The notes under the pieces were generated by a model. It had not been told where the DNA came from, did no database searches, and saw only the letters and a program-made list of their open reading frames with translations. Of a stretch of 64,000 bases of DNA, positions 1 to 64,000 are shown one piece after another; position 1 is the stretch's first letter, and every line of letters starts with the position of its first letter. Source of the DNA: an uncultured Formosa sp. (GTDB lineage: Bacteria > Bacteroidota > Bacteroidia > Flavobacteriales > Flavobacteriaceae); the NCBI GenBank assembly GCA_913052445.1, contig CAJXDP010000001.1, positions 123,791-187,790 on the forward strand. The letters are read 5' to 3'. The translations under genes and the position numbers were made by a program.

Positions 1-526
1 GACTGATATATTTTATGATATTATTTCTGCAAATGAGTTGGAGGTGATTTTGAACATCTTTCTCGTGTTCAGACCATTTTAACTTCATTTTATTTAATAA
101 AATTTCTTTTTCCTTTACACGATCATCATTAAGACGTTCCTTTTCTTTTTCAAGTGATTGTTGTAACGTTACAGCTGTCGCAATGTTTTTATTAGTTTCT
201 TTTTGACGTCCATCTTCTGCTTTTTGAAATGAGATGGTTTCATTTTTAAGGTTATTTCTCTCTATTTCTACAAGCTTTAATCGTTCTTCAGACCTAGCTT
301 TTTCGAGTTTAATTTGCTCAAATCCTTCCAGCTTAGCCGCTATGATTTCTAATTGTTTATTTAAGTTTGAAATATTAGCATCTTTTTCAGTAACTTCTTT
401 TTCTAATAATGAGATTCTAGAATCTTTAAGTTGAATTTGATCCTGATTGTTTAATTTTGGCTGTTTCAAATATAATGCCAGTCCTAAAAAGCCTAAAAAA
501 ATAACGATTAAGATTATATATTCCAT
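1..526 (-). CDS. Membrane-anchored coiled-coil protein, N-terminal part (cut by window edge)
   Basis: This reading frame starts at an ATG at 526 (MEYIILIVIFLGFLGLAL) and stays open to the left edge, so only the first 175 or so residues are visible; the ORF track misses it because the stop codon lies outside the window. Residues 1-20 form one membrane segment. Residues 30-150 are rich in Glu, Lys, Leu and Gln and look like a long coiled coil. A segment reading WSEHEKDVQNHLQLICRNN follows. The architecture of an N-terminal anchor plus coiled coil resembles RmuC-type proteins, but the diagnostic C-terminal domain is out of view, so I do not name it. The small plus-strand ORF at 234-434 is its shadow. 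Confidence 0.75.
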   Translation of the reverse strand, partial: MEYIILIVIFLGFLGLALYLKQPKLNNQDQIQLKDSRISLLEKEVTEKDANISNLNKQLEIIAAKLEGFEQIKLEKARSEERLKLVEIERNNLKNETISFQKAEDGRQKETNKNIATAVTLQQSLEKEKERLNDDRVKEKEILLNKMKLKWSEHEKDVQNHLQLICRNNIIKYIS

Positions 527-588
527 AATAATTAATATAAGGTTTTTTTGAACTAAAAGAGTTAAGGAAAAATTTTATAAAAGTTTTC

Positions 589-1086
589 TTACGCTAATTT
601 AAGATATTTTTTTTCAATAAATCTAAATCCGTAAATCATCAATCCTGAATAGAATAAATCACCCAAAAGGGAATTTCTAAAAAAGGGAATGGCAAGGGTA
701 TAACATTCAATTAAGCCAGTCCATGTTTTTGGATACCCAATAAGCCACACTCCAAAATTAGTCACAATAAAAAAACTGAAACTCCCAATTAGGATAGTAA
801 ATATACTTGGTTTGTTTGTTTGAGTTCCAATAAAACAAACCAATATAAAGGCACTATATACAAAGATAGAAATTGTGTAAAATCCTAAAAAAACATCTGA
901 TAAAAACATAATAAATACAGGGCATAGGTATGCCATTTTTCTATTTGAAAAATAGATACCACCAAATAGAGCTATAGCGGTCACAGGTGTAAAATTTGGG
1001 AGATGAGGGACTAGTCTAAATAGCACAGCAATTAGCATAAACGCCACTATAACTAACTGTTTTTTTGTAAGGATACTCTTATACAT
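589..1086 (-). CDS. DUF6580-type integral membrane protein
   Basis: This is a 165-residue hydrophobic protein with about five membrane segments. Its early motif RLVPHLPNFTPVTAIALFGG is characteristic of a small Bacteroidota membrane family (DUF6580) of unknown function, whose shape recalls the S components of ECF vitamin transporters. That resemblance is only an impression from the topology. It starts with ATG and has its own promoter-like element just upstream. The gene is transcribed alone, with roughly 110 bases of AT-rich spacer separating it from the protease gene behind it. Confidence 0.7.
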   Translation of the reverse strand: MYKSILTKKQLVIVAFMLIAVLFRLVPHLPNFTPVTAIALFGGIYFSNRKMAYLCPVFIMFLSDVFLGFYTISIFVYSAFILVCFIGTQTNKPSIFTILIGSFSFFIVTNFGVWLIGYPKTWTGLIECYTLAIPFFRNSLLGDLFYSGLMIYGFRFIEKKYLKLA

Positions 1087-1102
1087 ATAACAAGTTTATT
1101 TT

Positions 1103-1135
1103 CAAAAATAATATTATTTCATCCAAAACGAACAA
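1103..1135 (-). promoter_or_regulatory. Promoter of the DUF6580 gene
   Basis: On the minus strand the sequence has TTG, a 22-base spacer and TATTTTTG. This fits the Bacteroidota housekeeping promoter pattern TTG-N17-23-TAnnTTTG. It lies 16 bases before the ATG at 1086, so the predicted leader is very short. Confidence 0.55.
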
Positions 1136-1199
1136 TTCTATTTATAAATTTAAGTATAAATTATAATATCGTGAGGAGTTGTTAAAACCTCAAGTATTT

Positions 1200-2609
1200 C
1201 TAATCAAGATACATATCTTGTATATGAGGAATAAAAGAATTTGAATCTAAAATAGGAGATACGCCTGGAGCATTAGTTTCGAATCTTCCAGAATTTTGTA
1301 TTGCTAAAAGAGCTGCTGCGAGCATAGGCTCCTCGATAGTGCCTATTACTCCGTAATTATTAACAGACTCTTTAACTTCTATATCAGGAATTAATCCAGT
1401 AGAAGGGACCACTATATCATCTTTATTTACCGTGATAGCTACAAGAGGTTGAAGCGCGTATAAATGACCTGAATTAGCTCCATTTCTTTGAAATGTAGGA
1501 GAATCATAAATAGTTATTGATGCTTGAGATTTACCTACTGTTTTAGTTCCTATCTGAACAACATCAATGTAAGCACTTAAGCTATTTATAATCATTTCAC
1601 TAGCAGAAGCTGAACTGCCTGATGTTAATACATAGACTTTACTGAGCCCAAGTGAATTTATACTACCTCCTTGAGTTAGGTTGCTAGAGAAGTTGTAATT
1701 TGAATTATTATTTTGTAAATCATTATTGTATTGAAGTTTAGCAAAAATGCCTTCTGAAAATCCAGTAATCATACTCCCTAAGACAGACGCAGAATTCACA
1801 CTTCCTCCAGGGTTGTATCTTAGGTCTAGAACCAAATGCTGAATATTTTGAGTTTGAAATTCTCCAAAAGCGTTGTTAAGTTGATCATCAAATTCTGAGA
1901 TGAATCCATTATACATTAAATACGCTACATTTTCTCCATCTAAATTGAATACATCTGTTTTAAATATTGGGTTTTCGTAATAAATTGTTTTAGTTAATGT
2001 TACTGTCTCAGAAGTATTAGTTATTGAGTCATCATCAATATCTTCAGTTCCATTATTATTGTAGGTTGCCATTCCAATGGTATAGCTTTCACTGGCAAGA
2101 AGTGTTTGAAGATTGTTAACTGATAATATTTGATCATCTATTTTATTAAAAACCTGACCTCGACTAATATAACTGCTACTTGCGTTACTTTCTGGCAATA
2201 CTAAACGAATGATTCCAAAAATATTTGTTGTACTTCCTGGGACATAATAAAAGTTGAACTCTGCTCCATTTGTTGTGGTAACTCCGTTAAATTGCTCTTC
2301 TAAGGCTATGTAGTCGTTTGTAATCCAACTAAAGCGATCCACGTTCTGACGATCATAAATAATACTTTGGAATAGATCTTCTGGAGTTTCAAAATCATTT
2401 AAATAACTTTGATATTCACTGCTATTTGAAAACCTGTTATTTGCTAAATCTGTGACGTTTTCTTTGTAGAGATAAGCATAATTCATTCCTTTCCATACAA
2501 AATCTTTGATTTCCGAACTGTTCGAAATAGAATCATCATTGTCTTCAAAACAACTAAATGAGATACTTAAAAAAAATATTAGTATGGTATACTTAATAAA
2601 AAATTTCAT
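1200..2609 (-). CDS. S41 family peptidase, lipoprotein
   Basis: This 469-residue protein is a predicted periplasmic or outer-membrane-anchored protease of the tail-specific (Prc/CtpA, S41) class. It begins with a lipoprotein signal peptide whose lipobox SFSC puts the modified cysteine at residue 20. The catalytic Ser-Lys pair is visible: the SSASASE motif places Ser335, and Lys360 follows in TVGK at the expected 25-residue distance. The motif LDLRYNPGG around 261-269 is the usual S41 core strand. A degenerate PDZ-like region may occupy 130-210. The gene stands alone, divergent from the DUF4252 gene. The substrate cannot be told from sequence. Confidence 0.85.
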   Translation of the reverse strand: MKFFIKYTILIFFLSISFSCFEDNDDSISNSSEIKDFVWKGMNYAYLYKENVTDLANNRFSNSSEYQSYLNDFETPEDLFQSIIYDRQNVDRFSWITNDYIALEEQFNGVTTTNGAEFNFYYVPGSTTNIFGIIRLVLPESNASSSYISRGQVFNKIDDQILSVNNLQTLLASESYTIGMATYNNNGTEDIDDDSITNTSETVTLTKTIYYENPIFKTDVFNLDGENVAYLMYNGFISEFDDQLNNAFGEFQTQNIQHLVLDLRYNPGGSVNSASVLGSMITGFSEGIFAKLQYNNDLQNNNSNYNFSSNLTQGGSINSLGLSKVYVLTSGSSASASEMIINSLSAYIDVVQIGTKTVGKSQASITIYDSPTFQRNGANSGHLYALQPLVAITVNKDDIVVPSTGLIPDIEVKESVNNYGVIGTIEEPMLAAALLAIQNSGRFETNAPGVSPILDSNSFIPHIQDMYLD

Positions 2610-2622
2610 GTGTGTTTTTTTT

Positions 2623-2644
2623 AAGCTATATTTTTATAGCTTTG
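2623..2644 (+). promoter_or_regulatory. Promoter -7 box of the DUF4252 gene overlapping a perfect inverted repeat
   Basis: The element TAGCTTTG at 2637-2644 matches the Bacteroidota -7 box and lies 39 bases before the ATG at 2684. It overlaps an inverted repeat with 8-base arms AAGCTATA and TATAGCTT around a TTTT loop (2623-2642). The repeat sits in the divergent spacer between the S41 and DUF4252 genes and could be an operator or merely an AT-rich coincidence. Confidence 0.5.
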
Positions 2645-2683
2645 GGTAAGTGTCTAAATTAAACTAATTATTACAAAAATAAA

Positions 2684-3238
2684 ATGAAAAAACAATTATT
2701 ACTACTTATCTCAGTTTTATTATCTTTTGGAATGTCATCTCAAAGTGTTTTTGATAAATACAACGATATGGATGAAGTTACTTCTGTTGTTGTAAACCAA
2801 AGGATGTTTAAGATGTTGTCGGATATTGAAATAAATGATCCTGAATCAGAAGCATTTATTGGCCAGGCTGGAATGTTAGAAAGCCTAACTGTTTATTCAT
2901 CTTCAAGTCCCGATATTACTTTGATAATGAAAAATGATGTAGCAGATTATATTAGTACTTCTGATCTAGAAGAACTAATGATAATCAAGGATGGCGATAG
3001 CAATATAAAATTTTATATTCTTGAAGGTAGTGACGATAACAATGTTAAAGAGCTTTTAATGTTATTTATTGGTTTTACGAAATCAACTTCACAAGACAGT
3101 CTTTTAATAAACGGAAAACAACTTGAAATTGAAACCGTTCTTTTGTCACTTAAAGGAAATATTAATCTACGTGAAGTCTCAAAATTAATGACTAAACTTA
3201 ATATCACTGGAGGAGATTTATTGAAAAATGTAAACTAG
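2684..3238 (+). CDS. DUF4252 domain-containing exported protein
   Basis: This 184-residue protein starts with a classic signal peptide (MKKQLLLLISVLLSFGMSSQS). The mature part begins with FDKYNDMDEVTSVVVNQRMFKML, the hallmark of DUF4252, a Bacteroidota family of small exported proteins with no assigned function. In many genomes these genes lie beside sigma factor and anti-sigma factor genes, but none is seen here. It ends in a convergent arrangement with purB, with 44 bases between the stop codons and no clear terminator hairpin. Confidence 0.85.
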   Translation: MKKQLLLLISVLLSFGMSSQSVFDKYNDMDEVTSVVVNQRMFKMLSDIEINDPESEAFIGQAGMLESLTVYSSSSPDITLIMKNDVADYISTSDLEELMIIKDGDSNIKFYILEGSDDNNVKELLMLFIGFTKSTSQDSLLINGKQLEIETVLLSLKGNINLREVSKLMTKLNITGGDLLKNVN

Positions 3239-3282
3239 GAGTAAACGAAAAATATATTTAATTATGTCTTAATTGAGAACTA

Positions 3283-4626
3283 TTATATACCAGTATAGTT
3301 TGATGGTGTAATAGCTTTTAGCTCTAGCTTAATCGAATCACTAATTTCCAAAGTTTCTATAAAATTTGAAATAGATTTTCGGGTTATTCCTTCGTTTGTT
3401 CGTGTCAAGCCTTTAAGCGTTTCATAAGGGTTAGAGTAGCCTTCACGCCTTAATATAGTTTGTATAGCCTCGGCAACAACCGCCCAGTTTTTATCTAAAT
3501 CTTCATTTATTTTAACCTGATTTAAAAGAAGTTTTTTCAAGCCTTTTTGGGCAGATTTAAATGCAATTATAGTATGGGCAAATGGAACGCCTACGTTTCT
3601 TAGAACAGTACTATCTGTCAAGTCGCGTTGTAATCTTGATATGGGTAGTTTAGCAGATAGATGCTCAAATAGTGCATTAGCAATGCCTAAATTTCCTTCA
3701 CTGTTTTCAAAATCAATTGGATTAACTTTATGTGGCATAGCAGAACTTCCGACTTCTCCCTTTTTAATTTTCTGTTTAAAATAATCCATCGATACATAGG
3801 TCCAGAAATCACGATCTAAATCAATCACAATATTGTTGATGCGTTTGAGAGCATCAAACAGTCCAGCCATATGATCATAATGCTCAATCTGTGTAGTTGG
3901 GAACGAGTGGTGCAGGCCAAGTTTGTCTATTAAAAAATTGTTAGCAAATGACTGCCAGTCTATTTCTGGATATGCCACTTTGTGTGCATTAAAATTTCCT
4001 GTAGCACCACCAAATTTAGCAGCATTAGGAATTGAATTTATCGTTGCAAACTGGGCTTCTAGGCGTGTTACAAAAACTTTAATTTCTTTACCTAAGCGGG
4101 TAGGTGAGGCAGGTTGACCATGGGTTCTGGCTAATAATGGAATTTCAGACCATTCATCTACTAACACTTTTAAATATTCGATCAAAGCATTGTACTCTGG
4201 AATATATACAGCTATGATAGCCTCTTTTATGCTTAGCGGAATTGCGGTGTTATTGATGTCCTGTGATGTCAATCCGAAATGTATAAATTCTTTATATTCA
4301 GAAATTCTAAGTTTATCAAATTTACCCTTGACAAAATACTCAACAGCTTTTACATCGTGGTTAGTAATACTTTCTATATCTTTAATTTCTTGAGCATCTT
4401 TAGTTGAAAAATCATTATAAATTGCTCTTAACTGTTCAAAAAGTGAATTGTCAAACCCTTTTAATTGAGGTAGAGGAATCTCACAGAGTGCAATGAAATA
4501 CTCAATTTCAACCAGAACTCGATATTTGATAAGTGCTTCTTCTGAGAAAAAGTCAGCAAGAGATTCAACTTTTGATCTGTATCTACCATCAATAGGTGAT
4601 ATTGCATTTAGCATAAACAAAGCCAT
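3283..4626 (-). CDS. purB: Adenylosuccinate lyase
   Basis: PurB cleaves SAICAR to AICAR and adenylosuccinate to AMP in cytosolic purine synthesis, releasing fumarate both times. The 447-residue length is normal. The N-terminus carries the family opening NAISPIDGRYRSKV. The fumarase/aspartase superfamily signature is clear as SSAMPHKVNPIDFENSEGN near residue 290, and the catalytic-histidine region THGQPASPT is near 165. The partner enzyme purA lies about 45 kb away in this window. The start MALFMLNAISP may instead be the second methionine, four residues in. Confidence 0.97.
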   Translation of the reverse strand: MALFMLNAISPIDGRYRSKVESLADFFSEEALIKYRVLVEIEYFIALCEIPLPQLKGFDNSLFEQLRAIYNDFSTKDAQEIKDIESITNHDVKAVEYFVKGKFDKLRISEYKEFIHFGLTSQDINNTAIPLSIKEAIIAVYIPEYNALIEYLKVLVDEWSEIPLLARTHGQPASPTRLGKEIKVFVTRLEAQFATINSIPNAAKFGGATGNFNAHKVAYPEIDWQSFANNFLIDKLGLHHSFPTTQIEHYDHMAGLFDALKRINNIVIDLDRDFWTYVSMDYFKQKIKKGEVGSSAMPHKVNPIDFENSEGNLGIANALFEHLSAKLPISRLQRDLTDSTVLRNVGVPFAHTIIAFKSAQKGLKKLLLNQVKINEDLDKNWAVVAEAIQTILRREGYSNPYETLKGLTRTNEGITRKSISNFIETLEISDSIKLELKAITPSNYTGI

Positions 4627-4648
4627 AATTTGTAAAAATTTTAATCCA

Positions 4649-4656
4649 CAAAGATA
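4649..4656 (-). promoter_or_regulatory. Promoter -7 box of purB
   Basis: TATCTTTG on the minus strand matches TAnnTTTG and lies 22 bases before the purB ATG. No TTG lies at the usual upstream spacing, so only the -7 half is supported. Confidence 0.45.
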
Positions 4657-4744
4657 CGTATTTTCAATCTAAGATAAGTTTTCTTATTTAGAAGTTTTAA
4701 TGAGCCCGTTTGATTATCAATAATTTATTGTTTCCAATTTTCAT

Positions 4745-4752
4745 TATCTTTG
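4745..4752 (+). promoter_or_regulatory. Promoter -7 box upstream of the 50-residue ORF and the GT4 gene
   Basis: TATCTTTG on the plus strand matches TAnnTTTG and lies 28 bases before the ATG at 4781. It is the only good promoter candidate before the small ORF and the glycosyltransferase gene that follows it. Confidence 0.45.
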
Positions 4753-4780
4753 ATAATTAACCTTAATTTAGATTACCGTT

Positions 4781-4933
4781 ATGAACAAAATTATGTCAGT
4801 TTTAATACTTTTGTTTGTAATTGCTGATTTCTTTGATCTTGATAAAAGCCAAAGCGAATCATGGCCTACTAATAAACTAAACACAAAGATATTTGCTTAC
4901 GGAATAGTTGGAAATTATATTTCTAACAGTTAA
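4781..4933 (+). CDS. Small hydrophobic peptide, 50 residues
   Basis: This short frame is below the ORF-track cutoff. It encodes MNKIMSVLILLFVIADFFDLDKSQ and ends GNYISNS. Residues 4-18 are a short hydrophobic segment that could be a membrane anchor or a signal-like sequence. A TAnnTTTG box stands 28 bases before the ATG, and the stop codon lies one base before an in-frame ATG of the glycosyltransferase gene at 4935, which suggests translational coupling. I recognise no family. It may be a real small protein or only a leader peptide for the glycosyltransferase. Confidence 0.45.
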   Translation: MNKIMSVLILLFVIADFFDLDKSQSESWPTNKLNTKIFAYGIVGNYISNS

Positions 4934-4934
4934 G

Positions 4935-6194
4935 ATGAATGCTGATATACAATATATGAAATCGACTTTACTTATAATCGGTTTTGTTTATCCTGAACCG
5001 AACTCATCTGCGGCAGGAACACGAATGCTTCAACTAATAAATTTTTTTAAAAATCAAAATTATACTGTTTTATTTGCCACTTCATGTAAGAAATCACAAC
5101 ACGCAATTGACTTAGAATCTGTAAATGTTCAAGTGGTTGAGATCTTGTTAAATGATTCTAGTTTTGATGATTTTGCGAGAGAATTAAATCCGGAAGTTGT
5201 TCTTTTTGATCGTTTTATGACGGAAGAACAATTTGGTTGGCGAATTGCTGAAAATTGTCCTAATGCCATAAGAGTTCTAGACACTGAAGACTTACATTTC
5301 CTGAGAAAAACTAGACAGAAAGCTCAAATTTATTCTTCTTTTTCTTTAGATGATTTTTCATCAAGCGATATAGCCAAACGTGAAATTGCAAGTATATATA
5401 GAAGTGATCTTTCTTTGATTATATCAGAAATTGAGTTTGGAATACTAATAGATACATTTAAGATAGATTGTGCTCTTTTATTGTATTTGCCTTTTATGTT
5501 AGATTTCAATGATAATTCATATAACCTGCAGCACAAATCATTTGAAGAACGAACCGATTTTGTGTCAATAGGAAATTTTCTCCATCCGCCTAACTTAGAT
5601 GCCGTATATCACTTAAAGAATGATATATGGCCTTTAATTAAATCACACCTGCCTAAAGTAAATCTTCACATTTATGGTGCTTATGAAACTCAAGAAATTA
5701 GATCGTTGAATAATAAAAAAGATGGTTTTATATTTCATGGATATGTTGAAGATTCTTTTAAAGTTGTTAATTCTGCTAGAGTGCTTTTGGCGCCATTGCG
5801 TTTTGGCGCGGGACTTAAAGGTAAGTTAATTCAAGCGATGCAATGTGGAACCCCTAGTGCGATGTCGACAATAGCAGCTGAAGGTATGTTTGGGTCTGAA
5901 CAACCAAATGGAATCATTGAAAATGAAGTTGGCTTATTTGTAGAAAAATGTATTGATCTGTACACACAAAAGCCCTTATGGAGTGAATATCAAAGTAATG
6001 GATATTCAATTATTAAAAGTAGATATAACCAAGAAGAACATCATTTAAAATTAAAAAAACGTATTTCTTTACTTAAATCAACTATTCAATCTCATCGTTC
6101 TAATAATTTTATTGGACAGTTACTTGGTTATCATCAATTTCAAAGTACTAAATACTTGTCCCGTTGGATTGAGGCTAAAAACACCAATTTATAA
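4935..6194 (+). CDS. Glycosyltransferase, GT4 (group 1) family
   Basis: This is a predicted cytosolic GT-B enzyme that moves a sugar from a nucleotide sugar to an envelope glycan. The N-terminal domain opens with the strand IIGFVYPEPNSSAAGTRMLQLI. The C-terminal domain shows FVSIGNFLHPPNLDAV near 195 and then the donor-binding stretch FGAGLKGKLIQAMQCGTPSAMS near 300. The track start at 4908 lies inside the 50-residue ORF, so I prefer the ATG at 4935, directly after that ORF stops; the ATG at 4956 (MKSTLLIIGF) is also plausible. The acceptor is unknown. It opens the small envelope-glycan island. Confidence 0.85.
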   Translation: MNADIQYMKSTLLIIGFVYPEPNSSAAGTRMLQLINFFKNQNYTVLFATSCKKSQHAIDLESVNVQVVEILLNDSSFDDFARELNPEVVLFDRFMTEEQFGWRIAENCPNAIRVLDTEDLHFLRKTRQKAQIYSSFSLDDFSSSDIAKREIASIYRSDLSLIISEIEFGILIDTFKIDCALLLYLPFMLDFNDNSYNLQHKSFEERTDFVSIGNFLHPPNLDAVYHLKNDIWPLIKSHLPKVNLHIYGAYETQEIRSLNNKKDGFIFHGYVEDSFKVVNSARVLLAPLRFGAGLKGKLIQAMQCGTPSAMSTIAAEGMFGSEQPNGIIENEVGLFVEKCIDLYTQKPLWSEYQSNGYSIIKSRYNQEEHHLKLKKRISLLKSTIQSHRSNNFIGQLLGYHQFQSTKYLSRWIEAKNTNL

Positions 6195-6317
6195 TAAAGT
6201 CAATTAGAAAGATATTATTATTCATTTGTTTATATTAAAATTTAAAACATGCTAAAAATAATTTTACGAATGAAGATTTATTTACGACATGGGGTAATTA
6301 TGGTTAAATTTTTGGTT

Positions 6318-6357
6318 TAATTTTGCGTCTTAACATTATAAAAAAACTTTACATTTG
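6318..6357 (+). promoter_or_regulatory. Two TAnnTTTG boxes before the GT2 gene
   Basis: TAATTTTG (6318-6325) and TACATTTG (6350-6357) both fit the Bacteroidota -7 box. The first would give a leader of about 30 bases. The second ends six bases before the ATG at 6364 and would give an almost leaderless transcript. The ORF track places a TTG start at 6355 inside the second box, which argues against that start. Confidence 0.4.
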
Positions 6358-6363
6358 TTTACT

Positions 6364-7197
6364 ATGAATCCTATAGATACTTCAATAATCATAAGCACAT
6401 ATAATTCTACTCTATGGTTAGAAAAAGTTCTACATGGTTATAATAATCAAACTTATAAATCATTTGAAATTGTTATTGCAGATGATGGCTCTGATGAAGA
6501 AACCTTAAAGCTTATAAAAAAAGTTCAAAAGGAAGTGTTTTATTCAATTATTCATGTTTGGCACGAAGATAATGGCTTTCAGAAGTCTAGAATCTTAAAT
6601 AGAGCTATAGATCGATGCAATACAAGATATATTATTATGTCTGATGGGGATTGTATTCCTAGAGCTGATTTTGTTGATGTTCATGTAAAATATAGAGAAG
6701 AAGGTTTCTTTTTATCTGGTGGTTATTTTATGTTGCCTATGAATATATCAAAATTGATGAGCATTATTGATATTTACAAAGGGAACTGTTTTAATCTAAA
6801 ATGGTTAAAAGAGAATGGTTTAAAATCGTCATTTAAAAACAATAAATTAACTGCATCTGGATTCAAAGAGTGGTTTTTAAACAATATTACTCCTACAAAT
6901 GCTAGCTGGAATGGACATAATGCATCAGGTTGGAAAAAAGATATCATTGCGATTAATGGTTTTGACGAGCGGATGCAATATGGAGGTCAAGATAGAGAGC
7001 TTGGTGAGCGTTTGTTTAATTATGGTTTGAAAAGTAAGCAAATAAGATACAGCTCTATTTGTGTTCATTTAGATCATCCTAGAGGCTATAAAACTAAAAA
7101 GTCAATTGATCGAAATTTATCTATCAGAGCTATCACAAAAAAGGAGTCTAAAATTTGGACAGATTTTGGAATTATTAATAATGATTCCTCAAATTGA
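6364..7197 (+). CDS. Glycosyltransferase, GT2 family
   Basis: This is a GT-A fold enzyme with the family 2 opening SIIISTYNSTLWLEKVL, the nucleotide-binding ADDGSDEETL near residue 40 and the metal-binding SDGDC near 95. The C-terminal region NASGWKKDIIAINGFDERMQYGGQDRELGERL resembles the galactosyltransferase C-terminal domain, whose GxD(R)E motif supplies the base. It has no membrane segment and so acts at the inner face of the membrane or in the cytosol. I chose the ATG at 6364, not the upstream TTG. The gene is followed 12 bases later by a kinase-like gene, so the two form an operon. Confidence 0.88.
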   Translation: MNPIDTSIIISTYNSTLWLEKVLHGYNNQTYKSFEIVIADDGSDEETLKLIKKVQKEVFYSIIHVWHEDNGFQKSRILNRAIDRCNTRYIIMSDGDCIPRADFVDVHVKYREEGFFLSGGYFMLPMNISKLMSIIDIYKGNCFNLKWLKENGLKSSFKNNKLTASGFKEWFLNNITPTNASWNGHNASGWKKDIIAINGFDERMQYGGQDRELGERLFNYGLKSKQIRYSSICVHLDHPRGYKTKKSIDRNLSIRAITKKESKIWTDFGIINNDSSN

Positions 7198-7209
7198 TTT
7201 AATTTCATT

Positions 7210-7968
7210 ATGAATAAAGTTATATCTACTAATTTTCACAAATACCAAAGTAAACTTGATCAATTTATTTATGAATTTCATCTTAGAGGAAAACAGTTTG
7301 GTGAGCCTTCTAGAAACACCATTAAATTATTTGATTTAAGTGGGGTCAAGGTTAATATTAAAGCCTTTAAAGTACCTGTAATCATAAATCGCTTAATTTA
7401 TGGAACCTTAAGAAAAAGTAAAGCTAGAAGATCCTATGAATTTGCTAAATATTTAGGGTCTTTAGGGATTAAATCCCCAACTCCCATTGCTTATTATGAA
7501 TCTTCTAGACTTGGTTTATTTGGGAAAAGTTATTACATAAGTGAGCACTTGGACTATGATCTCACTTTTAGAGAACTGACTACAAATTTGAAACACCCCC
7601 ATCATGAAATTATTTTAAGAGCTTTTACTAGATTTACTTATAATTTACATCAAAACCATATTAATTTCTTAGATCATTCTCCTGGAAATACTCTAATAGT
7701 AAAAAATGGATCTAATTATGACTTCTATCTTGTCGATCTAAACCGAATGGAATTTATGGACATTACTTTTGAGAAGCGTGTAGCTAATTTTGCTAAATTA
7801 ACTACTCATCAGTCTTTAATAGAGGTTATGAGTGATGAATATTCAAAATGTACAGGTAAACCCTATGATTATATTTTTGATATTATGTGGAAAAGCACTT
7901 GTGATTTTCAGTATAAATACCATAAAAAGAAAATGATCAAAAAACGTCTATTATTTTGGAAAAAATAA
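7210..7968 (+). CDS. Kdo/WaaP-type lipopolysaccharide kinase
   Basis: This 252-residue protein looks like a small eukaryotic-type kinase fold of the Kdo/WaaP family, which phosphorylates inner-core sugars of LPS. The catalytic loop reads FLDHSPGNTLIV near 157, with Asp and Asn in the HxDxxxxN arrangement, and the metal-binding DLNRM follows near 178. The N-terminal lobe holds VNIKAFKVP, which probably supplies the ATP-contacting lysine. It has a basic C-terminus (KKKMIKKRLLFWKK) suited to membrane contact. It is in an operon with the GT2 gene. The substrate could be Kdo, a heptose or another core sugar. Confidence 0.8.
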   Translation: MNKVISTNFHKYQSKLDQFIYEFHLRGKQFGEPSRNTIKLFDLSGVKVNIKAFKVPVIINRLIYGTLRKSKARRSYEFAKYLGSLGIKSPTPIAYYESSRLGLFGKSYYISEHLDYDLTFRELTTNLKHPHHEIILRAFTRFTYNLHQNHINFLDHSPGNTLIVKNGSNYDFYLVDLNRMEFMDITFEKRVANFAKLTTHQSLIEVMSDEYSKCTGKPYDYIFDIMWKSTCDFQYKYHKKKMIKKRLLFWKK

Positions 7969-7997
7969 TAACAAATTAAAGGTTGTCTTTCTAGTAA

Positions 7998-8939
7998 TTA
8001 TTTTAAACGATTCTCAAGCCACTTAGTTATAAAAATTAACTTTTTTGATGTACATTGATCAAGACTTTGGAGTCCTAAAAACTTTTTTCTTTTTGTTCTT
8101 AAATTCATTTGAAACTTATACCATAAAAAGGGTTTTCTGTATGATCTAAAATAGATAAGTTCTAATTCTTTTTTAAGTACACATGTTTTATTTTTTATTT
8201 CAATATGGTTAGCTAAGCCTTGCGGGGTATACTGATTTTCGTTACGAAATTTATACTTAATATTATCTGTAAAATCTTCAGAGTTGTTTTTGAAATAAGT
8301 TTCAAATGTTGATTTTCTAAGTGGGTGAGGAGTATGTTTAAAGTTATAATACTGATTCATTCCAATCATTTCCGCCGCTTTTTGCTGGGCTCTTTTGTGA
8401 CTAGCTTTTGTTTTTTTGAATTTTTTGTAAAAAATATCTCTATCAAAACTTAGCCATTTCCCTCTAAGAACCGGGAAAGTGTTTATAAAAAAATCACTAG
8501 GTTTAGTTGGATTAATGAGAAAAAAATCATCATTGAAATATATAAAATGCTCGGCTAGCCCTGGAATTCTGTGGATACAGGTTTCAATTGGCCTGCAGTT
8601 AAAAACAGGAAGAAACTTTTCATAGCCTTCAAAAATTACCTTATGATCAACAATTGAAACATTTCTATAACAGTCTTTTGTTTTACTTTTTTCTAAAAAA
8701 TTAGGAGTTTGTTCATCTGTAATAATGTATATATTCTCAATGTATTGAGCGAATTTCAGTATCGAATCTATAGTAAATTTTATTTCATTAACTTGATCAA
8801 ACCTTGTTCTAAATTTTATTGAAGAAATCTCATTTTTATCCTCAACATATTTTGATATTTTCTCTTTATGTCTATACTCATTTCCGTTAACCCATAAGAT
8901 CACTGCGTCAATTGAATGAGAGTTGGTTTCTTGTTTCAT
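7998..8939 (-). CDS. Stealth-family sugar phosphotransferase
   Basis: This 313-residue protein carries the conserved regions of the Stealth family, enzymes that transfer a hexose-1-phosphate to make phosphodiester-linked polysaccharides. CR1 is IDAVILWVNGNEYRHKEK at residue 10. CR2 is RFDQVNEIKFTIDSILKFAQYIENIYIITDEQTP near 45 and continues to the HRIPGLAEHFIYFNDDFFL segment near 125. CR3 appears as HTPHPLRKS near 205. The asparagine-aspartate pair NDD is intact. It is encoded three bases after the TupA-like gene and convergent with the glycosyltransferase and kinase genes. The product may be a capsule, an O-antigen-like chain or a surface decoration. Confidence 0.85.
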   Translation of the reverse strand: MKQETNSHSIDAVILWVNGNEYRHKEKISKYVEDKNEISSIKFRTRFDQVNEIKFTIDSILKFAQYIENIYIITDEQTPNFLEKSKTKDCYRNVSIVDHKVIFEGYEKFLPVFNCRPIETCIHRIPGLAEHFIYFNDDFFLINPTKPSDFFINTFPVLRGKWLSFDRDIFYKKFKKTKASHKRAQQKAAEMIGMNQYYNFKHTPHPLRKSTFETYFKNNSEDFTDNIKYKFRNENQYTPQGLANHIEIKNKTCVLKKELELIYFRSYRKPFLWYKFQMNLRTKRKKFLGLQSLDQCTSKKLIFITKWLENRLK

Positions 8940-8942
8940 AGC

Positions 8943-9854
8943 CTAATATTCTGTTATTGATTTTTGCCCTTTTTTCAGTTTAGGAAGATTCATATAATCC
9001 CCAATGATTTTATTATATTCATCAGGGATAAAATCTTTTCTTCCATCAGATGGATAAAAAGTCATTTCACCAAAAATACTTTTTCCTTTAATGGAATAAA
9101 AATCTACTCTCACGAAGGGTAATTTATCACTTAATATTTCAGATAATCTCTTCATTTCTGAAAGATTAGAAGGTTTTTTAATTTCATTTGTAATGCTTTT
9201 TTCTATTGTGACATAGCGAAAAGGCAAAGGTTTGAAGTTTAAGTCAAAAAAACCTCTTTTATGATGGTCGGCTCTGTCAAGGTGAACTTCTAAAAACTTA
9301 GCCACGCCATCGAAGCAATAAAACTTATAGTCTATAAGAGATGAGCTATGATCTTCTTTTAAATACTTTTCTGCTATTAAGCGAGGTTTTACATCTTTGT
9401 AAGCCCATTCTTGACCGGTTCTATAAAATTGATTCGTGCCCAGCCACTTTTTAAATAGCTTAAAGGTAGTATTTGTATTCAACTTATTTTTATCCGTTAC
9501 AATTAAATTATGTCCACTAGAGTGGGTAGCTTTAATCACAAATTGATTTGGTAAATCTTTAAAAGATACTTCTTCTGGTGTGTCATATACTCCAAAAATT
9601 TCATTTAAATATTCAACACCAATTTTTTCTTCAACATAATCTCTGACTGCGAATTTGTCAACTAATTTATTTATAATTTTGGGATGATAAAAGACTTTAT
9701 ACCACTGGATCTTTTCATTAAATTCTTCAGGTTTATATAAATTAAGCCTTTTCCCTGTATAATGTTCATAAAGAAAATGAGCATACAATTTCGGAGGTAA
9801 ATATTTTATTTTTCTAAGAAACCTTAAGCAGAGTTTTCGTAATTTATTACCCAT
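8943..9854 (-). CDS. TupA-like ATP-grasp family protein
   Basis: The 303-residue sequence matches the TupA-type ATP-grasp family, named after a teichuronopeptide synthesis enzyme of Bacillus and common in glycan clusters. Recognisable parts are the opening HFLYEHYTGKRLNLYKPEEFNEKIQWYK, the segment DKFAVRDYVEEKIG, the nucleotide-binding strand FVIKATHSSGHN near 105 and the acidic metal-site stretch VRVDFYSIKGKSIFGEMTFYPSDG near 255. It is expected to ligate an amino acid or similar group to a glycan, or to act as a transferase; this remains an inference. It leads an operon with the Stealth gene. Confidence 0.78.
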   Translation of the reverse strand: MGNKLRKLCLRFLRKIKYLPPKLYAHFLYEHYTGKRLNLYKPEEFNEKIQWYKVFYHPKIINKLVDKFAVRDYVEEKIGVEYLNEIFGVYDTPEEVSFKDLPNQFVIKATHSSGHNLIVTDKNKLNTNTTFKLFKKWLGTNQFYRTGQEWAYKDVKPRLIAEKYLKEDHSSSLIDYKFYCFDGVAKFLEVHLDRADHHKRGFFDLNFKPLPFRYVTIEKSITNEIKKPSNLSEMKRLSEILSDKLPFVRVDFYSIKGKSIFGEMTFYPSDGRKDFIPDEYNKIIGDYMNLPKLKKGQKSITEY

Positions 9855-9899
9855 ATAAATGAAGGTTTTGTTGAATACAGGTGGTAGCTTTAAAATGGA

Positions 9900-10715
9900 C
9901 TATACTGCTACATTATGTGTTCTCAATGCATCGTTTAACGATGTTTTTTTATTAGTACTTTCTTTTCGTTTTCCAATAATTAGTGCACAAGGCACGTTAA
10001 ATGAACCAGAAGGAAATTCTTTAGCATAACTACCAGGAATAACGACTGAACGTGCAGGTACAATGCCTTTAAACTCTTTTGGTTCTTCTCCAGTAATATC
10101 AATTATTTTTGTACTCATTGTTAGAATAACCCCTGCGCCTAATACTGCTTCAGTCTCGACACGAACACCTTCAACTACTATACAGCGAGAGCCTATAAAA
10201 GCATTATCTTCAATAACAACAGGAGCTGCTTGCAATGGTTCTAAAACACCTCCAATTCCAACTCCTCCAGAAAGGTGAACATTTTTTCCAATTTGAGCAC
10301 AACTTCCTACTGTTGCCCAAGTGTCCACCATAGTTCCTTCATCTACATATGCTCCGATATTAACATAGCTAGGCATTAAAATGGTACCTTTTGAAATGTA
10401 GGCACCATGGCGCGCTACTGCTTGAGGAACAACTCGAACACCTTTTTCGGCATATCCTTTTTTTAAAGGGATTTTATCATGAAATTCAAAAGGACCAACC
10501 TCAATTGATTTCATAGTTTGAATTGGAAAGTACATCACCACTGCTTTTTTAATCCATTCATTAACTTTCCATCCTTTGGGTGTTGGTTCTGCAACTCGGA
10601 GCTCACCTTTGTCTAATAAATCTATTATTGATCGAATCGCCTTTTTTGTTATATTTTCCTGCAGAAGAGTTCTGTCATCCCATGCAGATTCAATAAGTGT
10701 TCTCAAATTAGTCAT
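9900..10715 (-). CDS. dapD: Tetrahydrodipicolinate N-succinyltransferase
   Basis: DapD transfers a succinyl group from succinyl-CoA to tetrahydrodipicolinate in the lysine and meso-diaminopimelate pathway, which feeds peptidoglycan. The 271-residue protein has the opening LRTLIESAWDDRTLL and then the left-handed beta-helix repeats typical of hexapeptide transferases (GAYVDEGTMVDTWATVGSCAQIGKNVHLSGGVGIGGVLEP). The C-terminal cap reads CALIIGKRKEST. It is divergent from ruvX, and a TAnnTTTG box lies 13 bases before its ATG. Confidence 0.97.
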   Translation of the reverse strand: MTNLRTLIESAWDDRTLLQENITKKAIRSIIDLLDKGELRVAEPTPKGWKVNEWIKKAVVMYFPIQTMKSIEVGPFEFHDKIPLKKGYAEKGVRVVPQAVARHGAYISKGTILMPSYVNIGAYVDEGTMVDTWATVGSCAQIGKNVHLSGGVGIGGVLEPLQAAPVVIEDNAFIGSRCIVVEGVRVETEAVLGAGVILTMSTKIIDITGEEPKEFKGIVPARSVVIPGSYAKEFPSGSFNVPCALIIGKRKESTNKKTSLNDALRTHNVAV

Positions 10716-10728
10716 TGTGTCTTTTTCA

Positions 10729-10736
10729 CAAATATA
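10729..10736 (-). promoter_or_regulatory. Promoter -7 box of dapD
   Basis: TATATTTG on the minus strand fits TAnnTTTG and ends 13 bases before the dapD ATG, implying a leader of only a few bases. I see no TTG at the normal upstream spacing. Confidence 0.45.
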
Positions 10737-10839
10737 ACCTTAATAAAAAAATATCATTAAATAATTAGTTTTTTTTGCAATTTAGCGGCTCTATTTTAAG
10801 CGTAGGTAGATCCGTTTTAAATTCTTATTTTAGCAGTAT

Positions 10840-11250
10840 ATGGGACGTCTCCTGGGAATTGACTATGGTAGTAAGCGGACGGGAATAGCCGTTACAGACG
10901 AGATGCAAATTATAGCATCAGGATTAACTACTGTAGACTCCAAAACCTTAATTGATTTTTTAAAATCTTATTCTGCTAAAGAAACAGTTGAACTAATTCT
11001 AATAGGATTGCCAAAACAAATGAATAATGAGCTTTCAGAAAGTGAGCCATTAATTTTGAAATTCATTAAAACACTATCTAAAGAACTCCCTAACATACCC
11101 ATCAAAAGGGTCGATGAACGCTTTACTTCAAAAATGGCTTTCCAGACAATGATTGATAGTGGTCTTACTAGAAAACAACGTAAAAACAAGGCGCTTGTAG
11201 ATGAAATTAGTGCAACGCTTATTCTTCAATCCTATCTTCATAATAAATAA
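10840..11250 (+). CDS. ruvX: Putative pre-16S rRNA nuclease (RuvX/YqgF)
   Basis: The 136-residue protein has the RNase H-like fold of the YqgF/RuvX family, which trims the 5' end of 16S rRNA and was first predicted as a Holliday junction resolvase. It shows the first catalytic aspartate in LLGIDYGSKRTGIAVTD, the glycine-rich LILIGLPKQMNNELSE, and the last acidic residues in VDERFTSKMA and KALVDEISATLILQSYL. It starts the run ruvX-def-DUF5606, an order I recall from other Flavobacteriaceae. Confidence 0.93.
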   Translation: MGRLLGIDYGSKRTGIAVTDEMQIIASGLTTVDSKTLIDFLKSYSAKETVELILIGLPKQMNNELSESEPLILKFIKTLSKELPNIPIKRVDERFTSKMAFQTMIDSGLTRKQRKNKALVDEISATLILQSYLHNK

Positions 11251-11285
11251 TTCTAGAAGTATTATTTTATAAAACCAAAGAATTG

Positions 11286-11293
11286 TATTTTTG
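11286..11293 (+). promoter_or_regulatory. Promoter -7 box of def
   Basis: TATTTTTG fits the Bacteroidota -7 box and lies 19 bases before the def ATG, in the 62-base spacer after ruvX. Confidence 0.4.
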
Positions 11294-11312
11294 ACCCCTT
11301 ATTAACAAAAGC

Positions 11313-11906
11313 ATGATTTTACCAATTGTAGCCTATGGAGATTCTGTTCTTAAGAAGAGAGCTTCTGAGATTTCCAAAGGCACTCCAAAATTAGATGAAA
11401 CCATTTCCAATATGTACGAGACTATGTATGGTGCTTTTGGAGTTGGATTAGCAGCTCCACAAGTTGGACTTTCAATTCGTTTATTCCTTGTAGATACATC
11501 CCCTTTTGCAGATGATGAGGAATTTTCTATTGAAGATCGAAAAATATTAAAGGGTTTTAGAAGAACATTTATTAATGCTAAAATTATTGAAGAATCAGGA
11601 GAGGAATGGTCCTTTAATGAAGGGTGTTTAAGCATACCAAATGTTCGTGAAGAAGTGTTGAGAAAGCCAGTTATAGTAGTAGAATATCAAGACGAAAATT
11701 TTGAGAACCACAAAGAAACATTTGTTGGCTTAATTGCTAGGGTGATTCAGCATGAATATGATCATATTGAAGGAATTTTGTTTACCGATAAAGTGTCATC
11801 CCTCAAAAAGCGCCTTCTTAAGGGTAAATTAATTAATATATCCAAAGGAAAAACTAGTGTCGATTATCGAATGCGTTTTCCAAATATGTCAAAAAAAAGA
11901 TCTTAA
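11313..11906 (+). CDS. def: Peptide deformylase
   Basis: Def removes the formyl group from the N-terminal methionine of new proteins in the cytosol, using a bound metal ion. All three family motifs are present: GVGLAAPQVG (motif I), EGCLSIP (motif II with the cysteine ligand) and QHEYDHIEG (motif III with two histidine ligands and the catalytic glutamate). The 197-residue length is normal for the Bacteroidota type, which carries an extra loop (SPFADDEEFSIEDRKILKG) between motifs I and II. The DUF5606 gene follows 21 bases downstream. Confidence 0.97.
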   Translation: MILPIVAYGDSVLKKRASEISKGTPKLDETISNMYETMYGAFGVGLAAPQVGLSIRLFLVDTSPFADDEEFSIEDRKILKGFRRTFINAKIIEESGEEWSFNEGCLSIPNVREEVLRKPVIVVEYQDENFENHKETFVGLIARVIQHEYDHIEGILFTDKVSSLKKRLLKGKLINISKGKTSVDYRMRFPNMSKKRS

Positions 11907-11927
11907 ATCAATAACATAACTTAATTA

Positions 11928-12347
11928 ATGGAATTAGATAAAATTTTAGCCATTTCAAAAAAACCAGGCTTATATAAATTAGTAACACAATCTCGAGGTG
12001 GCTTTATTGCAGAATCTTTATTAGATCAAAAACGTATTTCAGTTATTATTAGTAGTAACGTGAGTTTGCTGAGTGAAATTGCAATATACACACTCAGTGA
12101 AGAAGTGCCCTTAAAAACTGTTTTCTATAAGATTTATGAGAAAGAAAATGGCGAGCAAACAAGCACAAGTCCTAAAGCTTCTAAAGACGATTTAGAAGCC
12201 TATTTTTTCTCTGTGCTGTCTGATTACGATGAGGATCGTGTCTATGCTAGTGACATTAAAAAGATATTGAATTGGTATAATTTATTAAATCTTCACAAGC
12301 TTCTCGATTTTAAAAACGAGAAGCTTGGTTCTGATGAAGAGGAATAG
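11928..12347 (+). CDS. DUF5606 domain-containing protein
   Basis: This 139-residue protein opens MELDKILAISKKPGLYKLVTQSRGGFIAESLLDQKR, the signature of DUF5606, a conserved Bacteroidota family found downstream of def. Its function is unknown; the N-terminal half resembles a small all-beta nucleic-acid-binding fold and the C-terminus is acidic (KLGSDEEE). No signal peptide or membrane segment is present. A perfect 10-base inverted repeat lies inside the 3' end of the gene, just before the terminator. Confidence 0.88.
   Translation: MELDKILAISKKPGLYKLVTQSRGGFIAESLLDQKRISVIISSNVSLLSEIAIYTLSEEVPLKTVFYKIYEKENGEQTSTSPKASKDDLEAYFFSVLSDYDEDRVYASDIKKILNWYNLLNLHKLLDFKNEKLGSDEEE
12297..12326 (+). repeat. 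Perfect inverted repeat inside the 3' end of the DUF5606 gene
   Basis: The arms AAGCTTCTCG and CGAGAAGCTT are exact complements around a 10-base AT loop. The repeat is wholly coding and ends 21 bases before the stop codon is complete, and the transcription terminator hairpin begins shortly after. In RNA it would form a strong stem next to the terminator stem. Confidence 0.7.
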
Positions 12348-12374
12348 AAAAAAGCAGCTTTAAGCTGCTTTTTT
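12348..12374. terminator. Rho-independent terminator after def-DUF5606
   Basis: A stem AAAAAAGCAGC / GCTGCTTTTTT with a TTTAA loop is followed by a run of T. It immediately follows the DUF5606 stop codon and separates this operon from the MATE gene. Confidence 0.85.
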
Positions 12375-12392
12375 TAACACTTTATTTTACAA

Positions 12393-13772
12393 ATGGTTGC
12401 ACACCTAACAAAAGAATTTCGCTACAATTGGAAGTTGTCAGCTCCTGTTATTATGGGGATGTTGGGACATACTTTTGTTGGTTTAGTGGATAATATTATG
12501 GTGGGACAACTAGGGTCTGCACAATTGGCAGCAGTATCGCTTGGTAATAGCTTTTTCTTTGTAGCTATGTCATTAGGTATAGGTTTTTCTACTGCTATTA
12601 CCCCATTGATTGCCGAAGCGGATTCTGAAAATAACTTCAAAAAAGGAAAATCTGCGTTTAAGCATGGTTTGTTTTTATGTACGGTTTTAAGCCTTTTTCT
12701 TTTTGGAATAATTCTATTAGCTAAACCACTCATGTACATGATGGAGCAACCCGAAGAAGTGGTGCTTTTAACAATGCCTTACTTAGATATTATAGCAATT
12801 TCTTTAATCCCTCTGATTATATTTCAAGGATTTAAGCAATTTAGTGACGGGCTTTCATTGACTAAGCATGCGATGTATGCAACTATAGTCAGCAACCTAA
12901 TAAATATAGGTTTTAATTACCTTTTGATTTTTGGTAAATTTGGTTTTCCTAAGATGGGAATCGTTGGGGCTGGGGTGGGTACGTTAGTGTCGCGAGTTAC
13001 TATGATTGTTATTATATGGGTTCTTCTTAAAAATGATAGAAAAGCATCTGCCTTTGTTAGTAATATTAAGTTGTTTGTTTTAGAAAGTAAGATGCTTAAA
13101 AAAATAACTAATTTGGGATTGCCTAGCGCAATGCAAATGTTTTTTGAAGTTGCTATTTTCACATCTGCTATTTGGCTTAGTGGGCTTTTGGGTAAAAATG
13201 CACAAGCAGCAAACCAAATTGCACTTAATTTATCTTCAATGACATTTATGATCGCAATGGGATTAAGTGTAACAGCGATGATTCGTGTTGGTAATCAAAA
13301 GGGGTTGAAAAATTATGTTGAGCTTCAGCGTATAGCAAAGTCTATATTTCTAATGGGTATTATGTTTGCATCTCTTTTTGCGCTTCTCTTTTTGATTTTT
13401 CATGATATTTTACCAGCCCTTTACCTAGATTTAGAAGATGTAAACAATTATTTAGATAATCAAGAAGTAGTGGCAATTGCTTCAAAATTACTAATTGTAG
13501 CCGCCTTGTTTCAAATTAGTGATAGTATTCAGGTTGTTTTTTTAGGCGCTCTTAGGGGTTTGCAAGATGTAAAGATACCAACGCTTCTAACTTTTATAGC
13601 CTATTGGATGATTGGATTCCCTACTAGTTATTTTCTTGGAAAAGAAACGGCTTATGGCAGCCCTGGTATTTGGATTGGTCTTTTGGTAGGATTAGCATCG
13701 GCCTCCATTTTTTTATATCTTAGATTTATTTATTTAACGAATCGATTGATTCAAGCTAATAAAAGTAATTAA
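12393..13772 (+). CDS. MATE family efflux transporter
   Basis: The 459-residue inner-membrane protein has about twelve membrane segments and two related halves, as expected for multidrug and toxin extrusion transporters driven by H+ or Na+ gradients. The first half shows PVIMGMLGHTFVGLVDNIMVGQLGSAQLAAVSLGNSFFF and the second GLPSAMQMFFEVAIFTSAIWLSGLLGKNAQAANQIALNLSSMTFM, both classic MATE signatures. It starts right after the terminator and is followed at spacings of two bases by two more plus-strand genes, so it leads an operon. The substrate is not predictable. Confidence 0.95.
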   Translation: MVAHLTKEFRYNWKLSAPVIMGMLGHTFVGLVDNIMVGQLGSAQLAAVSLGNSFFFVAMSLGIGFSTAITPLIAEADSENNFKKGKSAFKHGLFLCTVLSLFLFGIILLAKPLMYMMEQPEEVVLLTMPYLDIIAISLIPLIIFQGFKQFSDGLSLTKHAMYATIVSNLINIGFNYLLIFGKFGFPKMGIVGAGVGTLVSRVTMIVIIWVLLKNDRKASAFVSNIKLFVLESKMLKKITNLGLPSAMQMFFEVAIFTSAIWLSGLLGKNAQAANQIALNLSSMTFMIAMGLSVTAMIRVGNQKGLKNYVELQRIAKSIFLMGIMFASLFALLFLIFHDILPALYLDLEDVNNYLDNQEVVAIASKLLIVAALFQISDSIQVVFLGALRGLQDVKIPTLLTFIAYWMIGFPTSYFLGKETAYGSPGIWIGLLVGLASASIFLYLRFIYLTNRLIQANKSN

Positions 13773-13774
13773 TT

Positions 13775-14002
13775 ATGAAGTTACCAAAATTTATTCTTGG
13801 AGATAATACAGACTTTCCTGAAGCTATATTTGTGATTCATACAGACTTTCCTCGTTTTATTATCAATTTACAAACAGACGAGTTGGAATGGTTAGAGGAT
13901 TTTGACACTCAAGACGAAGAAGAGCTTATTTTAGAAACAGAGACAGCCATTAAAGAAGCTACTGAATTTTATGACAAAGAAGTCTCTACATACGATAATT
14001 AA
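13775..14002 (+). CDS. Conserved small acidic protein of Flavobacteriaceae
   Basis: The 75-residue product reads MKLPKFILGDNTDFPEAIFVIHTDFPRFIINLQTDELEWLEDF with an acidic C-terminal helix. I recall similar uncharacterised proteins in other Flavobacteriaceae but know no function. It is packed two bases after the MATE gene and two bases before the PAP2 gene, which supports its being real and co-expressed with both. It has no signal peptide or membrane segment. Confidence 0.82.
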   Translation: MKLPKFILGDNTDFPEAIFVIHTDFPRFIINLQTDELEWLEDFDTQDEEELILETETAIKEATEFYDKEVSTYDN

Positions 14003-14004
14003 TC

Positions 14005-14562
14005 ATGCTAGATCAACTCATAGAATTTGATAAGTCATTTCTAATATTTCTAAATAACTTGGGGTCTCCGACTTGGGACGGCTTTTGGTTATTAGTTACA
14101 AATAAACGCACCTTTATTCCAATGTACTTGGTTTTGCTTTACTTTATGTGTAAGTCGTTAAGTAAAAAGGGGGTGTTTTTTCTATTGATTTCAATTATAT
14201 TTATGATTATTTTTACAGATCAAATTACTAATCTGTTTAAATTTACTTTTGAACGTCTTCGTCCCTGCGCACAGGTAGGAGTGTTAGAGTTTATAAGACA
14301 AGATAGTTGTTGGGGCTTTGGGTTTTTCTCTGGACACTCTTCAAATTCAATGGCAACATCTATTTTCGTGGGTTTGATGCTTCGTCGCACACACAAAAAA
14401 CTAATCTATCTATTGATTATATGGAGTATTACCGTTGCCTATAGCCGTATTTACTTAGGATTGCATTATCCCTTAGATATTTTATGTGGTCTTAGCTTTG
14501 GAGTATTATCAGGATATTTGTTCTACAGAGTTTTTCAAGCTTTAAGAATGCGTTTTCTGTAA
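14005..14562 (+). CDS. PAP2 family membrane phosphatase
   Basis: The 185-residue protein has about five membrane segments and the three phosphatase motifs of the PAP2 superfamily: KFTFERLRPC (KxxxxxxRP), SGHS (with the proton-donating histidine) and SRIYLGLHYPLDI (SRxxxxxHxxxD with the nucleophilic histidine). Such enzymes dephosphorylate undecaprenyl pyrophosphate, phosphatidate or lipid A at the periplasmic face. The C55-PP role would fit the envelope-rich surroundings, but the sequence does not decide it. Its last 21 bases overlap the convergent meaB gene. Confidence 0.92.
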   Translation: MLDQLIEFDKSFLIFLNNLGSPTWDGFWLLVTNKRTFIPMYLVLLYFMCKSLSKKGVFFLLISIIFMIIFTDQITNLFKFTFERLRPCAQVGVLEFIRQDSCWGFGFFSGHSSNSMATSIFVGLMLRRTHKKLIYLLIIWSITVAYSRIYLGLHYPLDILCGLSFGVLSGYLFYRVFQALRMRFL

Positions 14563-15633
14563 GTTGAGTAGGTATTTAGCTGCTGCAAAAGGGGAGCGCT
14601 TATTGTTTTTAATTAATATGATTTGAGACTCCATCTCTTTGATAATTTCGTCATTTTTGAAGAACTGGTCTTTTAGTTGATTTTCAATAGATTGAATTAG
14701 CCAAAATATGTTTTGTTCCTGCCGTTTTTGGGTTAAATACCCTTCTGATTTCGCCAGACTCACATAGTCTTTAATCAAAGTCCAGCTTTCTTCGATTCCC
14801 TTGGATTCGAGTGAACTGCACATAATTACTTTTGGTGTCCAGTTAGAGGCTTTGGCTGGGTAGAGGTGAAGGGCTCTTTTAAATTCCAACATCGATAATT
14901 TGGCGGCATTTTTATTATTTCCGTCTGCTTTGTTAATAATAATTGCATCAGCCATCTCTATGATTCCTCGTTTAATTCCTTGTAGTTCATCGCCTGCGCC
15001 AGCTAGTTTAAGGAGTAGGAAAAAGTCAACCATACTGTGAACGGCTGTTTCACTTTGTCCAACTCCTACGGTTTCAATTAAAATTACATCATACCCAGCG
15101 GCTTCGCAAAGTGTAATTGATTCTCGTGTGTGTCGTGCTACGCCTCCTAAAGATTCTCCTGCTGCTGATGGTCTAATAAAAGCATTTGGGTTCCTTACCA
15201 AGGAGTCCATTCGAGTTTTATCACCTAAAATACTACCCTTACTTAGACTGCTACTGGGATCTACAGCTAAAACAGCTACTTTACTACCTAGCGAGGTTAA
15301 GTAGGCACCCAAGGATTCGATATAAGTACTTTTTCCAACCCCTGGCACTCCAGTAATGCCAACTCGTATAGAAGGCTTTGTGTGTTCTAAGCAGTTTTGA
15401 ATTAAGTTATTTGCTTTTGTTTGGTGGGATATATTCTGACTTTCAATCAAAGTGATGCCTCTACTTAATGCGGTGGTATTGCTTTCTAAAATACCTTTAA
15501 GTAATTTTTCAACTGAGGGCTGATCCCGCCGTTTTCTTTTTAATTTAGAAATCGCATTTTTATTCGTAGATTCTTGTTCGGGAACTCCTTTGTGTTCTCG
15601 AAATGCAGCTTTATTAGATAGATTGTTATTCAC
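14542..15633 (-). CDS. meaB: Methylmalonyl-CoA mutase-associated GTPase MeaB
   Basis: MeaB is a G3E-family GTPase chaperone that gates delivery of adenosylcobalamin to methylmalonyl-CoA mutase and protects the enzyme. The P-loop GVPGVGKSTYIESLG lies near 95, the switch segment AVDPSSSLSKGSILGDKTRM near 122, the Walker B region DVILIETVGVGQSE near 180 and NKADGNN near 235. The 363 residues include an N-terminal basic tail of about 45 residues that looks unconserved. The track start is GTG. The cobalamin adenosyltransferase gene that would supply its cofactor is 6 kb away in this window; no mutase gene is present. Confidence 0.93.
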   Translation of the reverse strand: MNNNLSNKAAFREHKGVPEQESTNKNAISKLKRKRRDQPSVEKLLKGILESNTTALSRGITLIESQNISHQTKANNLIQNCLEHTKPSIRVGITGVPGVGKSTYIESLGAYLTSLGSKVAVLAVDPSSSLSKGSILGDKTRMDSLVRNPNAFIRPSAAGESLGGVARHTRESITLCEAAGYDVILIETVGVGQSETAVHSMVDFFLLLKLAGAGDELQGIKRGIIEMADAIIINKADGNNKNAAKLSMLEFKRALHLYPAKASNWTPKVIMCSSLESKGIEESWTLIKDYVSLAKSEGYLTQKRQEQNIFWLIQSIENQLKDQFFKNDEIIKEMESQIILIKNNKRSPFAAAKYLLNLQKTHS

Positions 15634-15722
15634 AGCAAAATTGTTGGTACTAATTTAATCTAATTTTTTATACTGGGAATGTTTTTTTGAATGTACGTAT
15701 CTTTAAGTCATATTTTATTTCA

Positions 15723-16403
15723 ATGGATTTTGAAAAATTTTTAATGGGGTTGTCAGAAGAGTCAATTAAAGTTATTGCTCCTGAGGTGGATTTTAGTGCT
15801 TATACTCCTATAGATTTGTCAGTGAGAAATAAAGATTTGGAAAAATTTGACTTACAATGTTCCGCTTCTTGGGCCAACTACATAGCCTCCTACCTTAGAA
15901 ACTGTCAAAAATTAATAGCCCATGGGGGGTACTTGGAGCGTCGTGCTTTGTATGACAGAAGTGATTATTTTTACCAAACTAGTTCTTTAAAATCACGGAA
16001 TATTCACTTAGGGGTAGATTTATGGTGTGATGAAGAAACCGCTGTTTTAGCCGCTTTTGATGGTGTGATACATAGTTTTTCAGATAATATAAATTTTGGT
16101 GATTATGGGCCTACAGTAGTTGTAAAGCATTCTATAAAAGATGTTGTTTTTTACACTCTTTATGGTCATTTGTCTAGGTCATCAATTAAAAGTTTATGTA
16201 AAAACACTCAAATACTTAAAGGTCAGGTTATTGGATTTTTAGGTAATAGCAAAATTAATGGTGATTACGCATCACATTTACACTTTCAAATTATAAAAGA
16301 TATGCAACATTACAAGGGTGATTACCCAGGTGTATCTTCACAGGCTGATATTGAATTTTATTGCAATAATTGTCCAGACCCTAACTTAGTTTTGAAACTA
16401 TAA
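15723..16403 (+). CDS. M23 family metallopeptidase-like protein
   Basis: The product has a LytM/M23 core: HLGVDLW supplies the first histidine and the aspartate ligand, TLYGHLS carries the catalytic histidine region and HLHFQI ends the site with the HxH motif, so the zinc site is intact. M23 enzymes usually cut peptidoglycan peptides, but this protein has no signal peptide and may be cytosolic or exported by another route. The ORF track begins at a TTG at 15687 that overlaps a TATCTTTA promoter-like box, so I use the ATG at 15723 (MDFEKFLMGL). Confidence 0.82.
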   Translation: MDFEKFLMGLSEESIKVIAPEVDFSAYTPIDLSVRNKDLEKFDLQCSASWANYIASYLRNCQKLIAHGGYLERRALYDRSDYFYQTSSLKSRNIHLGVDLWCDEETAVLAAFDGVIHSFSDNINFGDYGPTVVVKHSIKDVVFYTLYGHLSRSSIKSLCKNTQILKGQVIGFLGNSKINGDYASHLHFQIIKDMQHYKGDYPGVSSQADIEFYCNNCPDPNLVLKL

Positions 16404-16432
16404 TTGTTAGCTAATTCTTAGATTATTTTTAA

Positions 16433-17332
16433 TTATCGTAATCCATTAATGTCATAGCTAGAAACAAAGTCCCAAACTAATTCAGATGTACTCTTACCTT
16501 CATAACTTGCGCTAAACCAAACATGCTCTCCTCCAATATATTTGTAATGCTCAACTGATACCGAGCTATCCCCTTCATCGTAACTATAATGTTCTATTGT
16601 CATTCCTCCACTAGTGTCACTACTTACATTTGGGTTTAAATTAGTATTATTAAAAGTAATCCAATGCTCTAAAGTGCTTTGAACAGAACCCCATTCACTG
16701 CTTCCAGTATAGGGTATTGTGTCATCTGAGGTTCCATGAAGATGTATTACAGGCATTGGGTGGCTTACAGGGCCTGCACAATCCAACATACTCCCTGAAA
16801 CAGAAGCCACTGCAGCAATTAAGTCACTTTTATAATTTGCTAGTCCATATGCCATCATACCTCCATTGGAGTATCCAACTGCATAAATTCTGTCCATATC
16901 AACATTATGTTGAAATGAAATCTCAACAATCATAGATTCAATAAAACCAAAATCATTAGCGGTGCTTTTATTGTCTCCACCATTCGGGCAAGGATTCCAA
17001 TGTGGTGCTCCGTCTAAGCAACTTCCTTGAGGATATACTAGGATAAACACTTCAGTTTCTGCTAATGCTCGCATGTCAGCATTGTTCATATAATTTTCAG
17101 CTGAATCTCCAAATCCATGAAAATTAAAAATTATAGGAATATTTGCATCTCCGTCATAAGAAGTTGGTACATAAAGAATGTATTCTCTTAATTCTCCATC
17201 AATTTCTATGGTTTCGGCATTTGCACCACCATACATACACGACTCTGAAAAACTTTTCCCAGAATCTTCATTACATCCAATGTTTATTATGCCTAAGTAG
17301 AGGATTAGTATTAAATTTAATATATTTTTCAT
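16433..17332 (-). CDS. LpqC/PHB-depolymerase-like esterase, lipoprotein
   Basis: This is a serine hydrolase of the alpha/beta fold. Starting at the inner ATG (MKNILNLILILYLGIINIGC) it has a lipoprotein signal with the cysteine at residue 20; the track start nine residues earlier dilutes this. The oxyanion loop HGFGDSAENY, nucleophile elbow GYSNGGMMAY, acid HGTSDDTIPY and base GGEHVW are all present, so the enzyme should be active. The family includes polyhydroxybutyrate depolymerases and feruloyl esterases. It is anchored to a membrane and probably acts in the periplasm or on the surface. It is transcribed from its own promoter just behind secA. Confidence 0.82.
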   Translation of the reverse strand: MKNILNLILILYLGIINIGCNEDSGKSFSESCMYGGANAETIEIDGELREYILYVPTSYDGDANIPIIFNFHGFGDSAENYMNNADMRALAETEVFILVYPQGSCLDGAPHWNPCPNGGDNKSTANDFGFIESMIVEISFQHNVDMDRIYAVGYSNGGMMAYGLANYKSDLIAAVASVSGSMLDCAGPVSHPMPVIHLHGTSDDTIPYTGSSEWGSVQSTLEHWITFNNTNLNPNVSSDTSGGMTIEHYSYDEGDSSVSVEHYKYIGGEHVWFSASYEGKSTSELVWDFVSSYDINGLR

Positions 17333-17496
17333 TTTGAATTTATTTAATAAATACATCTTAAAATTAATAAAAATTATCCTTGATAAATTATAAAAAAAAG
17401 TTAAGGTTTGGTTAGGGCGTTCTGAATAATTCTGCGGCAGGAGATTTAATAGTGTAAAAAAGCTAATTTAAAGATGGATTTTTTTTAAATCTTTCA

Positions 17497-17524
17497 CAAA
17501 GCTAGTTATAGATTAATTAACCAA
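17497..17524 (-). promoter_or_regulatory. Promoter of the lipoprotein esterase gene, overlapping the secA stop codon
   Basis: On the minus strand TTG, 17 bases, then TAGCTTTG match the Bacteroidota consensus in both boxes. The element overlaps the end of secA, so the esterase gene can be expressed independently. The predicted leader is about 150 bases and AT-rich, with no hairpin I can support. Confidence 0.6.
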
Positions 17525-20500
17525 TACCCATTCGCCCTTGGCTATAAGAGGTTCAGCTTGTTTGTATTTGACAGTTTTATTTTCACCGCTCATCACATGC
17601 TTAATTGTAACACGATCATTACGTCCAATTTTTGGTTGGTCTCTAACAATCGTTTCAACTATTTGTTGGGATCCTTGTGTGTTTCCAGCCGCCCTAGATT
17701 GTGCTGATCGCTCATCTAAATTGGGAATATTTTCTTTAGAGGTTTGTGTCTTTTCTCGACGACGCGATTTTGCTTCCTGAATGGTATTGGCAGTTTCCTG
17801 CGGAATCTCACCTTTAAACAGAAATGAAATAACCTCTTTATTTACTTGGTCAATCATTGATTTAAACAGCTCAAACGATTCAAATTTATAAATAAGTAAG
17901 GGGTCTTTTTGTTCATGAACAGCCAGCTGAACCGATTGCTTTAGTTCGTCCATTTTTCTTAAATGGGTTTTCCAAGCATCATCAATAATCGCTAAGGATA
18001 TGTTTTTCTCAAAATCGGTTACTAGTTGCTTACCATTTGTTTGGTAGGCTTTTTCTAGATCTGTTACCACTTGAAGTGACTTCACACCATCTGTAAAAGG
18101 TACAACAATACGTTTAAACTTATCCCGCTGGGTCTCATATACATTTTGAATCACAGGAAAAGCCAATTCGGCATTACGCTTCATTTTTGTTATATAGTGT
18201 TGGAACGCAGTTTTGTATACTTTTCCAGCAATTTCAAGGGGAGTCATTTCAGAAAATTCATCTGAAGAAATTGGAGAACTCATGGAAAAATAACGGATCA
18301 ATTCAAATTCAAAGTTTTTAAAGTCGTTATTATCCTTGTTGTCCTCCGATATTATTTCAGACGTATCATATATCATATTTGCTAAATCTACACGCAGACG
18401 CTCTCCGAAAAGGGCATTATAGCGACGTTTGTAAACCACTTCACGCTGTGAGTTCATGACATCATCATATTCTAACAAACGCTTTCTTACACCAAATTGA
18501 TTTTCTTCTACTTTTTTCTGGGCGCGTTCAATGGATTTTGAGATCATTGAGTGTTGAATCACTTCCCCTTCTTCAAGACCCATACGATCCATCATTTTGG
18601 CAATTCTTTCACTTCCAAACAAACGCATCAAATTATCTTCTAAGGATACGTAAAACTGTGAGCTTCCTGGATCTCCTTGACGTCCTGCACGTCCACGTAA
18701 TTGTCTGTCTACTCGACGAGAGTCATGACGTTCCGTTCCAACTATGGCCAAACCACCAGCTGCTTTGACTGCATCAGATAATTTAATGTCAGTTCCACGC
18801 CCAGCCATGTTTGTGGCTATAGTGACTTGTCCTGGTTGTCCAGCTTCCGCCACAATATCGGCTTCCTTTTTGTGAAGTTTTGCATTTAGGACATTATGAG
18901 GAATTTTTCGGATACTCAACATTTTTCCTAACAGTTCACTAATTTCTACATTGGTTGTTCCTATTAGCACCGGACGCCCTGACTCAGATAAATTAGTCAC
19001 TTCGTCAATAACGGCATTATATTTTTCTCGCTTGGTTTTATATACCAAATCTTCGCGGTCATCTCTAGCAATTGGGCGGTTTGTAGGAATTTCTACAACA
19101 TCTAATTTATAAATCTCCCAAAATTCACCTGCTTCCGTTACTGCCGTTCCTGTCATACCAGAGAGCTTGCGGTACATTCTAAAGTAGTTCTGTAAAGTTA
19201 CTGTTGCAAACGTTTGTGTGGCCGCTTCAATTTTAACATTTTCTTTGGCTTCAATCGCTTGGTGAAGTCCATCACTGTAACGACGGCCGTCCATGATACG
19301 TCCAGTTTGCTCATCGACGATCATTACTTTATTTTCCATCACCACATATTGAATATCTTTTTCAAATAAGGCATAGGCCTTTAATAGTTGGTTTAAGGTG
19401 TGAATGCGTTCTGATTTAACGCCAAATTCTCTAAATAATTCTTCTTTAAGTTCGGCTTCTTTTTTGGTAGTAAGATTTTGATTTTCAATCTTAGAAATTT
19501 CCATACCTATTTCTGGCATTACAAAAAAATCGGGATTATCTTTTCCAGACAGGTATTCGACACCTTTATCAGAAAGTTCTATCTGATTGTTTTTCTCATC
19601 GATTACATAATAGAGTTCTTCATCTACTTTAGGCATTTCTCTATTATTATCCTGCATGTAAAAATTTTCAGTTTTTTGAAGGAGTTGTTTGATTCCTTCT
19701 TCACTTAAAAATTTAATCAGTGCTTTGTTTTTTGGAATACCTCTAAAGACTCGTAATAATTGAAAGCCACCTTCTTTGGTATCTCCAGAAGCAATCATTT
19801 TTTTAGCCTCTGCCAATACACCGGTAAGATATTTACGCTGAATGCCAACAATGTTTTCTACTTTTGGTTTCAATTCCATAAATTCATGACGGTCTCCCTG
19901 CGGAATGGGACCAGAGATGATTAATGGCGTTCTCGCATCATCAATTAAAACCGAATCAATTTCATCTACAATTGCATAGTGATGTGGTCGTTGTACCAAG
20001 TCTGTTGTCGCATGCGCCATGTTATCCCTTAGGTAGTCGAATCCAAATTCATTATTGGTTCCATAGGTAATATCAGCATTGTAAGCGTTTTTTCTTTCTT
20101 GTGAGTTTGGCTGGTGGTAATCGATACAATCAACACTCAGTCCGTGGAATTGAAAAATAGGTGCCATCCAAGCACTATCTCTTTTTGCTAAATAATCATT
20201 AACTGTTACCAAGTGAACTCCTTTTCCAGTTAAGGCATTTAAGTAAACAGGGAGTGTAGCCACCAATGTTTTTCCTTCTCCAGTATGCATCTCCGCAATT
20301 TTTCCTTGGTGCATAGCAACCCCACCAATCAGCTGAACATCGTAGTGTACCATATCCCAAGTAATTGGTTTCCCGGCAGCATCCCATGAGTTAGCCCAAA
20401 ATGCTTTTTCACCCTTTAAGGTGATGTAGTCTTTAGTTCCAGAGAGTTCTCTGTCATAGGAGCTTGCTGTAACCTCAATAGTTGTATTATTTACAAAACG

Positions 20501-20863
20501 TCGAGCTGTTTCTTTAATAACCGAAAACGCTTCTGGCAAAATAGTTTCTAAGACTTCCTGAGTTTTAGTATACACATCATCCTTAAGGCTATCGATTTCT
20601 TGATATATTTCCTCTTTTCTGTCAATGTCTTCTGAAGTATCTGCTTCTAAATATAACTCAGAAATAGAGTTTTCTAGCGTTTTGCAAGAGTCAGTAATAG
20701 TAGTTTTAAATCCTTGTGTTTTGGATCTTAAAGCGTCATTGCTAAGTTCTTGAGTTGCGGCTTCAAATGTTTTTATTTTATTGACGATAGGCATGAGCGC
20801 CTTAACGTCTTGTTTGGATTTATCTCCAACGAATACTTTTAGTACCGAATTCAGTAAACTCAT
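17513..20863 (-). CDS. secA: Preprotein translocase ATPase SecA
   Basis: SecA drives unfolded preproteins through the SecYEG channel. At 1116 residues it has the long Bacteroidota form with extra insertions. Walker A is MHTGEGKTLVATLP near 190, the DEAD-like box is DEIDSVLIDDARTPLIISG near 300, and helicase motif VI appears as RQLRGRAGRQGDPG near 720. The opening MSLLNSVLKVFVGDKSKQDVK and the closing KYKQAEPLIAKGEWVLVN are typical of the phylum; the C-terminal zinc-binding SecB motif is absent. It has its own promoter box. Confidence 0.98.
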   Translation of the reverse strand: MSLLNSVLKVFVGDKSKQDVKALMPIVNKIKTFEAATQELSNDALRSKTQGFKTTITDSCKTLENSISELYLEADTSEDIDRKEEIYQEIDSLKDDVYTKTQEVLETILPEAFSVIKETARRFVNNTTIEVTASSYDRELSGTKDYITLKGEKAFWANSWDAAGKPITWDMVHYDVQLIGGVAMHQGKIAEMHTGEGKTLVATLPVYLNALTGKGVHLVTVNDYLAKRDSAWMAPIFQFHGLSVDCIDYHQPNSQERKNAYNADITYGTNNEFGFDYLRDNMAHATTDLVQRPHHYAIVDEIDSVLIDDARTPLIISGPIPQGDRHEFMELKPKVENIVGIQRKYLTGVLAEAKKMIASGDTKEGGFQLLRVFRGIPKNKALIKFLSEEGIKQLLQKTENFYMQDNNREMPKVDEELYYVIDEKNNQIELSDKGVEYLSGKDNPDFFVMPEIGMEISKIENQNLTTKKEAELKEELFREFGVKSERIHTLNQLLKAYALFEKDIQYVVMENKVMIVDEQTGRIMDGRRYSDGLHQAIEAKENVKIEAATQTFATVTLQNYFRMYRKLSGMTGTAVTEAGEFWEIYKLDVVEIPTNRPIARDDREDLVYKTKREKYNAVIDEVTNLSESGRPVLIGTTNVEISELLGKMLSIRKIPHNVLNAKLHKKEADIVAEAGQPGQVTIATNMAGRGTDIKLSDAVKAAGGLAIVGTERHDSRRVDRQLRGRAGRQGDPGSSQFYVSLEDNLMRLFGSERIAKMMDRMGLEEGEVIQHSMISKSIERAQKKVEENQFGVRKRLLEYDDVMNSQREVVYKRRYNALFGERLRVDLANMIYDTSEIISEDNKDNNDFKNFEFELIRYFSMSSPISSDEFSEMTPLEIAGKVYKTAFQHYITKMKRNAELAFPVIQNVYETQRDKFKRIVVPFTDGVKSLQVVTDLEKAYQTNGKQLVTDFEKNISLAIIDDAWKTHLRKMDELKQSVQLAVHEQKDPLLIYKFESFELFKSMIDQVNKEVISFLFKGEIPQETANTIQEAKSRRREKTQTSKENIPNLDERSAQSRAAGNTQGSQQIVETIVRDQPKIGRNDRVTIKHVMSGENKTVKYKQAEPLIAKGEWVLVN

Positions 20864-20904
20864 TTTAGGGTTTTATTTTAATGATCTTTAAATGTATAGA
20901 CAGC

Positions 20905-20912
20905 CAAAGATA
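20905..20912 (-). promoter_or_regulatory. Promoter -7 box of secA
   Basis: TATCTTTG on the minus strand matches TAnnTTTG and lies 41 bases before the secA start. No TTG is found at the usual distance upstream. Confidence 0.45.
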
Positions 20913-20944
20913 CAGTTTGTTGTTATTTTCTTTGTGAAATAAAG

Positions 20945-20976
20945 CAAAAAAAAAGTCTCAAATGAGACTTTTTTAA
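20945..20976. terminator. Bidirectional-looking terminator between the DUF2795 gene and secA
   Basis: The stem AAAAGTCTCA / TGAGACTTTT with an AA loop is flanked by A and T runs. It lies just after the stop codon of the DUF2795 gene in the minus direction and before the secA promoter, so it isolates secA transcription. Confidence 0.8.
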
Positions 20977-20992
20977 AATAATTTTTGAATTT

Positions 20993-21214
20993 TTAATATT
21001 CATCTTCATTCCAAAGATAATCTTCGTCTGAAGGATAGTCAGGCCAAATTTCCTGTATGGAGTCGTATGAGTCTCCTTCATCTTCAATTGCTTGAAGGTT
21101 TTCTACTACCTCTAATGGGGCACCTGTTCTTATAGAGTAATCTATTAATTCGTCTTTAGTAGCCGGCCAAGGGGCGTCACTAAGGAAAGATGCGAGTTCT
21201 AACGTCCAATACAT
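20993..21214 (-). CDS. DUF2795 domain-containing protein
   Basis: The 73-residue protein opens MYWTLELASFLSDAPWPATKDELIDYSIRTGAPLEVVENLQAI, the conserved DUF2795 fold, and ends in an acidic tail (DYPSDEDYLWNEDEY). The family is small and helical and its function is unknown. Its position directly upstream of secA is one I recall from other Flavobacteriaceae, but a terminator lies between them here. It has its own TAnnTTTG box. Confidence 0.9.
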   Translation of the reverse strand: MYWTLELASFLSDAPWPATKDELIDYSIRTGAPLEVVENLQAIEDEGDSYDSIQEIWPDYPSDEDYLWNEDEY

Positions 21215-21236
21215 TTTTTAAACTATTTAATTTCTG

Positions 21237-21244
21237 CAAAAATA
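21237..21244 (-). promoter_or_regulatory. Promoter -7 box of the DUF2795 gene
   Basis: TATTTTTG on the minus strand matches TAnnTTTG and lies 22 bases before the ATG at 21214. Confidence 0.4.
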
Positions 21245-21365
21245 ATTTTTTAGTTGAAAAATTCTAGTAAAAAAGCATTTATTTCGTCAATAATTTTATG
21301 AACGTTGTTAATTACGTCGTAAATTAAAATTTTTCACTCAGTAATTTGTAGAGTTTTATTTTTAA

Positions 21366-21938
21366 TTAGAAAGTTTTATTAGGGATCCATTTTATTTCTT
21401 CCGCACACAATTCTTTGGACAATTTCCGTGCCAGCACGAACAAGAAGTCAGATAGCCGATTTAAATAGATTAGAACTTCTGTCGAAACTGGCTGCTCAGA
21501 ATGGAGTTTTGTAGTGTTTCTCTCTGCACGACGACAAATACTTCTCGCTATGTGACAGTATGACACCGTTGTGTGACCGCCTGGCAATATAAAGTGGGTC
21601 AGTGTAGGTAAGGCCGCATTCATTGTATCTATAGTAGTTTCTAAAAAAGTAGTAGCTTCCGGTTTAATACTTGGGTTTTGAAAACGTTTCCCTTTAGAGC
21701 TTTGCTCAAGTGCAGGGTCCATAGCTAGGATTGCACCAATTGTAAATAGCTGTTCTTGTATATTAATCAGTCCTGATTTAGAGTCACTTGAAATTTCTTG
21801 ATCACGTATAAGACCCAAGTATGAGTTGAGTTCATCAACAGTTCCATAGCATTCGATTCTTAAATCGTGCTTTGGCAAACGGCTACCTCCAATAAGCCCC
21901 GTAGTACCGTTATCTCCTGTTTTTGTATAAATCTTCAT
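21366..21938 (-). CDS. Cob(I)alamin adenosyltransferase, PduO type
   Basis: The enzyme makes adenosylcobalamin from cob(I)alamin and ATP. The N-terminal TKTGDNGTTGLIGGSRLPKHDLRIECYGTVDELNSYLG holds the ATP-binding P-loop-like motif and the conserved GTVDELNS. The C-terminal region CRRAERNTTKL and LIYLNRLSDFLFVLAR completes the five-helix bundle signature. The 190-residue length is normal. It is probably the cofactor source for the mutase served by MeaB. It is the last gene of a minus-strand run starting at the PorQ-like gene. Confidence 0.94.
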   Translation of the reverse strand: MKIYTKTGDNGTTGLIGGSRLPKHDLRIECYGTVDELNSYLGLIRDQEISSDSKSGLINIQEQLFTIGAILAMDPALEQSSKGKRFQNPSIKPEATTFLETTIDTMNAALPTLTHFILPGGHTTVSYCHIARSICRRAERNTTKLHSEQPVSTEVLIYLNRLSDFLFVLARKLSKELCAEEIKWIPNKTF

Positions 21939-21989
21939 TAGCTATTTTCTGCTCTAAAGTTAAAAGTAATATTATAAAACAGCAAAGTA

Positions 21990-22550
21990 TTAGAGCCTTA
22001 TTGTGAAATGTTCTTTGGGCTGTTCTGTTCTAAAAAATAATAAGCCCCAGTAAAAAGTATCTATAGAGACTGTAACGTCAGCGGATGATTTGAGCTGATT
22101 CCAGTTATCATAAAGGGCTTTACTTTTTCGTATTGAAGGAATTAAAACAAACGAATCGCGATGACATACTTTAAATAAGTCTAGAAGTTTGTAGTTGTTC
22201 ACTAGATTCATATCCACGTAAATAAGGCTAGGATTTTCAAAAATTAAACTTGAGAGATCCATTAGTTTCTCTATTGTATTGAATTTTTCACCATCAACAT
22301 GTAAACTTAAAGCACGTTCAAAAACAAGTGGGATAGAGGCAGCTAGGTAGCAGTGGTTATATTTTAAATACAGCCCCAAGCGTGCTAAAAATTGACTCTT
22401 TGAATCGTTTTTTGGAAATTGCTGAAATGCTCCGTTTGCACATCGGTTGTAAAAGCATTTTGTAATTAAATCATAAACAAAAGGGGAGTGGACTCCATGT
22501 TCATTTTTGGAATGCCACAAAAACCTAAAATATAAAAGCAGTTGATTCAA
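21990..22550 (-). CDS. Degenerate class I methyltransferase-like protein
   Basis: The 186-residue protein has the ends of a Flavobacteriaceae SAM-methyltransferase-like family: the start LLLYFRFLWHSKNEHGVHSPFVYDLITKCF and the finish SADVTVSIDTFYWGLLFFRTEQPKEHFTIRL. The middle lacks the glycine-rich SAM-binding motif I that normally follows, and the protein is shorter than I recall for the family (about 240 residues). It probably cannot bind SAM and may be a structural or regulatory relic. Its TTG start overlaps the stop codon of the ABC-F gene by four bases, which implies translational coupling. Confidence 0.7.
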   Translation of the reverse strand: MNQLLLYFRFLWHSKNEHGVHSPFVYDLITKCFYNRCANGAFQQFPKNDSKSQFLARLGLYLKYNHCYLAASIPLVFERALSLHVDGEKFNTIEKLMDLSSLIFENPSLIYVDMNLVNNYKLLDLFKVCHRDSFVLIPSIRKSKALYDNWNQLKSSADVTVSIDTFYWGLLFFRTEQPKEHFTIRL

Positions 22551-24409
22551 TTCAGTTTTTCATTTAATTCTAACCATCTTAGCTCTTTATCTTCAATGAC
22601 TTGAAGCACCTTTTTTAAATTAGCGGAAAGCATTTCTATGGTGTCTATGCTAATGTCTTCTACCAAAAATTGAGACTCGAGTTCCTTTTTGTCAAACTCA
22701 AGCGATTTCAACTTGCTCTCAAGGTTCTTTAGCTCCTTATGCTCATTAAAACTTAGTTTGGTTTGCGATTGCTTTGGAGTGATTTTTTTATTAGTAGTGG
22801 CTAGTTTTTTTGGTTCTGAAGATACAGAAGTACTGTCTTCATAGGTTCTAAAATCTGAGTAATTTCCTGGGAAATCCTCCACCATGCCTTCGCCTCGAAA
22901 TACAAATAAATGATCCACAATCTTATCCATGAAATAACGGTCATGCGAAACAACAAGCAAGCAACCAGGGAAATCAAGTAAAAAGTTTTCTAAAACGTTA
23001 AGCGTCACAATATCTAAATCATTTGTGGGCTCATCGAGTATTAAGAAATTCGGGTTTTGTATTAAAACCGTACATAAGTAAAGACGTTTACGTTCACCAC
23101 CACTTAGTTTTTCAACAAAATCATATTGCTTTTTACGACTAAATAAAAAACGCTCCAATAATTGTTGGGCGCTAATCTGCTTGCCTTTCATTAGTGGGAT
23201 ATAGTCGCCGTAGTCCCTTACTACATCAATCACTTTTTGCATCGGTTTTGCTTTGATGCCGTCTTGTGTGTAATAACCAAACTTAATGGTTTCGCCTTGA
23301 ATAATTTTACCGCTATCGGGTTGAAGACCTCCAGTAATCATATTAAGAAAAGTTGATTTTCCAGTTCCATTCTTACCAATGATTCCAATGCGTTCTCCTC
23401 TTTGAAATACGTATTCGAATTTATCTAAAATTAATTTTTCGTCAAAGGCCTTGGAGACCTTGTAGATTTCCAAGATTTTACTTCCCAAACGCTCCATGTT
23501 AATCTCTAGTTGAATTTCATGGTCGTTTCGACGTTTGCTTGCTCGTTCTTTTATTTCATAAAAATCATCAATTCTTGACTTCGATTTGGTAGTTCGTGCT
23601 TTTGGTTGTCGACGCATCCATCCAAGTTCTTTTTTAAATAACTGCTTGGACTTGTTTGTTTCGATCGCTTCGCGCTCAATGCGTTCTTCCTTTTTCTCTA
23701 AGTAATAGGAGTAATTCCCCTTGTAATTGTAAATGCATCCTTCGTCTAATTCGATAATTTCGGAGCAGACTCGTTCCAAGAAATACCGGTCATGAGTCAC
23801 CATAAAAAGTGTGATATTTTCTTTTGCAAAAAAAGCTTCTAACCATTCAATCATTTCTAAATCTAAGTGGTTGGTAGGCTCATCTAAAATTAATAAATCT
23901 GGCTTGCTTAATAGCGTATTTGCCAGCGCCAAACGCTTTTGTTGCCCTCCAGACAGTTCACTTACCTTTTGATCTAAATCAACAAGTTTTAATTTAAAAA
24001 GTATTTGAGTGTATTGTGTTTCAAAGTCCCAAGCTTGGTAGCGCTCCATATCGTCAAAAGCGGTTTGATACAGCTTGCTATCTTCGGGGTTTTCAAGCGC
24101 TTGGTGATAGGTCTTAATAACGTTTAAAATCGGGTTGTCGGACTTTAAAATCGTTTCCTCCACGTTAAGAGACTGATCCAAAACAGGTTCTTGAGATAGG
24201 AACGTGGTTCTTAGGTCTTTCCGATAAATAATCTGTCCTGAGTCGGGAGTGTCTTTTCCAGAAAGGATATTTAAAATGGTTGTTTTTCCAGTTCCGTTTT
24301 TGGCGACAAATGCTATTTTTTGGTCTTTATGAATACTAAAAGAAAGGTTTTCAAAAAGACTGAGTTCGCCGTATGACTTCGATATATTTTCAACGTTGAG
24401 GTAATTCAA
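22547..24409 (-). CDS. ABC-F family ATPase (Uup-like)
   Basis: The 620-residue cytosolic protein has two ABC domains in tandem and no membrane segments. The first domain shows Walker A GTGKTTILN near 39 and signature LSGGQQKRL; the second shows GTGKSTFLN near 348 and LSGGERKRL. Both Walker B motifs read LLILDEPTNHLD or FLILDEPTNDLD. A charged coiled coil closes the protein, as in Uup. ABC-F proteins act on ribosomes, resolving stalls or protecting from antibiotics. The linker region ERIEREAIETNKSKQLFKKELGWMRRQPKARTTK is typical. The start codon in the track is TTG. Confidence 0.93.
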   Translation of the reverse strand: MNYLNVENISKSYGELSLFENLSFSIHKDQKIAFVAKNGTGKTTILNILSGKDTPDSGQIIYRKDLRTTFLSQEPVLDQSLNVEETILKSDNPILNVIKTYHQALENPEDSKLYQTAFDDMERYQAWDFETQYTQILFKLKLVDLDQKVSELSGGQQKRLALANTLLSKPDLLILDEPTNHLDLEMIEWLEAFFAKENITLFMVTHDRYFLERVCSEIIELDEGCIYNYKGNYSYYLEKKEERIEREAIETNKSKQLFKKELGWMRRQPKARTTKSKSRIDDFYEIKERASKRRNDHEIQLEINMERLGSKILEIYKVSKAFDEKLILDKFEYVFQRGERIGIIGKNGTGKSTFLNMITGGLQPDSGKIIQGETIKFGYYTQDGIKAKPMQKVIDVVRDYGDYIPLMKGKQISAQQLLERFLFSRKKQYDFVEKLSGGERKRLYLCTVLIQNPNFLILDEPTNDLDIVTLNVLENFLLDFPGCLLVVSHDRYFMDKIVDHLFVFRGEGMVEDFPGNYSDFRTYEDSTSVSSEPKKLATTNKKITPKQSQTKLSFNEHKELKNLESKLKSLEFDKKELESQFLVEDISIDTIEMLSANLKKVLQVIEDKELRWLELNEKLN

Positions 24410-24436
24410 AATTTTGTTTTTGCAAATAAAGGTTAA

Positions 24437-25615
24437 TTATACACGAATTGCCTTGTTGAAATGACGAATTAAAAATAAATATCGTACTCCAATAGCAATT
24501 AGAATAGGGATCAAGCCAATCGCAAAGGATTGAACACCGGTCATCCAATGCAGTAACATCAGAGATAAAAGGATGGTTAGAAATACGATGTATTTAATGC
24601 CTCGATTGTTTAGGCGTGTTTTTAAAATAGAAGGAATAAAAAGAAGATTTGCGGCAAATGCCCATAACAAATTATAGTTGTTCGCTGTTGCCGTATGATC
24701 TGTGGCAAACCATAACATCAGAATAACAAGTCCTATAATCCCTGTAGTGGCAAATAAAATTACATCTAACCATTTACTTCGTTTATTGTTCTTGTTGTCT
24801 TTAAAGGTTACAAAAAGCATAATAAATGCGACTAATGATAAAATGACAATAGGGCTGCCAAATCCTTCAGAAGTTTTAACAAAAGTAGTAGGTGTCAGAA
24901 TTTTTAATTTTTTAACAAGCTTTAACTCTTTTGATTCCACTTGAGCATTTTCAAGAAGCAGGTAAAGGTATTTTGGTAAAAAGAGATGTTCCTTTACACT
25001 TGCTAACTGGTCAATTTTTGATCCTAAGGCTACATCAATCCCTAGGCTTCCCCAAGAGTTTTGATTTAAGTCTGAACGGATTAAGTTTCTAAACGTTTGT
25101 TGCTTGAAACTGCTAGGTGGGTTGTAGGAAATTTGTTCTCCTAAAACGGTCTCAATAGCATCTGTGATTTTATTCGCACAATTGTTGTAGAAAAAATCAT
25201 AAGGATACGCTTGGTTTTCAGGCTTGTTATTTTCTCTTAAAAAGTAATAAAAGGCCGTTTTCTGTTCGATGCTTAAGTTCAGCTGTTGCTCTTGAACACT
25301 TCTGTTTTGGTATTCGTAAAACGATAAAAAGTCATCAAAGGCAGTGCGTCCAAGCATATAATCAAGTTTACCTTGAGCAAAATTCAAATAAAATCCTTCA
25401 GCTTCAAAGTTATATCGTCCGTAATCAAACACCACATCGAAGTTATATAATGGGTCTTTGACTCGAACGGCACTGTGTCCAAATGAATCGTTTAACAAAT
25501 GCCCAGGTCCAATAGTTAAAACACTAATTTCTGAAGCGTCTGTTAGCTGAATCTGCGCGCTCGAGGACAGCGAAAGCAGTAAAATGAGTAGAGTAGTTAC
25601 GTTTTTTAATATCAT
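24437..25615 (-). CDS. DUF4105 (Lnb N-terminal domain) membrane protein
   Basis: A signal peptide precedes a periplasmic domain and then about five membrane segments from residue 255 to the end. The domain contains GPGHLLNDSFGHSAVRVKDPLYNFDVVFDYGRYNF with the conserved histidine, and YDFFYNNCANKITDAIE with the conserved cysteine, a Cys-His arrangement as in papain-like folds. DUF4105 has been linked to lipoprotein N-acyltransferase (Lnb) in Bacteroides. The assignment to that activity here is by family only. It overlaps the stop of the PorQ-like gene by one base, so the two are coupled. Confidence 0.85.
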   Translation of the reverse strand: MILKNVTTLLILLLSLSSSAQIQLTDASEISVLTIGPGHLLNDSFGHSAVRVKDPLYNFDVVFDYGRYNFEAEGFYLNFAQGKLDYMLGRTAFDDFLSFYEYQNRSVQEQQLNLSIEQKTAFYYFLRENNKPENQAYPYDFFYNNCANKITDAIETVLGEQISYNPPSSFKQQTFRNLIRSDLNQNSWGSLGIDVALGSKIDQLASVKEHLFLPKYLYLLLENAQVESKELKLVKKLKILTPTTFVKTSEGFGSPIVILSLVAFIMLFVTFKDNKNNKRSKWLDVILFATTGIIGLVILMLWFATDHTATANNYNLLWAFAANLLFIPSILKTRLNNRGIKYIVFLTILLSLMLLHWMTGVQSFAIGLIPILIAIGVRYLFLIRHFNKAIRV

Positions 25616-26682
25616 TATCTAAAAATACTTAAATCAATTTTGAGTGAAAACACATTAGAATACAAAGCAGCACTTTGATCGCCTATATCAGTAAAAGCGT
25701 AGTCTAAATAGATGCCATTGTATTTAAACCCAACTCCAAAATTAGGTTGAAATGTTAGAGATTCTGAGTTGTCAATTTGTAATTCATTTTGAAAATTGCC
25801 AACACCTCCTCTTAAAAATACAGTATTTGTATACCCAAACTCAAATCCAACAGACGGGTTAATGCTCACTAATGAGGAGGAGATAATGTCATTGTTTTGT
25901 TCAAATCGAGCAATTAAATCCACTTCTGCTCTTAGTGTATAGTCGTAATTAAATGTAAAAAATTTAGACATCCCAAATTGTAATTTCGGCAGGGTCAGTT
26001 CAGTTGTTTCAGGCGCTTCTTGGTTCTCGCCTGGAATTGCATTTTGTATATCTAGTAACCGCGCTTCGTCAATTGCCCAAGAATTGAAAGTAGTTGTTAT
26101 ATCTCTTGTCATTAATCCGAATTTCCAATCATTGGATTTAAACTGAATTCCAAGATCAAATCCAAATCCCCAAGAAGTAGCAAAGTCACCAATAATACGA
26201 CGTATTACTTTTGCATTCACTCCATAATTCCAACCTCTAACAGGGAGTTTTCTAGCAAAAGAAAATGTAAATCCGTAGTCGGCAGTAGAAAATAAATTAA
26301 TACGGTCGTAATTAACGACTCCTTGTTGATCGATTAAGTTAGTAGTATCTAGAATATCATCGACTCCAAATCGAATTAAAGAAATCCCTATCGCAGTTTG
26401 TTCGTCTAATGGCATGGCAAAAGCCACATAATTATAATTGGCAATGTCTGCAAAATAACTAGAATGCATTAACGCTATTTGCCTGTCATCAATGTGCACA
26501 AGACCAGCGGGATTCCAATAGGCAGAATTGACATCTTGAGAAGATGCTACTACGGCATTACTCATACCTAAAGCGGCTGCATCTACTCCAATATTCATAA
26601 ATTCGTTTGAATATTTTCGTGCAGTTTGTGCCTCAGTAAATAGAGGTACAAAAAGAAATAAGATTATTTTTAAGATTTGCAA
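25615..26682 (-). CDS. PorV/PorQ family outer-membrane protein (PorQ-like)
   Basis: The 355-residue protein has a signal peptide (TTG start, ILFLFVPLFTEAQ) and a beta-barrel-like sequence with FadL-type opening: KYSNEFMNIGVDAAALGMSNAVVASSQDVNSAYWNPAGL. This is the PorV/PorQ family of type IX secretion system outer-membrane proteins in Bacteroidota, which handle cargo bearing C-terminal sorting domains. Such cargo is present in this window (the PETase-like protein). It leads an operon with the DUF4105 gene. Confidence 0.85.
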   Translation of the reverse strand: MQILKIILFLFVPLFTEAQTARKYSNEFMNIGVDAAALGMSNAVVASSQDVNSAYWNPAGLVHIDDRQIALMHSSYFADIANYNYVAFAMPLDEQTAIGISLIRFGVDDILDTTNLIDQQGVVNYDRINLFSTADYGFTFSFARKLPVRGWNYGVNAKVIRRIIGDFATSWGFGFDLGIQFKSNDWKFGLMTRDITTTFNSWAIDEARLLDIQNAIPGENQEAPETTELTLPKLQFGMSKFFTFNYDYTLRAEVDLIARFEQNNDIISSSLVSINPSVGFEFGYTNTVFLRGGVGNFQNELQIDNSESLTFQPNFGVGFKYNGIYLDYAFTDIGDQSAALYSNVFSLKIDLSIFR

Positions 26683-26754
26683 TGGCTTTTATTCTGGTAG
26701 ACATTATTATAAAACTCTGTTTTTTTTTAGATATTGTTGTTTATTTACGTAAAA

Positions 26755-26762
26755 CAAAAATA
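26755..26762 (-). promoter_or_regulatory. Promoter -7 box of the PorQ-like gene
   Basis: TATTTTTG on the minus strand fits TAnnTTTG, 72 bases before the TTG start. A TTG lies upstream at 25 bases, slightly outside the usual spacing. The divergent pssA gene begins 34 bases to the right. Confidence 0.35.
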
Positions 26763-26796
26763 GTTTATTATTTTTACTAATTAATTACAAATTAGC

Positions 26797-27492
26797 GTGA
26801 AAGCATATATACCTAATTTTATAACTTTATTAAATTTATTCTCAGGATGTATCGCTGTGATATTTGCTGTAAATGGGGATATGAAATATACTGCATTGTT
26901 TGTTTTTGTGGGCATATTCTTTGATTTTTTTGATGGTTTATTTGCGCGTAAGTTAAAGGTTCAGAGTGAATTAGGAGTGCAATTAGATTCTTTGGCAGAC
27001 ATGATTACTAGTGGGCTTGTTCCTGGATTAGTACTTTATCATTTAATCGGCCTTACCCCTAAGTTCTCTTGGGATACCATTACGCTTTTTCCTTATTTTG
27101 GATTGCTAGTTACCCTTGCTTCTGCATACAGATTAGCTAAGTTTAATATTTCTAACAATATTTCAGACTCTTTTATTGGATTGCCAACTCCGGCAAATAC
27201 GCTATTGATTATCTCCCTACCACTAATACTAGAATACCAATCAAATGACTCGATTAATGCACTTTTTTTAAATCCATGGTTTTTAATTATAATTACTCTA
27301 ATAAGTTGTTATTTGCTAAATGCGCCTATTAAGTTGATTGCGTTAAAGTTTAAAAACTGGAGTTTTAAAGATAATATGTACAGGTATCTATTAGTCTTAT
27401 CAGCTTTAGTCTTACTTTTTTTCTTTCAGTTTTCTGGAATTCCACTGGTTATTATTGGTTATGTGGTTTTGTCAGTAATTTCTAACAAATAA
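26797..27492 (+). CDS. pssA: CDP-diacylglycerol-serine O-phosphatidyltransferase
   Basis: PssA makes phosphatidylserine, the precursor of phosphatidylethanolamine, from CDP-diacylglycerol and serine at the inner membrane. The catalytic CDP-alcohol phosphatidyltransferase motif is intact: DFFDGLFARKLKVQSELGVQLDSLADM (DxxDGxxAR...GxxxDxxxD). The 231 residues hold about seven membrane segments. The start is GTG (GTG AAA GCA TAT), with no ATG in reach that would keep the first membrane segment. The DUF808 gene follows 10 bases later. Confidence 0.95.
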   Translation: MKAYIPNFITLLNLFSGCIAVIFAVNGDMKYTALFVFVGIFFDFFDGLFARKLKVQSELGVQLDSLADMITSGLVPGLVLYHLIGLTPKFSWDTITLFPYFGLLVTLASAYRLAKFNISNNISDSFIGLPTPANTLLIISLPLILEYQSNDSINALFLNPWFLIIITLISCYLLNAPIKLIALKFKNWSFKDNMYRYLLVLSALVLLFFFQFSGIPLVIIGYVVLSVISNK

Positions 27493-27502
27493 CATAAGTT
27501 AT

Positions 27503-28390
27503 ATGGCTTCTGGCTTCTTTGCGCTTCTTGATGATATTGGTGTTCTTATGGATGATGTACTTGTTATGAGTAAAATATCCGCTAAAAAAACAGCCGGTAT
27601 ACTTGCAGATGATTTGGCAGTTAATGCGGAAAAAGCATCTGGATTTTCATCATCTCGAGAACTTCCTGTGTTGTGGGCTATCACTAAAGGCTCCTTTTTA
27701 AATAAACTAATTATTTTGCCTTTCGTTTTTTTGTTGAGTGCTTTTTTACCTTCAGTGATTTTAGTAGTGCTTGTAGCTGGAGGTGTCTATTTAGCCTTTG
27801 AAGGGGTAGAGAAAATTGCAGATTATTTTTTTCCACACAATACAGCATACCTTAATCCCAAATCGGAGGTGCTTTCAGAACAAGCTCTATTTAATTTAGA
27901 AACTAAGAAAATAAAGTCTGCTGTTTTAACCGATTTCATTCTCTCTATTGAGATTATTATTATTGCCCTAGGTACAGTTGTTAACGAATCTATAGGAATG
28001 AAGTTAGCGGTAGTAACTATTATTTCTATGGTAGCTACGGCTGGCGTGTATGGAATGGTAGGGCTTATTGTACGAATGGATGATTTGGGTTATAAGCTTG
28101 TTAAGTTGAGTAAGGGTCGAAAAAATAGTTTGTATTTTATAGGGATGGGATTGGTAAATGCTTTACCACTTGTCATCAAGTCTTTGTCGTTCGTAGGAAC
28201 TGTAGCTTTATTATTAGTTTCAGGTGGGATTTTTGTACATAATGTCTCCTTTTTTCATCACTTTCTAGATGGAGTTCCGAGCGTACTAAAAGATTTAATA
28301 ATCGGAGCTTCTGTTGGAATACTAACGTTATTTGTTGTGAAGTTATTTAAGAAAATTTATGATACAATCTTCAAGTCTAGAAAGTCTTAA
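27503..28390 (+). CDS. DUF808 family membrane protein (YedI-like)
   Basis: The 295-residue protein opens [45 protein letters not shown], the fixed signature of the DUF808/YedI family. Several membrane segments follow. No biochemical role is established. It lies in the pssA operon and overlaps the end of lptB on the other strand by four bases. The minus-strand ORF at 27499-27684 is a shadow. Confidence 0.92.
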
Positions 28391-29127
28391 AATTCTAATT
28401 TTTTCTTACGAAGTTCAAAATTCTGTCCAAGATAAACTTTCCTTACCATTTCGTCATTTGCTAAATCTTCGGGTTTACCAGCTTTTAGGATGCTGCCTTC
28501 AAACATTAAATATGTACGATCTGTAATTGCCAATGTTTCTTGAACGTTATGATCTGTGATTAGAATTCCAATATTTTTTTTAGTAAGTTTAGCTATAATT
28601 CGTTGAATGTCTTCAACCGCTACTGGATCAACTCCTGCAAAAGGTTCATCTAGCAAAATAAAACTAGGATCTGTTGCCAAAGCTCTCGCGATTTCAGTAC
28701 GCCTTCTTTCGCCTCCAGATAATAAATCTCCTCTGCTTTTTCGAATGTGACCAAGACTAAACTCATCAATCAATAACTCCATTTTATCAAGCTGTTCTTT
28801 TTTTGACAATTTGGTCATTTGAAGTACACTTAAAATATTATCTTCAATATTTAGTTTTCGAAATACTGAAGCTTCTTGAGCAAGATATCCAATACCACTT
28901 TGCGCTCTTTTGTACATTGGATACGAAGTTATTTCTTTATCATCTAAATAGATGGCACCTCCATTGGGTTTTATCAATCCAACAGCCATGTAAAAAGAGG
29001 TTGTTTTTCCTGCTCCGTTAGGGCCAAGCAGTCCCACAATTTCACCTTGATTAACCTCAAGAGAAACATCTTTTACAACTTTCCGTCCATTATAGGACTT
29101 CATTAAATTCTGGACTCTTAGCTTCAT
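28387..29127 (-). CDS. lptB: LPS export ABC transporter ATPase LptB
   Basis: LptB powers extraction of LPS from the inner membrane with LptF and LptG. The 246-residue ATPase shows Walker [18 protein letters not shown], signature [16 protein letters not shown], Walker [14 protein letters not shown] and the switch histidine in [10 protein letters not shown]. The Q-loop [12 protein letters not shown] is the LptB-specific form. The gene is last in a tight operon with kdsD and tatC. The LptA-like OstA protein is encoded elsewhere in this window. Confidence 0.95.
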
Positions 29128-29131
29128 AAGA

Positions 29132-29932
29132 TCATTTTCTTTTCTGGTTTCTTAATACAATTTTTGAAATAAGTATACTTACTTGGTAAAGCACGATTAC
29201 TGGGATTGCAACGATAACCTGGCTCGCAACATCTGGAGGGGTAATGATAGCGGCAAAAATTAAAACAATAACCAAAGCATACTTTCTATTTTTTTTGAGA
29301 AACTCAGGAGTGACTAATCCAATTTTAGTTAGAAAATAGATAATTATAGGTAATTCAAATATTAGCCCAGAAGCTAGGGTAGATGCTCTAATAAGCCCTA
29401 TGTAAGAGTTTAAATCAAAATCGTTGTGTACAACATCTGCTACTGAGTAAGTTCCTAAAAAGTTTATAGATAGTGGGCAAACAATGTAGTAACCAAATAG
29501 AACCCCAATAAAAAATAAAATTGAAGAAATGAAAATAAAACCTCTTGAGCTGTTTTTTTCTTTGTAGTGCAAACCTGGGCTTATGAATTTCCAGAACTGA
29601 TAAATAACATAAGGGAAGGCTATTATAAAACCAAAGGTAATAGAGGTCCAGATGTGAGCGGAAAACTGACCAGCCATAGTCCGACTTTGTACTTCAAAAT
29701 CGAAGTTGGTGTTACAAAAACTTTCAAATCCCATGAGTCGAGACGCATTGCACAGTAACTCATAGGTAAAAAAGTCAGCTTTAGTAGGTCCAAATATTAA
29801 AACATCAAATAAAAAACCTTTTGCTAAAAAAGCGATGGTTGATGCTACTATTATGGCAGCTGAAGCTTTTATAACATGCCATCTCAGTTCTTCCAGATGG
29901 TCTAAAAAAGACATTTCTTTTTCTTGTACCAT
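29132..29932 (-). CDS. tatC: Twin-arginine translocase subunit TatC
   Basis: TatC is the receptor of the twin-arginine system, which exports folded proteins. The cytosolic N-terminal signature [18 protein letters not shown] is intact and recognises the twin-arginine signal. Six membrane segments follow. The segment [22 protein letters not shown] near 100 is a hallmark of the family. The gene sits two bases after kdsD and four bases before lptB. Confidence 0.95.
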
Positions 29933-29934
29933 AA

Positions 29935-30900
29935 TTAAATAATCCCTTCTTTAATTAGATCATGAAGATGAACAACCCCAGCATAGTTTTCATTGACTTT
30001 AACAAGTAGTTGTGAGATTTCGTTTGACTCCATTAATTCCATCGCTTCAATAGCCATGGCATTAACGTCTATAGTCTTAGGAGATTTGTTCATAATATCT
30101 TTAGCGTTAAGCTTTGAGAAATCTTCAGTATTGGCAAGCATACGCCTCAAATCTCCATCAGTTATGATTCCTACTATTTTGTTGTTTTCTGTGACAGCAG
30201 TAACTCCTAAGCGTTTTTCAGATATTTCAATTATTACATCTTTAATGTCGGAATTTGGAGATACAGCAGGTTTCTCGTTTAGTGCTATTAAGTCCATAAC
30301 GGATAAAAAAAGTTTTTTACCTAGTGCTCCCCCAGGGTGATATTTAGCAAAATCGTTACTAGAAAACCCTCTGATTTTTAGAAGACATACTGCTAATGCA
30401 TCTCCAATAACAAGCTGAGCAGTTGTACTTGTGGTTGGTGCTAAGTTGTTGGGGCAGGCTTCTTTTTCTACATAAGAATTGAAAATAAAATCTGCCTGCT
30501 TAGCCAAGATAGACTTCTTGTTTCCAGTGATTGCAATTAATGAGTTTTTAGCCTTTTTAATCAATGGGATCAAAACTTTTATTTCCGGTGTGTTACCGCT
30601 CTTCGAAATGCATATTACTGTATCGTCTTTCAGTACAAGACCTAAGTCTCCATGAATGGCATCCGCAGCGTGCATAAACACGGAAGGAGTTCCAGTAGAA
30701 TTTAGGGTTGCAACAATTTTATTTGCAATTATAGCACTTTTACCAATGCCTGTTATTATAACCCTTCCTTTGGAATTATATATTAACTCTACTGCCTCTG
30801 CAAATGATTCATCCACAAAGTTAGCAAGTTTTGAAATTGCTAAACTCTCATCAATGATGGTTTTTTTAGCGTGCGATACTATGGCTTTTTTAGAGTTCAA
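29935..30900 (-). CDS. kdsD: KpsF/GutQ arabinose-5-phosphate isomerase
   Basis: The enzyme converts ribulose-5-phosphate to arabinose-5-phosphate, the first step toward Kdo for LPS. The SIS domain (residues 1-185) shows GKGRVIITGIGKSAIIANKIVATLNSTGTPSVFMHAADAIHGDLG and CISKSGNTPEI. Two CBS domains follow (about 205-320), as in KdsD. The start is TTG (TTG AAC TCT), with no ATG in frame nearby. An upstream promoter with both consensus boxes lies at 30930-30960, divergent from recQ. Confidence 0.93.
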   Translation of the reverse strand: MNSKKAIVSHAKKTIIDESLAISKLANFVDESFAEAVELIYNSKGRVIITGIGKSAIIANKIVATLNSTGTPSVFMHAADAIHGDLGLVLKDDTVICISKSGNTPEIKVLIPLIKKAKNSLIAITGNKKSILAKQADFIFNSYVEKEACPNNLAPTTSTTAQLVIGDALAVCLLKIRGFSSNDFAKYHPGGALGKKLFLSVMDLIALNEKPAVSPNSDIKDVIIEISEKRLGVTAVTENNKIVGIITDGDLRRMLANTEDFSKLNAKDIMNKSPKTIDVNAMAIEAMELMESNEISQLLVKVNENYAGVVHLHDLIKEGII

Positions 30901-30929
30901 GTTTTTTATCTTTTGGTTGTGTACTTATT

Positions 30930-30960
30930 CAAATATATCTACCTTTAGATTAAGTTACAA
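30930..30960 (-). promoter_or_regulatory. Promoter of the kdsD-tatC-lptB operon
   Basis: On the minus strand TTG, a 20-base spacer and TATATTTG give a full match to the Bacteroidota consensus TTG-N17-23-TAnnTTTG. It is one of the best promoters in the window. The leader to the TTG start codon is about 23 bases. Confidence 0.65.
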
Positions 30961-31056
30961 AAAAACAAAAAAAAATAGTAGTGTTCCTGTGTTTATTCTA
31001 ATTTTTGATTAAACAAGGTAACATTTTTTTATTTAGGTTAAGAAAATAGATGATTA

Positions 31057-33249
31057 ATGAGTATTTCGACTAGAGAATTACATACCTCACTTAAAACTTA
31101 TTTTGGATTTAGTAAGTTTAAAGGACTTCAAGAACAAGTAATTAAGAGTATTCTATCCAAAAAAAACACATTCGCGATTATGCCCACCGGTGGAGGTAAA
31201 TCTCTATGTTATCAGCTTCCCGCATTGATGCAAGACGGTACCGCTATTATTGTATCTCCATTGATTGCTTTAATGAAAAACCAGGTAGATTCAATTCGAG
31301 GTATTTCAAGCCAACAAGGAATAGCTCATGTTTTAAATTCCTCTTTAAATAAATCAGAAATCAAGCAAGTGAAATCAGATATTGAATCTGGAATAACTAA
31401 ACTTTTGTATGTAGCACCTGAATCTCTTTCTAAGGCAGAAAATATAGCTTTTTTAAAAGATCAAACTATTTCTTTTATGGCGGTTGATGAAGCTCATTGT
31501 ATTAGTGAATGGGGTCATGATTTTAGGCCAGAGTACAGAAACTTGAAGAATATTATCACCCAAATTGGTGATAATATTTCTATTATTGGATTGACGGCCA
31601 CAGCTACTCCTAAGGTTCAAGAGGATATTTTAAAGAACTTAGGAACCACTGATGCAGAAACATTTAAAGCTTCCTTTAATAGGCCAAATTTATACTATGA
31701 AATACTACCTAAAACTGCACAAGTTGATAATGATATTATTAGATTTGTTAAGCAAAACGAAGGCAAATCTGGCATTATATACTGTTTGAGCAGAAAACGA
31801 GTTGAAGAACTTTCACAAATACTTCAGGTCAATCAGATCAAATCAGTGCCTTATCACGCTGGTTTAGATGCAAAAACAAGATCTAAGCATCAAGATATGT
31901 TTTTGATGGAAGATGTAGATGTTGTGGTTGCAACTATTGCTTTTGGTATGGGGATAGACAAGCCGGATGTTCGTTTTGTGATTCACCATGATATTCCTAA
32001 AAGCATAGAGAGTTACTACCAAGAAACTGGTCGTGCAGGGCGTGACGGAGGCGAAGGTCACTGTTTAGCCTACTATGCATATAAAGATATAGAGAAACTA
32101 GAAAAATTTATGTCTGGTAAGCCTGTAGCAGAACAAGAAATTGGTTTTGCTTTATTGCAAGAAGTTGTAGCTTTAGCAGAGACTTCAATGTCTAGGCGTA
32201 AATTTATACTTCATTATTTTGGAGAGTACTTTGATTCTGAAACAGGTGATGGAGGAGACATGGACGATAATATTCGAAATCCAAAACCACAATCGGAAGC
32301 AATGGATCAAGTAAGTTTACTACTTGAAGTAGTATCCCTAACACATCAAAAGTATAAAAGTAAAGACTTAGTTAATGTACTTGTGGGTGAAGAAAATGCA
32401 CTTATTAAGTCACATAAAACAGATGAAAAGGAGTTTTTTGGAAATGGAAATAAAAAGACGCCATTATATTGGATGGCATTAATTAGACAATCCTTAGTTG
32501 CAGGGCTACTTCGAAAAGATATTGAAAGCTATGGGGTTTTAAAGATTACAAATGAAGGACAGCGGTTTTTAGACCAACCTATTTCGTTTTCAATGACTGA
32601 AGACCACACTTATAACACATCAGATTCTAATTTAGCATTTAACTCCTCTACTTCAGTAGCGGATATAAATTTGATGAAAATGCTTAAAGCCCTAAGGAAA
32701 ACAAATGCTAAAAAATTAGGAGTACCTCCTTTTGTTATTTTTCAAGATCCATCTTTGGAAGATATGGCTCATAAATACCCAATTAATATTGAAGAGCTTT
32801 ACAATATACACGGAGTCGGTGAAGGAAAAGCAAAACGTTATGGAAAGGATTTCGTAGATCTTATAAAGTCTTATGTAACTGAAAATGAAATTGTCCGTAT
32901 GCAAGATATGGTCATTAAATCGACTGGGATAAACTCATCTTTAAAATTGTATATTATCCAAAACATAGACAGGAAATTACCGCTTGATGATCTTTCATCT
33001 GCTAAAGGGATGAATATGTCAGATTTTATTAGAGAATTGGAAGCTATTGTGTTTTCTGGTACTAAATTAAATATTAATTATTGGATTGATGAACTTTTTG
33101 ATGAAGAACAACAGGAAGAAATTCATGATTACTTTATGGATTCTGAATCCGATGATATTGAAGTAGCTATTGAAGAATTTGATGGTGATTATGATGAACA
33201 AGAATTGCGCTTATTCCGAATAAAGTTCATTAGTGAGGTTGCGAATTAA
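31057..33249 (+). CDS. recQ: ATP-dependent DNA helicase RecQ
   Basis: RecQ unwinds DNA 3' to 5' in recombination and fork repair. The 730-residue protein has Walker A MPTGGGKSLCYQLPA near 43, DEAH box AVDEAHCISEWGHDFRPEY near 140 and the RecQ-specific motif ETGRAGRDG near 325. A winged-helix RQC domain without the full zinc cysteine set occupies 360-520, then an HRDC domain (KMLKALRKTNAKKLGVPPFVIFQDPSLEDMA) near 545. The tail is acidic. A perfect 12-base inverted repeat lies inside the gene at 31549. Confidence 0.96.
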   Translation: MSISTRELHTSLKTYFGFSKFKGLQEQVIKSILSKKNTFAIMPTGGGKSLCYQLPALMQDGTAIIVSPLIALMKNQVDSIRGISSQQGIAHVLNSSLNKSEIKQVKSDIESGITKLLYVAPESLSKAENIAFLKDQTISFMAVDEAHCISEWGHDFRPEYRNLKNIITQIGDNISIIGLTATATPKVQEDILKNLGTTDAETFKASFNRPNLYYEILPKTAQVDNDIIRFVKQNEGKSGIIYCLSRKRVEELSQILQVNQIKSVPYHAGLDAKTRSKHQDMFLMEDVDVVVATIAFGMGIDKPDVRFVIHHDIPKSIESYYQETGRAGRDGGEGHCLAYYAYKDIEKLEKFMSGKPVAEQEIGFALLQEVVALAETSMSRRKFILHYFGEYFDSETGDGGDMDDNIRNPKPQSEAMDQVSLLLEVVSLTHQKYKSKDLVNVLVGEENALIKSHKTDEKEFFGNGNKKTPLYWMALIRQSLVAGLLRKDIESYGVLKITNEGQRFLDQPISFSMTEDHTYNTSDSNLAFNSSTSVADINLMKMLKALRKTNAKKLGVPPFVIFQDPSLEDMAHKYPINIEELYNIHGVGEGKAKRYGKDFVDLIKSYVTENEIVRMQDMVIKSTGINSSLKLYIIQNIDRKLPLDDLSSAKGMNMSDFIRELEAIVFSGTKLNINYWIDELFDEEQQEEIHDYFMDSESDDIEVAIEEFDGDYDEQELRLFRIKFISEVAN
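31549..31578 (+). repeat. Perfect 12-base inverted repeat inside recQ
   Basis: The arms AATATTATCACC and GGTGATAATATT are exact complements around the loop CAAATT. The repeat is coding (NIITQIGDNI) and lies just after the DEAH-box motif region. Confidence 0.75.
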
Positions 33250-33301
33250 TGTTCTTAATAACAAAATCCTTAGAGAATCTTTTTTGTTTGCAATTCCTGC
33301 T

Positions 33302-33309
33302 TATATTTG
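33302..33309 (+). promoter_or_regulatory. Promoter -7 box of the PPIase gene
   Basis: TATATTTG fits TAnnTTTG and lies 27 bases before the ATG at 33337, in the spacer after recQ. Confidence 0.45.
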
Positions 33310-33336
33310 CAGCTATAAAAAATTAAATTTAAACTC

Positions 33337-34269
33337 ATGAATGACGGTTTATACGCAAAATTTATCACCTCAAGAGGTGAAATATTATTAAATTTAGAAT
33401 TTAAAAAAACACCAGGTACAGTAGGTAACTTTATTGCTTTAGCTGAGGGTAACTTAGAAAATTCAGTAAAAAAACAAGGTGATCCCTATTATAACGGATT
33501 AAAATTCCATAGAGTAATTCCTGACTTCATGGTACAAGGAGGTTGTCCTCTAGGAACTGGGACAGGAAATCCTGGGTATCAATTTGATGATGAGATTCAT
33601 TTAGATCTAAAGCATGATGTTCCTGGAATTTTATCCATGGCCAATGCTGGTCCTGGAACCAATGGTAGCCAGTTTTTTATTACACACATTCCAACTCCTT
33701 GGTTGGATGGAAAACATACTGTTTTTGGAAATGTTATTGAAGGTCAATCTATTGTAGATGTTATTATTCAAGGTGATGTTTTAGAAACAGTTGAAATTAT
33801 TGCAGTAGGTTCAGCAGCAGAAGCCTTTCAAGCGGTTGAGTCTTTTCGAAGTTTTGAAGGTTCCCGTGAATCAAGGATCCAAGAAGAAAAATTAGCCATT
33901 GAAGCTGAGCTTGATAAATTAGCAACTGGTTTTGAAAAAACAGAAAGTGGTCTTCGTTACCAAATTCTTCAAAAAGGTAGTGGAGTCAAAGCTATAAAGG
34001 GGGCTACGGTTTCTGTACATTATAAAGGCCAATTAACTGATGGAACTGTGTTTGATTCTTCATATAAACGAAAAGAGCCAATTGAGTTTGTATTGGGAAT
34101 GGGACAGGTAATTGCTGGATGGGACGAAGGAATATCTCTTCTTGAAGTTGGAGACAAAGCTCGTTTTGTAATTCCAAGTGACTTGGGATACGGAAATAGA
34201 GGAGCAGGTGGAGCTATTCCTCCAAATTCAAATTTAATATTTGATGTTGAATTAGTAGACGTAAAGTAA
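33337..34269 (+). CDS. Cyclophilin-FKBP fusion peptidyl-prolyl isomerase
   Basis: One 310-residue protein joins two unrelated prolyl isomerase domains. Residues 1-165 form a cyclophilin with the active-site motifs [25 protein letters not shown] and [11 protein letters not shown] charged helix (about 165-200) links it to an FKBP domain at 200-310 with [42 protein letters not shown] and [27 protein letters not shown]. There is no signal peptide, so it acts in the cytosol. Both sets of catalytic residues look complete. Confidence 0.93.
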
Positions 34270-34370
34270 TTACTTTTTGTTCCATAAAAGTACCTCAAAG
34301 TTTTTTTTTGTTTAATATGGACTGTTCATAAACATCGTGAAAATTTACTTATAGTTTCAATACTTATTTG

Positions 34371-34378
34371 TAAATTTG
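34371..34378 (+). promoter_or_regulatory. Promoter -7 box of pyrG
   Basis: TAAATTTG fits TAnnTTTG and lies 20 bases before the pyrG ATG. The upstream spacer is AT-rich without a clear TTG at normal distance. Confidence 0.45.
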
Positions 34379-34389
34379 TTCGCGTTTAA

Positions 34390-36018
<1,629 letters not shown>

Positions 36019-36070
36019 TATTTGATTTTAAATCATTTTACAATATATGATTTTTTCAAAAAAGTAAATT

Positions 36071-37972
36071 ATGGAAGAGAAAAAGTTAGACTTAAATACT
36101 ATTATTGGATTTATACTTATCGGGTTTATTTTGTTATACATGTTGTGGCAACAGCAGCCTACTGCAGAAGAACTTGCAGCTCAAGAAGAAGCTAAACAAG
36201 AACAGCTAGAATCTGATTCAGCTCAAAACAAAGCTATTTTAAAAACTAACAACCTAGATGCCCAAACTAGTGATTATTCACTAGACCTAGAAAATTTTAA
36301 AAACCAAGTTGGTGATTTTGCATATGCGATGACATTACCCTCTGCAACACCCACTTTCACAACTTTTGAAAATCAAGTATTAGCTATTAAAATTGATAAC
36401 AAAGGTGGTTTTATTTCAGAGGTGAAATTAAAGAATTATGTAAATCATAATTCTGATCCAGTTTATCTTATTAGAGATGGTAGTTCTCAATTCAATTTAA
36501 ATTTTGCAACATCAGAAAATCGTATCTTAAATTCTTCGGAATTATATTTTCAACCAACTCTTTCAAAATCAGGTGACAACCAAATTCTTTCAATGCGACT
36601 TAAGGTTTCAGAGTCACAATTTTTAGAGTACCGTTACGAATTAAAGCCGAACAACCATATGCTTGGATTCTCGGTACGTTCTCAAGGACTATCATCTATT
36701 TTAAATACCTCTCAAGATGTTCAATTAGATTGGAAATTTGATGCACATCGTCAAGGTAAAAGCATTGCTTTTGAAAATCGTTATACTCGATTGTCTTACG
36801 AGCATGAAGGAGATAAAACAAACAAATTATCTCAAACAGGAGACGATGATGAGACTGAAACAGACGTTTCTTGGATCTCTTTTAGACAGCATTTTTTCAG
36901 TTCTATTTTAGTCCCTGAGGCCCCCTTCAAAACAGCCGACTTAAAATCATTCAATTTAATAAATGATGAAGCAGTTGATACTTTATTCACGAAGCGTTAT
37001 GAAGTGAGTCTTCCACTAAGCTTTTCAGGTGGTGAATTAGCACATAATATGAGTATATACTATGGCCCTACCTATGATAAAATTTTAAATCAGTATGATA
37101 AAAATTTAGAGTCAAGTATTCCCTTTGGTTGGGGAGTTATTGGGTGGATTAATAAATCAGTTTTTAGTCCTTTGTATGGATGGTTAACTAACTACTTATC
37201 TTATGGATTAGCTATAATTGTAATGACTATTATTGTTAAGATTTTATTATCATTTGTTCAATATAAACAGTTTTTAACACAGGCTAAAAATAAAATAATA
37301 AAGCCAGAGCTAGATGCCATAAGAGACAAGTATAAAAAGGATAAAATGAAAGCTCAGAAAGAAACAATGGCTCTTCAAACTAGAGTCGGGGCAAATCCTA
37401 TGAGTTTGAGTGGTTGTTTGCCCGTGTTATTTCAAATGCCAGTATTCTACTCCTTGTTTATGTTTTTTCCAATTGCATTTGAATTACGTCAAAAGCCATT
37501 TCTATGGGTTGAGGATTTAAGTTCCTATGATTCAATCGCAGAGCTTCCATTTTATATTCCTTTATATGGAGACCATATAAGTTTATTTCCAATATTAGCA
37601 TCAATAGCAATTTTCTTTTATATGAAAATGACTACAGGACAGCAAATGTCGGCTCAACCTACTCAAGAAGGAATGCCAGACATGGCCAAAATGATGAAAT
37701 ATTTGATTTATTTTTCTCCAATCATGATGTTGTTTTTTTTCAATAATTATGCTTCCGGATTGAGCCTATATTATTTTATATCTAACCTAATTAGTATTGC
37801 TCTTATGCTTGTTATTAAAAACTATATTATTGATGAAAAAAAAGTACTAGCTCAAATACAAGTGAGTAAAGCAAAGAAGCCTAAGAAACAAACCCGTTTC
37901 CAAAAGAAAATGGCCGACATAATGGAACAAGCTGAAGCACAAAAAAAAATACAACAAAATAGAAAAAAATAG
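36071..37972 (+). CDS. yidC: Membrane protein insertase YidC
   Basis: YidC inserts and folds inner-membrane proteins with or without SecYEG. The 633-residue protein has the Gram-negative layout: an N-terminal membrane segment (TIIGFILIGFILLYMLW), a periplasmic beta-sandwich domain (about 60-350), then five membrane segments from 355 to 585. The core segment shows NPMSLSGCLPVLFQMPVFYSLFMFF. It ends with a basic cytosolic tail (KKPKKQTRFQKKMADIMEQAEAQKK). A strong terminator follows. Confidence 0.97.
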   Translation: MEEKKLDLNTIIGFILIGFILLYMLWQQQPTAEELAAQEEAKQEQLESDSAQNKAILKTNNLDAQTSDYSLDLENFKNQVGDFAYAMTLPSATPTFTTFENQVLAIKIDNKGGFISEVKLKNYVNHNSDPVYLIRDGSSQFNLNFATSENRILNSSELYFQPTLSKSGDNQILSMRLKVSESQFLEYRYELKPNNHMLGFSVRSQGLSSILNTSQDVQLDWKFDAHRQGKSIAFENRYTRLSYEHEGDKTNKLSQTGDDDETETDVSWISFRQHFFSSILVPEAPFKTADLKSFNLINDEAVDTLFTKRYEVSLPLSFSGGELAHNMSIYYGPTYDKILNQYDKNLESSIPFGWGVIGWINKSVFSPLYGWLTNYLSYGLAIIVMTIIVKILLSFVQYKQFLTQAKNKIIKPELDAIRDKYKKDKMKAQKETMALQTRVGANPMSLSGCLPVLFQMPVFYSLFMFFPIAFELRQKPFLWVEDLSSYDSIAELPFYIPLYGDHISLFPILASIAIFFYMKMTTGQQMSAQPTQEGMPDMAKMMKYLIYFSPIMMLFFFNNYASGLSLYYFISNLISIALMLVIKNYIIDEKKVLAQIQVSKAKKPKKQTRFQKKMADIMEQAEAQKKIQQNRKK

Positions 37973-37992
37973 GGTGAGGCTTACTGAAATTT

Positions 37993-38020
37993 AAAAAGCT
38001 ACCCAATAGGGTAGCTTTTT
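37993..38020. terminator. Rho-independent terminator after yidC
   Basis: The perfect 12-base stem AAAAAGCTACCC / GGGTAGCTTTTT with an AATA loop ends in a T run. It begins 20 bases after the yidC stop and separates yidC from mnmA. Confidence 0.9.
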
Positions 38021-38067
38021 AATTTAATACGATTGATGCTTAACTAGTGGCTCAAAAAATTAATCCG

Positions 38068-38075
38068 TAAATTTG
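38068..38075 (+). promoter_or_regulatory. Promoter -7 box of mnmA
   Basis: TAAATTTG fits TAnnTTTG and ends only four bases before the mnmA ATG, so the transcript would start at or near the start codon (leaderless). Confidence 0.5.
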
Positions 38076-38079
38076 CGGT

Positions 38080-39270
38080 ATGAAAACAGTTGTTGTTGGA
38101 CTCTCAGGAGGAGTAGATTCTAGTGTTGCGGCCTATTTATTAAAAGAGCAAGGATATAATGTAATCGGTTTGTTTATGAAAAACTGGCATGATGATTCTG
38201 TGACTATTTCTGACGACTGCCCTTGGTTAGATGATAGTAATGATGCTATGCTTGTTGCAGAAAAATTAAATATACCTTTTCAAACTGTAGACCTTAGTGT
38301 GCAGTACAAGGATAAGATAGTCGATTATATGTTTAATGAATATAGAAATGGACGTACGCCTAATCCTGACATTCTGTGCAATCGAGAAATTAAATTTGAT
38401 ACTTTTCTAAAGATAGCTATTTCCCTAGGAGCGGACTTTGTAGCTACGGGACACTATTGTAGAAAAGATAAAATTAGAATAGCCTCTAAATCTTTAGTAT
38501 ATCGACTTCTTTCAGGTAAAGATTCTAATAAAGATCAATCTTACTTTTTGTGTCAATTGTCACAAGATCAATTATCAAAAACATTATTTCCTATAGGAGA
38601 ATTAACCAAACCAGAAGTAAGATTAATTGCCGCTAAGCAAAATTTAGTTACGGCAAATAAAAAGGATTCTCAAGGACTGTGTTTTATAGGGAAAGTGCGA
38701 TTACCTGATTTTTTACAACAGCAGTTAGAGCCTAAAGAGGGTCAAATTATAGAAATTCCATATAGTTTCAAATCTTATTCAATAAGACCACCTAAGTTTC
38801 AATCTCAATTAGAAGAATTAGCTTTTAGAGCTATGAAAATAAAATATTCCCGTTCTAATGGAGTTGTAGTTGGTACACATCGTGGTGCACATTATTTCAC
38901 TAAAGGTCAGCGCAAAGGTTTATCTGTTGGTGGTACTGTAGAACCTCTTTTTGTAATAGATACAGATGTTGATGATAATATTATTTATACTGGTCAAGGA
39001 AAAAATCATCCTGGACTTTATAAATCTGTACTTTTAGTGAAATCATCAGATATTCATTGGGTTCGCCCTGATTTAGCTATTGATTTAGGACAATCATTAG
39101 AAGTGTTTGCTCGCATCCGTTACCGACAAGAATTAGAGTCAGCTAGACTGTATGCTACTTCTGATGGATTATATGTTGCTTTTGATCTACCACAGTTAGC
39201 TATTACCGAAGGCCAATTCGTAGCTTGGTATTTGGGTGACGAATTGGTGGGTTCTGGAGTGATTTCTTAA
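38080..39270 (+). CDS. mnmA: tRNA-specific 2-thiouridylase MnmA
   Basis: MnmA puts sulfur on U34 of Lys, Glu and Gln tRNAs. The 396-residue protein has the PP-loop [18 protein letters not shown], the catalytic cysteine in [15 protein letters not shown] near 102, and the second cysteine in [10 protein letters not shown] near 200. The segment [13 protein letters not shown]-like [10 protein letters not shown] is family typical, and the C-terminal beta-barrel closes the protein. A TAnnTTTG box ends four bases before the ATG. Confidence 0.96.
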
Positions 39271-39343
39271 ATTTTAAATTCTATATTAAAAGAGCATAAT
39301 CAGTCTCAGTTACGTTTATCAATAATTAACATATCCAAAACTA

Positions 39344-40117
39344 ATGAACAATAGAGCAAATCAGTTACAGGCATTTGATCGTATATTAACAATAATGGAT
39401 GAGCTTCGTGAACAATGTCCATGGGATAAAAAGCAAACAATGGAAACCCTTCGCCCCTTAACCATTGAAGAGACATATGAACTAGGAGATGCTATTTTAG
39501 ATGCAAATCTAAATGAGGTTAAGGGAGAGTTAGGCGATCTTTTGCTTCACATCGTGTTTTATTCTAAAATTGGTAGTGAAACTAATGATTTTGATATTAC
39601 AGATGTGATAAATGGAATATGTGATAAATTAATTTATCGGCACCCACATATTTATAGTGATATAAAAGTTAAGGATGAAACTGAAGTGAAGCAGAATTGG
39701 GAGAACTTAAAACTCAAAGAAGGAAAGAATAGCGTGCTTGAAGGCGTACCCAAAAGTCTTCCTGCTCTAGTAAAAGCGAGCCGAATACAAGAAAAAGTAG
39801 CCGGAGTCGGGTTTGATTGGGATCATTCTGATCAAGTTTGGAACAAAGTAGAGGAGGAGATATGTGAGTTTAAAAAAGAAATTGTAAATAAGAATCAAGA
39901 TGCTTTAGAGGACGAATTCGGAGATATTATATTTTCATTAATAAACTATGCTAGATTTCTAAATATTAACGCAGAAAACGCACTAGAACGCACTAATAAG
40001 AAGTTTATTAAACGTTTTCAGTATTTAGAAAAAAAAGCTAATATAATTCAAAAACCAATATCTAAAATGACCATAGCGGAAATGGATGTTTATTGGAATG
40101 AAGCTAAAAAGAAATAA
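39344..40117 (+). CDS. mazG: Nucleoside triphosphate pyrophosphohydrolase MazG
   Basis: MazG cleaves NTPs or dNTPs to monophosphates and pyrophosphate, cleansing the pool. The 257-residue protein has two MazG domains: the first with LREQCPWDKKQTMETLRPLTIEETYELGDAI and ELGDLLLHIVFYSKI, the second with EEICEFKKEIVNKNQDALEDEFGDIIFSLINYAR, both carrying the metal-binding ExxE/ExxD set. It ends four bases from the convergent DUF349 gene, with no terminator between. Confidence 0.95.
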   Translation: MNNRANQLQAFDRILTIMDELREQCPWDKKQTMETLRPLTIEETYELGDAILDANLNEVKGELGDLLLHIVFYSKIGSETNDFDITDVINGICDKLIYRHPHIYSDIKVKDETEVKQNWENLKLKEGKNSVLEGVPKSLPALVKASRIQEKVAGVGFDWDHSDQVWNKVEEEICEFKKEIVNKNQDALEDEFGDIIFSLINYARFLNINAENALERTNKKFIKRFQYLEKKANIIQKPISKMTIAEMDVYWNEAKKK

Positions 40118-40121
40118 GTAG

Positions 40122-42116
40122 TTAATCTATAAGTTTTTTTATTTTTGAATATTTAAATTCCCAAACTTTTAAGACTTCTTTATGCTTACTTATTTTTTTA
40201 TTAACTTCTTTTAAAAAAGGATTATCGTCATCAATATTTGAAAAGAACTGTGAGTTGTTTTCAAGTTGGTTAATTTCACTTTTGATTTCGTCTATTTTCT
40301 TTCTTACAAAAATTACTTCATTATTAAATAAACGTGAATCTTGAGAAATAGTTTCTAGCTTTAGGCTGTACTTTAAGTTTTCTAAGGCCTCTTTGTCAAG
40401 CCCTATTTTTGAATAGAAATCATCTAGAGTTTTATAGAACTTAGCATCAATAAAACGTTTGCTCCGTGTTACATTTCCGATTTTCTTCCATTGACTCGAA
40501 ATTTGGTTAAGGCTATCTAGGTTTGCATCTTTATCTTCTGTCGGTACAAAAGAATTTAAAGTTTCTAGTAGGCTACTTTTCTCCTTGAAAGATTTAATCT
40601 CATCATCTGAACCATTATTTTTTTGTTCGTGATAACGGTCAAAGAATAAATTACATGCACTTCTAAATCGCTTCCATAATTTATCACTATCTTTTCTGGG
40701 AATGTGACCAATAGATTTCCAGCGATTTTGAATGTCTTTCATCAAAACTAAAGTCATTTCTAAATCCAAACTATCTTTGTTTTGCTCGGCTATTTCTACT
40801 AACTCTAACTTTTTACGGTAGTTTTCTGATTGGTCTTTCTTTAAAGTTTTATAGTAAGTGTTTTTATTTTTATTGAAAATCTTTACAGCGTTTTTAAATG
40901 CAGTCCAGGTTATTTCATTTTTTTTAGAAGGGACTTTTCCTGTTTTGAAAAATGAATCTCTAAGGGATTCAACTTCCTTTATATTTACTTGCCATTCTTT
41001 ATGAATTAGTATTGTTTTTTCTGAAATGGCTTTAATTTTATTTATGATATCATTTTTTATAATCAAATTCTCATTGAAGCCTTCTTCAAGCTTGGCGTAA
41101 TAATCTTGACGTTTATCGTTAATTACCTTTGTGGCTGAGCTAAATTGTTCCCAAAGTTGATCTTTAAATTCTTTTGCAACGGGCCCTAACTCTTCTTTCC
41201 ATATTTTATGAAGAGCCTGAAGCTCTCTAAAAGCCCTGTTTAGGTCAGTTTCATTTGCTAACTCTTCCGTATTTTGAATTATTTTTTGTTTTTGTTCTAA
41301 ATTATGCTTGTAATCTAAATCTCTCAAATCTCTATTTAGATGGAGAAATCCATAAAATATCTCTACATGGTGTCTGTAATTATTCCATATATCGTTGTTT
41401 TGAGTAGAAGGTATTTGACCTGTATTTCTCCAGCGCTCTTGCAAACCCTTGAAGGTGTTGTATGAAGAATTAATATCTCCTTCCACATTAATCAGTCCTT
41501 TGATTTCCTCAACTATTTCAAGTCGAATCTCAAGGTTTTGATTCAGTTGTTGTATTCTATTTTTTTGATATGATTGTTGTCTTTCTCTAAAAGTTTTTGA
41601 TAAATCATTAAATTTTTTCTTGTATGGACTATTAAAATTAAAATCAATAGCATTACCACCTTCAGCTATAAAACTATCTTTTTGTTCCGAAATTAACCTA
41701 GCGAAAGCAGTATTAAAGCTGTTTTTAATTTTGTTTACGCTGTTACGAGTTTTTTGAGTATTATCAATATTTAAAAGGGACTCAAATTTATTAACAAGTT
41801 CCTCTAAGGATAACGAATCAAAATTTTCTTCTAAGTCTATTTTTTGAGATTCGACTCTGGTTTCACTTTCATCATTGGTTTTCTGATTTACTTTTTCTAA
41901 ACTCTTTGCTTTTGAGCTCTCTTCTTCCGAATTATCTTCTTTTGGGCTGACTTCATTCGTTTCTAAAGTATCGTCAGCTGTTGATTCGGGCTTATTTACA
42001 ATCTCAGTTGAAGAATTTACGTCTTCTTTAACTTCTTTATTTTGATCAGCATTGTTTAAGTTATCAATATTTCCATCTGCATCCTGCAGGTTATCATGCT
42101 CTGACATATCTTTCAA
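40122..42116 (-). CDS. DUF349 repeat protein
   Basis: The 664-residue protein has an acidic, low-complexity N-terminus (about 1-95), then four to six helical DUF349 repeats, recognised by copies of the pattern W-x6-7-IP(S/R)-x4-LW-x-RFR, for example RWKSIGHIPRKDSDKLWKRFRSACNLFFDRY. No signal or membrane segment is present. DUF349 proteins are widespread in Bacteroidota and Actinobacteria and have no settled function; the fold suggests a scaffold. The start could be the ATG at 42107 (MSEHDN). Confidence 0.9.
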   Translation of the reverse strand: MKDMSEHDNLQDADGNIDNLNNADQNKEVKEDVNSSTEIVNKPESTADDTLETNEVSPKEDNSEEESSKAKSLEKVNQKTNDESETRVESQKIDLEENFDSLSLEELVNKFESLLNIDNTQKTRNSVNKIKNSFNTAFARLISEQKDSFIAEGGNAIDFNFNSPYKKKFNDLSKTFRERQQSYQKNRIQQLNQNLEIRLEIVEEIKGLINVEGDINSSYNTFKGLQERWRNTGQIPSTQNNDIWNNYRHHVEIFYGFLHLNRDLRDLDYKHNLEQKQKIIQNTEELANETDLNRAFRELQALHKIWKEELGPVAKEFKDQLWEQFSSATKVINDKRQDYYAKLEEGFNENLIIKNDIINKIKAISEKTILIHKEWQVNIKEVESLRDSFFKTGKVPSKKNEITWTAFKNAVKIFNKNKNTYYKTLKKDQSENYRKKLELVEIAEQNKDSLDLEMTLVLMKDIQNRWKSIGHIPRKDSDKLWKRFRSACNLFFDRYHEQKNNGSDDEIKSFKEKSSLLETLNSFVPTEDKDANLDSLNQISSQWKKIGNVTRSKRFIDAKFYKTLDDFYSKIGLDKEALENLKYSLKLETISQDSRLFNNEVIFVRKKIDEIKSEINQLENNSQFFSNIDDDNPFLKEVNKKISKHKEVLKVWEFKYSKIKKLID

Positions 42117-42202
42117 TGTTTTGTGTGTTAAATTCTTTATATAAATATAACATTATCCCTTTAATCTACAAATTATCTAATTATTTAAAATTAAGCTATT
42201 TG

Positions 42203-42934
42203 TTAGGAATTCCATATTTCCCATGATTTTTCAGCTTGATTTTTTAGCATTTCTAAACCATTTATCACTTTAGCGCCTTTTGATTTCCCTTTTTTTAAAA
42301 ATGTTGTTTCGCCTGGGTTATAAATTAAATCAAAAATTAAGTGTTGATCGTCTATGTCATCATAATGAATGTCTGGACACCTTTCTGTTTCTGGAAATGT
42401 TCCTAAAGGGGTGCAGTTGATAATTAGTTTATGAGTCTTAATTTCAATAGATGTTAATGAGTTGTACGTATATTTTATTTCTGGTGACTCTGTCCTTGAC
42501 ACATATTCAAATTTGATTCCTAATTCTTTCAATGCAAAAGCAACTGCTTTTGATGCACCTCCTGTCCCAAGAATAAGAGCTTTTTTGTGATGTGGTTTTA
42601 AATGTGGAGCAAGACTTTTTTTAAACCCATAATGATCTGTATTATATCCAATTAATTGGTTTTTTTTAATTTTAATGGTATTTACGGCACCAATTTCGTT
42701 CGCTTCTTCGTCAATAAAATCTAAATAGGGTAGGATGACTTCTTTGTAAGGGATGGTCACATTGAATCCTGAGAAATCTTTACATTTTTTTTTCAGTTCA
42801 ATAAACGCATCAATAGTTTCAAGATCGAAGTTTTTGTAAGTACAGTCAAATTTGTTGTTCTCAAACTTTTCTTTAAAATACTCTCTTGAAAAAGAGTAAT
42901 CAATATTTTTTCCTAACAGTCCAAAAATTTTCAT
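42203..42934 (-). CDS. aroE: Shikimate dehydrogenase
   Basis: AroE reduces 3-dehydroshikimate with NADPH in aromatic amino acid synthesis. Visible motifs are FGLLGKNIDYSFS (shikimate-binding serines), FSGFNVTIPYKE (catalytic lysine), EANEIGAVNTIK, and the NADP-binding GTGGASKAVAFALKELG with INCTPLGTFP. The track start at 42964 reads into the upstream gene. The ATG at 42934 gives a four-base ATGA overlap with the DUF368 stop and the proper opening MKIFGLLG, so I use it. At about 243 residues it is slightly short but complete. Confidence 0.94.
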   Translation of the reverse strand: MKIFGLLGKNIDYSFSREYFKEKFENNKFDCTYKNFDLETIDAFIELKKKCKDFSGFNVTIPYKEVILPYLDFIDEEANEIGAVNTIKIKKNQLIGYNTDHYGFKKSLAPHLKPHHKKALILGTGGASKAVAFALKELGIKFEYVSRTESPEIKYTYNSLTSIEIKTHKLIINCTPLGTFPETERCPDIHYDDIDDQHLIFDLIYNPGETTFLKKGKSKGAKVINGLEMLKNQAEKSWEIWNS

Positions 42935-43947
42935 ATGTATTTTTTTCGCTTTTTTCCATACCATTCTAATCCAAGTATAATACCAACCCCAAAAATAATA
43001 AAAAGTATAAGGGAAATAGTATGAAAATTAATTTCTGGCAAATAGCGTTGATAGTTTTCTATAACCTGTGACCCATTAGCGTCAACTAGAATTTCTCCGA
43101 ATTCATCTTGCTTATAAATAGTTTTTTTCCAAGGCCAAACAACTCCAAGAGACCCTGTAATAAACCCCATAATCAGAGCCAAAGCGATGTTCTTATAGCG
43201 CTTAAGTACGTAAGTCAGAACATGTGATAGACTAATGAGTCCAATGATGGAACCAAATATAAATACTAATAGGACTTTTAATAACCGCATGTGCTGAGTA
43301 TCCGAAATAAAACCAAAGTCACCAGTAAATAAGAATATAAACGTATCAAAAAGTGTGTTAACAGAATCTACAAGTAGCATTACATAATTCCCAAGTAATA
43401 TTAGTATAAATGAACCAGAAAAGCCAGGCAATGTCATCCCTGTAACGCTAACAATACCACAAAAGAATACAAACCAAAGATTGTCGTCTTGTGTTGCAGG
43501 ATCTAAAAGACTAATCCCTATACCGACTGTTATGCCAATTAAAGCGGTGATAGCGGTTTTTAAATTCCAGCACTGATAATCATTATAAATATAAATAACA
43601 GACCCTATGATCATTCCAAAAAATACACTCCATACAAAGAGCTCATAGCGGTCTATTAAGTAATCTAATAGTTTTGAGATGCTGAAGTAGCTTATTATCA
43701 TACCTAGAAAAAGCAGTGATAGAAAGCGTCCATTTATGTACAGATAAAAACTTTTAAAGCGTCCCTGAAATAACAAGCTCACGGATTTGGAATTAAACCT
43801 TTGTAAAGAATATATAAACGTCTCATAAAAGCCCATTACAAAAGCCACTATCCCTCCAGAAACACCAGGAACCTTGTTCGCAGTTCCCATGATGATTCCT
43901 TTTAGAATCAATGAAAATGAGTTAGATTTTTGATACTTATCTATCAA
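42931..43947 (-). CDS. DUF368 membrane protein, copy 2 (putative polyprenyl-phosphate transporter)
   Basis: The 338-residue protein opens with the DUF368 signature LILKGIIMGTANKVPGVSGGIVAFVMGFYETFIYSL and contains a second copy of the pattern in GMTLPGFSGSFILILLGNY, as expected of an inverted repeat transporter with about eight membrane segments. DUF368 proteins (PopT) were shown to flip undecaprenyl phosphate back across the membrane for reuse. The start in the track is TTG and overlaps the preceding DUF368 gene by 11 bases. The operon is DUF368-DUF368-aroE. Confidence 0.9.
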   Translation of the reverse strand: MIDKYQKSNSFSLILKGIIMGTANKVPGVSGGIVAFVMGFYETFIYSLQRFNSKSVSLLFQGRFKSFYLYINGRFLSLLFLGMIISYFSISKLLDYLIDRYELFVWSVFFGMIIGSVIYIYNDYQCWNLKTAITALIGITVGIGISLLDPATQDDNLWFVFFCGIVSVTGMTLPGFSGSFILILLGNYVMLLVDSVNTLFDTFIFLFTGDFGFISDTQHMRLLKVLLVFIFGSIIGLISLSHVLTYVLKRYKNIALALIMGFITGSLGVVWPWKKTIYKQDEFGEILVDANGSQVIENYQRYLPEINFHTISLILFIIFGVGIILGLEWYGKKRKKYI

Positions 43948-44884
43948 CTATGTTTGTTTTGTTGCCTATATTTTCTAAAAATAAAATGATAAAAAAACCG
44001 ATTAACATCAAGCCAATTGCCTGTATAAATTGAGAATCTCCAACGTAGTTAAATGGAGATATGCTTTCTTCATTTAAAGGAATTTCTACACCTTTAGAAT
44101 TTATTCGATATGTTAGTGCTACCTTCCATGGCCATATTTCATTTAAAGACCCAATCATAAACCCAGTTAGTACTCCTAAAGTTAGCTGATTATAGGATCT
44201 AAACAACCATTTTAAAAGCTTTGAAAATGAGAGAAGTCCTACGATTGCACCAGTTCCAATAATTAAAATTGTTTTAATATCTCTATTTGAAATTGCTTCA
44301 AGCACTGGTCCGTATGCACCTATAACTACCAAAATAAAAGCCCCTGAAATACCTGGTAATATCATTGCACATATGGCTAATGCTCCTGCAAAAAATAGAA
44401 ATAAATTTGAGTCTGAGGATTCAATAGGGTTTAGAATTGTAATAAAGTAGGCAATACTACCACCTATAGTAATTGCTAAAAACACTTTGAGTCCTGCGAG
44501 ATCCCATAAAGTGGCTTTAATTTGCTTGCTTATATATACTATACTTGCTGCGACCAAACCAAAAAAGAATGCCCACAAACGAATAGGATGATGTTCAAGT
44601 AACCACTCAACTCCTTTGGCGAGTGAAAGAATACTAATTAGTACTCCAGACATAAGCGCAAGCAAAAAGGAACCATTCAATTTTTCCCAAGTGTATTTTA
44701 TTCCTTTAGATCTAAATTCATTAAAAATTGAACTATTAATATTGTTCAAGGATTCAATGAGTTCTTCATAGATACCAGAAATAAAAGCGATTGTACCACC
44801 AGAAACTCCGGGAACTACATCTGCAGCACCCATAGCCATTCCTTTCAATGAAATAATAAGATAATCAGTTAGAGATCTCTTCAT
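43937..44884 (-). CDS. DUF368 membrane protein, copy 1 (putative polyprenyl-phosphate transporter)
   Basis: The 315-residue paralogue opens LIISLKGMAMGAADVVPGVSGGTIAFISGIYEELIESL and repeats the pattern in AMILPGISGAFILVVIGAYGPVLEAI. About eight membrane segments are seen. It is clearly related to the gene just downstream but diverged, so this is an old duplication. Two adjacent PopT-like transporters may have different carriers or conditions of use. It is the first gene of its operon; upstream lies a 68-base spacer and the TPR gene. Confidence 0.92.
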   Translation of the reverse strand: MKRSLTDYLIISLKGMAMGAADVVPGVSGGTIAFISGIYEELIESLNNINSSIFNEFRSKGIKYTWEKLNGSFLLALMSGVLISILSLAKGVEWLLEHHPIRLWAFFFGLVAASIVYISKQIKATLWDLAGLKVFLAITIGGSIAYFITILNPIESSDSNLFLFFAGALAICAMILPGISGAFILVVIGAYGPVLEAISNRDIKTILIIGTGAIVGLLSFSKLLKWLFRSYNQLTLGVLTGFMIGSLNEIWPWKVALTYRINSKGVEIPLNEESISPFNYVGDSQFIQAIGLMLIGFFIILFLENIGNKTNIVDR

Positions 44885-44952
44885 GTCTTGAGCGATAAGT
44901 GTGTTTTAAAGTAATTTTATACTATAAGATGCTACAGTAAATATATGAAATT

Positions 44953-46356
44953 TTACTTGTAAGTATTTTTGAAATTTTCAATTAATTGAAGGACTGCTTT
45001 ACGATTGTAAACTTCTGGAAATAATTCCTCTAATATAAACACATGATCTGAATTAATATGTAAAGCAGTAAGTAAATGTGCATACCCAGCTTCTGTATTA
45101 TTGAGTTTAAGACACAGTCCAGAAAGACGAAATTCTAATTCCTCGCTTTTTGGGTGATATTCTAATGCTTGAACAAAATTGAACTTTGCAGCTTCTTCTT
45201 CTCCTAATTTAATTAAAACATCTCCTCTTGATAACCAAGTGTTTAATTCACTGTCTCCAAGTTCTAATGTTCTTTTGTATCCACGTTCAGCTTCTTCTAA
45301 TCTGTCTAGCCGCTCATTAATAGTTGAATACAATCTCCAATAGGATGCATTTTCGGAGTCAATATTAATTGCTTTATTCATGTAAAACAAAGCCTTTAAA
45401 TAATCTTTTTTAGAATTGAAAAACTTAGTGATTCGAATCCATCCTTTATCCAAAGCAGGGTCTTCTTCAACAGCCAAGTAGTAGTGTTGAAGCGCTAATT
45501 CCTTATCTCCAAGCCGCTCAAAACAATATCCTATTTTAATTAATGCAAAAGGGTTTGAACCTTCAATTGCAAGTGTAATCTTGTAGTTTTCAATGGCTTC
45601 TTCAAAACGATTTAAATTTTCCAAGACTTTAGCTTTCTCAAGGTAAGCTCCAATAAAGGTGTCATCTGATATTATCGCAAAGTCAAAAGCAGTTATGGCC
45701 TTTTCAAGTTCTTTGTTTTCCTTATATTGTTTTCCTAACTGATGCCATGCAACTTCACAATATGGATTTTTGTCTGTATAGTTGTTTAAGTACTCAATAG
45801 CTCCTTTGCTATCGTCTAAAAAATCAAAACAATAAACAATATTATAAAGTGCAGAATAATCTTCTACATCTAATTCAATACACTTAATAAAATTTAGTTT
45901 AGCTTCTTGAAATTGATCCAAAAACAAATATTCCATTCCTATTAATGAATATAGATCAGAGCATTCATTGGAAATATTTATTGCACTTTTGAAAACTTCT
46001 ATCGCTTTCTGATGTAGGTTTTTTTTGGAAAAAATGTTAGCTTTTTGTATATAAAGCTCTTCATTATTTGGTTCTATTTCGAATAGTGGAGACAGCATTC
46101 GGTCTGCTTCATTAAATTTATTCTCAAAAATTAATATTTCAACTTGAAATAATTTAAGATTTAAAGATGACGGGTGTTGACTTAATCCAAGTTTTATAGC
46201 CTTTTTAGCTAAGGCAATTTTACCGCTTTCTAGATAATAATGGATTATATTTTCAAATTCATTAGAATCAAAAAAATAAACGCTATTGGTCTTTAACATT
46301 GACTCAAATTTTGAGACCGTAACTTCTTGATTTTCTTCGGATTGATCAAACTCCAT
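44953..46356 (-). CDS. Tetratricopeptide repeat protein
   Basis: The 467-residue cytosolic protein is a row of about ten TPR units across residues 20-460, seen as repeated patterns such as ALKIGYCFERLGDKELALQHYYLAVEEDP and AYLEKAKVLENLNRFEEAIENYKITLAIEGSNPFA. It has no signal peptide or membrane segment and is acidic. TPR proteins are scaffolds; the partner is unknown. It is not tightly coupled to its neighbours. Confidence 0.9.
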   Translation of the reverse strand: MEFDQSEENQEVTVSKFESMLKTNSVYFFDSNEFENIIHYYLESGKIALAKKAIKLGLSQHPSSLNLKLFQVEILIFENKFNEADRMLSPLFEIEPNNEELYIQKANIFSKKNLHQKAIEVFKSAINISNECSDLYSLIGMEYLFLDQFQEAKLNFIKCIELDVEDYSALYNIVYCFDFLDDSKGAIEYLNNYTDKNPYCEVAWHQLGKQYKENKELEKAITAFDFAIISDDTFIGAYLEKAKVLENLNRFEEAIENYKITLAIEGSNPFALIKIGYCFERLGDKELALQHYYLAVEEDPALDKGWIRITKFFNSKKDYLKALFYMNKAINIDSENASYWRLYSTINERLDRLEEAERGYKRTLELGDSELNTWLSRGDVLIKLGEEEAAKFNFVQALEYHPKSEELEFRLSGLCLKLNNTEAGYAHLLTALHINSDHVFILEELFPEVYNRKAVLQLIENFKNTYK

Positions 46357-46450
46357 AAATAGCTTTAATAGAATAATAAATTTAATAGTATATGGACACT
46401 AATTACCTGTATTATTTTAATCTTTTCAACAAAATAATTAACATAAATAA

Positions 46451-47626
46451 TTAAAATGATTTTAAAATTTTCAGAATAATATCACATCCTTTTACCAGCT
46501 CTTTATTACTTATTGTAAGGGGTGGTGATATGCGTACAGCTCTCTTTTCATATAGAAGCCAAAATAAGATTAAACCATTTTCCTTCGCTTTAAAGATAAT
46601 TTTATTTGCAATTTCTGGAGATTTAACAATTAAAGCAAGCATTAATCCTTTCCCTCTAATATTTTCAATTAGTGGATGTTGGAGTTTTTTTCTTATAATT
46701 TTTTCTTTGGCAAGTGTGTCTGGAATTAAACTACTTTTTGTAATTTCTTGGAGAGTTGCTAGTGCAGCCGCCGCAATGACAGGGTGTCCACCAAATGTAG
46801 TTATATGGCCTAATTTGGGGTGGTCACAAAGACAGTCCATCATTTCTTTCGATCCGGTAAATGCACCTATAGGCATGCCGCCCCCAAGTCCTTTTCCAGT
46901 GACCACAACATCTGGTATACAGTTGTAGTTTTCAAATCCAAATAATTTTCCAGTTCTTCCTATTCCTGGTTGGATTTCGTCTAGAATAAATAAAGCACCA
47001 ACTTGATTACACCTCTTTTGAACTTTAGCCAAATAGTTGTTTACTGGCTCAATAAACCCAGCGCCTCCTTGTATAGTCTCTAATATTACAGCAGCTGTTT
47101 TTTTAGTGATTTTGGATATGTCTTCAAGGTTATTATATTCTACAAATCTTATATCGGGTATTAGGGGTCTAAATGGGCTTTTTCTTTCTTCATATCCCAT
47201 AATGCTCAATGCTCCCATAGTATTACCATGGTAAGCCTTGTTAGCTGCTATTATTTCAGATCTTCCCGTGAAACGACGAGCAAGTTTAATAGCTCCATCT
47301 ATGGCTTCTGTTCCTGAATTTGTTAAATAAGTTTTTTCTAATTTCGGTGGTAAATTATCTGCTAATAATTTAGATAACTTAACTGCAGGTGATTGGATAT
47401 ATTCACCATATACCATAACATGCATGTAAGAATCTAATTGATTTTTAATAGCATTTACTACTTTATAGTGTCTGTGTCCCAAACTGCAGGCTGAAATCCC
47501 AGCTACAAAATCTAAATATGGATCATTATTTTGATCATATATATATGACCCTTCAGCAAAGGAGATTTCCATCCCTAGTGGATGAGGGGTAGTTTGTGCT
47601 TGGTGTTTTAAGAAATCATTAATCAT
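46451..47626 (-). CDS. Class III aminotransferase (acetylornithine/ornithine type)
   Basis: The 391-residue PLP enzyme has the class III features: VAGISACSLGHRHYKVVNAI, the PLP phosphate loop YLTNSGTEAIDGAIKLAR, the acid in FILDEIQPGIGRTGKLF, and the PLP lysine in VVVTGKGLGGGMPIGAF. Its substrate cannot be settled; the family covers acetylornithine, ornithine and related omega-amino acids. It overlaps the end of the OstA-like gene by eight bases, an arrangement I recall from other Flavobacteriaceae, where the pairing is common. Confidence 0.9.
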   Translation of the reverse strand: MINDFLKHQAQTTPHPLGMEISFAEGSYIYDQNNDPYLDFVAGISACSLGHRHYKVVNAIKNQLDSYMHVMVYGEYIQSPAVKLSKLLADNLPPKLEKTYLTNSGTEAIDGAIKLARRFTGRSEIIAANKAYHGNTMGALSIMGYEERKSPFRPLIPDIRFVEYNNLEDISKITKKTAAVILETIQGGAGFIEPVNNYLAKVQKRCNQVGALFILDEIQPGIGRTGKLFGFENYNCIPDVVVTGKGLGGGMPIGAFTGSKEMMDCLCDHPKLGHITTFGGHPVIAAAALATLQEITKSSLIPDTLAKEKIIRKKLQHPLIENIRGKGLMLALIVKSPEIANKIIFKAKENGLILFWLLYEKRAVRISPPLTISNKELVKGCDIILKILKSF

Positions 47627-49406
47627 TTTTAATAGTCTTCTTAGTTTTGTACGTATCTTTAAATAGGTTTTTTGGAATCTTTCGAGCAGATTTATTGGTT
47701 GTGCGTTGGTTTACATCTTTTGTATTGTTATCTAATTTTGGTTCTGCTTTTTTGACTCGATCTAAAAGATTAGAATCAAAAAATATTTCATGACTAGGGT
47801 AGGAATCTAATCCTTTTATTGATTTTAGATTTAAAGGTGGATCATCTCTAAACAGATCCTTAACGCTTGTAGGACGTTCTGTTTCACGCCAATTGAATCC
47901 ACGAATAATTTTTTCATTTTCAGGAAAATCCAAAACAGGATAAGTTTTGCCACCAATCTGATTATATTTTTGCATCTCATTGATAGTGTTGTCCATCAAC
48001 CAAATTTTAATAGCCCCTGATTTTGACTTATCTATTCCAACTAATTCATTTTCTTTATTTCTGAGATAATATAAGGTTTCTGCATTTTTAATAATATCTA
48101 TAGTAGATAGACTATTATTCTTAAATAGTCCGTATAGTTTTTTCCCCGAAATCTGGTTATACCCATCTCCTAATGTATCTTTGCTAATCACAAATGCATT
48201 ATTAAATACCTTTAAGGAGTCTAAACTCTTAGAATTAGAATTTGCAATTAAGTGAATTGAATCTCCTGTAATTTGGTTACTTATGTTCCATAAAACAGGC
48301 TTTTTAGTTTTATAGAATGCATCTTGAGTTGTATTAATATTTAAATTTATAAGTTGGATTAAACCGTTGTTTTGGTTCATGTGAATGGAATCTGCTTTGC
48401 CACTTAAATCAGACTTGTATATTTTTGCATTATAATAACCTCTTATTATTCTTTTTTTTGGTTTGCCTGTTACCATTATGCTGTCGCTGTGTACAAATAT
48501 TGAGTCATTTTCTTGTAATGTAATTGCTAATGCTCGTTGTGTTATGAATAATGAATCCTTTTCCCTAAACACTTCTGCGTAGTGACCTTTTATAATAGTA
48601 TTATTGAGTGTATCTGTTATTACAATGTTATTAGTTGCCGAGGCAAAACTCTTACTACGGTTAAAATATATACTGTCTCCTTCAACAACTCGCTCATCAT
48701 AATTTATTTTTGATTCTTTTACAAAATAACCAGTATCGTTATTTGTGTTATAAAAACCACGTTTACAATATATCACGCTTGTCTCACTAGTAATTGTTGT
48801 AGGACCATACAAAAAGGCATAGCCTGATAGACTATAAAAATCAAGTCGATTAGATTTAATTATATATTCAGGATTGACCAGTTTAACATTTTTTTTGAAC
48901 TCATATTTTTTATTTTTTAAGTAATAACGACCAATGAGACTTGTAATTATTGCTGTAGAGTCTCTAACTACCTTTCCTTTACTTTGATAAAAAGCTTGTT
49001 GCTTAATTCTATCAAAGTATAAAGTATCTGTTTTTATAACCGAGTTTTGATCTTCTAAGATAACTTTACCACTTGCAAATGCTAGTTCGGTTTTACCACT
49101 GTATTCAACATAATTTGAGGTCATGTTTATTGTGTCCCCTTGCTTTATTTTAACTTTTCCATAGGCCTCTATAAAATCTTGTTTAGCGTCATAAATGGCT
49201 TCGTCACACCACATCTCGATTCCTTGATGTTTGATGTGCACTTGTTTAGAATTATCCCGAGTTAGTATTGTGGCATCTGGTTTAGATTCATCAAAAGTCA
49301 TAAACGGCGCAAATTCAATTTCAATCTTTCTACGATCTTGAGCGTGAAGGGTAGTACCCAATAAAATTAGTAAGCAACATATGATTTTAAAACTTGTATA
49401 ATTCAA
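47619..49406 (-). CDS. OstA-like protein (LptA/LptD N-terminal type)
   Basis: The 595-residue exported protein has a signal peptide (IICCLLILLGTTLHAQ) and then a long beta-jellyroll made of repeated OstA/LptA units, for example IEAYGKVKIKQGDTINMTSNYVEYSGKTELAFASGKVILEDQNSVIKTDTLYFDR. It has no LptD barrel. It should bridge or receive LPS in the periplasm with LptB encoded in this window. The start in the track is TTG. It is the first gene of a pair with the aminotransferase. Confidence 0.9.
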   Translation of the reverse strand: MNYTSFKIICCLLILLGTTLHAQDRRKIEIEFAPFMTFDESKPDATILTRDNSKQVHIKHQGIEMWCDEAIYDAKQDFIEAYGKVKIKQGDTINMTSNYVEYSGKTELAFASGKVILEDQNSVIKTDTLYFDRIKQQAFYQSKGKVVRDSTAIITSLIGRYYLKNKKYEFKKNVKLVNPEYIIKSNRLDFYSLSGYAFLYGPTTITSETSVIYCKRGFYNTNNDTGYFVKESKINYDERVVEGDSIYFNRSKSFASATNNIVITDTLNNTIIKGHYAEVFREKDSLFITQRALAITLQENDSIFVHSDSIMVTGKPKKRIIRGYYNAKIYKSDLSGKADSIHMNQNNGLIQLINLNINTTQDAFYKTKKPVLWNISNQITGDSIHLIANSNSKSLDSLKVFNNAFVISKDTLGDGYNQISGKKLYGLFKNNSLSTIDIIKNAETLYYLRNKENELVGIDKSKSGAIKIWLMDNTINEMQKYNQIGGKTYPVLDFPENEKIIRGFNWRETERPTSVKDLFRDDPPLNLKSIKGLDSYPSHEIFFDSNLLDRVKKAEPKLDNNTKDVNQRTTNKSARKIPKNLFKDTYKTKKTIKND

Positions 49407-49481
49407 TGCCTAGCGTTTGTGTAAAAATAGTTAATAATGAGTTCATTATTTAACAACTTAAGATTATTTTATGATCAAAAA

Positions 49482-49506
49482 AAAATCTATCATAATGATA
49501 GATTTT
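49482..49506. terminator. Terminator between purA and the OstA-like gene
   Basis: The 11-base stem AAAATCTATCA / TGATAGATTTT with a TAA loop lies just after the purA stop on the minus strand, flanked by an A run and T-rich sequence. Confidence 0.75.
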
Positions 49507-49511
49507 AATTA

Positions 49512-50783
49512 TTATCTAAAGATTGTTTGTTTTCTATCAGGTCCTACAGAAACTACTTTGATAGGAATTTCTAATTCTTTTTCAAGGAAATCTATGTAAG
49601 CATTCAATGGTTTTGGAAGTATAGAGTCATTATTCATTTCTGTAAGATCTTCAGCCCATCCTTCAAAATCGGTGTAAATAGGAGTAACGTTTTTGGCTTC
49701 TACATTGTAGGGTAAGTGATGTATAATTTCTCCTCTATACCTATACGCAGTACAAACTTTCAATGATTTAAATCCTGATAGTACATCAGCCTTCATCATC
49801 ATTAGTTGAGTGACACCATTTACTTGACATGCATAACGTAGCGCAACTAAATCTAGCCATCCACATCGACGGGATCGTCCAGTAGTTGCTCCAAATTCAT
49901 TTCCTACGCGTCCCATAGTTTCACCATCTTCGTCAAATAATTCAGTAGGGAAGGGGCCAGAGCCTACTCGGGTTGTATAAGCCTTAAATATTCCAAATAC
50001 TTTACCAATAGAACCGGGGGCTATCCCTAAACCTGTACATGCACCTGCTGCTGTAGTGTTTGATGATGTTACAAATGGGTAGGTTCCAAAGTCAATATCT
50101 AATAATGATCCTTGAGCACCTTCTGCTAAAATTGCCTTTCCATCTTTTTGAGCTTGATGCAAATATTCTTCAGAATCGATAAATTTCAAGGTTTTTAAAA
50201 CATCTACAGCTTCAAAAAACTCTACTTCAAGCTCTTCCAAGTTGTATTGTAAATCGACATTATAAAAACTTACCATTGACTCATGTTTATTAGCTAACAA
50301 TCTGTATTTTTCTTTCCAATTGTCTAATTCTAGGTCACCAACTCGTATACCATTACGACCTGTTTTGTCCATGTATGTTGGTCCAATCCCCTTTAGGGTA
50401 GATCCAATTTTTGCTTTTCCTTTTGAAGCTTCAGAAGCTGCATCTAGAAGTCGGTGAGTTGGCAAGATTAAATGTGCTTTTCTAGAAACAACTAATGCCT
50501 TTTTGTAGTCGATGTTGTGAGGCGCTAATTTTTCTAATTCTTTTTTAAATATCACAGGATCTATAACTACACCATTTCCAACTAAGTTAATAGCTTTTTC
50601 GTGGAAAATTCCAGAAGGAATAGTGTGTAGCACATGCTTCATTCCATTAAAAACGAGTGTGTGTCCAGCATTTGGACCACCTTGAAATCGAGCTATAATA
50701 TTATAATTTGATGTTAATACGTCTACAATTTTACCTTTACCTTCATCTCCCCATTGCAATCCTAGTAGTAAGTCTACTGCCAT
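49512..50783 (-). CDS. purA: Adenylosuccinate synthase
   Basis: PurA joins IMP and aspartate with GTP to form adenylosuccinate, upstream of PurB. The 423-residue enzyme has the opening LLLGLQWGDEGKGKIVD with the catalytic Asp, the second site FQGGPNAGHTLVF, the segment KGIGPTYMDKTGRNGIRVGDL and GATTGRSRRCGWLDLVALRYA. It lies 12 bases after the Fur-family gene, so they are likely co-transcribed. A terminator follows. Confidence 0.98.
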   Translation of the reverse strand: MAVDLLLGLQWGDEGKGKIVDVLTSNYNIIARFQGGPNAGHTLVFNGMKHVLHTIPSGIFHEKAINLVGNGVVIDPVIFKKELEKLAPHNIDYKKALVVSRKAHLILPTHRLLDAASEASKGKAKIGSTLKGIGPTYMDKTGRNGIRVGDLELDNWKEKYRLLANKHESMVSFYNVDLQYNLEELEVEFFEAVDVLKTLKFIDSEEYLHQAQKDGKAILAEGAQGSLLDIDFGTYPFVTSSNTTAAGACTGLGIAPGSIGKVFGIFKAYTTRVGSGPFPTELFDEDGETMGRVGNEFGATTGRSRRCGWLDLVALRYACQVNGVTQLMMMKADVLSGFKSLKVCTAYRYRGEIIHHLPYNVEAKNVTPIYTDFEGWAEDLTEMNNDSILPKPLNAYIDFLEKELEIPIKVVSVGPDRKQTIFR

Positions 50784-50795
50784 ATTAATTAATCG

Positions 50796-51251
50796 TTAAT
50801 TTTTAGTATTTCTTTTTGTTCCATAAAAGTATAAAGAATGTTTGTCTATATCTATGTCAAACACTTCTTCTATTGTTTTTTGTATTGATAGAATTCTTGG
50901 ATCGCAGAACTCAAAAACTTCTCCAGTATCAGTTAGAATTATGTGATCATGTTGTTTATCAAAGTATGATTTCTCGTACTGAGCTTGATTTTGGCCAAAT
51001 TGATGCTTTCTAACCAAAGCGCATTCCATAAGTAGTTCGATAGTATTATATAATGTAGCTCTTGAAACTCGATAGTTTTTATTTTTCATTTTGATGTATA
51101 GAGATTCAATATCAAAATGATCTTCGTTATCATAAATTTCTTGTAAAATAGCAAAACGTTCAGGAGTTTTTCGTTGACTATTATCACCTAAAAACTTCGT
51201 AAATACATTTTTAACGATTTCTTGATCTTTATTTTTTGATTTTATACTCAT
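50796..51251 (-). CDS. Fur/PerR family transcriptional regulator
   Basis: The 151-residue protein has a winged-helix DNA-binding domain ([50 protein letters not shown]) and a dimerisation domain with metal-site residues in [19 protein letters not shown]. The C-terminal CxxC pair typical of structural zinc is missing, which is common in Bacteroidota Fur-like proteins. Whether it senses iron, peroxide or zinc cannot be told. It shares an operon with purA. Confidence 0.9.
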
Positions 51252-51259
51252 AAGAATTT

Positions 51260-51267
51260 CAAATTTA
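51260..51267 (-). promoter_or_regulatory. Promoter -7 box of the Fur-family gene and purA
   Basis: TAAATTTG on the minus strand fits TAnnTTTG and ends eight bases before the ATG at 51251, in the 25-base spacer after relA. It could give the regulator and purA an own transcript. Confidence 0.4.
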
Positions 51268-51276
51268 AACTAATTT

Positions 51277-53493
51277 TTAGACTCTAAAGACTTTTTCTAT
51301 ACCATTTATTTTTTGTAGACGTTCCATAAGTTTTTCAACAAAGTTATTATTATTTACTTCAACCGTAATTTCTCCATTAAAGACCCCACTATCGGTATCA
51401 AACTTTATACTTTTAATATTTACATTCATATTTTCTGACACCACTTTAGTTATAGAGTTTACTAATCCTAGTCTGTCAATTCCTGTCAGCTTAACAATCG
51501 CCCTAAATACTTCTTGTGAGGAATCTATCCATTTTGCAGACATTACCCTGTAAGCATAGTTGGATTGCAGGCTTAAAGCATTGGGGCATATTTTTTTATG
51601 AATTTTTATACCTTCTTTTATACTAAGAAAACCAAAAACCATATCACCTGGGATGGGATTACAACAAGATGAAAGGCGGTAATTTAATTTTTCTTCTTCT
51701 TTTCCAAATACAAGCATGTCATATTTAGAAGTAATTTCATCTTTTTCTACGGACTCTTTTTTTAGACTTTTATTACGAGATATTTTATTTTTTATAAAAC
51801 TGACCAGCGCATTGCTTCTTGATGCTGCAAAACTTTTTAGCATTTTATTGTCGATGCTACTAATTCCAACTCTGTAAAATAAATCTAAACTAGTATTTAG
51901 ATTAAAATAGTTCACCAGTTCATTCACTGATTTTTCATTTAATGAAATTTTTAGTTGTTTAAGTTTGCGTCTTAAAATTTCTTTTCCGTCTTCTGCAATG
52001 GTTTTCTTTTCTTCTTTCAGTGAAGATTTTATCTTGCTCTTCGCACGTGTTGTGGTGACATAATCTAGCCAGTTTGCTGTTGGTTTAGCATTTTCAGACG
52101 TAATGATGTCTACTTGGTCACCACTTTGCAAAATGTGGTTTAAGGGTACTAATTTACCATTCACTTTAGCACCTCTAGTTTTCATACCAATTTCAGTATG
52201 TATGCTAAAAGAAAAATCCAATGGGGTTGCGTCTTTTGGAAGAGATTTTAAATCACCATTAGGAGTAAATACAAATATTTCTTTGGCGTAAAGATTAAGT
52301 TTAAACTGTTCTACAAACTCTACTGCATTAGAATCTGGATTTTCAATCACTTCCTGTAGTTTTCCAATCCAACTCTCTAAATTTTCATCTTGATCTTTTC
52401 CGCCTTCTTTATATTTGTAATGTGCTGCATAACCTTTTTCAGCAATTTCATTCATTCTCTCGCTTCTAATCTGAACTTCTATCCAGCGCCCTTTGGGTCC
52501 CATAACTGTAATATGCAATGCTTCGTAACCTGTAGACTTTGGTGCTGCTATCCAATCTCGTAATCGAATAGGGTTTGGTCGAAAATGGTCAGTAACAATA
52601 GAGTAAATTTTCCAAGCTAAAAACTTCTCATCTTTTAGCTCCGATTTATAGATAATTCTTACTGCAAATTTATCATATACTTCATCAAACGATACTCCTT
52701 GGTTTCTTATTTTTCTTCGAATTGAAAAAATTGATTTTGGCCGACCTTTAATTTCATACTTTAACTTTTCTTTATTTAGAGCCTTAGTTAGAACTTTACT
52801 AATGTCTTTTATGTAGATATCTTGCTCTTCTTTACTTTCTTCTAATTTGCTTAGAATTCCATTGTAAATTTCAGGCTCTGTATATTTTAAAGCTAAGTCT
52901 TCAAGTTCTGTTTTTATATTATATAAACCTATTTTATGTGCTAGAGGCGCATATATATATAATGTTTCAGAAGCAATTTTTAGCTGCTTATCTTCACTCA
53001 TCGAATGAATCGTTTGCATGTTGTGAAGACGATCCGCAATCTTGATAATAATTACACGGATATCATCATGAAGGGTGAGTAGCATTTTTCTAAAATTCTC
53101 TGCCTGAATCGACACGTCCAAGTCTTTTTTTATATTTGAGATTTTAGTTAATCCATTCACAATCCTAGCAACAGTCTCACCAAATAGTTGTTGAATATCG
53201 TCAATAGTGTAGCGTGGGCAATCTTCTACTACATCGTGTAGTAGGGCAGCTGCAATTGAATTAGCATCTAAACCTATTTCAGATGCTACTATTTTTGCCA
53301 CTGTTATAGGATGAAATACATAAGCTTCACCTGATTTACGGCGTTGGTTAGAGTGAGCATCAACAGCTACTTCAAATGCTTTTCTTATTAGCTTTTTGTC
53401 TTTTGAAGACAAGGTGCGGTAACTAATTTTTAGTAGTTCTTTATACTCCCTTGCTATAGCAGCATTTTCAGTTACAATATCATTGTCTGTCAT
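51277..53493 (-). CDS. Bifunctional (p)ppGpp synthetase/hydrolase, RelA/SpoT family
   Basis: The 738-residue protein makes and breaks the stringent-response alarmone ppGpp. The HD hydrolase domain shows RRKSGEAYVFHPITVAKIVA and ALLHDVVEDC near 85, intact, so hydrolysis is likely. The synthetase domain has DKFAVRIIYK and RDWIAAPKSTGYEALHITV. A TGS domain (IFVFTPNGDLKSLPKDATPLDFSFSIHTEIG) and a C-terminal ACT domain (VKLTGIDRLGLVNSITKVVS) follow. The Fur-family gene and purA lie directly downstream. Confidence 0.95.
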   Translation of the reverse strand: MTDNDIVTENAAIAREYKELLKISYRTLSSKDKKLIRKAFEVAVDAHSNQRRKSGEAYVFHPITVAKIVASEIGLDANSIAAALLHDVVEDCPRYTIDDIQQLFGETVARIVNGLTKISNIKKDLDVSIQAENFRKMLLTLHDDIRVIIIKIADRLHNMQTIHSMSEDKQLKIASETLYIYAPLAHKIGLYNIKTELEDLALKYTEPEIYNGILSKLEESKEEQDIYIKDISKVLTKALNKEKLKYEIKGRPKSIFSIRRKIRNQGVSFDEVYDKFAVRIIYKSELKDEKFLAWKIYSIVTDHFRPNPIRLRDWIAAPKSTGYEALHITVMGPKGRWIEVQIRSERMNEIAEKGYAAHYKYKEGGKDQDENLESWIGKLQEVIENPDSNAVEFVEQFKLNLYAKEIFVFTPNGDLKSLPKDATPLDFSFSIHTEIGMKTRGAKVNGKLVPLNHILQSGDQVDIITSENAKPTANWLDYVTTTRAKSKIKSSLKEEKKTIAEDGKEILRRKLKQLKISLNEKSVNELVNYFNLNTSLDLFYRVGISSIDNKMLKSFAASRSNALVSFIKNKISRNKSLKKESVEKDEITSKYDMLVFGKEEEKLNYRLSSCCNPIPGDMVFGFLSIKEGIKIHKKICPNALSLQSNYAYRVMSAKWIDSSQEVFRAIVKLTGIDRLGLVNSITKVVSENMNVNIKSIKFDTDSGVFNGEITVEVNNNNFVEKLMERLQKINGIEKVFRV

Positions 53494-53581
53494 TATCTAA
53501 AATTAATACAATCAAACGAAACATGCAATAACAATACTTAGTTTTTACATTAAATATTTTAACATTTTATAGAACATATTT

Positions 53582-54379
53582 TTAGATGAATTTCCGTTGT
53601 CTTTTTGCTTCAAATATGAGAATTCCAGCGGCTACCGATAAGTTCATGGAATCTAACTTACCTTCCATTGGGATTTTAATTTTTGCTGTAGCGTTTTTAC
53701 GCCATTCTTCAGATAAACCAGTAGATTCAGTCCCAATGATTATCGCTGAAGGACTTGCTAAATTGATTGAGTCATAAGGGACAGATTCCTGAAGTATTGC
53801 AGGATAAATAGCTATTATATTACGTTTTAAATATTTAATTACTTCAGTAGTCGTAGCGGTAGCAATAGGTACAGTAAAGACACCACCAACACTCGATCTT
53901 ATAATATTTGGATTATACATGTCTGTTAATGGATTAGCAATGATTACAGCGTCAATATTGGCCGCATCAGCGGTTCGTAACAATGCTCCAATATTCCCTG
54001 GCTTCTCAGGACATTCAGCAACTAATATCAACGGGTTATTTGTAATTAACTTTAAGTTATCCAAACTTAAGTCATTGGACTTTGCTACTACTATAACCCC
54101 CTCGGTTGTTTCTCTATGAGCTACTTTTTCATACACAGCTTTTGAAATCTCTATAATATCTATTCCATAAATCTCTAGTGCGGCTGCTTCAGCGGCAGAA
54201 AATAAGTCTGCATAGAAATACAATGTTTCAAGGGTGTAGTTCCCTTTAATTGCCAATGATAATTCTCGTTTTCCTTCGATTATAAATAAGCCTGTCTGTT
54301 TCCTTAATTTAGATTTTTCCTTGAGTTGAACTAATTGCTTTATAAATGGGTTTTGAAGACTACTGATTGTTTTTACCAT
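53582..54379 (-). CDS. SpoU/TrmH-family RNA 2'-O-methyltransferase
   Basis: The 265-residue protein has an N-terminal substrate-binding domain (VKTISSLQNPFIKQLVQLKEKSKLRKQTGLFIIEGKRE) and a C-terminal trefoil-knot SPOUT domain. Motifs are LVAECPEKPGNIGALLRTADAANIDAVIIANP, RSSVGGVFTVPI, IIGTESTGLSEEW and IKIPMEGKLDSMNLSVAAGILIFEA, which cover SAM binding and the catalytic arginine and asparagine. It modifies tRNA or 23S rRNA; the target is not clear. Confidence 0.93.
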   Translation of the reverse strand: MVKTISSLQNPFIKQLVQLKEKSKLRKQTGLFIIEGKRELSLAIKGNYTLETLYFYADLFSAAEAAALEIYGIDIIEISKAVYEKVAHRETTEGVIVVAKSNDLSLDNLKLITNNPLILVAECPEKPGNIGALLRTADAANIDAVIIANPLTDMYNPNIIRSSVGGVFTVPIATATTTEVIKYLKRNIIAIYPAILQESVPYDSINLASPSAIIIGTESTGLSEEWRKNATAKIKIPMEGKLDSMNLSVAAGILIFEAKRQRKFI

Positions 54380-54459
54380 ACCACAAAAATAGGATTAAAT
54401 TATCAAGGTTTTTTAAAATTAATATTTGAAAAGTAAACGCTGTGATTTATAACTTTTTA

Positions 54460-55758
54460 CTATTTGATATTGTATTTTTTTGAGTAGCGTTTCCATAACT
54501 CTGTCTGGTGACTTTCCAAGCTTATCGCTCTTCCGTCAATAAAACCACGAGTTAGTAGGTTTGTTCGCATATCTAATGCATCCCCTTTACTTATAAACAG
54601 AGTAGCACTTTTGCCCAACTCTAAAGATCCATATTCTTCATCTATCCCTAATATTTTTGCTGTATTTAAAGTGATTAATTGAAGTGCTTGTTCTTTTGAA
54701 AGTCCATGTGCAACTGTAGTGCCCGCATAAAAAGGTAAGTTTCTAGAGTTCATTCGCTCCATGTCTCCACTAGTCTCCAAGCCTACGGTTACGCCTTCAT
54801 CTACTAATAGCTTTGCCATTTTAAATGGAAGGTCGTAATCATGATCGTCGTTACTGGGTCTAGAGTGCACACGTTGCAGAAGCACCGGTACATTATTTTC
54901 TTTCAAATATGCAGCTAGCTTATAAGTTTCATAGCCTCCAACGATTACTATTTTTGTAATGCCCTGTTTTTTTGAAAATTCAACGGCATCCCTGATTCCT
55001 TTTTCATCATTGACATGAATAAAAAGTGTTTTTGAGTTGTTAAATAAACCTTTCATAGCATTTAGAGGAAGGTTTTGAGTCCCTTTACTGCTTTTTAAAT
55101 TTACTTTGGAATGCTTAAAGTAAGCCTCAATTTCTGTAGTTTGTATACTATATTTTGGATTGCTTTTCATTCCAGAATCTTCTCCTAGCCACGAACGCCC
55201 ACGAGATAATGTGCTGGGCCAATTTAGATGAATGCCACCATTTTCCCTGACCACTGCATCTTCCCAGTTCCAAGCATCTAATTGCACCACAGATGACGTC
55301 CCGGAGATACGTCCACCTCTGGGGGTTATTTGCGCTAGAAGTACTCCGTTTGGGCGCATGCTTTCAACAACCTTAGATTCTGCATTATAAGCAATTATAC
55401 TACGTATGTGCGGGTTCCATGTTCCGATTTCTTCATCGTCATCGGAGGCTCTAACTGCATCAATTTCAATCAATCCCAATGTGGAATTGGGCACAATAAA
55501 CCCAGGATAAATATGTTGCCCAAAGGCCCTAAAAACATCCATCTTTGATAGATCTTCACTTTCATTATATTCAGAAATATTTTGAATAATTCCATTGTCA
55601 AAAACAACGAGACTATTTTCTACTACGTTTCCATTTCCAATATGTGCTGTAGCACCGATAATAGCGACTGATTTTGATTGTTTATCGCCTGGTGTTTGTT
55701 GTGCATTTGATATAGTCACGCAAACAGTTATAAGAAATATTAATTTTATGAGTTTCAT
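54460..55758 (-). CDS. Exported amidohydrolase-like protein lacking the metal-binding HxH
   Basis: The 432-residue protein has a signal peptide (IKLIFLITVCVTISNAQ) and the composite-domain start of amidohydrolases. At the strand where the family has PGxxDxHxH it reads YPGFIVPNSTLGLIEIDAVRASDDD, so the first metal ligands are missing. The C-terminus still shows AKILGIDEEYGSLELGKSATLFISKGD. It is probably not a canonical metal-dependent hydrolase. The gene follows the large amidohydrolase by 11 bases and the two look like a functional pair. Confidence 0.85.
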   Translation of the reverse strand: MKLIKLIFLITVCVTISNAQQTPGDKQSKSVAIIGATAHIGNGNVVENSLVVFDNGIIQNISEYNESEDLSKMDVFRAFGQHIYPGFIVPNSTLGLIEIDAVRASDDDEEIGTWNPHIRSIIAYNAESKVVESMRPNGVLLAQITPRGGRISGTSSVVQLDAWNWEDAVVRENGGIHLNWPSTLSRGRSWLGEDSGMKSNPKYSIQTTEIEAYFKHSKVNLKSSKGTQNLPLNAMKGLFNNSKTLFIHVNDEKGIRDAVEFSKKQGITKIVIVGGYETYKLAAYLKENNVPVLLQRVHSRPSNDDHDYDLPFKMAKLLVDEGVTVGLETSGDMERMNSRNLPFYAGTTVAHGLSKEQALQLITLNTAKILGIDEEYGSLELGKSATLFISKGDALDMRTNLLTRGFIDGRAISLESHQTELWKRYSKKYNIK

Positions 55759-55769
55759 AGTTGTTGTGT

Positions 55770-58754
55770 TTATAGTTGATTAAAATCCATAGAATCACAG
55801 TGAAGTAACTGCTTATCTTTTTTCTTAATTGGCTGTGTTTTCATGCCTTTATTTTTTTCTTTTAACATCATTTCTATGAGTATATTTCTCTCTGACTGAA
55901 TAGAAGTTCTGATTTCTTTATCCCGTTCACTATCAAAATATGTCACGCCTTCTATTAGTGTTTTTTCAGCTTTCGCATAAATTGATAATGGGTGATGACT
56001 CCACAGAACAAGATCGGCATCTTTTCCCACCTTAATACTTCCCACACGATTGTCGATATGAAGTAGTTTTGCAGGGTTAAGCGTGACCATTTTCCAAGCG
56101 TCTTGTTCAGAAGTACCGCCATATTTTACGGCCTTTGCAGCTTCTTGGTTAAGACGTCTAGACATTTCGGCATCGTCACTATTGATAGCGGTTACAACAC
56201 CCATAGCGTTTAATATTGATGCATTGTAAGGAATTGCATCATTTACTTCGAATTTATAGGCCCACCAATCGCTAAAAGTAGAAGCACCAACTCCGTGAGC
56301 TTTCATCTTATCAGCTACTTTGTAGCCCTCTAAAATATGTGTGAATGTATTGATGTTGAAATTAAATCTTTCAGCGACTTTCATAAGCATATTAATTTCG
56401 CTTTGTATGTAGGAGTGACAACTAATAAAACGTTCTTTATTAAGAATTTGAGTAAGAACTTCCATTTCAACATCCTTTCGGTATGGTTTTCCGCTTTTTT
56501 GTTTTGCATCATATGCTTTTGCTCTTGTAAAATAATCAATATAAAGTTGTTCAACTCCCATTCGTGTTTGTGGAAATCTACTGAAGCTGCCCCAATTAGA
56601 TTGTTTTACGTTTTCTCCCAAAGCAAACTTTATAAACTTAGGACTATCATAATAAATCAATTCTTTAGCCGAAGCCCCCCATTTTAACTTAATAATAGCT
56701 GAGCGACCTCCGATTGGATTGGCAGAGCCATGTAATATTTGAATTGTGGTGACGCCGCCTGCTAAGTTTCGATAAATATCAATGTCATCAGCATCAATTA
56801 CATCTTCAATACTTACTTCCGCTGAAGAATTTTGACCTCCTTCATTAATACTAGCAGCCGCTATGTGCGAATGTTCATCTACAATTCCAGTTGTTAAATG
56901 TTTTCCGGTAGCATCGATTATCACTGCTTTTTTACTCTTAAGATTCTTTCCGATTTTTGTAATTCGACCATTTTGAACTAATACATCTGTAGCCTCTAGA
57001 ATGCCTTCGGATTCATTTGTCCAAACCGTTGCATTTTTAAATAAGATGACCTTTGCCTCTGGAAGTTTTGAAAACCCATATGCACCATTTGGATAACTAA
57101 CAGGGACTATGACAGGAAAATGAAGCTCATTTTTCTTCTTCTTCTTCTCTGGCTTTGATGTTGTGGTCGTGTCTACTACTTTTTTCAGTTCTACACTAGC
57201 TGTAGATCCATCCATTAATATTACTTTTCCTTTTATTAATCCTGTAGCTGATATAATCTTAGCATTCAATCTTATAAATTCTTGACTCGTAGTGTCTTTA
57301 GATGATAACATTAAATGCATCCAATCATTCTTATAATTTAAATTACTGCTTAATTTCAATGAATCTGATGTCACTTCGGACTTAAGTTTAGTTAATGTAC
57401 CACTGATTTTTAGTTTGTAGGAGTCTTTATTAATTGTAAAATGGTAGTCACCTCTAAGGTCTGTTTTAGAAAGAGGGGTAATGATAGTTCTTGAACCATT
57501 AACCCAATTTTCATAAAGGGTTGTTTCAGCTTCAAATATATCTCCTGAAGTAATTAAAAAATTTGCATAGCTATCAATATTTAAATTACCAAGTTTTGGA
57601 TTTCCTAAAATTTTCGAAGGCTGTGAGGTTAAGGCTTCCAGAGCAGTGACCTTGTCCAATCCATACTCAATGGATTTTAATAGGTTAGTTTTAAAGTCTT
57701 TCATAGATTTCAATCCCTTCGTTGTAAATGCAAAAGATACTCCGGATAGATCTAAAGCTCCGGGATTTCCAGGGCGTTGGTTCCATTCTTTCATAGCTTC
57801 CAACTCCAATGAATTTGTTAAAAAAGAATCTTCAACATTATAAGCTTTTGGAAAATTTAAAGGGAGGATAAACGTTGCTTGTGTATTTATGATATCGTTG
57901 ATGCGTTCGTACTCATCACCACCACCCAAAATAACATACTGAACTCCAAAGGCGTCTCCTACGACATCAGCTCTAAGGGCATTTGCTCTACTACCAGCCT
58001 CAAAAATCTGTACCTTATTTTTGTTTTCATTAAAGGCTTCTATAGAACGGTCTTTGGTTGGAATATTTCCTTTTTTATACCAATCTGAATCATGATTAAG
58101 TTGTCTTAATAAAGCCATTGCCCCCATAATAGAAGATGGATATGATTGTTGAGAAAGCACACTTTTTGAAAAGGATGTGTACTGTGCCGACTGGTCAGAC
58201 AGGATGCGCTGTGAATCAGACCCTTTTGAATCTAAAGCAATTAAGGCACCTGTTCCACGTACAATTCCATCTTGAATGTGGGTGTTCACCACGCCAAAAC
58301 CTGCTTCTAATAAGCTTTTAGCAGTTTTGTCATCATATTTAAACTGGTCGATTGCATTTTGTTCCGGACGTACATGGTCATTCCAGTAAAAACCTTCTCG
58401 ACTTGCCATATATTGAGCGGAGCGGGAGCCACCATTTTTACGTTTGGTTTTTGCAATTCCAAAATCAGAATAAATATCTACAAAAGAAGGGTATATAGAT
58501 TTTCCTTTTAAATCAATTATTACGGAATTCTGCGGTAGTTTAACTTCTGCTCCAACTTGAATTACACGACCTTCTTGAATTAGTAAAACTCCATTTTCAA
58601 TCTGATTTGTAGGGGTAATGAAAATTTTAGCATTAATAAAAGCTGTGAAGTTTGTATTTTTTGATTTTACACCATCGTTTTTTGGAAAATAGTCTTGTGC
58701 AGAGAGTGATAGTAAACCAAAAAAACTCCAAAATAACAGAACATTTTTATACAT
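55770..58754 (-). CDS. Exported double amidohydrolase (inactive-looking plus active-looking half)
   Basis: The 994-residue protein has a signal peptide (LLFWSFFGLLSLSAQ) and two amidohydrolase halves. The first (about 30-430) reads YPSFVDIYSDFGIAK where the family has HxH, so it looks inactive. The second (about 575-960) shows TGIVDEHSHIAAASINEGG with HxH, the lysine or histidine region FTHILEGYKVADKM, and INSDDAEMSRR with the catalytic aspartate, so it looks active. A Lys-rich linker (KPEKKKKKNELHF) and repeat region separate them. The substrate is unknown; periplasmic turnover of cyclic or peptide-like amides is an inference. Confidence 0.88.
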   Translation of the reverse strand: MYKNVLLFWSFFGLLSLSAQDYFPKNDGVKSKNTNFTAFINAKIFITPTNQIENGVLLIQEGRVIQVGAEVKLPQNSVIIDLKGKSIYPSFVDIYSDFGIAKTKRKNGGSRSAQYMASREGFYWNDHVRPEQNAIDQFKYDDKTAKSLLEAGFGVVNTHIQDGIVRGTGALIALDSKGSDSQRILSDQSAQYTSFSKSVLSQQSYPSSIMGAMALLRQLNHDSDWYKKGNIPTKDRSIEAFNENKNKVQIFEAGSRANALRADVVGDAFGVQYVILGGGDEYERINDIINTQATFILPLNFPKAYNVEDSFLTNSLELEAMKEWNQRPGNPGALDLSGVSFAFTTKGLKSMKDFKTNLLKSIEYGLDKVTALEALTSQPSKILGNPKLGNLNIDSYANFLITSGDIFEAETTLYENWVNGSRTIITPLSKTDLRGDYHFTINKDSYKLKISGTLTKLKSEVTSDSLKLSSNLNYKNDWMHLMLSSKDTTSQEFIRLNAKIISATGLIKGKVILMDGSTASVELKKVVDTTTTSKPEKKKKKNELHFPVIVPVSYPNGAYGFSKLPEAKVILFKNATVWTNESEGILEATDVLVQNGRITKIGKNLKSKKAVIIDATGKHLTTGIVDEHSHIAAASINEGGQNSSAEVSIEDVIDADDIDIYRNLAGGVTTIQILHGSANPIGGRSAIIKLKWGASAKELIYYDSPKFIKFALGENVKQSNWGSFSRFPQTRMGVEQLYIDYFTRAKAYDAKQKSGKPYRKDVEMEVLTQILNKERFISCHSYIQSEINMLMKVAERFNFNINTFTHILEGYKVADKMKAHGVGASTFSDWWAYKFEVNDAIPYNASILNAMGVVTAINSDDAEMSRRLNQEAAKAVKYGGTSEQDAWKMVTLNPAKLLHIDNRVGSIKVGKDADLVLWSHHPLSIYAKAEKTLIEGVTYFDSERDKEIRTSIQSERNILIEMMLKEKNKGMKTQPIKKKDKQLLHCDSMDFNQL

Positions 58755-58803
58755 AGTTAATTGATTTTAATTAGTCATTAAATTTAATTATAAACTTTTA
58801 CAG

Positions 58804-58811
58804 CAAAACTA
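58804..58811 (-). promoter_or_regulatory. Promoter -7 box of the double amidohydrolase gene
   Basis: TAGTTTTG on the minus strand fits TAnnTTTG and lies 49 bases before the ATG at 58754. Confidence 0.4.
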
Positions 58812-58845
58812 TAATTTTTAAAATCTTATTAAATGTTATCAGACC

Positions 58846-59175
58846 TTAGTTTTGGTTAGCTTTAGGATCTTTTCCATATTCGTTTTCTTTCTCTTCTCCT
58901 TTAGAGACTGCAAGAATAAAACTGTACACTGGAATTAGTATAAACCAACCGCTTTTTCCTACGTCATGCATTCTTCTCATACCAACTGCTAATGACGGAA
59001 GTATTATGACTAACGAATATAGATCAGCCAAATCAGGAAATCCTGTAATCCCACAGATAACACCCCATATAATAGCAATAATTAGGTTGAATAGTTGAAA
59101 CATCCAATATTCTTTCCTTCTTGCTCTGCCACTAAATGTAGCATACTCTTTCATTACTTTTAAATAGTATTTCAT
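58846..59175 (-). CDS. DUF805 family membrane protein
   Basis: The protein opens MKYYLKVMKEYATFSGRARRKEYWMFQLFN, the DUF805 hallmark (FxGRARRxEYW), then has three membrane segments and MRRMHDVGKSGWFILIP. It is a small inner-membrane protein of unknown role. The track start 13 residues earlier (MFLYLINLNNKNI) looks extended; the ATG at 59175 fits the family. It lies 61 bases behind the PETase-like gene on the same strand and may be the last gene of that transcript. Confidence 0.88.
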   Translation of the reverse strand: MKYYLKVMKEYATFSGRARRKEYWMFQLFNLIIAIIWGVICGITGFPDLADLYSLVIILPSLAVGMRRMHDVGKSGWFILIPVYSFILAVSKGEEKENEYGKDPKANQN

Positions 59176-59236
59176 AATGTTTTTATTATTTAGATTTATT
59201 AAATACAAAAACATTAGTCTCTAAACACAATTAATA

Positions 59237-60358
59237 TCAAATTCCAGATTTTATTATTTTAATTATTTCATTTTTAATTCTTAAGTAATATATACCCTCA
59301 GGAAATTGAGATAAGTCAATTTGTTTGTTTTCTCCCTTTAGAGTTCCCTTAACTAATAGTTGTCCTAAGGCAGATATAAGTTCGTAATTAACATCTTCAT
59401 TTTCTTTAATGTTAAGTAAAGTGTTTGTTGGATTTGGATAAGCTTTAATAGAAATATTTATCGTATTTGATCCAAGTAGATCACATTCAAAGCTATCTTC
59501 AACTTTCGAAGCTTCAGCAGGGTTTTCCAATAGATCTCCCTTTATCAATGCGCAATAACATTCATCTTTATCCACATATAGTTTGAGCCATGAAAGAGCT
59601 AACTTTCCAACTATTCCGTTTCCTCCATTTGGTGAGTTAGCGACTGAGTGATTTCCATTTACGATTTCAAATAGCAGTTTATTTGTAGTCTCTGGAGTAG
59701 AATTATAATGAATGTCAGAGTGTAACTCAGGTGGTGCTATAGGATCATTTTCACCACTAAAAATTAACAAGGAACTTTCGTGATTTAGATTAATATTTAA
59801 TAGATAAGGGCATAAGGCTATAACTCCAGATATTCTGTCATCTAGGACTGCAGCTCTCTGAGCACCGCCACCCCCCATCGACCATCCGCTAACAGCTAAT
59901 TTATTTAAATCAAGGTTGCCTTCAAGCGGTGAGCTAATCCTACTGTTTTCCTGTCTTATAGTCTCTAATGCATCTAATAAAGCATAGGCTCTAGCTTCAG
60001 GAAAATCATACACACTGTTAGTACCTATGATAATCGTTACAATTCCATGTGAGGCATAGAATGGACCCCATTCTTCAACACTTGATGGATATGCCGTAAA
60101 GCCAGGGACAATTGCAATACTTGCAAATGGTGGGCTGGCATTTATAGGGTAATAGATAGTGGCTCCAAAATAGTCTGGCCCATTACGAATTCCGTCAGAT
60201 TCACTTAGTGTTTGCACCTCAAATGGTCCGGGATCAGTTAAGCTTTCAATTGAAACTTCGCCACATTGTGCAAATACAACGCACGTGTATGGCGTTGAAA
60301 TGAGTATGACTAAACACGCTACTAGTATTTTTTTTAACTTTCTGACGTCTTTATAAAT
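59237..60358 (-). CDS. PETase-like polyester hydrolase with T9SS sorting domain; no canonical start codon
   Basis: The ORF track begins at an internal GTG (60217). The same frame is open upstream to 60358 and encodes a signal peptide, KLKKILVACLVILISTPYTCVVFAQ, then GPFEVQTLSESDGI. No ATG, GTG or TTG occurs between the upstream stop and 60217, so I start at the ATT at 60358 (373 residues). The fold is the cutinase/PETase type: GWSMGGGG (Ser160), ENDPIAPP (Asp205), NGNHSVAN (His237), oxyanion PGFTA (Phe87), Trp159 and the extended C-terminal loop NHSVANSPNGGNGIVGK. The PETase-specific second disulfide cysteines are absent; a later pair (CYCALI, SFEC) may bridge. Residues 305-373 (KAYPNPTNTLLNI to the end) are a type IX secretion sorting domain. 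Confidence 0.85.
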   Translation of the reverse strand: MYKDVRKLKKILVACLVILISTPYTCVVFAQCGEVSIESLTDPGPFEVQTLSESDGIRNGPDYFGATIYYPINASPPFASIAIVPGFTAYPSSVEEWGPFYASHGIVTIIIGTNSVYDFPEARAYALLDALETIRQENSRISSPLEGNLDLNKLAVSGWSMGGGGAQRAAVLDDRISGVIALCPYLLNINLNHESSLLIFSGENDPIAPPELHSDIHYNSTPETTNKLLFEIVNGNHSVANSPNGGNGIVGKLALSWLKLYVDKDECYCALIKGDLLENPAEASKVEDSFECDLLGSNTINISIKAYPNPTNTLLNIKENEDVNYELISALGQLLVKGTLKGENKQIDLSQFPEGIYYLRIKNEIIKIIKSGI

Positions 60359-60389
60359 TACTTTTAATTATTTTTAATTTGGAATTAGC

Positions 60390-61364
60390 TTATTTTGTAC
60401 AATCAGCTGGAATACTTTCTTCTGCCATAAAATCCGCACATGTATTACAAATTAAGCTTTTGAAGAAACATGCAACCCTGTTAATTCTAAAGTCAATGTC
60501 ACTTTTAGACCTATAAATATCATGACCCCCATTAGGGACAATAGTTAAGTCGTTACATATTCCAGCTTCAGTAAGAATTTTATGAATTGGTCTTGACCCC
60601 AAACCTGTCATTATATTTTTTCCAATAGGAACTGTCGTGTCGAGGTCCCCATGGAATGAAATAGTAGGAATTAAATCTCCTGAACTAAAAACAACAGGTG
60701 GGATTGCACCCATGAAATTGTAAATGCCTTTAATGGTAAAAATTTCATTTAGACTATTATCAGAAGATTGTAAGGGGCCCAATTCTGATTCAAATAGAGG
60801 GACTATTTGATTCCATTCTCCCTGACTCGCATAGCTAGTTGATAATGAGGTGATCGCGCCAGCGCTAGAACCTCCAATAAAAATCCATGAAGTATCAATT
60901 TTCAGTTTTTCTATTTGAGTAGCAATATAACTGAGCGCTGAATTAGCATCTTGCTGCGCCCTGTAAGCTGCTTTTTGAACCCCACCAAAATCTTCACTAT
61001 CATAACCTAGGCGATAGCTTATTGTGGCCACTACAAACCCTCTTTTAGATAGCTCTACAGAGTGATAGGTCATTCTTTGTCTGTTCCCGCCTGTAAAACC
61101 ACCTCCGTGAATAAGAAGTATAAAGGGGCGCTTTTCTGCAATATCTATATCAGTATTTGGAAAATATATATCCATTTTCAAGTTTTGTGAGTATCCTCTG
61201 TAATCAGTGGCCTCTCCGTAGGTGATATTTTTAAGAGAATCAATTTGGTTATTTGAAAAATATTCATCGTTTGTAAAACGTAGTTCCGGAGTGCATATTT
61301 GTGCTGAGGCGTATTGAATAGTCAGTAATACGTATGAAATGTATAATAGCTTATTGTAATTCAT
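60390..61364 (-). CDS. Secreted alpha/beta-hydrolase carboxylesterase
   Basis: The 324-residue protein has a signal peptide (LLYISYVLLTIQYASAQ) and a carboxylesterase core: oxyanion motif HGGGFTGGN near 87, nucleophile GGSSAGAI near 164, acid FHGDLDTTVP and base GGHDIY. It has no type IX sorting domain and ends in cysteine pairs (LICNTCADF, PADCTK), which suggests a periplasmic or exported disulfide-stabilised enzyme. It lies 31 bases upstream of the PETase-like frame on the same strand, so the two form an operon. A role on ester products of the partner is an inference. Confidence 0.87.
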   Translation of the reverse strand: MNYNKLLYISYVLLTIQYASAQICTPELRFTNDEYFSNNQIDSLKNITYGEATDYRGYSQNLKMDIYFPNTDIDIAEKRPFILLIHGGGFTGGNRQRMTYHSVELSKRGFVVATISYRLGYDSEDFGGVQKAAYRAQQDANSALSYIATQIEKLKIDTSWIFIGGSSAGAITSLSTSYASQGEWNQIVPLFESELGPLQSSDNSLNEIFTIKGIYNFMGAIPPVVFSSGDLIPTISFHGDLDTTVPIGKNIMTGLGSRPIHKILTEAGICNDLTIVPNGGHDIYRSKSDIDFRINRVACFFKSLICNTCADFMAEESIPADCTK

Positions 61365-61410
61365 GTAATTTATTTTTTTGATAATTTAATATTAATCTAA
61401 GATATTAATT

Positions 61411-62478
61411 TTATAAATTATTTTGCTGTAAATAACCTACTAATAATGCCACATAATAATTATAACTTTCAATTCCCTTTTTTTGATTGTTAGCTATTAG
61501 AAAACTGCTATAAACTCTTTTAATAAGTGGTTCTAATGGGTTATTGTAAGCCTTCCAAAACTCTGAAGTTTCTTTAAATTTCTTTAAGATTCCAGGGTGT
61601 ATTAATCCTACTGTATTATTATAACAATCGATGTCTCTTCGACTTAATTCAATTAAACAATATCGTAATGCAAACGCATAACCTGCATATTTATAATAAA
61701 GGTCATTATTGTGAATACAGGCTAGAAATCCAATAAAATTTGCTTCATTTTCTGCAGCGTAGCCCAATTGGTGGGCTTGTTCATGTGCAATCGTTGTTAT
61801 CATGCTTGATTTTGGCATGATACTGTTAACTTGTGCTTCTAGAGTAAATGGATTGAGATAGCCGCCAAAGCCCATATAGGTCAAAGGCGTGCTAAATAGT
61901 GACTTTTTAGTATTTTTTCCTGGATGAATAAAATTAGGATACTCACTTTCTAGTTGTCTAAATCCCTGTTGACTTAGAATAACCATTTCATTAAACGAAT
62001 AAGGGGTATCGATTTTTTGAAACGAATCATTGGCAATACTTAAGTGCAGGCTATTAGTTTTTGATACAAGCTTACTCGTGATTATTTTTAGTTCCTTTGT
62101 TGTGTAAGTTGTTTTAAGATTCAAAGTTACATGTAAAGAGTCGCGGTAGTAATTAAGCCCCCAACAAAAGTGAAATAAGAAATATACAACGGATAATGAT
62201 GTTAAAATATCCAATACAAAAACTTTAGGCTGAGTTCTAACGCGCTTCCAGTTCATGATAATCCACTTAGTCATGTAAATGATTGCTGCTATGTACAACA
62301 AATCCCCTAACGATACAGGACTCCATTTGAAAGAAGTATTTAACAGCTTTGAAATAATAGGGTAGAGCCCTTTACTATAATACTGCTCCACAAAACCGGA
62401 GTTATTTTTTAATAAAAATAACCCAATGTACTGGAATAAAAGACTTAAAGTAATTAGGTATTTTAGTTTTTTAGTCAC
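61411..62478 (-). CDS. DUF3810 membrane protein with HExxH motif
   Basis: The protein has about three N-terminal membrane segments and then FLFHFCWGLNYYRDSL, the DUF3810 signature. The C-terminal part holds MITTIAHEQAHQLGYAAENEANFIGFLAC, an HExxH zinc-peptidase motif followed by a possible third ligand glutamate. The track extends the gene to 62715, across the pepD start on the other strand. I use the GTG at 62478, just behind a TACATTTG box; this gives 355 residues, the usual family length. Function is unknown; a membrane metallopeptidase is inferred. Confidence 0.85.
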   Translation of the reverse strand: MTKKLKYLITLSLLFQYIGLFLLKNNSGFVEQYYSKGLYPIISKLLNTSFKWSPVSLGDLLYIAAIIYMTKWIIMNWKRVRTQPKVFVLDILTSLSVVYFLFHFCWGLNYYRDSLHVTLNLKTTYTTKELKIITSKLVSKTNSLHLSIANDSFQKIDTPYSFNEMVILSQQGFRQLESEYPNFIHPGKNTKKSLFSTPLTYMGFGGYLNPFTLEAQVNSIMPKSSMITTIAHEQAHQLGYAAENEANFIGFLACIHNNDLYYKYAGYAFALRYCLIELSRRDIDCYNNTVGLIHPGILKKFKETSEFWKAYNNPLEPLIKRVYSSFLIANNQKKGIESYNYYVALLVGYLQQNNL

Positions 62479-62481
62479 TCT

Positions 62482-62489
62482 CAAATGTA
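62482..62489 (-). promoter_or_regulatory. Promoter -7 box of the DUF3810 gene
   Basis: TACATTTG on the minus strand fits TAnnTTTG and ends three bases before the GTG at 62478, so the transcript would be leaderless or the start is slightly different. It faces away from the pepD promoter 33 bases to the right. Confidence 0.4.
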
Positions 62490-62521
62490 ATAATTTTAAT
62501 TTATGAATGGGAAGTAATACG

Positions 62522-62529
62522 TACCTTTG
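62522..62529 (+). promoter_or_regulatory. Promoter -7 box of pepD
   Basis: TACCTTTG fits TAnnTTTG and ends 13 bases before the pepD ATG at 62543. It lies in the short divergent spacer. Confidence 0.45.
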
Positions 62530-62542
62530 TACAATAAAAAAC

Positions 62543-64000
62543 ATGTCTATTATGAGTACAGAAATACGCCAGTTAGAACCCAGAGAGGTTTGGAATAAGT
62601 TTGCCGATTTAAATGCAGTTCCTCGTCCTTCTAAAAAAGAAGAACGCGTGATCGCTTTTATGAAAGATTTTGGAGCGTCCTTAAGTTTGGAGGTAATTGA
62701 AGATTCAGTAGGCAATGTGATTATTAAGAAACCGGCTACAGTTGGGATGGAAGACCGTAAGCCGATTGTAATGCAATCACATTTGGATATGGTACATCAA
62801 AAAAACAACGATACTAATTTTGATTTCCTGACTCAAGGAATTGAGATGCATGTTGTAGGCGACTGGGTAAAAGCTAATGGAACAACATTAGGAGCTGATA
62901 ATGGTTTGGGCGTTGCTACTATTATGGCAGTGTTAGAAAGTAATGATATTTCGCATCCATCTATCGAAGCCTTGTTTACAATAGACGAAGAGACAGGAAT
63001 GACAGGAGCTATGGGGCTTAAAGGTGGGCTTTTAAACGGAGCTATTTTATTAAACCTAGACACTGAAGAAGACAATGAAATTGGAGTTGGTTGTGCTGGA
63101 GGTATAGATGTTACAGCTAAAAGAGATTACAATGAAGAATCTACTCCGGAAACTAAAATTGGATATAAAATTGAAGTTAATGGACTTCAAGGTGGGCATT
63201 CAGGAATGGATATTCATAAAGGGCTTGGAAATGCCAATAAGATAATGAATCGGATACTTTTTGATGGTTTTGAAAACTACGGATTGCGAATAACTGAGAT
63301 TGACGGGGGAAGTCTTAGAAATGCCATTCCTAGAGAAAGTTTTGCTGTTGTTGCAATTGATGTTGTTCATGAAGTTGATTTCTTATACAATGTTGGAGAA
63401 TTCATTAGATCCATACAAACAGAACTCAAATCCATAGAGCCATACTTAGCGATTAGTTTGACCAAGGTAGATACTCCAGAGTTGATTATGGATTTAGGCG
63501 TTCAAGAGGGGCTTACGCGTGCACTTTATGCTGCATGGAATGGTGTTTATAAAATGAGTCCTGATATTGAAGGCTTGGTAGAAACATCAAATAATATAGC
63601 GCGTGTAGTTGTAAAAGATGGTCATATTAAAATTGGTTGTCTAACAAGGTCTTCTGTAGAGTCTACAAAAAAAGATTTAGCTTTGACTTTAAGATCGACT
63701 TTTGAATTAACAGGTTGCGAGGTTACAATGTCTGGTGATTATCCAGGTTGGGCTCCGGATATGGATTCTTCAATATTAAAAGTATTGACAGGTTTATACG
63801 AAACAATGTATAGTGAAAAGCCGCATGTAGCAGCTTGTCATGCTGGCTTAGAATGTGGTATTTTAGGAACTAATTATCCAGAGATGGAGATGATTAGTTT
63901 TGGACCTAATATAAAGGGAGCACATTCGCCAGATGAACGAGTACAAATATCGTCCGTTAATAAATTCTGGAGGTTTCTGTTAGAGATTTTAAAAAATATC
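62543..64000 (+). CDS. pepD: Cytosol non-specific dipeptidase PepD (C-terminus at window edge)
   Basis: The frame codes for 486 residues and runs off the window, probably a few codons before its stop, so it is nearly complete; the ORF track lacks it for want of a stop. It is an M20C metallodipeptidase (aminoacyl-histidine dipeptidase) that recycles dipeptides. Metal-site motifs are QSHLDMVHQK, GADNGLGVA, TIDEETGMTGA with the catalytic Glu pair, LNLDTEE, and CHAGLECGILG near the end. The ATG at 62552 (MSTEIRQLEP) is the alternative start and fits family members equally well. Confidence 0.95.
   Translation, partial: MSIMSTEIRQLEPREVWNKFADLNAVPRPSKKEERVIAFMKDFGASLSLEVIEDSVGNVIIKKPATVGMEDRKPIVMQSHLDMVHQKNNDTNFDFLTQGIEMHVVGDWVKANGTTLGADNGLGVATIMAVLESNDISHPSIEALFTIDEETGMTGAMGLKGGLLNGAILLNLDTEEDNEIGVGCAGGIDVTAKRDYNEESTPETKIGYKIEVNGLQGGHSGMDIHKGLGNANKIMNRILFDGFENYGLRITEIDGGSLRNAIPRESFAVVAIDVVHEVDFLYNVGEFIRSIQTELKSIEPYLAISLTKVDTPELIMDLGVQEGLTRALYAAWNGVYKMSPDIEGLVETSNNIARVVVKDGHIKIGCLTRSSVESTKKDLALTLRSTFELTGCEVTMSGDYPGWAPDMDSSILKVLTGLYETMYSEKPHVAACHAGLECGILGTNYPEMEMISFGPNIKGAHSPDERVQISSVNKFWRFLLEILKNI

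Follow-up and report, generated by a model that had tools for sequence, protein, structure and literature searches.

A hydrolase gene without a canonical start codon in an uncultured Formosa lineage, and its probable translation from a near-cognate AUH codon

On the minus strand of the 64,000-nucleotide stretch of DNA that we analysed (the window), from an uncultured Formosa sp., a hydrolase frame encodes a signal peptide upstream of its first canonical start codon, and the question raised by this locus is where translation of the enzyme begins. Comparison with orthologues leads us to consider it likely that the hydrolase is translated from a near-cognate AUH codon that took the place of a lost ATG, and that this arrangement is a long-standing feature of the lineage. 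The features of the locus are listed below; L002, L003 and L004 denote the orthologous loci of three congeners.

59237 to 60367, minus strand: open frame of a predicted secreted PETase-like alpha/beta hydrolase, with signal peptide, PF12740 domain and C-terminal Por_Secre_tail (T9SS sorting domain)
59237 to 60217, minus strand: portion expected from a standard gene caller, with a GTG start, 326 aa, lacking the signal peptide
60269 to 60337, minus strand: signal peptide, with KK n-region, ILVACLVIL hydrophobic core and cleavage after FAQ; hydrophobic residues retained in 4/4 species
60356 to 60358, minus strand: ATT candidate start, slightly favoured; product M YKDVRKLKKILVACLVILISTPYTCVVFAQ followed by C, with the positively charged n-region retained
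60326 to 60328, minus strand: ATA candidate start; product M LVACLVILISTPYTCVVFAQ followed by C; the sole near-cognate codon that all four species share, unchanged, at a homologous site
60335 to 60337, minus strand: TTA where the ancestral gene had ATG; L002 has TCA, L003 TTT and L004 TTA, and more distant orthologues have ATG
60390 to 61364, minus strand: upstream secreted esterase-like gene, with BD-FAE/COesterase matches; also immediately upstream in congeners

The open frame and its product

Codons of the hydrolase frame occupy minus-strand positions equal to 1 modulo 3. After the TAA at 60370-60368 they read TTA AAA GTA ATT(60358) TAT AAA GAC GTC AGA AAG, continuing TTA AAA AAA ATA(60328) CTA GTA GCG TGT TTA GTC ATA(60307) CTC ATT(60301) TCA ACG ... 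GAG GTG(60217), and the translation of this open stretch begins LKVIYKDVRKLKKILVACLVILISTPYTCVVFAQCGEVS. A sequence-only reading of the window had reported a textbook signal peptide with no ATG, GTG or TTG between the TAA and the GTG at 60217, and the minus-strand codons confirm this: no such codon lies in frame between the two. The mechanical list of open reading frames places the start at GTG 60217, which removes the entire signal peptide. The same reading had offered ATT at 60358 or 60301 and ATA at 60328 as the available starts; all three are present, but the list was incomplete, the ATA at 60307 having been overlooked. Its placing of the esterase stop (60392-60390, minus strand) 31 nt upstream of ATT 60358, and its count of eight A in the A run, were both correct.

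The product matches PF12740 (PETase-like) with an E value of 1.5e-54 and carries a C-terminal Por_Secre_tail, a T9SS sorting domain, at 7.2e-12. Among solved structures its closest relative is PET30 from Kaistella jeonii (7pzj, 3.4e-128), with which the G-x-S-x-G nucleophile motif and the conserved Asp and His are aligned (GWSMGG, SGENDP and GNHSV). Judged from its sequence, the window gene is a functional secreted PETase-like hydrolase and a relative of PET27 and PET30, with PET hydrolysis itself putative.

Absence of a canonical start among congeners and loss of the ancestral ATG

The hydrolase gene is present in 4 of the 18 genomes of the genus that were examined, that of the window included, and the three congener orthologues share 73-77% protein identity with the window hydrolase. 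Their 5' ends read TAA GAA ATT CAA AAT TCA AAA AAA ATA CTA ... (L002), TAA CTA ATC AAA GAA CTT ATT AAA AAT TTT AAT AAA ATA CTA ... (L003) and TAA GGA ATT AAA AAT TTA AAA AAA ATA ATA ... (L004). None of the three has a canonical start ahead of the hydrophobic core; canonical codons occur inside it, five or seven codons in (TTG and ATG in L002 and L004, GTG in L003). Pairwise dS across the four species is 0.67-1.24 and dN is 0.10-0.17, with dN/dS of about 0.13, and these are therefore four old lineages under purifying selection. The seven codons from the ATA onward vary 6, 1 and 4 times at codon positions 1, 2 and 3, and hydrophobic or small residues are retained in nearly all 28 cases, a pattern from which we conclude that coding constraint is extended upstream of any canonical codon. 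The only near-cognate, single-mismatch starts common to all four species are AUH, i.e., ATT and ATA. The suggestion in the sequence-only reading that an unusual ATT or ATA start is used thus gains support from the lack of canonical starts in four species under purifying selection.

Beyond these four species the picture is different. All 17 distant orthologues that were fetched, from Aequorivita, Ulvibacter, Patiriisocius, Psychroflexus, Polaribacter and other flavobacteria, start with ATG, mostly as MKK, immediately ahead of the hydrophobic core; more family members agree, counting only those read in the correct orientation, with several loci uninformative. An ATG at the orthologous locus, which had been proposed as a check, is therefore lacking in the close relatives but present in the more distant ones. 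With the sequences in register at the AQC cleavage site, the place of the ancestral ATG is taken by TTA in the window, TCA in L002, TTT in L003 and TTA in L004. Since the ATG of the distant orthologues is replaced in all four species, it was lost within the genus, most simply by a single event in an ancestor shared by a sub-group of its species. A simple route would be ATG to TTG to TTA, with an adjacent AUH codon taking over. The loss may have been selected for regulation or tolerated under drift.

AUU, AUA and other routes to a product

As to which AUH codon is used, we put the AUU (60358; in the congeners, an in-frame ATT that precedes the ATA by six codons) at about an even chance. Initiation there would give the N-termini MKNLKKIIIACL, MQNSKKILVACL, MKNFNKILLTYL and MYKDVRKLKKILVACL in the four species, and predicted N-termini such as MKNLKKIIIACL are typical. 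In a crude scan of fetched flavobacterial DNA, a K or R was present in the n-region of 46/46 signal peptides, as it was in 22/22 in another scan, and AUU is slightly favoured because it retains the n-region lysines, as in all 46 sampled signal peptides. In-frame ATT codons occur in L002, L003 and L004 too, at a site that is not homologous with the ATT of the window; the ATA is homologous across four species and the ATT across three only. An indel of about 150-190 nt placed different upstream DNA beside the A run in the window, and use of AUU would require fresh recruitment of the window's ATT. Such recruitment is not improbable: from composition, we estimate that an in-frame ATH would occur by chance before a stop in about 60% of cases in AT-rich DNA. 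Scored against a matrix built on start sites of the same genome, the ATT contexts fall between the 8th and 33rd percentiles; the ATA context outscores the ATT in three of four species and is poor in L003.

The AUA at 60328 is a serious but less probable candidate. Were it the start, the AAA AAA before it would now be non-coding and serve as initiation context, and the signal peptide would lack lysine. It is the sole near-cognate codon homologous in four species, with an invariant third position while neighboring codons vary; it was left untouched by the window's rearrangement, which is situated immediately before the A run; and infC in Flavobacteriaceae starts at AUA. In 4/4 species the ATA has A at -3, -6, -12 and -13, and A at such upstream positions promotes initiation in F. 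johnsoniae (PMC6847099). Against this, a start at AUA would drop the K or R ahead of the core that was seen throughout the 46 sampled signal peptides, the upstream A residues derive from ancestral lysine codons, and the L003 context is at the 8th percentile. In the same genome, A at -3 and -6 has frequencies of 0.48 and 0.45 versus 0.45 for local composition, so we rejected these Kozak-like adenines as a discriminator; without enrichment over composition, the match at the ATA is weak evidence. Folding revealed no common RNA structure around the ATA.

A start within the signal peptide, at the codon seven into the core, is unlikely. This codon (60307 and its homologues) is ATA in the window, ATG in L002, GTG in L003 and ATG in L004, so three of four species have a canonical codon there, but the window does not; initiation at this point would leave 14 residues (MLVTTQYTDVVLAQ) with neither a charged n-region nor a real core, which fail a crude signal-peptide test, the contexts lie in the 1st to 8th percentiles, and the seven codons upstream are still constrained as hydrophobic. 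The presence of a start-competent codon at this position in each of the four species is probably due to chance, although it could be the source of a second, truncated product.

That translation of the hydrolase depends on the upstream esterase, through coupling or re-initiation, is very unlikely. The proximity of the esterase stop to the ATT of the window, and a gene order common to the congeners, speak for it; in L002, L003 and L004, however, where the hydrolase gene is equally start-less, about 200-240 nt separate the two genes, and coupling, one of the options in the sequence-only reading, consequently fails as a general explanation. At most, it could add to initiation in the species of the window. 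Up to the ATA, the gap between esterase and hydrolase measures about 60 nt in the window versus about 200-250 nt in the congeners. The alignment (score 25.5, 0/1000 shuffles) pairs the upstream DNA of the window with the distal end of the gap in L004, and the indel therefore shifted the junction to the very edge of the A run. We considered and rejected the idea that the congeners' intergenic stretch of 250 nt is a mobile repeat, its matches elsewhere being only short and AT rich, and no relatives were found in viral contigs.

Still less credible is a cytosolic enzyme initiated at GTG 60217, as the gene caller reports. This is the first canonical start in the hydrolase frame, but the signal peptide with its cleavage site and the T9SS sorting tail are both conserved and make such a product implausible; the corresponding codon is GTA in L002, and a start there removes the conserved beginning of the mature protein. 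The sequence-only reading had likewise objected that this start yields a cytosolic enzyme with a useless secretion tail. The A8 homopolymer at the site offers a pretext for assuming a sequencing or assembly error, or a newly arisen mutation, in the A run, but both can be dismissed: three other, independently assembled species at dS of about 1 share the absence, L003, with TTT AAT AAA ATA and its frame intact, has no A8 run, and no change of frame is needed. On these comparisons, error, recent mutation and pseudogene status are excluded as causes of the missing start.

A programmed frameshift is excluded in the window, where no open reading frame that begins at a canonical codon in either of the remaining frames reaches the open stretch of the hydrolase. 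No such frame was found upstream of the region in L002, and short, unrelated other-frame ORFs in L003 and L004 end 32 and 16 nt short of the ATA. We also surveyed 107 coding-like genes over 243 kb of the same contig for start-less genes, and only prfB, ranked first, and the hydrolase, ranked second, stood out by coding sequence that clearly continues ahead of their first canonical start. prfB is known for its programmed +1 frameshift, and the sequence AGGAGG TAT CTT TGA C found here is the standard form. It resembles the hydrolase gene in having an N-terminal part that is unreachable from an in-frame canonical start, and is the only other gene in the 243 kb to stand out in this way; in contrast to the hydrolase gene, it offers an out-of-frame ATG and the slip site CTT TGA C. 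prfB lies at about 47625-48830 of G000:C1 (L073), minus strand, and reads ATGATAACACAAGATCAC...TTAAGGAGGTATCTTTGAC with the +1 frameshift; its Shine-Dalgarno-like AGGAGG is intact although the lineage rarely uses such sequences.

AUH starts in infC and comparison with known systems

In the Flavobacteriaceae infC loci read (L057-L070 and L092-L120), the gene opens with an invariant ATA GCA (MA[IL]RR...), even where a stop lies one codon upstream; no canonical start was seen at the 5' end in the genus or the wider family. About eight loci were missed by the motif, and where a GTG was listed for a locus, it is placed, on our reading, deeper within the gene. In genome G015 the first ATA of infC has a start context at the 91st percentile, and the second ATA one at the 16th. 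From this conservation, AUA appears to be a working start codon in the lineage of the window; our literature searches found no description of an invariant ATA start in Flavobacteriaceae infC. Loss of IF3 from the start-less species was considered and rejected: G015 has infC, and its absence from G000, G016 and G017 reflects an assembly gap. At G000:C37:1, G016:C1:46809 and G017:C224:10173 the contig ends inside or near rpmI, next to rplT, hiding infC; contig ends at rpmI in three of the four start-less genomes look like a shared short-read assembly break.

With an AUH start, the ordinary initiator tRNA would begin the hydrolase at a near-cognate codon. Such initiation would be inefficient and normally opposed by IF3, with low output to be expected, and output would rise with a shortage of IF3 relative to 30S subunits, as it does for infC. 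Low, IF3-sensitive production of the secreted hydrolase is thus the most likely consequence. That the fixed loss of the ATG, in the absence of a Shine-Dalgarno sequence, brought the hydrolase under infC-like control through its AUH start and IF3 sensitivity, within a small set of IF3-tuned genes, is a tentative proposal that we hold to be doubtful. The locus also exposes a systematic annotation fault: callers restricted to ATG, GTG and TTG would give a signal-less cytosolic enzyme, so that surveys of plastic-active enzymes would overlook a secreted PETase-like hydrolase.

The nearest parallel is infC itself. In E. coli the gene starts at AUU, and the opposition of IF3 to AUU and AUA starts is established there. 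Together with the AUA of S. aureus and Flavobacteriaceae infC, this resembles the window gene in that a long-conserved AUH replaces a canonical start and sensitivity to IF3 is expected; infC, however, is a self-regulating initiation-factor gene, whereas the product of the window gene is a secreted hydrolase, for which feedback has no obvious rationale. To our knowledge, conserved non-canonical starts outside infC are few and come mostly from bacteria with strong Shine-Dalgarno sequences, and the ribosomes of Bacteroidota do not use Shine-Dalgarno pairing; a natural case in this phylum would offer a direct test of the choice of AUU or AUA without such pairing. In S. aureus, initiation profiling has shown that infC and ccpN start at AUA and cvfC1 at AUU, and that these starts are conserved; output from reporters was strongly reduced with the non-canonical starts tested, and the same paper also states that IF3 opposes AUU and AUA starts (PMC13009471). 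ccpN and cvfC1 are comparable to the window gene as holders of conserved, throttling start codons outside infC, but they have strong extended Shine-Dalgarno motifs and the window hydrolase has none, just as the S. aureus infC start is supported by an extended Shine-Dalgarno that Flavobacteria lack.

As an enzyme, the window hydrolase has close counterparts. The best segment of the locus from Aequorivita sp. CIP111184 (L025), which we take to be the source strain of PET27, is 72% identical to it. Both PET27 (Aequorivita sp. CIP111184) and PET30 (Kaistella jeonii, PDB 7PZJ) have been described (PMC8767016). The window hydrolase belongs to the same family and has the same layout of signal peptide, PETase-like domain and T9SS/PorC tail; the Aequorivita gene opens with ATG AAA AAA, whereas in the lineage of the window that ATG is missing.
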